DNA of 43,387 nucleotides from Gemmatimonadota bacterium (GTDB taxonomy: Bacteria; JAAXHH01). Below, in pieces: positions 1-43,387 of this stretch. The notes under the pieces are model-generated. The model searched no databases and was not told where the DNA came from. It worked only from the letters and a program-made list of their open reading frames with translations. Position 1 is the first letter of the stretch, and each line of letters begins with the position of its first letter. A program made the translations under genes and the position numbers. The stretch lies in assembly GCA_009837395.1 (NCBI GenBank), contig VXTP01000016.1:52932-96318 (forward strand), read 5' to 3'.

Positions 1-2
1 AC

Positions 3-191
3 CTGAACACGGCCACGGACGAGGAGATACTCGCCGTACCCGGCGTGGGCGAGCGTATGGCCCATGAATTCAGGGAATACCGTCCATACACCAGCATGGA
101 GCAGTTTCGCCGTGAAATCGGGAAGTACGTGGACGACGGAGAGGTGGACCGGCTGGCGAGATACGTGGAGATCCGAACCCAGGATCCGTAG
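3..191 (+). CDS. C-terminal part of a helix-hairpin-helix (ComEA-like) protein
   Basis: The window opens inside a gene; 62 codons in frame remain before the TAG at 189-191. The visible peptide starts LNTATDEEILAVPGVGERMA and continues with a second helical pair (EIGKYVDDGEVDRLARYVEI). The pattern 'LNTA..EEI...PGVG..MA..' is the classic helix-hairpin-helix DNA-binding signature of ComEA-type competence proteins and of HhH domains appended to other DNA-binding proteins. The glycines of the hairpin (PGVG) are intact. The N-terminal part, which would show a signal peptide or membrane anchor, lies outside the window, so ComEA itself cannot be distinguished from another HhH protein. Confidence 0.7.
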   Translation: MNTATDEEILAVPGVGERMAHEFREYRPYTSMEQFRREIGKYVDDGEVDRLARYVEIRTQDP

Positions 192-224
192 CAGGAAGCG
201 TGCCGTGTGCGGGGGAATCGGTAA

Positions 225-299
225 TCGGGGTGGGGGGATTTGAACCCCCGACCCCCTGCTCCCAAAGCAGGTGCGCTGACCGGACTGCGCTACACCCCG
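225..299 (-). tRNA. tRNA-Pro(UGG)
   Basis: Read on the minus strand, the segment folds as a tRNA. The 7-bp acceptor stem CGGGGTG/CACCCCG lies at 293-299 and 226-232, followed by discriminator A (225). The D arm contains GTAGCGCAG. The anticodon stem-loop CTGCTTTGGGAGCAG carries anticodon TGG. The T arm contains GGGGGTTCAAATCCCCC. The identity is proline. CCA is not encoded in the DNA (TTA follows). A near-consensus promoter sits directly upstream at 313-341. Confidence 0.95.
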
Positions 300-312
300 T
301 AATTACCGGATA

Positions 313-341
313 ATGATACGGTTCGCCGGTGGACCTGTCAA
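313..341 (-). promoter_or_regulatory. Sigma-70 promoter of tRNA-Pro
   Basis: On the minus strand TTGACA (336-341, perfect -35) is separated by exactly 17 bp from TATCAT (313-318, five of six matches to -10). Transcription would start about 7 nt further on, just before the 5' end of the tRNA at 299. This is the best promoter in the window and implies housekeeping-type sigma recognition in this organism. Confidence 0.8.
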
Positions 342-404
342 GGCAAACCCCGGTCGCAGCGGCCCTTGAGCGGTGCCGAAGCGGTCGACGACGGAAACCG
401 ATCC

Positions 405-1409
405 ATGAAACTGGCCGTCAACGGAAGGATGGACGCCGAACACCTCGCCTTCGCCCGTCAACTGGGGGTAACGGACGTGGTGAACGGGGTGCCGGACTGC
501 GACTTGTCAAAGGGGTATTACGACTTCCATGACCTGTCGCTCCAGAAGGCGCGCATCGAAGATGCCGGGTTGGCCTGGTCGGTGCTCGAGGGCGTGCCCC
601 CCGAGTGGTGCGACAAGATCAAGCTGGGACTGCCGGGACGCGACGAGCAGATCGACAACTGGTGCAGGACGCTGGAGAACATGGGCGCGGTGGGCATCCC
701 CGTCCTGGGTTACTTCTTCAGCCTGCGCAACGTGGGCGGCAACTACGGGCTGCGCACGTCCAAATCGACGCCGAGCCGGGGCGGCGCGATCGTCACCCGT
801 TTCGACTACGAACAGATCCGGGGCGCGAGGCAGGACTACTGGCGTCCGCCCATTCCCCGGGACCTGGAACGGTCCGACGAGGACATGTGGAGCAACGTCG
901 CCTATTTCCTGGAGGCGGTCATACCGGTGGCCGAGCAGGCCGGGGTCCGCATGAGCCTGCACCCCGACGACCCGCCCATATCGCCCATCGCGGGCATCGC
1001 CCGGGTCTTCCGTAGCCACGAGGCCCTCGCGCGGCTCGTCGACCTCGTACCCAGCGACTGCAACGGCCTGGGCTTCTGCCAGGGCACCATATCGGAAATG
1101 CCGGGCAACGTACTCGACGCCATCCGGTATTTCGGCAGCCGGGACAAGATCAACTACGTCCATTTCCGGTTCGTATCCGGCCCCGTTCCCGCGTTCTCGG
1201 AAACCTTCATCGACCAGGGCCACGTGGATCCCATGGAATCCCTGCTGGCCTACGACGAAGCCGGCGTGGACTGTCCCATGATCGACGATCACGTGCCGCG
1301 GCTGGCCACAGATCCGGAGGGGCGACATAACGCGTCCAGGGCTTACGCGCTGGGCTACATGAAGGCGCTGCTTGACAACGTCGGGCGATGCCGGGAAGGT
1401 GTGGCGTGA
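405..1409 (+). CDS. uxuA: Mannonate dehydratase (UxuA family)
   Basis: Predicted TIM-barrel metal-dependent dehydratase converting D-mannonate to 2-keto-3-deoxy-D-gluconate in hexuronate catabolism; cytosolic. With the ATG at 405 the protein has 334 residues and starts MKLAVNGRM, as family members do; a TTG at 366 would add 13 unconvincing residues. Family landmarks are visible: SLHPDDPP (about 184-191, metal ligand His), NGLGFCQGT (about 220-228, Cys), YVHFR (251-255), and a C-terminal DDH (about 294-296). It is the first gene of a tightly coupled operon. Its TGA overlaps the GTG start of the next gene (GTGA). No strong Shine-Dalgarno is seen. Substrate assignment is by family; related sugar acids are possible given the xylonate dehydratase two genes downstream. 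Confidence 0.85.
   Translation: MKLAVNGRMDAEHLAFARQLGVTDVVNGVPDCDLSKGYYDFHDLSLQKARIEDAGLAWSVLEGVPPEWCDKIKLGLPGRDEQIDNWCRTLENMGAVGIPVLGYFFSLRNVGGNYGLRTSKSTPSRGGAIVTRFDYEQIRGARQDYWRPPIPRDLERSDEDMWSNVAYFLEAVIPVAEQAGVRMSLHPDDPPISPIAGIARVFRSHEALARLVDLVPSDCNGLGFCQGTISEMPGNVLDAIRYFGSRDKINYVHFRFVSGPVPAFSETFIDQGHVDPMESLLAYDEAGVDCPMIDDHVPRLATDPEGRHNASRAYALGYMKALLDNVGRCREGVA
1394..1399 (+). promoter_or_regulatory. Ribosome binding site GGAAGG deciding the GTG start at 1406
   Basis: GGAAGG lies 6 nt before the GTG at 1406, inside the end of the mannonate dehydratase gene. The upstream ATG at 1388 has no such site, so GTG 1406, which forms a GTGA overlap with the previous stop, is the better start. Confidence 0.55.
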
Positions 1410-2653
1410 TCCGCGTCGACCGGGACCGGTTCCTGGAAGAGGGTTTCCTGGTCCTGCGCGGCATGATCTCCCCCCGGGATCTCGATGTCCTGCGCCGAAG
1501 CTACGAAACGCTCGTGGACCGGCAACGCAGCATCTGGACGGACGAGGCGGTCGGGGGAAAGGCCCCGGCCGACGTGTGGCGGGCTTCGGCCCAGCCGCGG
1601 CTGAACCTCACGCGGCCGCCGGACCTGGGCGACCGGGAAACGGCCCCGGCCTTCGCGTTCTGGCTCCACGAGAACGTCCAGGGCGTGAGCAGCGTGCTCC
1701 TCGACGAAGACGACGCGCCGCCCACGGAAATGATGCTCATGTGCAACCCGGTGAGAGACCACGGTCCCGCCCGGTGGCACCGCGATTTCTATCCGCCGTT
1801 AAACTGTCCGCTCATGGCCTATGCGGACGATATCCTGGAAAGCGGGCCCCGGTACGTCCAGTGGAACGTACCGCTTTACGACGACAACGTGCTGTGGGTC
1901 GTCCCGGGCAGCCACGTCCGGCGCAACACGCCCGAAGAAAACGCGTCCATGTCCAGTGACCCCAGGTCTCCGGTCCCGGGCGGCGTGCAGACCCGGCTGC
2001 AGGCGGGGGACGGCGTCGTATACATTCTTCCCATACTCCACTGGGGGAGCAACTATTCCACGAAAATGCGCCGCACCATTCACGGGGGGTTCGCGCGCCT
2101 GACGCACTGGCATACGACGGCCTGGATCGAGCAGCTTGCGCCTTCGGCCCGCGATATCTGCCTGCGCTGGCACGAGCGCGCCGCCGGCTACATGAACTAC
2201 GGAGAAGCGGCGCTGCGCGCGGTCCTGGCCGCGGACGCCGGCGCCTATCGGAGCGCGCTGGATGTCCTGCATCCCGGAAGGGGCGAGAAGAGCGTCGTCA
2301 AGTCGACCATCTGTCTCAGCAAGACGGCCCGGCACATATACAACCAGCATTGCGTGGACCCGGACGGCCTTTCGGCGCCGGAAACCCTGGGCATTGAATC
2401 GGTCCATCCCATGACCCTGCAATGGGGCAGGCCGCTCGGTGACCGCTTCACCCCGGAGGAAGCGGAAGTCCTGTGGGCGCGGTTCAAGCCCGTCGACGAC
2501 CTCATGCAATCCGACGAGAACCAGTTGCTGCCGGGTTTCCAGGGCGGCGAGACCCGCTATTACTTCGAAGAAGTTCCGCCGGCGCTCACCCCGGACAACT
2601 GGTACGCTTCATGGACCTCCGGATGTATAGGAAACGGGGCATCCCTATCATGA
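1406..2653 (+). CDS. Phytanoyl-CoA dioxygenase (PhyH) family protein
   Basis: Predicted Fe(II)/2-oxoglutarate-dependent oxygenase of the PhyH/EctD superfamily, about 415 residues, cytosolic. The metal-binding facial triad is readable: RWHRDFYPP supplies the HxD pair (His about 125, Asp about 127), and LHWGSNYS supplies the distal His (about 212). It is followed about ten residues later by the Arg that usually binds 2-oxoglutarate (KMRRTIHGG). The start was chosen at GTG 1406 because of a GGAAGG site and GTGA overlap. The stop overlaps the next ATG (ATGA). PhyH-like genes are expanded in many uncultured marine and soil bacteria, and substrates are mostly unknown. Position between two sugar-acid dehydratases suggests hydroxylation or demethylation of a carbohydrate-derived compound, which is inference. 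Confidence 0.85.
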
Positions 2654-4692
2654 AAACACCTTCCCTGCTCTCCTTCGAGGCCGTCGTCGGCCAGTCCGAC
2701 CCTGGCATATACGATATACAGTCCAGCGCACCGGGCCCGGAAGGCAGCCTGCCGCTGACCGGAGACATGCTGCGGGAAAGTCCGAGCGGCGACCTCTTCG
2801 GTTTGTCCCAGAACGTGGGCATGGGTTGGAGTCCAGGGGCGCTGAATCGCCGGGAATACCTGATCCTCAGCACCCAGGGAGGGATCCGCGCATCCGACGG
2901 AACGCCCGTGGCCCTGGGGTACCACACGGGCCACTGGGAGGTCGGCCTGCTCATGCAGGCGGCCGCCGAGGAGCTTACGGCCCTGGGCGGCATACCTTTC
3001 GGCGGCTACTGCACCGATCCCTGTGACGGGCGCACCCAGGGCACGCCGGGCATGATGGACAGCCTGCCTTACCGCAACGACGCGGCCATGGTTTTCCGGC
3101 GCCTGATCCGGTCGCTGCCGACGCGCCGCGGCGTGATCGGCGTGGCGACGTGCGACAAGGGGCTGCCCGCCATGATGATCGCGCTGGCGGCGGCCCACGA
3201 CCTGCCCTGTGTGCTGGTGCCGGGCGGCGTTACGCTGCCGCCCGAGGAGGGTGAAGACGCCGGCAAGATCCAGTCCATCGGCGCCCGGTACGCCCACGGT
3301 GAGATAACGCTGGAATACGCCGCGGACATGGGTTGCCGGACCTGCGCGTCGCCGGGCGGGGGCTGCCAGTTCCTCGGTACGGCGGCCACTTCGCAGGTCG
3401 TGGGCGAAGCCTTCGGCCTTTCCCTGCCCCACAGCGCGCTGGCGCCGTCGGGCCAGCTTATCTGGACCGATATGGCAAAACGGTCGGCCCGGGCGCTGAT
3501 GCGGCTGGACGCCGAAGGAATGACCGTTCGAAAGATCCTGACCGAAGCGGCGCTCGAGAACGCCATGACGGTCCATGCCGCCTTCGGAGGCTCCACCAAC
3601 CTGCTGCTGCACATCCCCGCGGTCGCCCATGCCGCCGGACTGCGCCGTCCCGGGATCGAGGACTGGGCAAGGATCAACCGGCAGACGCCCCGGCTGGTGG
3701 ACGTGCTGCCGAACGGCCCGACGGGCTATCCCACGGTGACCGCCTTCCTGGCCGGCGGCGTGCCGGAAGTCATGCTTCACCTGCGCGAAGCGGGCCTGTT
3801 GAACGAATCGGCGCTTACCGCGGCCGGGTCTACCCTGGGAGAGGTACTGGACTGGTGGCGGGCGTCCGACAGACGGCGGCTGGTCCGCGAGCGCCTGAAA
3901 AAGGTGGACGGGATCGACCCGGACGACGTGATCATGTCCCCGGACCGCGCGCGGAACCGGGGGCTGACCAGCACGGTGACCTTTCCCGTGGGCAACCTCG
4001 CGCCGGAAGGATCGGTCATCAAGAGCACGGCGATCGACCCGGACGTCGTCGACCCGGACGGGGTGTACCGAAAAACGGGACCCGCGCGGGTATTCACGCA
4101 GGAACGGGACGCCATCGCCGCCATCAAGAGCCGGGGCGAGGACCGGGTCAAGCCCGGCGACGTACTGGTGCTCATCTGCCGGGGACCCATGGGCGCCGGG
4201 ATGGAGGAGACCTATCAGATCACCGCCGCGCTGAGGCACCTGTCCTTCGGCAAGCACGTCGCCGTGGTGACCGACGCCCGGTTCTCCGGCATCTCCACGG
4301 GCGCCTGCATCGGCCACGTCGGTCCCGAGGCCCTGGCGGGCGGCCCCATCGGAAAGATCATCGACGCCGACCTGGTGGAAATCGTCATCGACCGGAACAA
4401 CCTGACCGGATCCATCAACCTGGTCGGCAGCGGAGACCGCACGATCGGTGCGGAAGAGGGCAACCGGCTGCTCGCCGGGCGTTCGCCGAGAAACGACCTG
4501 GCCGTCGACCCGAATCTGCCCGACGACACCCGGCTCTGGGCCGCACTGCAGCAGGCCGGCGGCGGCGCGTGGGGCGGATGTGTCTACGACGTGGATGAGA
4601 TCGTCCAGCGTTTGCAGCACCACGTTTCGGCCGGACCGGAGCCCACGAAGCCGTCACAACCAAAGACGAAGGCAGGTAAAAATGGCAGATAA
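2650..4692 (+). CDS. yjhG: D-xylonate dehydratase, YjhG/YagF type (IlvD/Edd superfamily)
   Basis: Predicted Fe-S dehydratase turning D-xylonate into 2-keto-3-deoxy-xylonate. The 680-residue product matches the YjhG/YagF subfamily nearly throughout: [12 protein letters not shown] near the N-terminus, [45 protein letters not shown] and [14 protein letters not shown]. Likely cluster ligands are Cys125 (DPCDG), Cys168 (TCDKG) and Cys239 (GGCQF). The ATG at 2650 overlaps the previous TGA by 4 nt; a longer reading frame to 2473 would overlap the PhyH gene and lacks family support. A charged tail ([16 protein letters not shown]) beyond the usual end overlaps the next gene by 11 nt. E. coli homologues have about 655 residues. 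Assignment to family is secure; xylonate as physiological substrate is by homology. Confidence 0.92.
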
Positions 4693-5491
4693 CCCGGCCG
4701 TACTTGACCTGAAAGTGCGGTATTTCCAGGACAGCACCCCCGCCGACGTGCCCTGCAGGGAAGAGCACTTCATCCGCCGGGAGTTCCGCATGAGCCTGCC
4801 CGTCGAACAGACGGCGCTCGTCCTGGTGGACCTGTGGAACACCCATTTCATCGACAGCTGGATCGAGCGGGCCGCCCGGGTCACGCGGGAGGCGATCGTG
4901 CCGGCTATCGAGATGAGCCGGAAGGCCGGCTTGCCGGTGATCCACGCCCCGTCGCCGGAGGTGGCGCGGCAGTTTCCCCAGTCGGCCCGGAATCCGGCGG
5001 CCCACGAACCGACACGCGGCGGCGCGGACTGGCCGCCCCCGGCGTTCAGGAGCAGGGAAGGCGCGTACCGGGCTTACCGCGGTCCCCGGAGCCAACCCCC
5101 GGGCATCGGTCTTCACTGGGATCCCATCAGCGACGGCCTGACGGTGTCGCCGGCCGTGGAGGTCCGTGACGAAGACGTGGTGATCACCACCGGCGCCGAG
5201 TTGCACGAGGTACTGGCCGAACGGAACGTACTCCACCTGGTCTACGCCGGTTTCGCCACCAACTGGTGTGTCCTGGGCAGGGACTACGGCATCCGTTCCA
5301 TGGCCCGGTACGGGTACAATATCGTTTTCCTGCGCGACTGCACGGCGGGTGTCGAGTTCCCCGATACGCTGGACGAACTTTTCGTGACGGAAATCGCGGT
5401 CCGCGAGATCGAGCAGCAGTTCGGATTTTCGGCGTCGAATGCGGATTTCTTCGAGAGTTGCCGGAGAGTCACAGAAGGGAACGCGGTTTGA
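4682..5491 (+). CDS. Isochorismatase-family cysteine hydrolase
   Basis: A 269-residue Rossmann-like hydrolase of the isochorismatase/nicotinamidase superfamily. The fold markers are [13 protein letters not shown], with the catalytic Asp at about residue 50, and [11 protein letters not shown], with the nucleophile Cys at about 196. The stretch [11 protein letters not shown] resembles the segment before the last core strand. The ATG at 4682 overlaps the end of the xylonate dehydratase gene by 11 nt; AGGCAGGT just upstream can serve as ribosome binding site. The gene ends in TTGA, where the TTG is the next start. A paralogue lies at 7861. In a sugar-acid operon it may cleave an amide or an N-linked sugar derivative; the substrate cannot be read from the sequence. 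Confidence 0.85.
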
Positions 5492-6321
5492 TCGTCGATA
5501 CCCACACCCACTTCTACGATCCCTCCAGGCCGCAGGGCGTGCCCTGGCCCCGTGCCGAAGACGAGTTCCTTTACCGGCGTATCATGCCGGAGGATTTCAA
5601 GGGCGAAGCGTTGTCCGAAGGCGTCACCGGCACGGTCGTGGTGGAAGCCAGCGCCTGGGTGGAGGACAACCGGTGGATCCTGGACCTGGCCGAGGAAGAC
5701 CCTTTTCTGCTGGGCCTGGTGGGTCACCTGGAACCACCGGACAAGGATTTCGAATCCGATCTGGACCGATTTGCCGCCCATGACCTCTTCTACGGCATCC
5801 GGTTGGGGAAGGTGCCCGTCGACGATCCGGTGTATCTCAAGGCACTGGAGCAACTCGCCGCCCACGACCTCACGCTGGATCTGCTCGTGGGCAAGGAGTG
5901 GCTGGCCGGGGTGACCGCCTGCGCCGACCGTTTCCCCGGTCTCAGGATCGTGCTGAACCACCTCGCCCACGTGCCGGTAACCGGCGGCCGCCCGGACGAG
6001 GAATGGATCGCCGGCATCACCTCCGCCGCGGCCCATCCCAACGTATTCTGCAAGATATCGGGCATGGTGGAACTGGCGCGGGACGATCCTCCGCCTGAGG
6101 ACCCGGCCTACTATAAACCGGTCCTCGATGTGCTCTGGAACGCCTTTGGGGAGAGCCGACTGCTGTATGCCAGCAACTGGCCGGTATCCTGGAGATTCGC
6201 TTCCTACCGCCAGGTCCAGGCACTGGCCATGGCCTGCTTCGAGCCGAGAGGTTCGGAAGCCCTCGATAAAATCATGGGAAAGAACAGCAGGGAAGCCTAC
6301 AGGTGGGTGCCGCGAAGCTGA
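5488..6321 (+). CDS. TIM-barrel metal-dependent hydrolase, COG3618 (lactonase-like amidohydrolase 2)
   Basis: About 277 residues. The start is the TTG at 5488, overlapping the previous TGA, with AGAAGGGA 8 nt upstream. It begins (L/M)[14 protein letters not shown], the metal-binding DxHxH motif of amidohydrolase-2 proteins. LNHLAHVPV and FCKISGMVE follow, and ASNWPVSWRF near the C-terminus corresponds to the GSDWP motif. COG3618 includes L-fuconolactonase, L-rhamnono-lactonase and 2-pyrone-4,6-dicarboxylate lactonase. As last gene of the sugar-acid operon a sugar lactonase supplying the aldonic acid for the dehydratases is attractive. Oddity: in the GSDWP motif the usual Asp is Asn (SNWP). 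The 3' end with its stop lies in a 19-bp duplication. Confidence 0.83.
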   Translation: MIVDTHTHFYDPSRPQGVPWPRAEDEFLYRRIMPEDFKGEALSEGVTGTVVVEASAWVEDNRWILDLAEEDPFLLGLVGHLEPPDKDFESDLDRFAAHDLFYGIRLGKVPVDDPVYLKALEQLAAHDLTLDLLVGKEWLAGVTACADRFPGLRIVLNHLAHVPVTGGRPDEEWIAGITSAAAHPNVFCKISGMVELARDDPPPEDPAYYKPVLDVLWNAFGESRLLYASNWPVSWRFASYRQVQALAMACFEPRGSEALDKIMGKNSREAYRWVPRS

Positions 6322-6349
6322 CGGGCGTGAGGGTACCGCGAAGCTGACG
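6305..6349. repeat. 19-bp duplication covering the amidohydrolase stop codon
   Basis: Two copies of GGGTGCCGCGAAGCTGACG (6305-6323 and 6331-6349; one mismatch, G/A at the fifth base) with a period of 26 bp. The first copy contains the last codons and TGA of the amidohydrolase gene; the second lies in the intergenic space before the convergent citrate synthase stop. Confidence 0.85.
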
Positions 6350-6380
6350 TCGGGCGAAATCCTACCGGCCTGCCGCCTTG

Positions 6381-7682
6381 CTAACGGTCTTCTATCGGAA
6401 CGTAATGGCAGACGTCGTCGCCGGTATAGATCTGGCGGGGGCGGGCGATTTTCTGCTCCGGGTCGTCCAGCATCTCCGCCCACTGGGCCAGCCAGCCCAC
6501 GGTGCGGGGAATGGCGAATAGCACCGGGAACATTTCGAGCGGAAAACCCATGGCCTGGTAGATGAGACCCGAATAGAAGTCGACGTTCGGATAGAGCTGC
6601 CGGTTGACGAAATAATCGTCTTCGAGGGCGATCCGCTCGAGTTCCACGGCGACGTCCAGCAGCGTGTTCTTTTCGGTCACGCCCAGTACCCGGTGGGTCA
6701 TCTCCTTGAGGATCTTGGCCCGGGGGTCGTAGTTCTTGTACACGCGGTGTCCGAATCCCATGAGCCGTATATCGCCCTGCTTGACCTTCTTGATGTAAGC
6801 GGGCACGCGGCTGATGTGGCCGATTTCCTGCAGCATGTGCAGCACCTGCTCGTTCGCTCCGCCGTGCAGCGGACCGTACAGGCCGGCGGCGGCGGCGGCC
6901 ACGGACACGTAGGGATCGGGCAGCGAACTGCCTACGCTCCGCATCGCATTGGCGCTGCAGTTCTGCTCGTGGTCCACGTGCAGGATGAACACCACATCCA
7001 GCGCCTTTTCCAGCACGGGATCGGGGGTGTATTTCTCCGTCATTTTGTACATCATGGACAGGAAGTTTCCGCAGTACCCCAGGCCGTTGTCCGGATAGGT
7101 GTAGGGAAAGCCCTGGCTGTGCCGGTACGCGAAGGCGGCGATGGTCGGAATCTTGGCGATGAGCCGGTGGATCTGTTCGTTGCGGATCTCCACGTCACGT
7201 ATCCGCTTCGCCTCGGGGTAGAAGGTGGAAAGCGCGGCGACCGTGCTGATCAGGATCCCCATGGGATGGGCGTCGTAACGGAACCCGTCCATGAACTTCT
7301 TGATATTCTCATGGACGATCGCGTGATGGGTGATGTCGTAGGACCATTCGTCCAGCTCGGTCCGGGTCGGCAGCATGCCGTGGACGATCAGGAAGGCGAC
7401 TTCGAGAAAGGAACTGTTGACCGCCAGGTCCTCGATAGGGTAGCCCCGGTAACGCAGGATGCCCTTTTCCCCGTCGATGTGGGTAATGCTGCTCCGGCAG
7501 GAAGCGGTGTTGGTGAATGCCGGGTCGTAACCCAGCAGCCCGAAATCGTCCTCGGACACCTTGATCTGTCGAAAGTCCGTGGTGGGGATCGCGGCGCCGT
7601 ACCTGGGATAGGTCCCGTACTGGATCGGGATCTCGTATTTTTTGCCGGTCCGGTTGTCGATGACCGTCAATGTGTCGGGCAT
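6381..7682 (-). CDS. gltA: Citrate synthase
   Basis: Condenses acetyl-CoA and oxaloacetate to citrate at the entry of the TCA cycle; cytosolic. The 433-residue length and the N-terminal small beta region (residues 1-60, TVIDNRTGKKYEIPI) fit the hexameric, Gram-negative-type enzyme. Catalytic residues are in place: His273 (PLHGGANEQ), His312 (MGFGHRVYKNYDPRA) and Asp368 (NVDFYSG). The ATG at 7682 is preceded by a textbook AGGAGGT 8 nt away (7691-7697). A possible promoter is at 7752-7780. It is convergent with the sugar-acid operon and divergent from the isochorismatase-fold gene at 7861, so it is transcribed alone. Confidence 0.96.
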   Translation of the reverse strand: MPDTLTVIDNRTGKKYEIPIQYGTYPRYGAAIPTTDFRQIKVSEDDFGLLGYDPAFTNTASCRSSITHIDGEKGILRYRGYPIEDLAVNSSFLEVAFLIVHGMLPTRTELDEWSYDITHHAIVHENIKKFMDGFRYDAHPMGILISTVAALSTFYPEAKRIRDVEIRNEQIHRLIAKIPTIAAFAYRHSQGFPYTYPDNGLGYCGNFLSMMYKMTEKYTPDPVLEKALDVVFILHVDHEQNCSANAMRSVGSSLPDPYVSVAAAAAGLYGPLHGGANEQVLHMLQEIGHISRVPAYIKKVKQGDIRLMGFGHRVYKNYDPRAKILKEMTHRVLGVTEKNTLLDVAVELERIALEDDYFVNRQLYPNVDFYSGLIYQAMGFPLEMFPVLFAIPRTVGWLAQWAEMLDDPEQKIARPRQIYTGDDVCHYVPIEDR

Positions 7683-7690
7683 GCAGTACG

Positions 7691-7697
7691 ACCTCCT
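7691..7697 (-). promoter_or_regulatory. Strong ribosome binding site of gltA (AGGAGGT)
   Basis: AGGAGGT on the minus strand, 8 nt before the gltA ATG, the strongest Shine-Dalgarno in the window. It shows that the organism uses canonical anti-SD pairing even though many operon-internal genes rely on overlaps. Confidence 0.8.
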
Positions 7698-7751
7698 GCA
7701 AACAGGATGGGGAATGCGCAGGCACCGGGATTTTCGCGCCGTGAAAGCAAC

Positions 7752-7780
7752 AAATTAACGAATCGCGGCCCTTCGGTCAA
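7752..7780 (-). promoter_or_regulatory. Possible gltA promoter
   Basis: TTGACC (7775-7780, five of six matches to -35) is followed after 17 bp by TAATTT (7752-7757, three of six). The location, 70-100 bp upstream of gltA in the 178-bp divergent region, is appropriate, but the -10 match is poor. Confidence 0.35.
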
Positions 7781-7860
7781 CCGATATTCGATTCCCAACC
7801 GGCCGTGTATATACATCCCTTGGCCGCCGCTCAAAGGAGACGCGACCGCGTAGCAAGTCC

Positions 7861-8703
7861 ATGGCCATAGTAAAGATTACCGCGGGGTATTATCAGCAGT
7901 TCGACGCCGACCCATCGCTGGACCATCCGGGGCAGGGGTACGGGGGATGGCGGCGTGCGGAAATAAGGATCGACACCGACCACACGGCATTCGTCGTCAT
8001 GCACGCGTGGGATACCGGAAGTCCGGAGGACTACGTGGGATGGCACCGGGCCGTCGAGTATTTTCCCAGGGCGGAGAAGATATGCCGGGAAGTGTTTCCC
8101 CCGCTGCTCCGGGCGATACGATCGGGCGGCATGAAGATGTTCCACGTCGCGGGCGGTGGCAGGTACCACGAGCATCACCCTGGATACCGGGCCGCCGTCG
8201 AACTGGCGGGTCCCGAACCGGATGCGGTGGAACCCGTCGCCGGCGATCCTGTTTACGAGGAACTGAACCGGTTCCGCGCCGAACGGGTTTTCCCGGGTGC
8301 CCGGAACTCCGCCGATATCGAGCGCGGATTCGCCCGGATCGATTTCCCGCCCCAGGCACGGCCCGAGCCGGAGGAGGGCGTGGCGGAGAACGGCCGGCAG
8401 TTGGCGGCCCTGTGCCGCGCCCACGGCATCAACCACCTGATCTACATGGGTTTTGCCATCAACTGGTGCCTGCTGATGTCGCCCGGGGGGATGCTGGACA
8501 TGCGGCGGTACGGGGTCATCTGTTCCGCCATTCGCCAGGCCGTGACTGCCGTGGAAAACCGGGAAACGGCGGCAACGGAAGCGGCCAAGGAACTCGCGCT
8601 GTGGCGGGTCGCCCTGGCGTTCGGCTTCGTATTCGAACTGCAGGATGTCATGGAAATGCTGAATCGGGACCGGACGCCGGCTAAGGGACCGGACGCCGGC
8701 TAA
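7861..8703 (+). CDS. Isochorismatase-fold protein with altered active site
   Basis: 280 residues, start ATG 7861. It resembles the isochorismatase-family gene at 4682 in plan: an N-terminal strand [12 protein letters not shown] and a late GFAINWCLL that holds the nucleophile-position Cys203. The residue aligned with the catalytic Asp of the superfamily (LVDLW in the paralogue) reads His48 (VMHAW), though Asp51 lies close by and could substitute. Hence activity is uncertain. There is no close Shine-Dalgarno; AAAGGAG lies about 22 nt upstream. The last codons and stop are inside a 19-bp tandem duplication shared with the 3' end of ispG, and the two convergent genes overlap by 4 nt. Function unknown. 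Confidence 0.75.
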
Positions 8704-8704
8704 G
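8667..8704. repeat. 19-bp perfect tandem duplication at two convergent gene ends
   Basis: GGACCGGACGCCGGCTAAG is present twice without a gap (8667-8685, 8686-8704). Both the TAA of the isochorismatase-fold gene (8701-8703) and the TAG of ispG (8700-8702, minus strand) lie in the second copy. Because 19 is not a multiple of three, the first copy is read in a different frame from the second. Confidence 0.95.
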
Positions 8705-9872
8705 GATCAACCCAGCGGCCATCCGATTTGATCAGGTCGACCAGTTCGTGGACGCCCTGTTCCTGCGGAACGCTCATCTTGACGCATTCCCGCCCGCGGT
8801 AGAGCGAGATGATCCCGTTGGCCCGTCCGACATAGCCGTAATCGGCATCGGCCATCTCACCGGGACCGTTGACGATGCATCCCATGACGGCGATATCGAG
8901 ACCCGCGAGGTGGTCGGTGGCCGCCTTGACTTCCGCCAGCACGTTTTCCAGGTTGAACTTCGTCCGTCCGCAGGAAGGACAGGCGATGAACTCGACCTTG
9001 GTGCGGCGCAAGCCCAGCGATTGGAGGATATCGTAACAGACCGGGATTTCGTTGGCCGGATCCTCGGCGAGTGAAACGCGGATGGTGTCACCGAGCCCTT
9101 CGGCCAGCAGCGTGCCGATTCCCGATGTGGACTTGATCCTGGCATACTCGCCGTCACCGGCTTCGGTAACGCCCAGGTGCAGGGGATAGTCCATCCCTTC
9201 TTCGTCCATGCGGCTTGCCATGAGCCGGTTGGCCTGGACCATGACGGGCACGCGGGACGCCTTGAGCGAAACGATCAAGTTGCGGTAGTCCCGGGCCTCG
9301 CAGACCCGGATGAATTCCAGCGCGGACTCCACCATTCCGAGGGGCGTGTCTCCGTAGGTCACCGTCATGCGGTCCGACAGGGACCCGTGGTTCACGCCGA
9401 TGCGCATGGCGATATCCCGCTCCCGGCAGACCTCGATTACCGGCGCCAGGTCTTCCTCCACCTTCCGTCTTGCCGCTTCGAATTCTTCCTGCGTGTACTC
9501 GATGGTATCGGCCAGCCGCTGGAACACGAACAGGCCGGGGTTGATGCGCACCTTGTCGACGGACCGGGCGACTTCCTCGGCAATCCGGGTGCCCTGGTGA
9601 TGCACATCGGCGACCAGGGGCACGTCCACGCCCCTCAGGTCGAGGGTATGCTTGATTTCCCGCAGGCTGTGGGCGTCCGCCAGCGTAGGGGTGGTCACCC
9701 GCACGATTTCACAACCGAGTTCGTGCAATCGGACGATCGCATCCACGCACGCCGCCACGTCCCGCGTGTTCTCCGTGATCATCGATTGCACGGCAATCGG
9801 ATGCGCGCCGCCGACCGTGACGTTTCCTACGCGTACTTCACGCGTCTTTCGCCGCGGATAAGTCATCTCCAT
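8700..9872 (-). CDS. ispG: 4-hydroxy-3-methylbut-2-enyl diphosphate synthase (flavodoxin/ferredoxin)
   Basis: Penultimate enzyme of the MEP isoprenoid pathway, reducing MEcPP to HMBPP with a [4Fe-4S] cluster. 390 residues: an N-terminal TIM barrel ([42 protein letters not shown]) and a C-terminal cluster domain with the three Cys ligands at 298, 301 (ACPSCGR) and 332 ([10 protein letters not shown]), followed by Glu339. The ATG at 9872 has GGAAGGAG 8 nt upstream. That site is duplicated (see 9874-9909). A TTGACA box is present at 9939-9944. It is convergent with the gene at 7861 and overlaps it by 4 nt. Ordinary single-domain bacterial length. Confidence 0.96.
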
Positions 9873-9873
9873 G

Positions 9874-9909
9874 CGGTGTACTCCTTCCGGACGGTGTACT
9901 CCTTACGGC
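9874..9909. repeat. 18-bp tandem duplication carrying the ispG ribosome binding site
   Basis: CGGTGTACTCCTT occurs at 9874-9886 and 9892-9904, inside an 18-bp unit repeated twice. On the minus strand each copy gives AAGGAGTACACCG, so two Shine-Dalgarno sequences stand in tandem in front of ispG. Only the proximal one is at functional distance from the ATG. Confidence 0.9.
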
Positions 9910-9916
9910 TCTTCGT

Positions 9917-9944
9917 AACGTACGTGACGACCGGCGATTGTCAA
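9917..9944 (-). promoter_or_regulatory. Candidate ispG promoter
   Basis: A perfect -35 TTGACA (9939-9944) is followed after 16 bp by TACGTT (9917-9922, three of six matches to -10). It sits about 50 bp upstream of ispG in the right orientation. Confidence 0.45.
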
Positions 9945-10095
9945 CACCTTAATGGCAGGGTTCCGGCCCACGGGAATCGTCGAAGAACGCCGGCCATGCC
10001 TCGAAGCGCATGTCCGATCTGTGGTGCGGGACAAGTCGTATTCCGCCCTGTTCCGGACCGACGCACGATAAGCGGGGAGGATGATTGATGGGGAA

Positions 10096-10128
10096 CTCCG
10101 GTCCCGGCGGAGCTCCGGTCCCGGCGGA
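10096..10128. repeat. 16-bp direct repeat, period 17
   Basis: CTCCGGTCCCGGCGGA occurs at 10096-10111 and 10113-10128, separated by a single G, in the non-coding gap downstream of the sigma factor gene. Confidence 0.9.
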
Positions 10129-10213
10129 ATCCTCCAGACAACGATCCATCCCCGCTTTGGAGACAAGGTGTCGCGGGCTTACGAACAGCGACCCGGCATT
10201 CGCCGATGCATGA

Positions 10214-10921
10214 CTATTCCTTCCTTCTGCGTCTGCGACGCCTGGTGCCCTCACACACGCACTTGGTAAAGTGTTCGTAATCACGATACCTGCTTTGCAT
10301 CTTACGTCTTAGGCGATACATGCAGTCGTAGATCATCTGTCCCATGCGTTGTACGGACACTCCCATCAGTTCGGCAATGTCCGCCCTGGTCAGTTCGCCT
10401 TTCAGTTCCCTGACGTACATTTTCAGGACGGTCCGGCATCGCGGACCCGTGTAGTATTTGAGGGCGGTATGCAAAAGGTAAATCTGTTCTTCTTCTTCCA
10501 GCTTCTTGAATAACCGCCCGGGACCGTTGTTCAGATTGGGGTCTTCGATCTGCAACCCCGACTCGGTGTTCGATGCGAACCAGTCTATATCGACGAACTT
10601 TATTCCCCGCCCCCTTGCGACCCCCATCCGCGAAGGCATGGCGTCCAGACACTTGATCTTGGCGATGCGGATAACGTAGGTGCTCAATGCACTGCGGAAT
10701 TCGAACTTGGGAAGGCTCTGCAAGACCGCGATGAAAATGTCATTGAGGATGTCTTCCTTTTCACTCGCCGGTATCCAGTACGCTTTCTTGTATACCCAGA
10801 AGTGAACGGGCTTGTCCGACATGAAAAACGATTTGTAGAGTAGACTCTGCGCATCCGATCGACCTTCGAGGCATGCGTGTATCAGATGGAAGTCCGCTGG
10901 CCTGCCTGGTTGCTTGTTCAT
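10214..10921 (-). CDS. RNA polymerase sigma factor, ECF/sigma-70 type
   Basis: About 235 residues from the ATG at 10921; a GTG at 10999 would add 26 residues and cannot be excluded. The N-terminal half carries sigma region 2 (SEKEDILNDIFIAVLQSLPKF then SALSTYVIRIAKIKCLD), which binds core polymerase and the -10 element. The C-terminal half carries a region-4 helix-turn-helix (LTRADIAELMGVSVQRMGQM). The last residues are a run of Arg (TRRRRRRRKE), unusual for sigma factors. No anti-sigma gene is adjacent. It is divergent, across a long AT-rich gap, from an MpaB/RND/LolA/porin block that it might control (inference). Neither candidate start has a good Shine-Dalgarno. Confidence 0.8.
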   Translation of the reverse strand: MNKQPGRPADFHLIHACLEGRSDAQSLLYKSFFMSDKPVHFWVYKKAYWIPASEKEDILNDIFIAVLQSLPKFEFRSALSTYVIRIAKIKCLDAMPSRMGVARGRGIKFVDIDWFASNTESGLQIEDPNLNNGPGRLFKKLEEEEQIYLLHTALKYYTGPRCRTVLKMYVRELKGELTRADIAELMGVSVQRMGQMIYDCMYRLRRKMQSRYRDYEHFTKCVCEGTRRRRRRRKE

Positions 10922-11597
10922 GGTCTCAATGAAACTGCCTTTCCATTGAAAGCGCTTGAGATCGAAGGGTCGATCAAGCGCGACGGGTGCATCCGGCACC
11001 TTTAGCGTACCCGGTTCGAAGTATCCGCCCCCGGATATTCCGCTACCCTGTCCCTGCGGCCGTAGGATCTTTCGTGATTCCGACGGTGCAGGGACACGGG
11101 TGCCGGCAACTGACGCTGATTACAGTGGCACTGAAACAGACCGCTGCTCCATCCACGGGCGACGCGGACATCACAGCTGTCTTTCTGTACTGATCGAGGC
11201 GGTAGATGGTACACGCCTGTATGCATCGAAGTGCAGGCCGGATACCCGGCTACTGCTTTTCCTTCGTATCGCAAACCGGTGACAGCCCCGTGGCGCCTTG
11301 TCGCGGCGTACCGGTTTCATGTGCTGTTACGATGCATCCTGAGGCCGGCTTAGTGCATGGTGAGTGATATGCTGTACCGGCCGTTCCAAATATCAGTATA
11401 CCATAATAACAATGCAAAGAACAGTCATATAAAATTAAATTAAGTAAAATATGCACACGTTCAGTTTGGCTTCGACGACGGTGAATCAAGCTGCTTATGT
11501 GTTTAGTCGTGGATAGTGAACGTAAGCACGAAAAAAAATGGAAACTTGACAATTCAGTGGTTTATACGTTAACGTGCAATAATTCAATAATGCAGTA
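10922..11597. other. 676-bp divergent intergenic region with AT-rich core
   Basis: The region lies between the sigma factor and MpaB-like genes. No open frame here looks coding; the short ones have no domain-like composition. From about 11381 to 11600 base composition swings sharply to AT (for example 11401-11460 is mostly A/T) inside an otherwise GC-rich window. A perfect TTGACA lies at 11546-11551. This is the likely regulatory region for both flanking transcription units. Confidence 0.6.
11546..11574 (+). promoter_or_regulatory. Possible promoter of the MpaB-RND operon
   Basis: Perfect TTGACA at 11546-11551. At 17-bp spacing the -10 position reads TTAACG (11569-11574), a poor match. The gene starts at 11598, which would leave a leader of about 15-20 nt without a Shine-Dalgarno. 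Confidence 0.3.
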
Positions 11598-12812
11598 GTG
11601 TATCCGTTCGCCTGGATCCAGGATTCGGTTTTGCTTCAAGTCCCAACGTCTTACGCCAGTGGATATGAGAAGGCGCGGTCCCTGAACCCGGAATACGCCG
11701 ACAACTACATCAGGCACACCATGGTCGGCGACGAGGATCTGGATCCTGTGATGGATGAGCTCGCCGGCATGCCACCGGGCGAGATGCACCAGTACATCCA
11801 TGCAGGGCTGCACCAGGAAGAGGAATGGTTAAGTAGAGCGCCTGAAATCTTGCAGCGCTATTTCCGGGAGGTCGATTCGAAGATCCCCGAATGGGTCGAA
11901 TTCGAATCCTTCCGCCCCGCCGTGGTCGGATTCCACAAGAACATGCCGGAGATCCTGGTGGCTTTCGTGACCGCGGCCCTGCTGGAAGGTTTCACGACGC
12001 TCATCAGCAAGTCCTTCTACCTGACCGGACGGGTTCATTCAGACAACGCAACGCGCCGTTTCAAGCAGAATAACCGTCATCTGCTGGAGATCTTCCTGCC
12101 CGGCGGCCTCCGCAGGGAAGGGGACGGCTACCGGCTTTCCGCCCGGATCCGTTTCGTGCACGCCATGGTACGCCGCCTGATGAAAGATTCCGACATATGG
12201 GACACCGGGGCCTGGGGTACACCCCTGAGCGCGGCACATATCGGTCTGGCGGTCAGTATTTTCTCGGCGCAGATCCTGAAGCATTCCATCTCGCTGGGCG
12301 CCATCTACACCCAGGAAGAAAGGGAGAGTTTCGTAAAGGTCTTTCGGTACACCGGCTACATCATGGGCGTTCCGGAGAGCATCCTCATGAAGGACGAGAG
12401 CGAAGCCCGGACGATCATCGATATCGGCTTCATGTGCGAACCCCCTCCCGACGAGCACTCCATCGCGAACGCAAACGCACTGATCCATGCCGGGCCGGCG
12501 CTGCTGAATATCACGGATCCCGAGGAAGTGGCCGCCGCCCTCAAGACTTTGTATAATATCTCCCGTGCCCTGCTGGGGCACGAACTGGCCGATGCGCTGC
12601 GTTACCCGAAAAGCAGTACCTTTGGCGTCCTGGCCGCCCATCGCTTAAAAAACCGCATCAGCCGTGTGAAGAACCTGTTGTTGAAAACGAGAGGCCGGCA
12701 GACGAAACTGGACAATTTCTCGCAGATGCTTCAGCTTTCGGCTTACGACGATATCGGCATGAGTTACCGGCTTCCCGATAATGTAAAAGCGTCTGAATCC
12801 AGCAAATGGTAG
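11598..12812 (+). CDS. Oxygenase MpaB family protein (DUF2236)
   Basis: 404 residues from GTG 11598, the only start before an upstream stop. Recognised by the DUF2236/MpaB pattern: ARIRFVHAMVRRLM (about 181-194), corresponding to the conserved 'R..HA.VR' helix; WGTPLSAAHIGLAVSIF (about 209-225); and FRYTGYIMGVPESIL (about 250-264), corresponding to 'Y...G..MG.P..L'. The family includes heme-dependent latex-clearing protein (Lcp) and fungal MpaB oxygenases; it is mostly helical. Heme-ligand identity cannot be verified here. No signal peptide is evident. It sits 9 nt before an RND exporter, suggesting that the oxygenated product, perhaps a lipid or isoprenoid, is exported. This coupling is inference. 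Confidence 0.72.
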   Translation: MYPFAWIQDSVLLQVPTSYASGYEKARSLNPEYADNYIRHTMVGDEDLDPVMDELAGMPPGEMHQYIHAGLHQEEEWLSRAPEILQRYFREVDSKIPEWVEFESFRPAVVGFHKNMPEILVAFVTAALLEGFTTLISKSFYLTGRVHSDNATRRFKQNNRHLLEIFLPGGLRREGDGYRLSARIRFVHAMVRRLMKDSDIWDTGAWGTPLSAAHIGLAVSIFSAQILKHSISLGAIYTQEERESFVKVFRYTGYIMGVPESILMKDESEARTIIDIGFMCEPPPDEHSIANANALIHAGPALLNITDPEEVAAALKTLYNISRALLGHELADALRYPKSSTFGVLAAHRLKNRISRVKNLLLKTRGRQTKLDNFSQMLQLSAYDDIGMSYRLPDNVKASESSKW

Positions 12813-12821
12813 CGCGATCAA

Positions 12822-15107
12822 TTGCACCTGGATAACTACATCGACGCAATCCTGCGCCATCGCTGGCTTGTTATTTCGCTTACCTTGCTGTTCATGCTCG
12901 CCATGGCGGCCGGCGGCAGGAATATCACCGTCTCCAACGAGCATCGTGTCATGTTCGGCGAGAACAACCCCCAGCTCGCCGCCTTCGATGCGCTGGAAGA
13001 CATCTACTCTGTTTCCAACACCGCCCTGATCGCCATCGCCCCCCGGGACGGTTCCGTCTTCACCCGGGAAGTGCTCGGCGTCGTCGAAGAACTCACCGAA
13101 ACCGCCTGGCTCGCTCCTTACTCGACGCGGGTGAATTCCCTTACGAACTTTTTCCACAGCGAAGCGATGGAAGACGACCTCATCGTGGGGCCGCTCGTCG
13201 AAGACGCCTCGTCGCTGAGCGAGGCCGACCTGGATCGCGTCCGGACGATCGCGCTAGGTTCCCGGGAAGTGGTCGGACGGCTTGTTTCTCCTGACGGTCG
13301 CGTGGCCGGCCTGGCGGTCAACTTCGTGCTGGGCGACAACCCGGATCTCGCGGTGATCGAGTTGACCGACTACCTGGACGGCATGCTGGACGATGCACGG
13401 GCGGCGAACGGGGAAGTGGACTTCTACCTGACGGGCGACGTGGTCATGAACCGGGCCTTCGCCGATGCCACGCGGGACGACCTGGAAACCCTGCTGCCCA
13501 TCGTCTTCGTCCTCATCGTCATCACCTCGACCCTGCTCATGAAGTCCTTTCTGGGTACGGGCATCATCATCGTCATGATCGGTTTCGTGATCTCGACGAC
13601 CATGGGGCTTGCCGGCTGGTTCCACACGGTATTCAGCCCGGTGAATTCAGGGGTGCCCATTATCGTCATGGCGATTTCCGTCGCCCAGGCGGTCCACATC
13701 ATCACCCACTCGCTCTCAGGGATTAGACGGGGGGAGGACCGGAACGCGGCGGTCGCGCAATCCATAAGGACGAACGCCTACCCGGTATTCCTGGCCTCGA
13801 TCACCACCGCGATCGGGTTCCTCAGCCTGAACTTTTCGGATTCGCCGCCGTTTCACATTCTTGGCAACTTCGTGGCTTTCGGGGTGATCATCACGTTCAT
13901 CTACGCCATGACGCTCCTGCCGGCGCTGCTTTCGGTCCTTCCGTTGCGGGCCCGTGCCGGCAGTTTCCGGCAGCCGGTCTTCTTCGATCGCCTGGGTAAT
14001 TTCGTCGTCTCGCGCCGAAAGCCGCTGCTCTGGTTGATCGGGCTTATGACCGTCGTTCTGATCACCGGCGTGCCCAGGAACGTGTTGACCGACAGCTGGC
14101 CGGATTACTTCGATGAACGCTACGAGTTCCGCCGCGATACGGATTTCGTCATGGACAACCTGACCGGATTGCTGTCCATGGAGTATACGCTGGCCGCGGA
14201 GGAAGAGGGCAGGATCACCGATCCGGAATACCTGCGGCAGGTGGAGGCTTTCGCGGAATGGAACCGGAGTCAGCCCGAAGTGGGCCACGTGCAGGCCTTC
14301 ACGGATATCATGAAGCGGCTGAACAAGAACATGAACGGCGACGATCCGGCCTTCTTCCGGATACCCGATGCCCAGGATCTCGCGTCTCAGTACCTGCTCC
14401 TCTACGAACTGTCACTGCCCTTCGGCAGCGATCTGAACGACCGGATCGATGTGTCCAAGTCCGCGACGCGCATGACGGTCGTGATTCGCGGACGGTCGAG
14501 CCAGGACCTGCAGGACCTGGCCGGCCGGGGCGAGACCTGGCTGCGCGAGAACGCGCCCGCGCTCGCGACCGAAGCCACCGGGTTGAGCGTGGTCTTCGCC
14601 CACATCTCGCAGCGGAATATCGAGTCGATGCTTCGCGGTACGGTGACCGCCATGGTGCTCATCTCGGTCATCCTCGTCCTGGTCTTCAAGAGTTTTCGCT
14701 TCGGCCTCATCAGCCTGTTGCCGAATTTCGTCCCCGCGGCCATGAGTTTCGGGCTTTGGGGGCACCTGGTCGGCGAAGTGGGCATCGCCGCGTCGGTGGT
14801 CATCGTCGTCGCCTTCGGCATCGTCGTGGACGATACGATCCACTTTCTCAGCAGGTATCTCCGGGCGCGCAAAGAGGAGGGCCTGTCGGCAGAAGAAGCG
14901 GTGCGCGTTACCTTCCGGTCGGTGGGGAAGGCGTTGTGGACCACGACGCTGGTTCTTTCCGCCGGGTTCCTGGCCTTCGCGGGTTCCGGTTTCCAGGTGT
15001 CGTGGGCGCTCGGACTGCTGGTCACCATCACCATCGGCTTTGCGATCATTGCCGATTTCCTGCTGCTTCCTCCCCTGCTTATGGCGCTTGACAGGAGAAA
15101 ATCATGA
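12822..15107 (+). CDS. RND superfamily exporter, MMPL/HAE3-like
   Basis: 761 residues from TTG 12822. The architecture is typical of the small (six plus six TM) RND group: TM1 at about residues 12-32, a periplasmic loop to about 220, five TMs between about 222 and 375, then a second repeat with TM at about 395-415, a loop to about 625 and five TMs to the end. The conserved DDTIHFLSRY motif of MMPL/HAE3 proteins is present near the C-terminal TM set. Hopanoid transporter HpnN and mycobacterial MmpL proteins are relatives; hydrophobic or lipid cargo is usual. It follows the MpaB-like gene by 9 nt and overlaps the next gene by 4 nt (ATGA). Confidence 0.88.
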   Translation: MHLDNYIDAILRHRWLVISLTLLFMLAMAAGGRNITVSNEHRVMFGENNPQLAAFDALEDIYSVSNTALIAIAPRDGSVFTREVLGVVEELTETAWLAPYSTRVNSLTNFFHSEAMEDDLIVGPLVEDASSLSEADLDRVRTIALGSREVVGRLVSPDGRVAGLAVNFVLGDNPDLAVIELTDYLDGMLDDARAANGEVDFYLTGDVVMNRAFADATRDDLETLLPIVFVLIVITSTLLMKSFLGTGIIIVMIGFVISTTMGLAGWFHTVFSPVNSGVPIIVMAISVAQAVHIITHSLSGIRRGEDRNAAVAQSIRTNAYPVFLASITTAIGFLSLNFSDSPPFHILGNFVAFGVIITFIYAMTLLPALLSVLPLRARAGSFRQPVFFDRLGNFVVSRRKPLLWLIGLMTVVLITGVPRNVLTDSWPDYFDERYEFRRDTDFVMDNLTGLLSMEYTLAAEEEGRITDPEYLRQVEAFAEWNRSQPEVGHVQAFTDIMKRLNKNMNGDDPAFFRIPDAQDLASQYLLLYELSLPFGSDLNDRIDVSKSATRMTVVIRGRSSQDLQDLAGRGETWLRENAPALATEATGLSVVFAHISQRNIESMLRGTVTAMVLISVILVLVFKSFRFGLISLLPNFVPAAMSFGLWGHLVGEVGIAASVVIVVAFGIVVDDTIHFLSRYLRARKEEGLSAEEAVRVTFRSVGKALWTTTLVLSAGFLAFAGSGFQVSWALGLLVTITIGFAIIADFLLLPPLLMALDRRKS

Positions 15108-16000
15108 AAACAGACCAACCAATACGACCGGCGCGCGTGCGACCGGCGCGCGGACTGCGTGCCGCCCGGTTCTGCCTCCTGGCGATGTTCTTCTTGCCGG
15201 GCATGCCGTCCCAGGAGGCATGGGCAGGCGGACCGGGCAGTCCAGCCAGTCCAGCCGATCCAGGCAGTCCGCCCGATCCGTCGGAAGAAAAGGGGCTCCA
15301 GATCGCCCGTGACGCCCGGAGCCAGGACGAGGGTTTCGGCAATTTCTCGGCCGGCATGACCATGGTCCTGCGCAACAAGAAGGGGCAGGAGAGTGTCCGC
15401 GAAGTGCGCGTGAAGGTGCTCGAGGCGGAAGACGACGGCAACAAGAGTCTCTTCGTGTTCGACCAACCGCGCGATGCCCGGGGCACCGCGCTGCTCATAC
15501 ACGGCCACAAGGACCGGCCGGACGACCAATGGCTCTACCTGCCGGCCCTGAAGCGCGTCAAGCGCATCAGTTCGTCCAACCGTTCGGGTTCCTTCATGGG
15601 TAGCGAGTTTACCTACGAGGACATGACGGTCCAGGAAGTGGAGAAATACACCTACCGGTACCTGCGCGACGAACCCTGCGGAGACGGCCTGGACTGCGTG
15701 GTCACCGAGCGCATCCCGGTGGAGAAGGGATCGGTGTACCGCCGCCAGCTCGTCTGGCGCGACAAGTCGGCGCTGCGCGTCTGGAAAGTGGAATACTACG
15801 ACCGCAAGGACGCCCATCTAAAAACACTTACCGTGGCTGAGTACCGCCAGTATCTCGACCGTTACTGGCGGGCCGGCAGTATGGCCATGGTGAACCATCT
15901 GACGGGCAAGAGCACCGACCTGGTATGGACGGATTACCAGTTCGGGACCGACATCGACGACCGCGACTTCACCCGCACCGGGCTGAGGCGGGTGCGGTGA
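15104..16000 (+). CDS. Outer membrane lipoprotein-sorting (LolA-like) protein
   Basis: 298 residues with an N-terminal signal peptide: basic region RPARVRPARGLRAAR, hydrophobic core CLLAMFFLPG, probable cleavage after AWA at about 42. A Pro/Gly/Ser-rich linker (about 43-60) follows. The mature part fits the LolA-like domain (pfam17131 type) that accompanies RND/MMPL exporters: a run of basic-hydrophobic beta strands with WLYLPALKRVKRISSSNRSG and SFMGSEFTYEDM. It probably shuttles hydrophobic cargo through the periplasm between the RND pump and the outer membrane. ATG overlaps the RND stop. Two 15-bp units duplicate the basic region of the signal peptide (15125-15154). Confidence 0.82.
   Translation: MKTDQPIRPARVRPARGLRAARFCLLAMFFLPGMPSQEAWAGGPGSPASPADPGSPPDPSEEKGLQIARDARSQDEGFGNFSAGMTMVLRNKKGQESVREVRVKVLEAEDDGNKSLFVFDQPRDARGTALLIHGHKDRPDDQWLYLPALKRVKRISSSNRSGSFMGSEFTYEDMTVQEVEKYTYRYLRDEPCGDGLDCVVTERIPVEKGSVYRRQLVWRDKSALRVWKVEYYDRKDAHLKTLTVAEYRQYLDRYWRAGSMAMVNHLTGKSTDLVWTDYQFGTDIDDRDFTRTGLRRVR
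15125..15154. repeat. 15-bp tandem duplication in a signal peptide
   Basis: CGACCGGCGCGCGTG (15125-15139) and CGACCGGCGCGCGGA (15140-15154) are adjacent, encoding the repeated RPARV/RPARG in the positively charged N-region of the LolA-like signal peptide. Confidence 0.85.
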
Positions 16001-17271
16001 TGCCCTCGCGGGCCCTGGTTCGCCTCCTGTGGTTCGGCGTCTGTCTGCTCGGTGTCACGGTGCATCCGGCTACCTCGCACGGTCAGACCGGAAGCTACTA
16101 TACTGACCTGTCGGGCCGGCTGGCCGCAGAAAGCCGGTGGTTTCCCCAGACCGCCCTTTTCCAGGGCCAGGGTTCCCACGCGAGCGGATTCGTAGCGGAA
16201 CCCAACCTCTACCTCGAAGACGAAGCGGGGCGCATCCTCAATGTGACGCCCTGGTTCCGCTACGACAGCGCGGACGACCGCCGAACCCACTTCGACCTGC
16301 GGGAAGCGTACCTCCTGCTTTCCGGCGCCGCCGGCAACGGGGAATGGGAACTGCGCCTCGGGGTCGACCGCGTTTTCTGGGGTGTGGTCGAATCCCGTCA
16401 CCTGGTGGACATCGTCAACCAGATCGACCTGGTGGAACATCCCGACGAAAAGACTCGGATGGGGCAGCCCATGGCCTACGTGACCTGGTCATCAGACTGG
16501 GGCGTGGTGGAACTGCTGGGCATGTCCTGGCACCGGAAACGCACGTTTCCCGGCAGCGACGGACGGCTGCGCGCTTCGGTGGTCGTCGACAATGACCTGG
16601 CGGAATACGAAAGTTCGTACGGGAAGTGGCATCCGGATTTCGCCGCCCGCTACAGCCATACCCTGGGCCTGCTGGACTTCGGGGCCAGCGTATTCGACGG
16701 CACGGCCAGGGAGCCTTCCTTCGGACTGTGCTTTGACTGCGGAGCGCCGTCCGGTCTGCCCGCGCCCGTACTTTATCCTATATACCATCGGATCCGCCAG
16801 TTCGGCCTGGACGCCCAGTGGACCACCGGGTCCCTGCTGCTCAAGCTGGAAGCGATCAGGAGGTCCGGCGCGCGCAACCTGGCGGGCGTGGAAGAGACCT
16901 TCAACGCCTTCGTACTGGGCGGCGAGTACACGTTTTTTTCCTTGTGGAATACGGACGCCGACCTTACCCTCTTCGCCGAATGGGACCGTGACGAACGCGG
17001 CCGCCGCGCCACCAATTTCTATGAGAACGACCTTTTCGCCGCCCTGCGGCTCATGCTGAACGACGTCCAGGGTACGGAGATGACGGTGAGCGTGCTGCAC
17101 GATCTCGACAAGCGTCAGAGCATCTACGGTCTTGAACTGGCGCGCCGGCTATCGGATGCCTTCTCCCTGGACCTGGGAGCGGTCGCGATCACCAACATCG
17201 ACCAGGACGATCTGTACTACGATCTCCGGCAGGACGGTTTCGTTCAACTGGGTATCCATTACCATTTTTGA
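16000..17271 (+). CDS. Outer membrane beta-barrel protein (porin-like, DUF1302-like context)
   Basis: 423 residues from ATG 16000, which overlaps the previous TGA by one base (TGATG). The signal peptide is clear: ALVRLLWFGVCLLGVTV, with cleavage probably after SHG (about 28). The mature chain is rich in alternating aromatic/polar strands (RDSAD..RTHFDLREAYL, WELRLGVDRVFWG, YVTWSSDWGVVELLGMSW) and ends with ...QLGIHYHF, a C-terminal aromatic of the type recognised by the BAM machinery. No family can be named with certainty. It is the last gene of the MpaB-RND-LolA block and would be the outer-membrane receiver or conduit. One CFDC pair is unusual for a barrel. Confidence 0.72.
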   Translation: MPSRALVRLLWFGVCLLGVTVHPATSHGQTGSYYTDLSGRLAAESRWFPQTALFQGQGSHASGFVAEPNLYLEDEAGRILNVTPWFRYDSADDRRTHFDLREAYLLLSGAAGNGEWELRLGVDRVFWGVVESRHLVDIVNQIDLVEHPDEKTRMGQPMAYVTWSSDWGVVELLGMSWHRKRTFPGSDGRLRASVVVDNDLAEYESSYGKWHPDFAARYSHTLGLLDFGASVFDGTAREPSFGLCFDCGAPSGLPAPVLYPIYHRIRQFGLDAQWTTGSLLLKLEAIRRSGARNLAGVEETFNAFVLGGEYTFFSLWNTDADLTLFAEWDRDERGRRATNFYENDLFAALRLMLNDVQGTEMTVSVLHDLDKRQSIYGLELARRLSDAFSLDLGAVAITNIDQDDLYYDLRQDGFVQLGIHYHF

Positions 17272-17294
17272 CACCGACGGCGATTTCCGGAACC

Positions 17295-18188
17295 ATGTCC
17301 AAACTAGTCCAAGGCATCTGGCCGGCGTTTTGCACGCCCTTCGATGAAGGACTCGAGCTGTCGCCCGGCCGGGTAGCGCCCCTGGTACGACACCTGGTGG
17401 ACGCCGGAAGCGACGGTTTCTTCATCACCGGCGGCACGGGCGAGGGCCGGCAGATGTCGGTCGCTGAACGGCGGCGGATGTGCGAGACCGTAACCCGTGA
17501 CGTTGCGGGCCAGGTTCCGGTGGTCTTTCACGTGGGCGGCACGACCACGGAGGATGCCGTCGTCCTCGCGTCGGAGGCCCGCGCGCTGGGTGCGGACGCC
17601 GTGGCTTCCGTCGCCCCCGCGGACCGCCCCAACGATCTGGCGGCCGCCGTACGACACTATGCCGCCATCGGAGGCGCTTCCGAGGTCCCGTTCTACGTCT
17701 ACTGGCTCGCACGCGACGTCGACGGGCAGGTCTCGCCTGGGCAATTCCTGGAGGCCATGGACGCGGTACCCAATTTCGCGGGCATCAAGTTCACGGATCC
17801 GAACTTCTTCGTGTTCCAGCAGCTCGTGGACCTGTCCGGGGGCAGGCTGAACGCCATCACGGGGCCGGACGAGATGTGCGTGGCGGGGTTCGTGATGGGC
17901 AGCGACGGGGCCATCGGTTCCACGTACAACATCATGCCCCGGATGTTCCTGAGCATGTACGACGCCTTTCGAAACGGCCGAATACAGGAAGCCATGGCAC
18001 TGCAGGTACAGGCCAACCGGGTCATCGCGCTGCTGATTTCGGTGGGCGTCCTGGCCGGGATCAAGAAGATGCTCGAATGGCGCGGAGTACCCGTGGGACC
18101 GCCGCGCCCGCCCACCGCCCGGTTGTCCGCGGAAGGGGAAGACCGGCTGCGGACCGGCCTGGAGGCACTGGAATTCGACGTAGTATAG
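17295..18188 (+). CDS. N-acetylneuraminate lyase-like aldolase (DapA/NanA family)
   Basis: Class I pyruvate aldolase of the dihydrodipicolinate synthase superfamily, 297 residues from ATG 17295 (a TTG at 17268 overlaps the previous gene and is less likely). Visible features: FITGGTGEG (about 43-51), the pyruvate-binding loop; a Tyr in FYVYW (about 133-137); and the Schiff-base Lys165 in AGIKFT. GSTYNIMPRMF is a feature of N-acetylneuraminate lyases rather than DapA. LLISVGVLAGIKKMLEWRGVPVG also follows the NanA pattern. No other sialic-acid genes are present, so the true 2-keto-3-deoxy acid substrate may differ. It could also act on 2-keto-3-deoxy sugar acids made by the dehydratases at the start of the window, but it is far from them. 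Confidence 0.82.
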   Translation: MSKLVQGIWPAFCTPFDEGLELSPGRVAPLVRHLVDAGSDGFFITGGTGEGRQMSVAERRRMCETVTRDVAGQVPVVFHVGGTTTEDAVVLASEARALGADAVASVAPADRPNDLAAAVRHYAAIGGASEVPFYVYWLARDVDGQVSPGQFLEAMDAVPNFAGIKFTDPNFFVFQQLVDLSGGRLNAITGPDEMCVAGFVMGSDGAIGSTYNIMPRMFLSMYDAFRNGRIQEAMALQVQANRVIALLISVGVLAGIKKMLEWRGVPVGPPRPPTARLSAEGEDRLRTGLEALEFDVV

Positions 18189-18249
18189 TTCACGCAGGCG
18201 GGGCCGTCTCGATCCAATCGTTCCGGTCCCGCCGGGAGCATCGCAACCC

Positions 18250-19800
<1,551 letters not shown>

Positions 19801-19808
19801 GAGGTTAC

Positions 19809-21332
19809 ATGATCCGGAAAATCCTGATCGCCAACCGCGGAGAGATCGCCGTCCGGGTGATCCGCACGTGCCGGGAAATGGGCATCGAATCGACGGCCGT
19901 CTTCTCCGAGGCGGACCGCACCGCCCTGCACGTCCAGTTCGCCGACGAGGCCTTCTGCATCGGCGACGCGCCCTCCTCGGACAGTTACCTCCGTGTGGAC
20001 CGGATCATCGAGACGGCGAAGAAGGCCGGCGCCGACGCGGTACATCCGGGATACGGGTTTCTATCCGAAAACGGGGAGTTCGCCGATCGTTGCGCGGAGG
20101 CCGGCATCACGTTCATCGGCCCTTCCGGCGAGGCCATGCGGACCATGGGAAGCAAGACGGCGGCGCGAAAGACCATGCGCCAGGCAGGCGTGCCCGTCGT
20201 ACCGGGAACCGAAGAAGGGATCGACAGCGACGAGGAAGCCCTCGGCGCAGCGGAATCCATCGGCTACCCGGTCCTCGTGAAGGCGGCCATGGGCGGCGGC
20301 GGCAAGGGCATGCGCGTCGTGGAATCCCCGGACGAACTGGCCGGCGCGCTCCGGACCGCGCGGTCCGAGGCCCAGTCCGCCTTCGGGGACGCCACGGTCT
20401 ACCTGGAGAAATACTTGGTGGAACCCCGCCACGTGGAATTCCAGGTCCTCGCCGACCGGCACGGGCACGCGGTGCATCTCGGCGAGCGGGAGTGTTCGAT
20501 CCAGCGCCGCCATCAGAAGCTCATCGAAGAATCGCCCTCCTGCATTCTCGACGATACGCTGCGGAACGCCATGGGAGAAGCGGCGGTACGGGCCGCCGAA
20601 GCCGTCCAGTACACCAACGCCGGTACCGTGGAGTTCATCGTCGACCAGGACCGCCAGTTCTATTTCCTCGAGATGAACACCCGCCTCCAGGTCGAGCATC
20701 CGGTCACCGAGTTGAGAACGGGGCAGGACCTGGTCAGAAGGCAGATAGAAATCGCCGCCGGCATGCCGCTCCCCTTCAGGCAGGAAGACGTGCGCCTGCT
20801 CGGCGCGGCCCTGGAATGCCGCATCTCCGCCGAGGATCCCAATGCGCAGTTCATGCCGTCGGTCGGCGTGGTTACACGCCTGAGCGAGCCGGGCGGCCCC
20901 GGTGTCCGGCTGGACAGCGGTTTCTGCGCGGGATACGAGGTGCCGATTTACTACGATCCCATGATCGCCAAGCTCATCGTATGGGCCGAGAAGCGGGAAG
21001 AAGCGATCGCCCGCATGAAAAGAGCCCTGGGCGAATACGATATCGGCGGTATCAAGACCACCATTCCGTTTCACCTCCGGGCCCTTTCCGATCCCCGTTT
21101 TACTTCCGGCGACTATTCCACCTCTTTCGTCGAGACCATGGGCCCTGACGAAGATGCGGGAGCCGATGAGCGTCATATCGCCGCCGCCTTCGCCGCCATC
21201 ATGAAGCACCGGGAAGCGAGACGGGCGATGCCGGCCGGGGTCGGTGGGGATGGATCCGATGGACCGCCTGGGTCCGGAGAGAGTCCGTGGAAGCTGACCG
21301 GCCGCCGCGACGCCATGCGCAGGGGCCAATGA
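19809..21332 (+). CDS. accC: Acetyl/propionyl-CoA carboxylase biotin carboxylase subunit
   Basis: ATP-dependent biotin carboxylase, 507 residues. Begins KILIANRGEIAVRVIRTC and contains the ATP-grasp glycine loop AMGGGGKGMRVV, HHQ-type segment RECSIQRRHQKLIEESP, and the EMNTRLQVEHPVTE active-site stretch. Residues beyond about 450 form a low-complexity Gly/Ser/Pro tail. It is a stand-alone biotin carboxylase, with the biotin domain encoded separately downstream, rather than the fused PccA of proteobacteria. AGAGG lies 5 nt before the ATG and 9 nt after the pccB stop, so the two are co-transcribed. Confidence 0.93.
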   Translation: MIRKILIANRGEIAVRVIRTCREMGIESTAVFSEADRTALHVQFADEAFCIGDAPSSDSYLRVDRIIETAKKAGADAVHPGYGFLSENGEFADRCAEAGITFIGPSGEAMRTMGSKTAARKTMRQAGVPVVPGTEEGIDSDEEALGAAESIGYPVLVKAAMGGGGKGMRVVESPDELAGALRTARSEAQSAFGDATVYLEKYLVEPRHVEFQVLADRHGHAVHLGERECSIQRRHQKLIEESPSCILDDTLRNAMGEAAVRAAEAVQYTNAGTVEFIVDQDRQFYFLEMNTRLQVEHPVTELRTGQDLVRRQIEIAAGMPLPFRQEDVRLLGAALECRISAEDPNAQFMPSVGVVTRLSEPGGPGVRLDSGFCAGYEVPIYYDPMIAKLIVWAEKREEAIARMKRALGEYDIGGIKTTIPFHLRALSDPRFTSGDYSTSFVETMGPDEDAGADERHIAAAFAAIMKHREARRAMPAGVGGDGSDGPPGSGESPWKLTGRRDAMRRGQ

Positions 21333-21398
21333 CGGTCTTCCCGCCGAGGGCTGCCCGGTGCGGGTTGCCCGCCGCATAAGACGGCGAATGGGTGCACA

Positions 21399-21905
21399 TT
21401 GAGCTATATCGTCACTATACAGGGTACGACATACAACATCAGCCTGGATGACCGGGAAGGCCGGGTCGCGCTGCAAATCGACGGTCGCCCGGTGGAAATC
21501 GACATGGCCTCGATCCAGGGGGATCAGCTCTATTCCCTGCTCATCGAAGGAAGGTCCTATACGGCGGTCGCGGCGACCTTCGGCGAGCAACGGGAGGTCA
21601 GGGTCAACGGCGTATCGTCCGTGGTCACCGTGGAAGACGAGCAACTGGCCCGGTTGCGCGGCCAGGTCAAGACCCGCCGCCGCGCCGGGGGCGAGCAGAT
21701 CAAGGCGCCCATGCCCGGCCGCGTCGTGTCGATTTCCGTTGCGGTGGGCGATACGGTGGAGACGGGCCACAGCGTGGTCGTCATCGAGGCCATGAAGATG
21801 GAGAACGAACTGCGGGCTCATGCGGGCGGCACGGTCAAGGATATCCCGGTCGGCGAAGGCGACACGGTAGACAAGAACGACGTGCTGGTGGTCATAGGGG
21901 ACTGA
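21399..21905 (+). CDS. Biotin carboxyl carrier protein (biotinyl-lipoyl domain)
   Basis: 168 residues from TTG 21399, the only start that keeps the frame. The C-terminal domain (about 99-168) is a biotinyl-lipoyl barrel with the biotinylation motif EAMKMEN; Lys133 is the modified residue. The N-terminal region (about 1-90) is a beta-rich part typical of the carrier subunit of three-component acyl-CoA carboxylases and decarboxylases, linked by a basic hinge (VKTRRRAGGEQ). It completes the pccB-accC-BCCP unit. The 66-nt gap after accC lacks an obvious Shine-Dalgarno or terminator. Confidence 0.9.
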   Translation: MSYIVTIQGTTYNISLDDREGRVALQIDGRPVEIDMASIQGDQLYSLLIEGRSYTAVAATFGEQREVRVNGVSSVVTVEDEQLARLRGQVKTRRRAGGEQIKAPMPGRVVSISVAVGDTVETGHSVVVIEAMKMENELRAHAGGTVKDIPVGEGDTVDKNDVLVVIGD

Positions 21906-21936
21906 AAGACCGCCGGGCGGAAGAGCGAGTCGTGCG

Positions 21937-21966
21937 GCATCACGCAGCGCAGCATCGCGCAGCGCG
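21937..21966. repeat. 15-bp tandem duplication after the biotin carrier gene
   Basis: GCATCACGCAGCGCA (21937-21951) is followed directly by GCATCGCGCAGCGCG (21952-21966), in the 102-bp spacer before the isomerase-like gene. Two mismatches. Confidence 0.75.
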
Positions 21967-22007
21967 CGGCCTGGATCGGATCAAGCGGGTACGGAAAGGG
22001 CGGGTAC

Positions 22008-22871
22008 ATGCGACTGGGTGTCGTGGGTTACGTCCCGGGGGATCCCCGGGCCGTGACGGAGGAGGTATTGAAAAAGGGCCTGGACCTGGGCGTCACCTCG
22101 GTTTGTTACCACGGCTCCGGCGAGGTCCTGGACGCGTTGACGACAGAAGACTGTAACCGCGTCAATGCGCTCTACAACAAGCTGGGACTGGAACTGGCCC
22201 AACTCGGCATAGGTTACCGCGAGTGCCTTTTCGACCCGGACGGGATGACGCGTGACCGGATCGTAAAGACCATAGGCCGCGGCATCGAAGCCGGCCGGGC
22301 GCTCATGGCCCACAACGTATTGATCCGCACCGGCAGCCTGAACCCGGCGGGATCCTACGACCCTACGCCCGAGAACCACGAACCGGGACGGCTCGACGTG
22401 CTGATCGACACCCTGACGCGGGTCGCGGACAAGGCGGATGAGGAGGGGATGACCGTCGTGATCGAGACCCACGTGCTCACGATCATGGGGTCGCCCGAGA
22501 TCAACCGGAAGGTGATCGAAGCGGTCGGGTCCGATCGACTGCGCGTGGTCATGGATTTCGTGAACCACTTCCAGTCCCTGGACCAGGCTTACAACAGCGC
22601 GGATCGCCTGAACCACATCTTCGACGTCATGGGGCCGATCTCGACAGTCTCCCACATCAAGGACATCAGCGTGGAACCCGGCTTCGTCCTCCACATGAAC
22701 GAGGAAGTGCCCGGCGCCGGCGTGCTCGACCTGGTCACGGCCGTGCGGCGGTGGGAGGAGATTCAGCCGGAAGGCTACATGCTGGTGGAGCATCTGCCCG
22801 AGGACAAGATCCCGACGGCCGTCGCGAACGTCCGGCGCATCGCGGCGGAGGCCGGGGTGGAGATCGTCTGA
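22008..22871 (+). CDS. Sugar phosphate isomerase/epimerase family TIM barrel
   Basis: 287 residues from ATG 22008, with AAAGGGCGGG just upstream. The pattern fits the xylose-isomerase-like/AP-endonuclease-2 barrel: MRLGVVGYVP opening strand, a central VVIETHVLT with the metal-ligand Glu/His, VVMDFVNHFQS, TVSHIKDISVEP (His and Asp) and a late MLVEHLPED. Family members are isomerases, epimerases or dehydratases of sugars and polyols with divalent metals. It follows the carboxylase operon by about 100 bp and is probably an independent or read-through gene. The exact reaction cannot be named. Confidence 0.78.
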   Translation: MRLGVVGYVPGDPRAVTEEVLKKGLDLGVTSVCYHGSGEVLDALTTEDCNRVNALYNKLGLELAQLGIGYRECLFDPDGMTRDRIVKTIGRGIEAGRALMAHNVLIRTGSLNPAGSYDPTPENHEPGRLDVLIDTLTRVADKADEEGMTVVIETHVLTIMGSPEINRKVIEAVGSDRLRVVMDFVNHFQSLDQAYNSADRLNHIFDVMGPISTVSHIKDISVEPGFVLHMNEEVPGAGVLDLVTAVRRWEEIQPEGYMLVEHLPEDKIPTAVANVRRIAAEAGVEIV

Positions 22872-22893
22872 CGATACCGCAATGGATAAGCGT

Positions 22894-24642
22894 CTACGTC
22901 CCTGAGAACGCCTTCACCGCTTCCGCCAGCCCATCCCCCAGCGGTACATCACTCATCTCGCCCGACCGCCGTATCTTGAGTTCCACTACGCCTTTTTCCA
23001 CCCCGCGCCTGCCCACGGTCAACCTCACCGGAATGCCCATGAGGTCCGCGTCGTTGAACTTCACCCCGGCGCGATCGTCTCGGTCGTCGAAAAGTACATC
23101 GAGTTCCGCCGAAACCAGTGTTTCGTAAACCGATTTCGCCACGTCCGAAACGCGGGGGTCGCCGCCGGACAGGTCGATGACGGCCACCTGGAATGGTGCC
23201 GCGGCCGCGGGCCAGCAGATGCCGTTGTCGTCGTGGTGGCGCTCCACGATCGATGCCATGAGGCGGTCGATGCCGATCCCGTAGCAACCCATGACGATGG
23301 GGCGGGAGACATTCTCCTGGTCCAGGTAGCCCGCGTTCATGGCCTTGCTGTACTTGTCCCCGAGCTTGAAGATGTTTCCGACTTCGATGCCCTGGTCGGC
23401 CCGGAGGCCGCCGCCGCAGGCAGGGCAGGCGTCTCCGTCGCCGGCCGCGGCGATGTCTGCGACGATATCGGCTTCGTAGTCCCGTCCGTAATTCACATTG
23501 CGCACGTGATAATCGATCCGGTTGGCTCCCGCGACCAGGTTGAAGCAGACCGGGATCAGATCGTCGACGACGAGGAGCGATCGGGACCGGTCTATGCCAA
23601 GCGGTGACCCGAAGCCGGGCTCCGCGCCGACGGCCCGTATCTCCTCTGGTGTGGCCGGCCGAAGCCGAAGCGCGCCGACGGCGTTAGCCAGCTTGGTATC
23701 GCTGAGCTCCATGTCGCCCCGGAGCACGGCGAACACGAACCGGTCCGCCGTCCCCCGGTCCGCCGCCCCGACCTGATCGTCCGCGACGGTGGCGACCATG
23801 AACACGGCCTTGGCGGTCTTCGTCGCCGGAATGTCCAGGAACCGGGCAAGATCGTCGATCGTAGCGGTGCCCGGCGTGTGGAGGTCCTCGAGGGGCAGCC
23901 GCTCCTCGGCGGTCGGGCGGTCTTTCCCGAATCTTGCAACCTGCCTGTTTGCACGGTAACCGCAGGCTTCGCAGGACAGGATCGTGTCTTCCCCGGACGG
24001 CGCCGGTTCGATGAACTCGTGGGCGTCCGATCCGCCCATCATCCCCGGGTCGCTGCGGACCGCAACCGCATCGAGCCCGCAGCGCCTGAATATGTTGGTA
24101 TAGGCCTGAAAGACCTTCTCATACCAGTCGTCCAGATCCCCGGCATCCACGTGAAAGGAGTAGCCGTCCTTCATCGTGAACTCGCGCATGCGGATCAGCC
24201 CGCCACGCGGGCGTGGCTCATCCCTGAACTTGGTCTGGATCTGGTACAGCAGGCAGGGCATTTGACGATAGCTCCTGACCACGTCGCGTATCAGGGACGT
24301 CACCACCTCCTCGTGGGTCATGGCCAGGCACAGATCGCGGCCGTTCCGGTCCTTCAGTCGGGCCATGTCGCTTCCGATCTGCTGCCATCGCCCGCTCTCC
24401 CGCCAGAGATCCGCCGGCTGCACCACGGGCAGCGCCACTTCCTGGCCGCCTATGGCGTCCATCTCTTCGCGGACGATCTCTTCGATGTGTCGTTTGACCC
24501 GCAGGCCGAGGGGCAGGTAGGCGAAGATGCCGGAAGCCACCTGCCGGATGAGACCCGCGCGGAGGAGCAACTGGTGGCTGGGGATTTCCGCGTCGCCCTG
24601 TGGCTCGCGCAGCGTTTGATAGAAGAACTTTGACAGACGCAT
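22894..24642 (-). CDS. proS: Prolyl-tRNA synthetase (bacterial type with editing domain)
   Basis: Class II synthetase charging tRNA-Pro. 582 residues from ATG 24642 (MRLSKFFYQTLREPQGD, the typical N-terminus); upstream frame to 24864 is not conserved-looking. Motif 1 region LPLGLRVKRHIEEIVREEM; motif 2 TKFRDEPRPRGGLIRMREFTMKD; Cys-rich segment SCEACGYRAN before the INS editing domain (about 225-405), and another CPACGGG near it; motif 3 GCYGIGIDRLMASIVE; then the anticodon-binding domain (VAVIDLSGGDPRV to the end). The length fits the bacterial ProRS with the insertion domain that deacylates Ala-tRNA-Pro. It is convergent with the gene at 22008 and divergent from the peptidase at 24825. Confidence 0.95.
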   Translation of the reverse strand: MRLSKFFYQTLREPQGDAEIPSHQLLLRAGLIRQVASGIFAYLPLGLRVKRHIEEIVREEMDAIGGQEVALPVVQPADLWRESGRWQQIGSDMARLKDRNGRDLCLAMTHEEVVTSLIRDVVRSYRQMPCLLYQIQTKFRDEPRPRGGLIRMREFTMKDGYSFHVDAGDLDDWYEKVFQAYTNIFRRCGLDAVAVRSDPGMMGGSDAHEFIEPAPSGEDTILSCEACGYRANRQVARFGKDRPTAEERLPLEDLHTPGTATIDDLARFLDIPATKTAKAVFMVATVADDQVGAADRGTADRFVFAVLRGDMELSDTKLANAVGALRLRPATPEEIRAVGAEPGFGSPLGIDRSRSLLVVDDLIPVCFNLVAGANRIDYHVRNVNYGRDYEADIVADIAAAGDGDACPACGGGLRADQGIEVGNIFKLGDKYSKAMNAGYLDQENVSRPIVMGCYGIGIDRLMASIVERHHDDNGICWPAAAAPFQVAVIDLSGGDPRVSDVAKSVYETLVSAELDVLFDDRDDRAGVKFNDADLMGIPVRLTVGRRGVEKGVVELKIRRSGEMSDVPLGDGLAEAVKAFSGT

Positions 24643-24730
24643 GAGCAGGACCGTAACCCGTACCCGGACCAGCAGGGCGATGATGATTCGGACATGATTC
24701 GGACAAGACTTCAAGACGATGCATAAACGG

Positions 24731-24758
24731 TTGCTTACGAACCGCCTGCAGGTATATT
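24731..24758 (+). promoter_or_regulatory. Possible promoter of the S9 peptidase transcription unit
   Basis: TATATT (24753-24758, five of six matches to -10) is preceded at 16 bp by TTGCTT (24731-24736, three of six to -35), about 70 bp before the GTG start at 24825. Confidence 0.35.
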
Positions 24759-24824
24759 CAAGAAAGGATTTAAACGCGGTAATTTCAAGCGGTAAACAAG
24801 GAACCCGGTGACAAGGACTATCCT

Positions 24825-26756
24825 GTGAAGACCGGTCAGGCGGCGGGCCGCATGCCTGCGTCAACGGAACGCATAACGGTGGCGTTTGGTTACTGGAAAA
24901 GCGCCATTACGGCGAAGACGATGGGCGCCCGGACCCCGCTCTACGACGTGCAGTGGAACGGCGACGGCACCGGCCTGGTCTGGCTGGAACAGCGTTCGGA
25001 TACCGGTGTGCTCGTTTGCCGCAACGGCACCGACGCGCCTTACGACCTGACGGACGGCCATCCGGTCCGGGGTGGCGTGGGCTACGGAGGCGGTGATTTC
25101 ACCGTGGCCGATGACTGGGTCGTGTTCGCCGAAAAGGACGGCAGGCTGTACCGCCAGTCCCTCGCTCCGGGAACGGCCCGGCCGATCACGCCCGCCTTTG
25201 GCGCGGCCGCTTCGCCCACCGTGTCACCGGATGGAAAGTGGGTGCTGTACGTCCACACCTGTGAATCGGTAGACGTCATCGCCCTGGTCGACGGTGAGGG
25301 CAGCGGATGGCCAGTGAACCTGGTGCGCGGCGCAGATTTCTACATGCAGCCGGCCTGGCATCCCGCCGGTGAGCGGATCGCCTGGATCGAGTGGGACCAG
25401 CCGCAGATGCCCTGGGACGGCACGAGGCTGAAGACCGCCCGGATCGATTCCGCCCGTCACGCCATGGAAGACGAGCGGTTGATCGCGGGAGATACGGATA
25501 CGCCGGTATTCCAGCCCGCCTTCTCTCCCGACGGCCGGTGGCTTTCCTACATCGTTACGGAAGGAGAGTGGGAGAACCTGGTCGCGCTGGATCTCGATAC
25601 GGACGAGCGGCGTGTCGTGGCAGAGGGCGCCACCCTGGCCGACCCGGCCTGGGTGCAGGGCGTGCGGGTCTACGGTTGGGGGCCGGACGACGATACGCTC
25701 TACTACCGCAGCAACGAAAAGGGCTTCGCGTCGCTGTGGAAGGTCTCCATGGCGTCCGGCCGGAAGACGAAGCTCGAAACTCCCAGGTACACCTGGATGA
25801 TGCAGATCGCCGTCTCCCCTGTCCGGGATACCGTGGCCTGTATCGCCTCTTCGTCCACCGTACCGGAACGCGTGGTCACCCTGGACGAAAGCGATCATAC
25901 GGAGCATCGCCATACGGAGTATCGCCACACGGTGCATCGCCGCAGCCAGTCGGAGATGATCCCCGAAGCGGACCTGTCGGTTCCCGAATCGATTACCTGG
26001 ACGAACCCGGGCGGGGGCGAGGTGCACGGACTCTACTATCCACCCGCCAGCAGCCGGTTCTCCGGATCGGGAAAGCCGCCGGCCATCGTCAGCATTCACG
26101 GGGGACCGACCGGCCAGCATCGGTCGGAACATTCCGCCGAGATACCTTTCTTCACCAACCGGGGCTATGCCTGCCTGTACGTCAACTACCGTGGAAGTAC
26201 GGGTTACGGACGCAGTTACATGACCGCCCTGCGCGAGCACTGGGGAGAATACGACACGGAAGACGCCGTCAGCGGCGCCCTTGCCCTCGTGGATCGTGAC
26301 CTCGCCGATCCGGACCGCATCGTCATCAAGGGTGGCAGCGCGGGAGGGTTTACCGTACTGAACGCCCTGGTTCATCACCCCGGAGTCTTCCGGGCCGGCC
26401 TGTGTCTCTACGGTGTGACCAATCTCTTCGGCCTGGCCACGGATACCCACAAGTTCGAGGCGAAGTACCTGGACCTGATGGTGGGGACGCTGCCCGAGCA
26501 CAGCGACCGGTACCAGGCCTGGTCGCCCCTCTTCCACGCGGACCGGATCCGCGATCCGATCGCCATATTCCAGGGCAGTGAAGACAAGGTGGTCCCGCCG
26601 GACCAGGCCGAATCGATCGTCGAGGTCCTCAAGCGGAACAAGGTGCCCCACATCTACCGGTTGTACGAAGGCGAGGGGCACGGCTGGCGCAAAGTGGAAA
26701 CCATCGTTTCCTTCTACGACGACGTGGAACGGTTCCTGAAGCGGTACGTACTCTGA
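24825..26756 (+). CDS. S9 family prolyl oligopeptidase / acylaminoacyl-peptidase-like serine peptidase
   Basis: 643 residues from GTG 24825 (ATG at 24852 also possible). The N-terminal two thirds is a beta-propeller with PD40/WD-like repeats (SPTVSPDGKWVLYV, QPAFSPDGRWLSYI). The C-terminal alpha/beta-hydrolase domain contains SIHGGPTGQ (oxyanion), nucleophile Ser505 in KGGSAGGFT, Asp587 in GSEDKVVPP and His619 in GEGHGW: a complete triad. No signal peptide, so cytoplasmic. A His/Thr-rich stretch at about 358-372, between the propeller and hydrolase domains, arises from three 15-bp tandem repeats. The stop overlaps the next ATG by one base (TGATG). Confidence 0.92.
   Translation: MKTGQAAGRMPASTERITVAFGYWKSAITAKTMGARTPLYDVQWNGDGTGLVWLEQRSDTGVLVCRNGTDAPYDLTDGHPVRGGVGYGGGDFTVADDWVVFAEKDGRLYRQSLAPGTARPITPAFGAAASPTVSPDGKWVLYVHTCESVDVIALVDGEGSGWPVNLVRGADFYMQPAWHPAGERIAWIEWDQPQMPWDGTRLKTARIDSARHAMEDERLIAGDTDTPVFQPAFSPDGRWLSYIVTEGEWENLVALDLDTDERRVVAEGATLADPAWVQGVRVYGWGPDDDTLYYRSNEKGFASLWKVSMASGRKTKLETPRYTWMMQIAVSPVRDTVACIASSSTVPERVVTLDESDHTEHRHTEYRHTVHRRSQSEMIPEADLSVPESITWTNPGGGEVHGLYYPPASSRFSGSGKPPAIVSIHGGPTGQHRSEHSAEIPFFTNRGYACLYVNYRGSTGYGRSYMTALREHWGEYDTEDAVSGALALVDRDLADPDRIVIKGGSAGGFTVLNALVHHPGVFRAGLCLYGVTNLFGLATDTHKFEAKYLDLMVGTLPEHSDRYQAWSPLFHADRIRDPIAIFQGSEDKVVPPDQAESIVEVLKRNKVPHIYRLYEGEGHGWRKVETIVSFYDDVERFLKRYVL
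25896..25940. repeat. Three in-frame 15-bp tandem repeats in the peptidase gene
   Basis: CATACGGAGCATCGC (25896-25910), CATACGGAGTATCGC (25911-25925) and CACACGGTGCATCGC (25926-25940). They encode HTEHR-HTEYR-HTVHR in the linker before the catalytic domain. Confidence 0.9.
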
Positions 26757-27184
26757 TGCGGTGGATACAGAAGCAGATCACCTTGACCCCCAGGCCCCGG
26801 GGCTTCCACCTGGTGACGGACGAAATCACCGCCCAGGTCCCCGCGCTGGCGGATATCGACGTCGGTATCGCCCACGTCTTCATCTGCCACACCTCCGCTT
26901 CCCTCACCATCAACGAGAACGCGGCGCCGGACGTCCGGGGAGATTTCGAGCGCCACATGAACGTCCTGGTCCCCGAGCACCAGCCGTACTACCGTCATGA
27001 CGAGGAGGGGCCGGACGACATGCCGGCGCACATCAAGGCTTCGATGATGGGGTGCAGCGTGTCCATACCCGTCACCGCAGGCCGGCTGAACCTGGGGGTC
27101 TGGCAGGGCATCTATCTCTGCGAACACCGGGACCGCGGCGGCGCGCGGCGACTGGTGGTCACCATCTACGGCAGCCCAGCCTGA
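26756..27184 (+). CDS. yjbQ: YjbQ family protein (UPF0047)
   Basis: 142 residues, single-domain YjbQ/UPF0047 fold. Conserved features: GFHLVTDEI, VFICHTSASLTINENA, RHDEEGPDDMPAHIKASMMG, and VWQGIYLCEHRDRGGARRLVVTIYG, which contain the His cluster shared by the family. Homologues are annotated as secondary thiamine-phosphate synthase from E. coli work; the physiological role is unclear. ATG 26756 overlaps the peptidase stop, and 10 nt separate it from argS, so the three are one transcription unit. Confidence 0.92.
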   Translation: MRWIQKQITLTPRPRGFHLVTDEITAQVPALADIDVGIAHVFICHTSASLTINENAAPDVRGDFERHMNVLVPEHQPYYRHDEEGPDDMPAHIKASMMGCSVSIPVTAGRLNLGVWQGIYLCEHRDRGGARRLVVTIYGSPA

Positions 27185-27194
27185 AAGGATCTTC

Positions 27195-28964
27195 GTGGGA
27201 ACCCTGGCGGATAAACTGACCGGCCTGTTTGCCGAAGCCTTTGAATCGGCCGGCTACGATCGAAGCTATGGCGAAGTGCGGGTATCGGACCGGCCGGACC
27301 TGTGCCAGTTCCAGTGCAACGGGGCGCTTTCGGCGGCCAAACAGTACCGGGCCAACCCACGCCAGATCGCACAGAACGTGGTCGATTCCATCTCGGCGCC
27401 GGACGTGTTCGAAGATCTTTCGCTCGCCGGACCGGGTTTCATCAACATCGTGCTGCAGGACGACTTCATCGCCGCCCACGTCCAGGAAGTACACGAGGAC
27501 GAGCGAATGGGTTGCGAAACCGTCGCGACTCCGGGGCGAATCCTCGTAGACTACGGGGGCCCCAACGTGGCCAAGCCGCTCCACGTCGGCCATCTCCGGG
27601 CCGCCATCATCGGCGAGAGCATCGTGCGGATCTGCCGTTTTCTGGGCCACGATGTGATCGGCGACGTGCACCTGGGCGACTGGGGGTTGCAGATGGGTCT
27701 CATCATCGAGGGCCTCCGGGACCGCCAGCCCGACCTGCCCTATTTCGACGCCGGCTATACGGGGCCGTATCCCGAAGAGCCCCCTGTGACCATCGGTGAC
27801 CTGGAGGAGTTGTATCCCCAGGCCAGCGAGAGAGAAAAAAGCGACCCGGAATTCGCCGAGGCCGCCCGTCAAGCCACGGTGGAACTCCAGGCCGGCCGGC
27901 CGGGTTACCGCGCGCTGTGGCAACATTTCCGTGACGTATCCGTCGACGACCTCCGGCAAAGCTACGAACTGTTGAATATCCATTTCGACCTGTGGCTCGG
28001 AGAGAGCGATACCCAGGACCGGCTTCATGGCCTGATTGAACGCTTGAAGGCGGAGGAATACGCCAGGGAAAGCCGGGGCGCCCTGGTCGTGGAAGTCGAC
28101 GATCCGGACGGCAAGGAATCGATCCCGCCGCTGATGTTGCAGAAAACCGACGGCGCCGTGCTGTACGGCACGACCGACCTGGCGACCATCGACCAGCGCA
28201 TCGAGGAGTTCCGGCCCGACTACATCCTCTACGTGGTCGACAACCGCCAGCAGCAGCATTTCAGGCAGGTATTCAAGGCTTCCTACAAGACGGGCGTGGC
28301 TCCGGAGTCGACGCGGCTGGAACACAATGGCTTCGGGACCATGAACGGCAAGGACGGGAAGCCCTTCAAGACCCGCGAGGGCGGGATCATGAAGCTGAAG
28401 GACCTGATCGGGCTGGTGACCGACCACGCCATGGCGCGCATCGAGACCATCGAATCGGTCCGCGAATACGACGAGGACGAGAAGGAGCACATCGCCCGCA
28501 TCGTGGGCGTAGCCGCCCTGAAGTATGCCGACCTGATGAACCACCGGTCGAAGGACTATGTCTTCGACCTGGACCGTTTTTCATCCTTCGAGGGCCGAAC
28601 GGGGCCCTACATCCTCTACGCAGCCGTCCGGATCAAGTCGGTGCTAAGGCGGGCCGGCGAACGCGGCCTCCAGCCGGGTGGGATCATGGCGCCCCGAAGC
28701 GAGTCGGAACGCGACCTGGACCTCAAGTTGTCCGAACTGCCCGCGGTAGTCGACCTGGCCTTCGAAACCCGGGCGCCGAACCACCTGTGCGAATATGCCT
28801 TCCAGCTGGCCACGGCCTATAACCGGTTCTACCATACCCACCACATCCTGAACGAGGAAGATGCGGACCGCCGGGCCTCCTGGCTCGCCCTGTCGGAAGT
28901 CACGCTGCGCGTGCTGGAGCGGGTGCTGGACCTGCTCGGCATTGAGGTGCCGAGGCGCATGTAG
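27195..28964 (+). CDS. argS: Arginyl-tRNA synthetase
   Basis: Class I synthetase charging tRNA-Arg; 589 residues from GTG 27195, with GAAAGGA about 5 nt upstream. The N-terminal Add1-like tRNA-binding domain spans about 1-100 (PGFINIVL at its end). The HIGH motif reads HVGH at 130-133 within GGPNVAKPLHVGHLRAA. The KMSKS region is degenerate (NGKDGKPFKTREGG), normal for many ArgRS. The C-terminal DALR anticodon domain starts near 455 and includes the late ATAYNRFYHTHHIL stretch. Length and motif order are ordinary. Confidence 0.95.
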   Translation: MGTLADKLTGLFAEAFESAGYDRSYGEVRVSDRPDLCQFQCNGALSAAKQYRANPRQIAQNVVDSISAPDVFEDLSLAGPGFINIVLQDDFIAAHVQEVHEDERMGCETVATPGRILVDYGGPNVAKPLHVGHLRAAIIGESIVRICRFLGHDVIGDVHLGDWGLQMGLIIEGLRDRQPDLPYFDAGYTGPYPEEPPVTIGDLEELYPQASEREKSDPEFAEAARQATVELQAGRPGYRALWQHFRDVSVDDLRQSYELLNIHFDLWLGESDTQDRLHGLIERLKAEEYARESRGALVVEVDDPDGKESIPPLMLQKTDGAVLYGTTDLATIDQRIEEFRPDYILYVVDNRQQQHFRQVFKASYKTGVAPESTRLEHNGFGTMNGKDGKPFKTREGGIMKLKDLIGLVTDHAMARIETIESVREYDEDEKEHIARIVGVAALKYADLMNHRSKDYVFDLDRFSSFEGRTGPYILYAAVRIKSVLRRAGERGLQPGGIMAPRSESERDLDLKLSELPAVVDLAFETRAPNHLCEYAFQLATAYNRFYHTHHILNEEDADRRASWLALSEVTLRVLERVLDLLGIEVPRRM

Positions 28965-29001
28965 CAACAGGTAGAAAACCATACCCAGGGATCGTCAGTC
29001 T

Positions 29002-30327
29002 GTGAATATCGTATACCTCCATTCCCACGACACGGGCCGGTACATACAGCCCTACGGCCACGCCATTCCCACGCCCGCCCTGCAGAAACTGGCTGAGGAA
29101 GGGGTCCTTTTCAGGTCGGCCTACTGCGCGAACCCGACCTGTTCTCCGAGTCGGGCCGCCCTGCTTACCGGACAGTGGGCCCACAGCTGCGGCATGTTCG
29201 GCCTGGTCAACCGGGGCTGGTCAGTCCACCATCCCGAGCGGCTCATCATGCACACGCTGCGCAAGGCGGGATACGACACAGTGATGGCCGGATTCCAGCA
29301 CGTGGTGAAGAACCTGGATGACGCCGGGTGGTCCCGCATCCTGCCACGGGAGTCCGGTGACGAAAAGGCGCCCGCCGAGGAACTCGCCGTCTCCTTCCTG
29401 TCCGAACCCCATGACCGCCCGTTCTTCCTGGACGTGGGCTTCGGCGAAACCCATCGCAGCGGCGCGGGTTTCGCACCGCAACCCGATGGGGAACAGCCGG
29501 CCGATCCCCGTTACGTACGTCCGCCGGCACCGTTCCCCGATACGCCGGAGCTTCGCCGGGACATGGGCCTGTTTATCGATGCCGCCCGTACGCTCGATCG
29601 AAAGATGGGGCGCGTGTTGGAGGCCATCGACAGGGGCAGGTTGAGGGACGACACCCTGGTCGTCTGCACCACCGATCACGGCATCGCCTTCCCCATGATG
29701 AAATGCCACCTCACCGACCACGGCATGGGCGTCATGCTCATCCTTCGCGGTCCCGCGGGATACAGCGGCGGCAAAGTCATAGATGGCATGGTTAGCCAGA
29801 TTGACCTGTTCCCTACTATCTGCGCGTTGGTCGGGATCGAGCGGTCGGCCTGGCCGGACTGGCTGCAGGGCGTGTCAATGGACCCGCTCGTCCGAGGTGA
29901 AGCCACGGAGATTCGGGAAGAAGTCTTCGCCGAGGTGAACTACCACGCGGCCTACGAGCCCCAGAGGGCCGTGCGGACGCAACGCTGGAAGTACATCCGG
30001 CGATACGGAGACCGCGAACTTCCCGTCATGACGAACTGCGACGCATCGATCACGAAAACGACCCTGATCGAGCAGGGTTGGCGCGATCGGGTTGTGCCCC
30101 GTGAGAGACTCTACGACACTGTGTTTGATCCAAACGAGACCAACAACCTGGCCGGCCGGCCCGAATCCGCGGACGTCTTGCGCGACATGCGCGCCCGATT
30201 GGACCGCTGGATGAAGACCACGGACGATCCCCTGGTCGATCACCAGGTCGTGCCTCCGGACCCCGGGGGCGTCTTGAACAGCCCCGCCGATCTGTCGGCG
30301 GCCGATGACCCCCAGTATCCTGTCTGA
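29002..30327 (+). CDS. Sulfatase family hydrolase (type I, Cys-type)
   Basis: 441 residues from GTG 29002. Belongs to the alkaline phosphatase/sulfatase superfamily: MNIVYLHSHDTGRY supplies the first metal ligands (His/Asp at 9-10), and NPTCSPSRAALLTGQ is the C-x-P-x-R formylglycine motif with Cys47 and Arg51. FLDVGFGETH and TTDHGIAFP provide further metal and substrate positions. The Cys requires a formylglycine-generating system, which is not in the window. No signal peptide is seen, so it is predicted cytoplasmic, unlike many carbohydrate sulfatases. Located 37 nt downstream of argS and 3 nt upstream of DUF5829. The substrate (sulfate ester or phosphonate ester) is unknown. Confidence 0.9.
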   Translation: MNIVYLHSHDTGRYIQPYGHAIPTPALQKLAEEGVLFRSAYCANPTCSPSRAALLTGQWAHSCGMFGLVNRGWSVHHPERLIMHTLRKAGYDTVMAGFQHVVKNLDDAGWSRILPRESGDEKAPAEELAVSFLSEPHDRPFFLDVGFGETHRSGAGFAPQPDGEQPADPRYVRPPAPFPDTPELRRDMGLFIDAARTLDRKMGRVLEAIDRGRLRDDTLVVCTTDHGIAFPMMKCHLTDHGMGVMLILRGPAGYSGGKVIDGMVSQIDLFPTICALVGIERSAWPDWLQGVSMDPLVRGEATEIREEVFAEVNYHAAYEPQRAVRTQRWKYIRRYGDRELPVMTNCDASITKTTLIEQGWRDRVVPRERLYDTVFDPNETNNLAGRPESADVLRDMRARLDRWMKTTDDPLVDHQVVPPDPGGVLNSPADLSAADDPQYPV

Positions 30328-30330
30328 GCC

Positions 30331-31356
30331 ATGCAACCTGTCTATCTGAACCACCTGCTCATCTTCCTGGACGCGGAGACTTACCGTTCCATCGGCGCGT
30401 CCGGGTTTCTGAACGGGCACTTCGCCTGTTCCGAAGAGCGGACGACCCATGACCAGGCCACGGGCATGTCGTGGACCGGCCGATACTATTATGGCCGCGA
30501 AACCTATTTCGAGTTCATGGATCCGGGCCGTACCTCCTGGGCGCCCCGCGACGCCATCGCTTTCGGCATTGAGCAGGAGGGCGGATCAGAGGATCTCGCC
30601 GGCCGCCTGGAAAGAGGGTTGAAACGGGATATCACGCGGTTCAAGCGGAAGAGAAGGTACCGGGACCAGGACATCCCGTGGTTCTGGACGGTTGATATAC
30701 CCCGGAAGGAAGACGCCCGGTTGATTTCCTGGGTGATGGAATACGATCCCGGGTTCCTGGACCACTGGGCGGCGGACCTGCCGCCGGATAAACCTGGCGC
30801 GGGGACGGCCAGCATCGCCAGAAGCGGGTTCCTGACCCGTTACCGTTCCGCCATCGGCGACGCCCTGCCTGGCCGGCTGTTCCGGGACATCACGTCGGTG
30901 ACGGTGACGCTTCCGCCCGATGAGGCGGACCTGCTCGAGGCTGAGCTGGGGGTGTACGGATACGTGGCAACTAAGATGGCCAGCCCGGTGGAACGGAGTG
31001 CGGACGATACTGCGAGGTTGGGGCCGGGTACGGACGATGACGCCGGTACGGAGTCTTCCGGGATAGAGAAACGCGCATCCTTCCGCGGCCCGGACCTGGA
31101 TATCGTGGTAGAATGGTCATCCCGGACCGGCGGTCCTGCCGGAGCTGGTGCCGACCGCACCGGGTCCGGGGCTGGCGCCGACCGTACCGGGTCCGCAGCA
31201 TCCGGGCCTTTCGGTGACGGTTTCGGTATCACCGAATTTACCATGGAGACGCAGCCGGTCTCCGTCACCACGACCCACACCTTTGGCCCCACTTGCAGCC
31301 TTATCGTGGACAGGACAGGAAAAGCCGCCTGGTCGTTCAGGCCGAACGCGGGGTGA
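30331..31356 (+). CDS. DUF5829 family protein
   Basis: 341 residues, ATG 30331, 3 nt after the sulfatase stop. The N-terminal part matches the DUF5829 pattern: VYLNHLLIFLDAETYRSI, EERTTHD, and TGRYYYGRETYFEFM. The rest is a soluble, Trp- and Asp-rich protein (IPWFWTVDIPR, RLISWVMEYDPGF). A C-terminal Gly/Ala/Asp/Thr-rich stretch contains two copies of GAGADRTGS made by a 27-bp duplication. No signal or TM segment. Function unknown; co-location with a sulfatase may point to a shared substrate. Its stop is 2 nt from the convergent MerC-like stop. Confidence 0.8.
   Translation: MQPVYLNHLLIFLDAETYRSIGASGFLNGHFACSEERTTHDQATGMSWTGRYYYGRETYFEFMDPGRTSWAPRDAIAFGIEQEGGSEDLAGRLERGLKRDITRFKRKRRYRDQDIPWFWTVDIPRKEDARLISWVMEYDPGFLDHWAADLPPDKPGAGTASIARSGFLTRYRSAIGDALPGRLFRDITSVTVTLPPDEADLLEAELGVYGYVATKMASPVERSADDTARLGPGTDDDAGTESSGIEKRASFRGPDLDIVVEWSSRTGGPAGAGADRTGSGAGADRTGSAASGPFGDGFGITEFTMETQPVSVTTTHTFGPTCSLIVDRTGKAAWSFRPNAG
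31141..31194. repeat. 27-bp in-frame tandem duplication in the DUF5829 gene
   Basis: 31141-31167 and 31168-31194 differ at three bases and encode GAGADRTGS twice in a disordered-looking loop. Confidence 0.88.
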
Positions 31357-31358
31357 TA

Positions 31359-31745
31359 TCAGCAGCCGGCCGCGGGACAGGTCCTGCACAGGTGCCGGTT
31401 CAGGAGATGGGTCGTCGCGAGCAATACGCCCCCGGTTACATGGAGGACTACCTCGAAGTTCCCTTCGGCCGCCGTGAAACCCGTAACGATTATCCCCACG
31501 GCCAGTACGAGGGTAAGAAACGCCCTCCAGCTCCTGTGAAACCTTACGCCTGCGACCACGCTCCCGGCTGCGAGCAGTACCGCGCCGATTATGGCGTACT
31601 CGGCAGGTTCACCGGCCAGGAAACCGAGCCCCACCAGTGGCAGGAACGTAACCACCAGCGGCAAGGCCAGGCAGTGGATCGCACATGCAGACGAGACGAA
31701 CACGCCGATGTTGTCTACGGTTCCTCGATTGATCTGAGTGTTCAT
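31359..31745 (-). CDS. MerC domain membrane protein
   Basis: 128 residues, four predicted TM helices. The N-terminal helix carries SSACAIHCLALPL, the Cys-containing motif of MerC-type mercury transport proteins, and the C-terminus ends with a second Cys pair/trio (CRTCPAAGC). MerC-domain proteins occur widely outside mer operons and are thought to handle Hg(II) or other soft metals. No merA, merR or merP is nearby. AAAGGAG stands 13 nt before the ATG, longer than optimal. It is downstream of the ABC transporter genes on the same strand, separated by the 22-bp repeat array. Confidence 0.85.
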   Translation of the reverse strand: MNTQINRGTVDNIGVFVSSACAIHCLALPLVVTFLPLVGLGFLAGEPAEYAIIGAVLLAAGSVVAGVRFHRSWRAFLTLVLAVGIIVTGFTAAEGNFEVVLHVTGGVLLATTHLLNRHLCRTCPAAGC

Positions 31746-31782
31746 TTCTTATCTGAATCTCCTTTGGGATAAACCCGGTACC

Positions 31783-31892
31783 GGCTCATCCGGCGCCCCG
31801 GGCCGGCTCATCCGGCGCCCCGGGCCGGCTCATCCGGCACCCCGGACCGGCTCATCCGGCACCCCGGACCGGCTCATCCGGCACCCCGGACC
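31783..31892. repeat. Five tandem copies of a 22-bp repeat at the 3' end of the ABC permease gene
   Basis: Units start at 31783, 31805, 31827, 31849 and 31871. Each begins GGCTCATCCGGC; copies 1-2 continue GCCCCGGGCC and copies 3-5 ACCCCGGACC. On the minus strand every unit contains GTGCCGGATGA or GCGCCGGATGA. The unit at 31871-31892 supplies the permease's last five codons and its TGA (31874-31876); the other four lie beyond the stop. There are no spacers, so this is not CRISPR. Confidence 0.95.
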
Positions 31893-33322
31893 TTGCCGAG
31901 TCCGACCCAGGCGCCCGCACCTACCAGCCCGACCAGTATGATCAGTGCCGATAGCGGTACCGTCGCGCGCTGGCCCACGTCGCCTAATGACTCGTCTACG
32001 AAATTGAAAGCCGGTAACGTGGGCAGCACATCCGCCGACATCTGCTCCCCGGCCAGGATTGCCGGCACGAAGAACGACTGCCACTGACCGGCGTACGCTC
32101 TCACCTGAGACTGAAACCGTGCAAACCGCGAATCACCCGTTCCCGCCGCGTCGATCAGCATCTCCTGGACCAGGAGTGCGGGGGAGAGAAACCGGTAGCG
32201 GCGGATCAGTTCATTCTGCTCGTCACGTCCCGACCTGTGTCGCTCAGACACCTCTTCCAGGCGCTGGTTCACCGCGTCTGTCGCGGCCCAGGCGAGCGCG
32301 GCCCGGCTGGGTTCATCGGTCGCGTCTCCACCGGTCAGTTCGGGATGGTCCTCGAGGTAACGGGCAAGCAGCTCGCTGCGGCGGTTCACCGCGTCGTTCG
32401 AGGCTTCGCGCTGGGCAGTAATCATCTCCACACGCGACGGGAGCGGATGGAGCAGACCCGCGGCGATGTTGATGGCGGCTGGCAGCACCACCACCAGGAC
32501 AAGCCAGGCCCCCACCAGCACCGTGGCGTTCCAGGAGGATGACCGGCCGAGGCTGTTTACCCAGGCGGTGAGTGCGAACCAGAACAGCGCGTACACCGTC
32601 AGCGCCGCGCACCACAGAAGTATCCTGCCGAGCGGCCCCGAAGATCCGAAACCTCCCGAGATCAGTATTCCGATCAAAGACACCCCGATGGCCGCGGCCA
32701 GGACCAGCATGGCGCGGAAGGCGAGCTTCGCGGTCACGAACCGGCGCGCCGATACGGGCTGGGAAAGCGTAAGGGCCAGGGTGCCCTGTTCGCGTTCCCC
32801 CGATAGCACGTTGAAACCCATGGCCAGCACGAGCAAGGGCAGCAGGTAGATCGCGACGAAGGCCAGGTCGAATCTTCCCACCATGAGGTTGAGCGGGTTC
32901 TCCACCTCGCCGTTCTGCAGGAACGTGGTTTCGTTGGTATAGATGCTTACATCGTAGTAGTATGGCAGCAGGTCGCTTTGCCCCACCGCCAGGGCGGTCA
33001 GTGGACCGGGATCCAGCGCGACGGACCGGGCGCCCCGACGGCCACCCATCACGTTGGCGTTGCGGGGGTCGCGGAAGGGGGAGGACGGCTCAGCTCCGTT
33101 TTTGATGGCGGCCAGTTCACGTTCCAACCCCTCAGTCCGTTGGACATTCCCCTCCCGTACGACCTGGACCGTGTGTTCCTGGAATCGGACCCAGGCCATG
33201 CCGTTGGCCAGCGCGTAGGCAAAGAGAACGATGAAGAGGGGCAGGACGATCCGCAGGGTGCGGTCGGCCGCGAGAAGCCGCCACTCGTTGAGCAGGATGG
33301 TCTTAATGGTCTTGGTCTGCAT
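31874..33322 (-). CDS. ABC-2 type transporter permease (DUF3526-like), second subunit
   Basis: 482 residues from ATG 33322, which has GGAGGT 9 nt upstream and lies 2 nt after the previous stop; the frame extends upstream but without support. N-terminal LLNEWRLLAADRTLRIVL leads into TM1 (about 20-40). A long extracytoplasmic loop (about 45-165) follows, then TM helices from about 170 to 300. The second large soluble loop is charged and Arg/Glu-rich (about 305-435), and a last TM lies near the C-terminus. VLSGEREQGTLALTLSQPVS is the coupling motif of ABC-2 permeases. The C-terminus (KVRGAG) is encoded by repeat DNA. It pairs with the upstream permease and ATPase. Confidence 0.85.
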   Translation of the reverse strand: MQTKTIKTILLNEWRLLAADRTLRIVLPLFIVLFAYALANGMAWVRFQEHTVQVVREGNVQRTEGLERELAAIKNGAEPSSPFRDPRNANVMGGRRGARSVALDPGPLTALAVGQSDLLPYYYDVSIYTNETTFLQNGEVENPLNLMVGRFDLAFVAIYLLPLLVLAMGFNVLSGEREQGTLALTLSQPVSARRFVTAKLAFRAMLVLAAAIGVSLIGILISGGFGSSGPLGRILLWCAALTVYALFWFALTAWVNSLGRSSSWNATVLVGAWLVLVVVLPAAINIAAGLLHPLPSRVEMITAQREASNDAVNRRSELLARYLEDHPELTGGDATDEPSRAALAWAATDAVNQRLEEVSERHRSGRDEQNELIRRYRFLSPALLVQEMLIDAAGTGDSRFARFQSQVRAYAGQWQSFFVPAILAGEQMSADVLPTLPAFNFVDESLGDVGQRATVPLSALIILVGLVGAGAWVGLGKVRGAG

Positions 33323-33324
33323 GA

Positions 33325-34734
33325 TCAGGCCACCTCCGCACGACGCACGGCATAAGTGACCACCACAAACGCACCGGCCAGCCACAGGCCGAGCATCAGG
33401 AGCGAAAGAGCCCGGTTCTTCAGGACCCACGACACTTCCGGCGCGTCGTACCGGAAGGGCGGCATCTGCGACCACAGATCGGCGGAGGCGAGGTAGACCT
33501 CACCGGTACGGGAGTTCTCGGTCAATTCGCCGTTCAAGCGCTCCACCAGATCCCTCCGGTATTGCTCCGCGGCGGCGGCGAAGTGGCGGTGCTGTTCGAC
33601 ATCGGTTCCGGCCAGGCCCATGGAAAGCGTCCGAACCGCCAGCAGCGGTGCCGTCACCGCGAGCGCTTCGTGTACGTATCCCTGGCGCTTGAAGGTATCC
33701 CATAGAGCGCCGTAGTTCCGGTCGAAGATCTGGTCGCCGAATACCTCGCTTTCCTGCAGGAAGACGCCGATCGCGTTGATCGGTAGGTCTTCGGTCCGCT
33801 CCACCCCGTACTGGGCTAGCAGGTTCTGCGTCACGACAGCCCGGTCGGGACGGTCAACGCCCTCCACGCCGTTAGCCATCTCCTGTTCCAGGGTGTGGGC
33901 GAACTCGATCGCGGAAGGCGTCGGGTACAGCCATTTCGAGAGATCCACCGCGACGCGGGGCGCCACGAGTCCGTTCACCACCCAGATGGCCAGCAAGACG
34001 ACCAGTGCGGTCCGCGCCGAAGGGGCCCGGGCCGAGACGGCGAGGGACAAACCAATGAACGTGGCGAAATAGGCCAGGTAAATCCCGGCAAGCACGGCGC
34101 CGCGTACCAGCGGGGAAGTCGCCGGTCCTGGGCTGCCCACGACGATGGCGGCCGCGCCCACGACTGCCGCGGGTACCAGGAGCAGCGCCAGGGCGGCCGA
34201 CGCGCCGAGGGCCTTGCCCATGGCGAGTTCGAGGCGTCCCACGCCCGTAGCGAGGAGTTGCCGCAGCGTGCCACGCTCCCGCTCGCCGGCGAGTGCTCCA
34301 AAGGTCAACAGGATGATAAGAAGCGGTACCAGGTGCTGAAGGACCTGCGCCGCCGTCAACGCGCCGATGCGCTGCGCGGGGGTCGCGTCCTGAGCGGGAC
34401 GCAACAGGAAATCGTTCTGCCTGTGGGCCTCCAGGAACACGGACGTTCCCGTATAGGAATCCACCCCTTCATCGACGAAGGACAGCGCCAGCCGGGGTTT
34501 GAACGCGTATACGCCGTAGTGGGCCGCGGAGTGGGGGTTCTTCTCACCCTGTGATTCCCAGTGATCGCGGGCGGTTGCCTGGGCGGCGGCGAGTTCCTTC
34601 TGCGCATTGCGTGCCTGGACCCATCCCGTGCCCAGCGAAACCAGGAGCAGGGCGCCTACCAGGGCGGCGCACCAGCGGAAGCGGCCGTCCCGCACTACGT
34701 CCATGAATTCCTTTCGGACGATATGGCTGATCAT
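33325..34734 (-). CDS. ABC-2 type transporter permease (DUF3526-like), first subunit
   Basis: 469 residues, ATG 34734 with TAGGAG 7 nt upstream. Topology mirrors the following gene: VRKEFMDVVRDGRFRW, TM1 (about 22-40), large external loop, then a block of TM helices (about 130-270) with the ABC-2 motif ALAGERERGTLRQLLATGV, a second soluble loop (about 275-430) and a final TM. Two homologous permeases plus one ATPase suggest a heterodimeric membrane domain, as in some Nos/gliding-type exporters. 9 nt separate it from the ATPase gene. Confidence 0.86.
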   Translation of the reverse strand: MISHIVRKEFMDVVRDGRFRWCAALVGALLLVSLGTGWVQARNAQKELAAAQATARDHWESQGEKNPHSAAHYGVYAFKPRLALSFVDEGVDSYTGTSVFLEAHRQNDFLLRPAQDATPAQRIGALTAAQVLQHLVPLLIILLTFGALAGERERGTLRQLLATGVGRLELAMGKALGASAALALLLVPAAVVGAAAIVVGSPGPATSPLVRGAVLAGIYLAYFATFIGLSLAVSARAPSARTALVVLLAIWVVNGLVAPRVAVDLSKWLYPTPSAIEFAHTLEQEMANGVEGVDRPDRAVVTQNLLAQYGVERTEDLPINAIGVFLQESEVFGDQIFDRNYGALWDTFKRQGYVHEALAVTAPLLAVRTLSMGLAGTDVEQHRHFAAAAEQYRRDLVERLNGELTENSRTGEVYLASADLWSQMPPFRYDAPEVSWVLKNRALSLLMLGLWLAGAFVVVTYAVRRAEVA

Positions 34735-34743
34735 AGTTGGCTC

Positions 34744-35550
34744 CTAATCGTGCATGTGTTCGAGGTAGATGCGTTCGAGATCGGCGTGGCCGATTTCGTC
34801 GGTGGTCATTTCCGCGACGAGGCGGCCATGCCGCATGATCCCGACCCGCGTTCCGGTTTCCTTTGCGCGAAAGAGGTCGTGGGTCGCCATGAGCACTGCT
34901 ACGCCCCGGTCCTTGAGCTGCTCCAGCAATTCGGAGAACTCGTTCGATGCCTCGGGATCGAGGCCGGATGTCGGTTCGTCGAGGAGCAGGGCGCCGGCCT
35001 CCTTGGCGATGGCGATCGCAATGCCGACTTTCTGCCTCATGCCCTTGGAATACGCGGATACGCGGGAATGGACCGCATCCGCCTGGAGTCCCGCCTCGCC
35101 GAGGATCTCGGTGAGTCGATCCGTCGGCAGGGATTCCTTCCCGCCCAGCGCGGCGAAATAGGCCAGATTTTCCAGGCCGCTCAGGTTGCGATAGAGCATG
35201 ACCTGCTCGGGAACGTAGGCGAGGTGCGTTTTGGATTTCAGCGGTTCCTCGGCGACATCCAGACCCATCACGTGAGCACTTCCGGACGACGGCTCCAGAA
35301 ACCCCAGGAAAAGGTGGATTGTCGTTGTCTTGCCGGCGCCGTTCGGGCCCAGGAGGCAGTAGATCTCCGACGGGCCGACACGGAGATCCAGGCCGACAAC
35401 AGCATCTACTTCGTCATAACGTTTGGAAAGCGACCGGGCTTCCAGCACGGGCGCTACTGCGGCGCCTGCCGAATCGGCCAGGGTTTCAGACTCATCGACA
35501 GTCTGTACTTCGCTCGTGTTCTCTATCCGGGATTCCTGACCGGATTCCAT
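34744..35550 (-). CDS. ABC transporter ATP-binding protein
   Basis: 268 residues from ATG 35550, chosen because GGAGGAA (35557-35563) lies 6 nt upstream; an ATG at 35571 would place that site inside the gene. After an acidic, low-complexity N-terminus (about 1-38) the domain shows Walker A LLGPNGAGKTTT, signature YSKGMRQKVGIAIA, Walker B ALLLDEPTSGLDP and the switch His in LMATHD. The Q-loop region has VPEQ. Single nucleotide-binding domain, presumably a homodimer serving the two permeases downstream. Confidence 0.92.
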   Translation of the reverse strand: MESGQESRIENTSEVQTVDESETLADSAGAAVAPVLEARSLSKRYDEVDAVVGLDLRVGPSEIYCLLGPNGAGKTTTIHLFLGFLEPSSGSAHVMGLDVAEEPLKSKTHLAYVPEQVMLYRNLSGLENLAYFAALGGKESLPTDRLTEILGEAGLQADAVHSRVSAYSKGMRQKVGIAIAIAKEAGALLLDEPTSGLDPEASNEFSELLEQLKDRGVAVLMATHDLFRAKETGTRVGIMRHGRLVAEMTTDEIGHADLERIYLEHMHD

Positions 35551-35556
35551 AGGTAT

Positions 35557-35563
35557 TTCCTCC
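35557..35563 (-). promoter_or_regulatory. Ribosome binding site GGAGGAA fixing the ABC ATPase start
   Basis: GGAGGAA on the minus strand 6 nt before the ATG at 35550. It favours this start over the ATG at 35571 and the longer frame to 35685. Confidence 0.75.
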
Positions 35564-35730
35564 GAATGCATGGCGTATACTCGATCCCACGCCACGCCAG
35601 CTGCGCGACTTCGAATCACGATTTCCAGTAAGATAAAGCCACCGACACGTGGGACGGATTTTGACTGCGCAGAATCAGCGAACACGCATCGGGAACCGTA
35701 AGAACTATGTGAAAACCGAAAGGGAGGTAT

Positions 35731-36027
35731 TCAGGCCGGTGGAGCCCGGGTGTCGTGTCCGCGGGTCGCCGCATCCAGGGGATGTACCTGGGCGTACGCG
35801 CCGGATATGCGGTATATCGGCACATCGGGGAAGTTGTGCACGCCCAGGCGATCGATGGAATCGAGGATCGGCAGTCCGTGGACATGGCAGGCAACACAGG
35901 TACCGCTTACGCATTCGTCATCGTGGTCGTGATCATGGGGCGTCGCCGAGAGCACGAAGAGAGCGACGGCGAAAACCGCGGCCCAACGCTGTAGCGTCAA
36001 CCAGTCTGGTCGCATGTCGGCGAACAT
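35731..36027 (-). CDS. Small exported His/Cys-rich protein, putative metal binding
   Basis: 98 residues from ATG 36027 (AAGGG 6 nt upstream); ATG 36015 is an alternative start. A hydrophobic segment (RWAAVFAVALFVLSATP) acts as a signal peptide or anchor. Directly after it come an acidic His cluster (HDHDHDDE), a CVSGTCVACHVHG motif, and a hydrophilic tail. The His/Asp/Cys grouping suggests metal binding in the periplasm. It is not a family I can name. It precedes the ABC exporter and MerC-like genes on the same strand (180-bp gap to the ATPase start), so a shared metal-related role is likely but inferred. Confidence 0.65.
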   Translation of the reverse strand: MFADMRPDWLTLQRWAAVFAVALFVLSATPHDHDHDDECVSGTCVACHVHGLPILDSIDRLGVHNFPDVPIYRISGAYAQVHPLDAATRGHDTRAPPA

Positions 36028-36051
36028 AGTATGCCCTTGAAGTCCTGTCAA
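36023..36051 (-). promoter_or_regulatory. Promoter overlapping the start of the His/Cys-rich protein gene
   Basis: Perfect TTGACA (36046-36051), 17-bp spacer, TATGTT (36023-36028, four of six to -10). The -10 box includes the ATG at 36025-36027; predicted transcription start falls at about 36016, beside the second ATG (36013-36015). Confidence 0.5.
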
Positions 36052-36087
36052 GCGCCTTCAACACTTCATCGATTCCAATATACCAGG

Positions 36088-36093
36088 ATTATA
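36088..36093 (-). promoter_or_regulatory. Isolated TATAAT upstream of the His/Cys-rich protein gene
   Basis: A perfect TATAAT on the minus strand about 60 bp upstream of the ATG, but without a matching -35 at 16-18 bp. A weaker alternative to the promoter at 36023-36051. Confidence 0.25.
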
Positions 36094-36136
36094 GGTATTT
36101 ACATGAAACCACGCCCATCTCTTGAATCTAATTGCG

Positions 36137-37216
36137 TTACGCGCCGGCGGCTGCACAGAGTCCCGCCAGGATTCGGAACGGTCTCATCGCTTCGATGTCG
36201 TCGAGACTACGCGGATGGAACACCCCTTGCCGGTTCATGCCGTCCACGTCTCCTTCGAACACATCGGTCCCCCACAGTATACGAACGTCTTTCCCTCTCG
36301 GACCCCAGACGGCTGGATCGGTAGGTCCGAACATCGCGATGACCGGTGTGCCTGCGGCCGCGGCCAGGTGGGTCATGCCCGAATCGTTGCCGATCATCGC
36401 CCGGCACCGGGCATACAGGGCGGCCACTTCCACGAGGGACCGGCCCTCAAAAACCAGGACATCGCGGGTTTCGATCAAGGGTAGCAGGCGGCGACGGACC
36501 AGGTCGTCCGCCGGGCCGAAGGTGATCATCGGCCTGAAGCCCGATTCGGCCAACTGGTCGATCAGTGCCCCGTAGTTTTCCGCCGGCCAGCATTTCTCCA
36601 CGCCACCGCTGCCGGGATGGATGGCGACCAGCCTTTGCTCGTTTTCCAATCTCCGCAAGTCGTCCGGGGCAGCGCCCACTGGAACGTCCACCCGGGGCGG
36701 ATCGACTGAAGCGTCGTTTCCGAGGGGCTTCAGCGCATCCATCAGCACACGGGTCATGTGGATTCTTCGACCGTCGGGAGGCCGGGACCGTCCTGTGAGC
36801 ACCGGGCCGGACGCAAACCATCGGAGGTTCTCCGCGAACACGCCGTCGGGATCGGGCAGAAAGGAGAGTATCAAGTCGTAGGATCGCAGGCGCCGATTCA
36901 AATGGTTGGGCAGCCCCCGCGGCACGGAACCGTCGGGCAGCTTCCGCGGCACGGAGCCCGGGAGTGCGCCGCCCGGTGTGCCTGGTCCGCCCGGTGTGCC
37001 CGGTCCGCCCGGCACGAACAGGGGGGTGAATTTCCGGTCGTCCACCGATAGCACATCGTCCACGTACCCGCAGTGCTTCAACAGCGAAAGCCGGACCGGA
37101 TCGCCCATCATGTCGATGGAAAGGCCGCTATAGCGCTTTTTCAACGCGGAGAGCACGGGGAGCGTAAGGATCAGGTCCCCGACCGCGCCCGATCGGATGA
37201 CCAGAACGCGCTTCAT
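36137..37216 (-). CDS. Glycosyltransferase family 9 (heptosyltransferase-like)
   Basis: 359 residues with GT-B fold features: MKRVLVIRSGAVGDLILTLPVLSALKKRY at the N-terminus (GAVGD loop typical of ADP-heptose:LPS heptosyltransferases), AIHPGSGGVEKCWPAENYGAL (about 200-220), and GNDSGMTHLAAAAGTPVIAMFGPTDP (about 280-306). Likely adds a sugar in LPS core or another envelope glycan at the inner membrane. An insert at about 69-105 consists of GGPGTP repeats and SVPRKLPDG/SVPRGLPNH units, absent from usual family members. ATG 37216 overlaps the stop of the upstream ornithine cyclodeaminase-like gene by 4 nt, so they are co-translated. Confidence 0.87.
   Translation of the reverse strand: MKRVLVIRSGAVGDLILTLPVLSALKKRYSGLSIDMMGDPVRLSLLKHCGYVDDVLSVDDRKFTPLFVPGGPGTPGGPGTPGGALPGSVPRKLPDGSVPRGLPNHLNRRLRSYDLILSFLPDPDGVFAENLRWFASGPVLTGRSRPPDGRRIHMTRVLMDALKPLGNDASVDPPRVDVPVGAAPDDLRRLENEQRLVAIHPGSGGVEKCWPAENYGALIDQLAESGFRPMITFGPADDLVRRRLLPLIETRDVLVFEGRSLVEVAALYARCRAMIGNDSGMTHLAAAAGTPVIAMFGPTDPAVWGPRGKDVRILWGTDVFEGDVDGMNRQGVFHPRSLDDIEAMRPFRILAGLCAAAGA
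36911..37010. repeat. Two kinds of in-frame tandem repeats in the GT9 gene
   Basis: A 27-bp unit is repeated at 36911-36937 and 36938-36964 (each holding CCGCGGCACGGA). An 18-bp unit GGTGTGCCTGGTCCGCCC occurs at 36975-36992, and as GGTGTGCCCGGTCCGCCC at 36993-37010. Together they encode the Gly/Pro-rich insert of the glycosyltransferase. Confidence 0.85.
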
Positions 37217-38199
37217 GCTTCCAGGTCGAAGGTGGCTCCGACCCCCGATTCCACCGCCCGTTCATAGGCCAGCCGCGCGGTGACCGCGTCTTCCATGGCG
37301 TAACCCACGGATTTGAACACGGTGATCTCCCCGTCGCTTGTCCTTCCTTCCTTCCTGCCGGTCACCAGTTCGGTCAGTTCGGCGCGGATGTGGTCCCTTG
37401 AGATGTCGCCTGCCCGCAGGGGAACGATGATGTCGCCCGCTTCCTCGAAAGCGCCTTCGTACGTATCGACGAAAACACGGGCCCGTTGGATCAACCCGGT
37501 GTCCAGTTCCTGCGAGTCCGCGGTGAAGACGCCCACGGCGTTCACGTGACTGCCGGGACGAACCAGGCCGCCGTCGAAGAGGGGCGACTTGCTGGACGTA
37601 CAGACCGCCAGCACGTCCGCTTCGGCCGCGCATTCGGCGGCGTCATGCGCCACGCTGCAGGAGATCCCCCGGGATGCAAGGTCATCTGCGAGTGCGTGTC
37701 CCCGCTCGGGCGTCCGGTTGTACAGGACGATCCGTTCGATGGGGCGGACCGCCGTGATCGCGTCCACGTGGAACCGGCCCTGGACGCCCGTCCCGATGAT
37801 GCCCAGAATCCTGGCGTCCTTGCGCGCCAGGTACTTCGTGGCCACCGCGGATGCCGCCGCCGTGCGTATGCCGGTGAGGAAAGTGGCGTCCATCAGGGCG
37901 ATGAGCCGCCCGGTCTCCGCGTCGCACAGCACGTAGAATCCCGTGATCATCGGAAGGCCCCTGGCCGGATTGTCGTGGAAGGCGGAGACGACCTTGGCGC
38001 CCAGCGTATGCGATCCGGCGAGGTAGGCCGGCATGAAGAGCGCGACGGAGGGCCGGTCCGCTACGTGGACGGGCAGGCGGACGGGAACGTCGTCTTTCTC
38101 GCCGGCGGACCGAAACCCCTCTTCCACGGCTTCGATTACATCCGCCATGGTGAGGACGGAAGCCATATCCGATCTCGACAGTAGACGTACCTGGCTCAC
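37213..38199 (-). CDS. Ornithine cyclodeaminase / mu-crystallin family protein
   Basis: 328 residues from GTG 38199, with TAGGAGT 7 nt upstream. NAD(P)-binding fold of the OCD/mu-crystallin family: LGAKVVSAF (substrate Lys about 69), LMDATFLTGIRTAAASAVATKYLAR, Rossmann GIIGTGVQGRFHVDA (about 133-147), and a second half with NAVGVFTADSQELD and DTYEG. Members include ornithine cyclodeaminase, alanine dehydrogenase and ketimine reductases; specificity cannot be read. It shares an ATGA overlap with the glycosyltransferase downstream, an unusual partner. Confidence 0.88.
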   Translation of the reverse strand: MSQVRLLSRSDMASVLTMADVIEAVEEGFRSAGEKDDVPVRLPVHVADRPSVALFMPAYLAGSHTLGAKVVSAFHDNPARGLPMITGFYVLCDAETGRLIALMDATFLTGIRTAAASAVATKYLARKDARILGIIGTGVQGRFHVDAITAVRPIERIVLYNRTPERGHALADDLASRGISCSVAHDAAECAAEADVLAVCTSSKSPLFDGGLVRPGSHVNAVGVFTADSQELDTGLIQRARVFVDTYEGAFEEAGDIIVPLRAGDISRDHIRAELTELVTGRKEGRTSDGEITVFKSVGYAMEDAVTARLAYERAVESGVGATFDLEA

Positions 38200-38428
38200 G
38201 CAAGACTCCTATCAGAAGACGGTATCCTGGGGTGTCGATCGACCGAGAAACTGATTGCCCGGACGGGCAGCACGGATTAGATTGTATAATCGTCCTTGAA
38301 GCTGCAATCAATGACAATCTGATCGAATCTGTGGAGTCATGGCTCGCCGCCGAACGCCTCGATCCGGGTCGCCGGGAGCCCAACGCAACCGTCCGGGCCT
38401 GCGCGCCGGACACGCACCAGGAGCAGGT
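38200..38428. other. Divergent spacer upstream of the basic peptide and glnA
   Basis: 229 bp without a convincing gene. It contains an inverted repeat TGCCC-GGAC-GGGCA (38256-38269) and a perfect TATAAT (38285-38290, plus strand). A frame from 38339 runs into the basic peptide, but its first 30 codons lack protein-like features. Confidence 0.5.
38285..38290 (+). promoter_or_regulatory. TATAAT box, possible promoter of the basic peptide-glnA unit
   Basis: Perfect -10 hexamer about 140 bp before the basic peptide ATG and 280 bp before glnA. No good -35 exists at 16-18 bp (TTGCCC is 24 bp away). The inverted repeat at 38256-38269 would overlap the -35 zone and could be an operator. Confidence 0.35.
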
Positions 38429-38539
38429 ATGCGCGAACGCCAGAAGGAACTCCGGAGACAGCGGTTTCGCAAGGAACAAAGGCGGAAGGCCGCGATCCGC
38501 GACATGAAGAGAAAGCGCAAGGTAAAGCCGTCCAAGTAG
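38429..38539 (+). CDS. 36-residue Arg/Lys-rich peptide
   Basis: ATG 38429 is preceded by AGGAGCAGGT, a good ribosome binding site. The peptide (MRERQKELRRQRFRKEQRRK followed by a similar basic tail ending KPSK) has about half basic residues, no hydrophobic segment and strong helical charge patterning. It resembles very small nucleic-acid or ribosome-associated basic proteins of high-GC bacteria. A longer frame from 38339 (66 residues) is possible but its N-terminal half is Pro/Gly-rich. 28 nt separate it from glnA, suggesting cotranscription. Confidence 0.5.
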   Translation: MRERQKELRRQRFRKEQRRKAAIRDMKRKRKVKPSK

Positions 38540-38567
38540 CCATGGTGGAACCCCCTGCAGGTAAGGC

Positions 38568-39917
38568 ATGAACGACACATCGGATGCGGCGAAGGATTAC
38601 GTCCTCCACACGGCCCAGGAACACAACGTCAAGATCATCCAGTTGTGGTTCACGGACATTCTGGGTTTTCTGAAGAGTTTTTCCATCACCGTGGAGGAAC
38701 TGGAAGACGCCCTGGAGGACGGCGAAGTCTTCGACGGCTCGTCCATCGAGGGATTCATCCGGCACAGCGAGGAAGACATGATCGCCATGCCGGATCCCAG
38801 CACGTTCCAGGTCCTGCCGTGGCGCCCTGACGCCCGGAAGAGCGCCGTGGGCAGCATGTTCTGCGATATCCTCGAACCCGACGGCGCCAGGCCCTACGAG
38901 GGCGACCCCCGACAGATCCTGAGACGGAGCCTCCATCGCGCGGCCGAGCACGGGTTCACCTTCTATGTCCAGCCGGAACTGGAATACTACTACCTGAAGT
39001 CCAGCGAAGGTCCGCCCCAGCCCCTCGACCAGGGCGGCTACTTCGACCTCACGCCCCTGGACTGGGCGACGGACCTGCGGCGCGACACCGTGATGGCCCT
39101 CGAAGAAATCGGTATCGGCGTCGAGTTCAGCCACCACGAGGGCGGTCCCAGCCAGAGCGAGATCTCCCTGCGGTATACCGACGCCATGACCATGGCGGAC
39201 TATACGATGGCCTACCGCCTCGTCGTGAAGGAAGTGGCCCTCCGGCACAACGTGTACGCCACCTTCATGCCCAAGCCCCACGCCGGCCACAACGGAAGCG
39301 GGATGCACATACACCTTTCGCTTTTCCGCGGCGACGAAAACGCCTTCTTCGACGAAGGCATGGATTACCACCTGTCGGATACGGGCCGGTCCTTCGTCGC
39401 CGGGCTGATGCGCCACGCTCCCGAGACCATGCTGGTCACGAACCAGTGGGTAAACTCGTACAAGCGATTGATCGCCGGCTACGAGGCGCCGCTCTTTGTT
39501 TCGTGGGCGTTGCACAACCGGGCGGACATGATCCGGCTGCCCACCTACAACCCCTCGAAACACGAAGCCATGCGCGTGGAGTACCGCGCCCCCGATCCAT
39601 CCTGCAACCCCTACCTGGCCTTTGCCGTCATCCTCTCCGCCGGCCTGGCGGGCATTGAGAACGGGTACGAACTCGGCCCACCGGCGGAGGTCGACCTGTC
39701 CAGCATGTCCCAGGAGGAACGCCGGAAACTGGGCATACAGTCCCTGCCCAAAGACCTGAACGAGGCGATCAAACTGGCGGAAGGAAGCGAGCTGCTGGTG
39801 AATTGTCTCGGCAAAGAGGTCTTCGACAAGCTGATTGAGAACAAGCAGGAAGAGTGGGAACGCTACCGGTCCCAGGTCACCGACTACGAACTGAAAACCT
39901 ACATGTCTCTGCTGTAG
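38568..39917 (+). CDS. glnA: Glutamine synthetase type I (GSI-alpha-like)
   Basis: ATP-dependent assimilation of ammonium into glutamine; cytosolic dodecamer. 449 residues, shorter than the GSI-beta enzymes (about 470). Motifs: FDGSSIEGFIRHSEEDM (Arg65 of the Gln-feedback loop), FYVQPELEYYY, FMPKPHAGHNGSGMHIHLSL (ATP/metal), NSYKRLIAGYEAP, and EYRAPDPSCNPYLAFA. At the adenylylation loop the usual N-x-Y is replaced (PAEVDLSSMSQEER), so GlnE-type adenylylation is not expected. The start has AAGG close upstream (GGTAAGGCATG). Convergent with the ACT-domain gene. Confidence 0.95.
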   Translation: MNDTSDAAKDYVLHTAQEHNVKIIQLWFTDILGFLKSFSITVEELEDALEDGEVFDGSSIEGFIRHSEEDMIAMPDPSTFQVLPWRPDARKSAVGSMFCDILEPDGARPYEGDPRQILRRSLHRAAEHGFTFYVQPELEYYYLKSSEGPPQPLDQGGYFDLTPLDWATDLRRDTVMALEEIGIGVEFSHHEGGPSQSEISLRYTDAMTMADYTMAYRLVVKEVALRHNVYATFMPKPHAGHNGSGMHIHLSLFRGDENAFFDEGMDYHLSDTGRSFVAGLMRHAPETMLVTNQWVNSYKRLIAGYEAPLFVSWALHNRADMIRLPTYNPSKHEAMRVEYRAPDPSCNPYLAFAVILSAGLAGIENGYELGPPAEVDLSSMSQEERRKLGIQSLPKDLNEAIKLAEGSELLVNCLGKEVFDKLIENKQEEWERYRSQVTDYELKTYMSLL

Positions 39918-39937
39918 GCTTTAGTTAGTTCCTTCAT

Positions 39938-40342
39938 TCAGGTCCCGCCCCCACCTACGCGTTCCGCTTCGAGTATCCGACGGGCGGCATCCGGATCATC
40001 CGCGACCAGCGCCACCAGGCTACGCTCACCGGCCCGTTCGACGATCCGAAGGCTGCGGATGCCGATCCTGGCGTCCGCCAGGCGCCTTGCGACCTCCGCC
40101 AGCGCCCCGGGCCGGTTTTCCAGGTCGAGCACAAGGGCGTCCTCGGTAACCGCGCGGTACCCCGCGTCCCTCAGTATCCTGAGCGCGGCGTCATAGCGGT
40201 CCACGCGCAATACGATGATGCCGCTCTCCCCTACCACGCGGGCCTCTATGAATTCGATGTTGATCCGGGCACGGGCAAGCGATTCGGAGACGGCCGCCAG
40301 GGTGCCGGGAGGTTCCTTTACCGGGATGATGATTTCATTCAT
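39938..40342 (-). CDS. Tandem ACT-domain protein
   Basis: 134 residues made of two ACT modules: EIIIPVKEPPGTLAAVSESLARARINIEF (about 3-65) and ALVLDLENRPGALAEVARRLADARIGIRSL (about 69-126). Each has the Gly-x-Leu at the strand-helix junction where amino acids bind. No catalytic domain. The ATG overlaps the histidine decarboxylase stop by 4 nt (ATGA), so it is translationally coupled. Similar small double-ACT proteins accompany amino-acid metabolic genes. It may sense histidine or another amino acid and modulate the decarboxylase; this is inference. Confidence 0.85.
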   Translation of the reverse strand: MNEIIIPVKEPPGTLAAVSESLARARINIEFIEARVVGESGIIVLRVDRYDAALRILRDAGYRAVTEDALVLDLENRPGALAEVARRLADARIGIRSLRIVERAGERSLVALVADDPDAARRILEAERVGGGGT

Positions 40343-41505
40343 GCCGTTTTCTCGGTTTCTCGCTGCATATCGTCGATGAATTCCTCAAGCGTATCCCAGG
40401 AAACGCCGGGCAAGGCAATGAGGTGCGCTATGTCGCCGGAACCGGCAAGCACCCATTTGTCCATTATGGCCTTCGGCGGCCGGGGAAAGACGACCGTGAC
40501 CGAGTATGGATTACGCCAGGCCTTCACGCCGACCTCGTTCAGCGCCTTCTCCGCATAGGCCGCTTTTTGCAGGGACTCGCCGACCAGCTCCCGAAACCCT
40601 TCGTCGCCGTGCAAACGCAGGGCATACCAGAGCATCAGGGGTGTAATCGCGTTTCTGGATCCGCTTATGGTGGTATCGAGCGCGCCCACGTATTCGACCG
40701 AACGGGAAATACGTTCCATGTGGGTCTTCCGTACCATGGCCACGCCGCACGGCAGGGGAGATCCGATCATCTTGTGCCCCGAAATGGAAATGCTGTCGGC
40801 GCCGTCACCGAAGTGCCAGGGCGGCGGGTCGTCCACGAAGGGCAGGATCATACCTGAAAAGGCCGCGTCGACATGGATGTACGCGTTCGGCGTGCACTGT
40901 CTTTCGAGGACCTCCCGAATGCGGTCCAGGCGGTCGATGGCGCCGGTCATCGTCGTTCCGGCATTGGCGAACACGATGGGCGGCACGTCGCGGTGAATCC
41001 GGATGCTCTCCTCCAGGTCCCGGTAGTCCATTTCACCGGTAGGGCTGCTTCGTATCATAATATTGCGCGTATGTTGCAGCCTTAGTATCTTGCTGACGCT
41101 GTAATGGGTATCCTCGGAGAAATAGACGATGCCGTCCGGATAGATTTCCCGGGCGAGATAGAGGCCGTACATGTTCCCTTCCGTCCCGCCGTTGGTAACG
41201 TAACCCCAGCAATCTTCAATACCGATCCCCGTCAGGCGGGCAAAGGTCATGATCACCTCGCGTTCGAACTCGTGGGTGTTCATGCGGAAGTTGCTGCCCG
41301 AGAATGGATCGCCCAGGTTGTTGACGGCAAACTCCATGAAACGGTAGAGCGGGGCGAAATCGAACCGGCTATTGCATGGATATCCGATGGATATCTTTCG
41401 CTGGGCAGTCAGTCGCTCGTAGAGCGCATCCAACCGCGCCGCGCTTTGCTCGTCGAGCACGGCCGGATCGACAACCGGGTCAGGGAATGCGGGTTTCGTG
41501 GTCAT
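40339..41505 (-). CDS. hdc: Histidine decarboxylase (PLP-dependent)
   Basis: Group II pyridoxal-phosphate decarboxylase, 388 residues from ATG 41505 (the frame opens with a TTG six codons earlier). It follows the Gram-negative histidine decarboxylase pattern (378 residues in Morganella) closely: ISIGYPCNSRFDF, CWGYVTNGGTEGNMYGLYLAREIYPDG, FSEDTHYSVSKI (His134, cofactor stacking), IHVDAAFSGMILPFVDD (Asp213), SISGHKMIGSPLPCG (Lys245, Schiff base), ISGSRNAITPLMLWYAL, and SGDIAHLIALPGV. Product would be histamine plus CO2; serine or other amino acids cannot be wholly excluded since plant serine decarboxylases are related. About 20 extra N-terminal residues. Its start region overlaps the divergent acyltransferase-like gene. 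Confidence 0.9.
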   Translation of the reverse strand: MTTKPAFPDPVVDPAVLDEQSAARLDALYERLTAQRKISIGYPCNSRFDFAPLYRFMEFAVNNLGDPFSGSNFRMNTHEFEREVIMTFARLTGIGIEDCWGYVTNGGTEGNMYGLYLAREIYPDGIVYFSEDTHYSVSKILRLQHTRNIMIRSSPTGEMDYRDLEESIRIHRDVPPIVFANAGTTMTGAIDRLDRIREVLERQCTPNAYIHVDAAFSGMILPFVDDPPPWHFGDGADSISISGHKMIGSPLPCGVAMVRKTHMERISRSVEYVGALDTTISGSRNAITPLMLWYALRLHGDEGFRELVGESLQKAAYAEKALNEVGVKAWRNPYSVTVVFPRPPKAIMDKWVLAGSGDIAHLIALPGVSWDTLEEFIDDMQRETEKTA

Positions 41506-42892
41506 AACGAGTAATTTACACAAAAACAGATCAGGGAGTCAGGAAATCTCGAATAACCGAACGGTACAAGATGCGGGGAAGGCCGGAACTCCGCTGATCA
41601 CAGACGCCAACCGCATGGCGGCCATCGACTGGATGCGCGGCCTCGTCATGGTCCTGATGGCCATCGACCACGCCAGCCTGGCGTACAACGGCGGCCGGCT
41701 AGGTGACGATTCGTGGTATGCGCATGAGCCGGGGTCCGCACTCCCCGCCGCCCAGTTCTTTACGCGCTGGATCACCCACCTGTGCGCGCCGACCTTCGTC
41801 TTCCTGGCCGGGACCGCGCTGGCGCTGAGTTTCGAGCGGCGCCGGCTCGCCGGGGCCCGCGACCGCGACCTGGACCGGCACCTGTTCAAGCGGGCGCTCG
41901 TCATCCTCGCCTTCGAACTGCTGTGGTGGTCTCCATTCAGTCTCCAGGTCCTGTTCGCCATCGCCATGGGCCTGATCTGCATGATCCCCCTGCGACGCCT
42001 GTCCACCCGCACGTTGCTGATCGCCGCGCTTTCGATCCTGTTCCTGTACGAAGCCGTGTTCTGGGGCATCATGCACCTGGGCGGTATTACGGCCGACATG
42101 ATTCGCGAGGTGACGAACATGCCGGTTCCGGGCGGGGAATTTGATCAGGAAGCGATGAGCGAGGCGGCCGCCCAGGTCCGCAGTCTGGGCTGGATGAGTG
42201 TTTTCAACCCGTTTTTTCATCCGGGGTTGCTCGTCAAGATCGGCCCCATACCCCTGTGGGTGCAGTATCCCTTCGTGCCCTGGCTGGGGATGATGATCCT
42301 GGGCTGGCTGCTGGGACGTTACCTGGTGCAGCAAACGGTCGTCCCAACGCCGTCGCCCGACGTTGCAAGCGGGTCGACCATCGAAGCGCCCGCGGGAATA
42401 GCTGCCGGGGCGCCACGGTCCTCGATGTCGGTCGAGCGCCTGCTGGTCATTTCTGGACTTCTTGCACTGGGCCTTTTTGTGCTGTTCCGCGCCTGGAACG
42501 GATACGGCAACATGCTGCTCTTGCGCGAGGACTTCTCCCTGGTGCAGTGGCTTTATGTCAACAAATACCCGCCAAGCCTGACCTTCGCACTGCTGGAGCT
42601 CGGTTTGATGGCCCTGATCCTCTCCGGGTTCTTCTGGTACCAGCGCAATCTTAAAGGTCCGATCTGTAACTGGAATCCCCTGCTGGTGTTCGGCCAGACC
42701 GCCTTCTTCTTCTACCTGATTCACATGCACATCCTGATCTTCAGCGGGTTGGCCCTGGGCATGTTCATGCAGCAAGGACTGGGCGCCGCCTACCTGGCCG
42801 CCCTGGGGGTGCTGATCCTGCTCTATCCGGTGTGCCTGTGGTTCCGCCGGTTCAAAGCCCGCCGCCCCAAAGGCTGGGTGAGGTATATCTAG
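41498..42892 (+). CDS. Multi-spanning acyltransferase-like protein (DUF1624/HGSNAT-like)
   Basis: 464 residues from GTG 41498; ATG 41615 (residue 40) is an alternative, but the conserved opening NRMAAIDWMRGLVMVLMAIDHASL begins two residues before that ATG, favouring the upstream start. Ten or so TM helices follow: about 95-112, 130-150, 160-185, 230-250, 265-285, 320-340, 365-390, 400-420 and 430-450. The early R-G-L...DH segment is the signature of the DUF1624/heparan-alpha-glucosaminide N-acetyltransferase-like group, which passes acetyl groups across a membrane. The large loop at about 292-318 is Pro/Ser/Ala-rich. Overlaps the start of hdc by 8 nt on the other strand. Role unknown. Confidence 0.8.
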   Translation: MVITSNLHKNRSGSQEISNNRTVQDAGKAGTPLITDANRMAAIDWMRGLVMVLMAIDHASLAYNGGRLGDDSWYAHEPGSALPAAQFFTRWITHLCAPTFVFLAGTALALSFERRRLAGARDRDLDRHLFKRALVILAFELLWWSPFSLQVLFAIAMGLICMIPLRRLSTRTLLIAALSILFLYEAVFWGIMHLGGITADMIREVTNMPVPGGEFDQEAMSEAAAQVRSLGWMSVFNPFFHPGLLVKIGPIPLWVQYPFVPWLGMMILGWLLGRYLVQQTVVPTPSPDVASGSTIEAPAGIAAGAPRSSMSVERLLVISGLLALGLFVLFRAWNGYGNMLLLREDFSLVQWLYVNKYPPSLTFALLELGLMALILSGFFWYQRNLKGPICNWNPLLVFGQTAFFFYLIHMHILIFSGLALGMFMQQGLGAAYLAALGVLILLYPVCLWFRRFKARRPKGWVRYI

Positions 42893-43137
42893 CCCCGGCT
42901 CGCAAGCTGTTTACGATTCACATAGCATGTGTCGATCCGCTTCAGTCCGGCGGAAGTCGGAGCAGGATCTTCTCCATGGAATCCTGACTGAATGCTGTTG
43001 ATGGATTCTTTGATCTCCGCGAGCGTGCTTTCAACGGAAGCCTTGAATGAATTGATTCTGCAGATCCATATCCCTATGCTGACAAGACTGCCGGTCGCAC
43101 CCAACAGTACTGCAAATGTGACTGGGTTTTTCCACAT
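42889..43137 (-). CDS. Small membrane-anchored coiled-coil protein, possibly frameshifted
   Basis: 82 residues from ATG 43137, with TAGGAGT 6-7 nt upstream. N-terminal TM helix (FAVLLGATGSLVSIGIWIC), then a short amphipathic helix (FKASVESTLAEIKESINSI). From about residue 44 on the sequence becomes non-periodic and its last codons overlap the stop of the convergent gene by 4 nt. In the next frame the helix would continue as DSMEKILLRLPPD and stop at 42942. This suggests a one-base indel near 42985, which would make the intact protein about 65 residues. Function unknown. Confidence 0.65.
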   Translation of the reverse strand: MWKNPVTFAVLLGATGSLVSIGIWICRINSFKASVESTLAEIKESINSIQSGFHGEDPAPTSAGLKRIDTCYVNRKQLASRG

Positions 43138-43239
43138 GACGTACTCCTATTGTGCGAATTGTGAGTAAGCTTGATGTCTTCGATCTTCTGTGTGCTCCCC
43201 GAGACACGATGACGTCGGCGCGGCAATCAACCGAGTCGA

Positions 43240-43387
43240 TCAATTGCGACCGCTCATCTCTCGCAGCGTTTCCTTGATCTCTTTGACGTCGTTTCGGATC
43301 TCCCCGATGTCGTTTCGGATCTCCCCGATGTCGGATTCAACGAGTTCAAAGCGCTGATTGACGTCTGTCCGGAACGCCTTCATCTCC
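43240..43387 (-). CDS. C-terminal part of a coiled-coil protein (5' end beyond the window)
   Basis: On the minus strand a frame runs from the window edge to TGA 43240-43242. It includes an ATG at 43381-43383, but a preceding in-frame GAG and the lack of a spaced Shine-Dalgarno suggest that the gene continues outside. The 47 visible residues after that Met contain exact heptads DIGEIRN-DIGEIRN followed by DVKEIKETLREM, a canonical dimeric coiled coil. The two heptads are encoded by identical 21-bp units. It lies 102 bp upstream of the small membrane protein on the same strand. Confidence 0.6.
   Translation of the reverse strand, partial: EMKAFRTDVNQRFELVESDIGEIRNDIGEIRNDVKEIKETLREMSGRN
43288..43329. 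repeat. Perfect 21-bp tandem duplication encoding a coiled-coil heptad
   Basis: 43288-43308 and 43309-43329 are identical (each starting GTCGTTTCGGATC). On the minus strand each encodes DIGEIRN-type heptad residues, extending the coiled coil by one turn unit without changing the frame. Confidence 0.95.

Follow-up and report, generated by a model that had tools for sequence, protein, structure and literature searches.

A gene for a putative MpaB-type heme oxygenase with conserved heme-site residues was found directly before the genes for an RND pump, a LolA-like protein and a presumed outer-membrane barrel, in an order that is conserved across a bacterial genus. The pairing of enzyme and pump recurs in another lineage and therefore suggests oxidation and export of an oily compound. 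We propose that the block is an oxidize-and-export module for a hydrophobic, probably isoprenoid compound, and put the probability of this reading at roughly 45%. The window, i.e. the whole stretch of 43,387 nucleotides that was analyzed, belongs to a draft genome of 3.8 Mb. The named records nearest to it are chiefly Candidatus Latescibacterota MAGs, with one labelled Gemmatimonadetes. Sponge association is known for Latescibacterota (PMC12993501), and the genomes of the window's group probably come from sponges. The features of the locus are as follows.

9950..10211 (ends approximate), minus strand: remnant of an anti-sigma-like gene, with the ATG end and the 3' end recognizable and the middle deleted
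10214..10921, minus strand: gene for an ECF-like sigma-70 factor, likely start ATG 10921, reading frame open to GTG 10999
10952..10981, no strand assigned: palindrome upstream of the sigma ATG, GCGCTTGA...TCAAGCGC
11196..11319, no strand assigned: conserved noncoding block of 124 bp in the gap between sigma and mpaB, single copy, found in this genus only
11598..12812, plus strand: mpaB1, putative MpaB/Lcp-type (DUF2236) heme oxygenase, 404 aa
12822..15107, plus strand: HAE3/MMPL-type RND pump, 761 aa
15104..16000, plus strand: LolA-like periplasmic carrier (PF17131/DUF1329), signal-peptide-like N-terminus, close to PDB 3BK5
16000..17271, plus strand: presumed outer-membrane barrel, signal-peptide-like N-terminus, C-terminal Phe, weak DUF1302 resemblance

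The gap between the sigma gene (ATG 10921) and mpaB (GTG 11598) spans 676 bp. The longest sigma reading frame begins at GTG 10999. Since the extension upstream of ATG 10921 is out of frame in one relative (G007) and garbled in another (G008), ATG 10921 is the likely start. Nine base pairs separate the end of mpaB (12812) from the TTG start of mmpl (12822), mmpl and lolA overlap by 4 bp (15104-15107), and the barrel gene starts either at ATG 16000, the last base of lolA (1-bp overlap), or at GTG 15997. Gene positions, gaps and overlaps thus agree throughout with those given by an earlier sequence-only reading of this DNA.

Conservation of the locus was scored in the 12 genomes of the genus as far as contigs reach. 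In G009 the locus is spread over two contigs that break within mpaB, and the contig of G011 ends within lolA. The run of ispG, sigma gene, gap, pump, LolA-like gene and barrel is kept in 12/12 congeners, and mpaB1 stands directly before the pump in 11 of them. Because the order is kept across the genus, the arrangement is more than chance. The exception is G005, where no gene occupies the slot in front of the pump and the exporter is intact; here an mpaB of another clade (mpaB2, 47% identical) lies between the barrel and a dapA-like gene. The mpaB2 clade is also represented by a lone second copy, far from any exporter, in G000, G002 and G003. In G006, mpaB contains a stop and the reading frame of mmpl is broken, through either decay or an assembly error. 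Outside the genus, four genomes of the order have no mpaB.

A profile of the MpaB proteins of the genus, searched against 384 genomes, revealed close relatives in two other genera. In the unrelated genus g254 (order mates of G289), mpaB is placed between two pumps (mmpl-mpaB-mmpl) in at least four genomes, namely G289, G389, G391 and G386, the last with an expansion to several mpaB and pump copies. Upstream of this arrangement is a branched-chain-type ABC transporter. Parts of the arrangement are also present on contigs of G387 and G390, and G388 has a lone mpaB copy. The mpaB between the g254 pumps is sister to mpaB1 with a support of 1.0, and an mpaB2-like copy is also present inside the pump cluster of G386. 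Thus, mpaB is repeatedly found with this pump subfamily, in three arrangements. The g254 pumps are 60-66% identical to the window pump, compared to 21% for the pump of G012, the closest one within the family of the window. Together with the recurrent pairing, this makes it probable that the mpaB-pump pair spread horizontally and moved between phyla; a single ancestral transfer followed by rearrangement would be an alternative route to the same distribution. The sequence-only reading expected conserved linkage of MpaB to the transporter, and this is borne out both in the genus and in g254. The linkage that this reading proposed to look for also took in the LolA-like and barrel genes; in the genus these too are linked, whereas none lie beside the g254 pumps. 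Since g254 has mpaB and pump only, the LolA-like protein and the barrel are non-obligatory partners of mpaB. In six more distant genomes with DUF2236 proteins, no pump-type neighbors of this kind were found.

The gene also occurs apart from any exporter, which speaks against a tight tie between the two. In g100, and also at a g254 locus next to cysDN-like genes, it is joined to a sulfotransferase gene. A sulfotransferase is likewise its neighbor in L155, and it stands alone in L038, L150, L153 and L154.

The window MpaB matches PF09995 (MPAB_Lcp_cat) at 60.3 bits (cut-off 23). Lcp rubber oxygenase, MpaB and Nro1 (PMC5522427, PMC12724181) have this domain, the heme histidine and the arginines in common with it. 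In an HMM alignment to the LcpK30 structures 5O1L/5O1M, residues H188, R185 and R192 align with H198, R195 and R202 of LcpK30. R154 is invariant and has the same spacing to the histidine (34 residues) as Lcp R164. Counted from R154, Lcp K167 and T168 correspond to Q157 and N158 in the window MpaB, where the two residues of Lcp proper are absent. N158 is invariant in the MpaB clade, and more distant members have a threonine. Arg164, Thr168 and His198 belong to the active site of Lcp (PMC5522427), and enzymes of the MpaB type break C=C bonds in isoprenoids or polymers (PMC12724181). With the histidine and arginines kept and T168 replaced by N158, the window MpaB likely binds heme, and its chemistry may differ from that of Lcp. 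Besides these two exchanges, it differs from Lcp in its linkage to a pump and in that it appears not to be secreted; no signal peptide was seen in the mpaB1 product. The AlphaFold2 model of MpaB (pLDDT 36.9) was too poor for a fold search.

The pump matches PF03176 (MMPL) at 146 bits. Its best NCBIfam model is TIGR00921 (HAE3) at 141 bits, which is under the cut-off of 351.9. An Asp pair (D670/D671) lies within a hydrophobic segment in the second half of the protein. Neither HpnN equivalog model reached its cut-off on the pump (TIGR03480, 86.9 bits versus 751.85; NF052374, 47.3 versus 1100). The LolA-like protein scored 201 bits with PF17131 (LolA_like) and 31.9 bits with DUF1329 (cut-off 23.1), and matched the solved structure 3BK5 with an E value of 1e-83. 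For the barrel no family was found above threshold, the best being DUF1302 (E 0.19), and the only DUF1302-type resemblance to a relative is a local likeness to a DUF1302 protein of G012. Its presumed identity is based on the signal-peptide-like N-terminus, the C-terminal Phe and the gene context; the AlphaFold2 model (pLDDT 29.2) was too poor for a fold search.

The four-protein route from inner to outer membrane suggested by the sequence-only reading has a characterized parallel in AmeABCD of Castellaniella defragrans (PMC6394551), the closest characterized system. There, an HAE3 pump, a LolA/DUF1329 protein and a DUF1302 outer-membrane protein export apolar monoterpenes. Monoterpenes induce AmeABCD, and cells in which it is deleted are less tolerant and accumulate more dye (PMC6394551). 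The window has the same combination of an HAE3-type pump with a periplasmic protein of the LolA superfamily (DUF1329) and a presumed outer-membrane protein. In contrast to AmeABCD, it adds the MpaB oxygenase and the divergent sigma gene, its barrel is not recognized as DUF1302, and the four-gene block holds no further gene, hence no AmeC (COG4447). Judged from its genes, the block may work like AmeABCD. A second resemblance is to TOL_3187/TOL_3188 of Thalassolituus oleivorans, where an MMPL-LolA fusion beside a porin is linked to long hydrocarbons. The fusion is up 42-fold on the n-C28 alkane, the adjoining porin is expressed on n-C28 only, and the authors proposed that both serve alkane passage (PMC6304351). 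The mpaB and sigma genes of the window have no counterpart in that description. RND pumps for isoprenoid lipids are also known from the BstA/BstB/BstC sterol transporters (PMC10942540) and the hopanoid transporter HpnN, and the Bst system has periplasmic and outer-membrane partners like the window block. However, the BstA and HpnN models match the window pump weakly, and no hopene cyclase was found in the window genus. In our literature searches, no paper joined DUF2236 with MMPL or DUF1302, and among the papers listed for MpaB, oxygenase and MMPL none mentioned both MpaB and MMPL.

Another oxygenase near such an exporter was seen in G012. There, an MMPL-LolA fusion and a DUF1302 gene lie among genes for an RPE65-type oxygenase (carotenoid-cleavage family), a CrtI-type oxidoreductase, a halogenase-like flavoprotein and ketosynthases.

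The sigma factor matches Sigma70_r2 at 27.1 bits (cut-off 24) and TIGR02937 (sigma70-ECF) at 48.3 bits (cut-off 42.9). Directly behind it, 5 of the 12 genomes (G004, G005, G008, G009 and G011) carry a frame of 232 codons that encodes an HxxxCxxC motif. The other seven genomes, among them that of the window, have lost the middle of this gene with the motif and retain both ends. The product has no Pfam match, zinc-finger families included, and looks like a soluble zinc-finger anti-sigma factor. Between the groups with the intact and the deleted gene, sigma is 72-76% identical and the pump 89-92%. The 124-bp block is 88-89% identical between the groups, compared to 63-67% at third codon positions of ispG. 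It is present as a single copy in 12/12 congeners and in none of the four other genomes, and is kept in G005 despite the empty mpaB slot. Rfam gave nothing for the intergenic region. A structured RNA was considered for the block and found no support, with covariation in 0/42 pairs; single-sequence folding gave z-scores of -1.4 to -2.6 for the sense strand and -2.2 for the other strand. In the palindrome near the sigma start one pair is changed on both sides among relatives, and the palindrome did not rise above shuffled controls. The sigma and mpaB sides of the gap have no promoter-like word or bipartite motif in common, and a sigma-70 promoter scan returned as many promoters as in shuffled sequences. 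Control of the block by the sigma factor is what the conserved synteny would suggest.

With respect to the cargo, the window genome carries the squalene genes HpnC, HpnD and HpnE in one run; equivalog scores above cut-offs were taken on HpnC and HpnD of G005 and HpnE of G000. No match to squalene-hopene cyclase above cut-off was obtained in the genus. This makes squalene or a C30 polyene a fair candidate, and an isoprenoid cargo, either a squalene-derived C30 isoprenoid or a host terpenoid, is plausible. Hopanoid export was rejected, as no cyclase was detected in the genus. Squalene synthase was also discarded as a predictor of the module, being equally present in relatives of g254 without mpaB.

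According to the proposed mechanism, a cytoplasmic or membrane-surface MpaB-type heme oxygenase would work in or at the inner membrane and modify a hydrophobic compound there, probably an isoprenoid. The HAE3/MMPL pump, driven by the proton gradient, would move the product to the periplasmic side. By analogy with AmeABCD, the LolA-like protein with its lipid-binding fold would ferry it across the periplasm, and the barrel may pass it into or through the outer membrane. The divergently encoded sigma factor, formerly paired with the anti-sigma-like protein, would control the block. This idea of oxidation and export, already put forward in the sequence-only reading, gains from the linkage, the AmeABCD-like route and the heme-site residues, and loses from the finding that mpaB also occurs with a pump but no LolA-like protein or barrel. 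A more specific version is unlikely: enzymes of a widespread and undescribed MpaB clade, acting in the inner membrane, would oxidatively cleave squalene or a C30 polyene and pass the product straight to the HAE3 pump, yielding a surface lipid or a secreted signal, with carrier and barrel added in the window genus and sigma freed from its anti-sigma factor.

The block might instead serve detoxification, with the pump expelling foreign terpenoids or other hydrophobics, for example from a sponge host, MpaB oxidizing them and no product of the cell's own being involved. The lowered monoterpene tolerance upon AmeABCD deletion (PMC6394551) fits this explanation, sigma/anti-sigma control would suit a stress response, and a spread across phyla is in keeping with a tolerance trait that is acquired. 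However, loss of the anti-sigma-like gene in 7/12 genomes suits constitutive rather than induced use, and the linkage is uniform across the genus. We regard detoxification as rather doubtful. Transport in the opposite direction, in which barrel, LolA-like protein and pump admit a long hydrocarbon or isoprenoid and MpaB carries out the initial oxidation, in the manner of Lcp on rubber, would agree with the n-C28 response of the Thalassolituus fusion and porin (PMC6304351) and with a carboxylase set downstream of the block. Yet this carboxylase resembles an ordinary propionyl-CoA carboxylase and not a terpene enzyme, and the characterized RND pumps of this family export, which makes uptake and catabolism improbable. 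A geranyl-CoA carboxylase reading of the downstream genes was rejected, the set being of the propionyl-CoA carboxylase type.

It is similarly improbable that mpaB is a mere passenger, lying beside the pump by shared descent within a horizontally spread module and having no functional tie to it. Copies of mpaB without pumps in several genomes, and the exchange of both genes between phyla, speak for this view, but without a functional link it would be difficult to account for the three arrangements and for the replacement in G005 by an mpaB of the other clade. That an isoprenoid is oxidized and exported is concluded from the gene linkage by analogy.

HAE3/LolA/barrel cassettes are common and mostly have no known cargo. 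The linked oxygenase narrows the cargo of this exporter to a compound with an oxidizable double bond or a similar group. Few genes would suffice to test the coupling of oxidation and export, given the mpaB exchange in G005 and the enzyme-pump pairs found in g254.

The gap between the sigma gene and mpaB holds a noncoding block that, across 12 congeners, is much better conserved than third codon positions are. An anti-sigma-like gene with HxxxCxxC is whole in five congeners; in the window's subclade it was deleted, and remnants persist directly behind the sigma gene.

window 11196-11319: noncoding conserved block, 124 bp
window 9950-10211, minus strand: anti-sigma-like gene remnant
L039:462-1148: anti-sigma-like HxxxCxxC gene

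The mpaB of congener G008 (L027:8001-9188) matches the window copy at 94%, nearer than ispG third positions predict, and recombination within the genus is therefore likely. In congener G006 (L025:7992-11497), mpaB contains an in-frame TGA and the pump gene mmpl a frame break, reflecting either decay or an assembly error. HpnCDE squalene genes occur in the genus (L167:8113-11635), where no squalene-hopene cyclase was detected. In G012, of the same family, a cluster (L092:6360-18646) encodes ketosynthases, CrtI-like and halogenase-like flavoproteins, an RPE65-type oxygenase, an MMPL-LolA fusion and DUF1302.

Elsewhere, mpaB homologues are paired with a sulfotransferase gene at four loci; at L155, cysDN-like genes lie close to the pair. 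In the unrelated genus g254, mpaB-pump clusters adjoin a branched-chain-type ABC transporter, and the cluster of its member G386 contains additional mpaB and pump copies and fragments.

L124:7081-9333, L125:7923-10132, L126:8184-10423, L155:4957-6854: mpaB homologue and sulfotransferase
L123:6003-12171, L148:2056-13468: g254 mpaB-pump clusters
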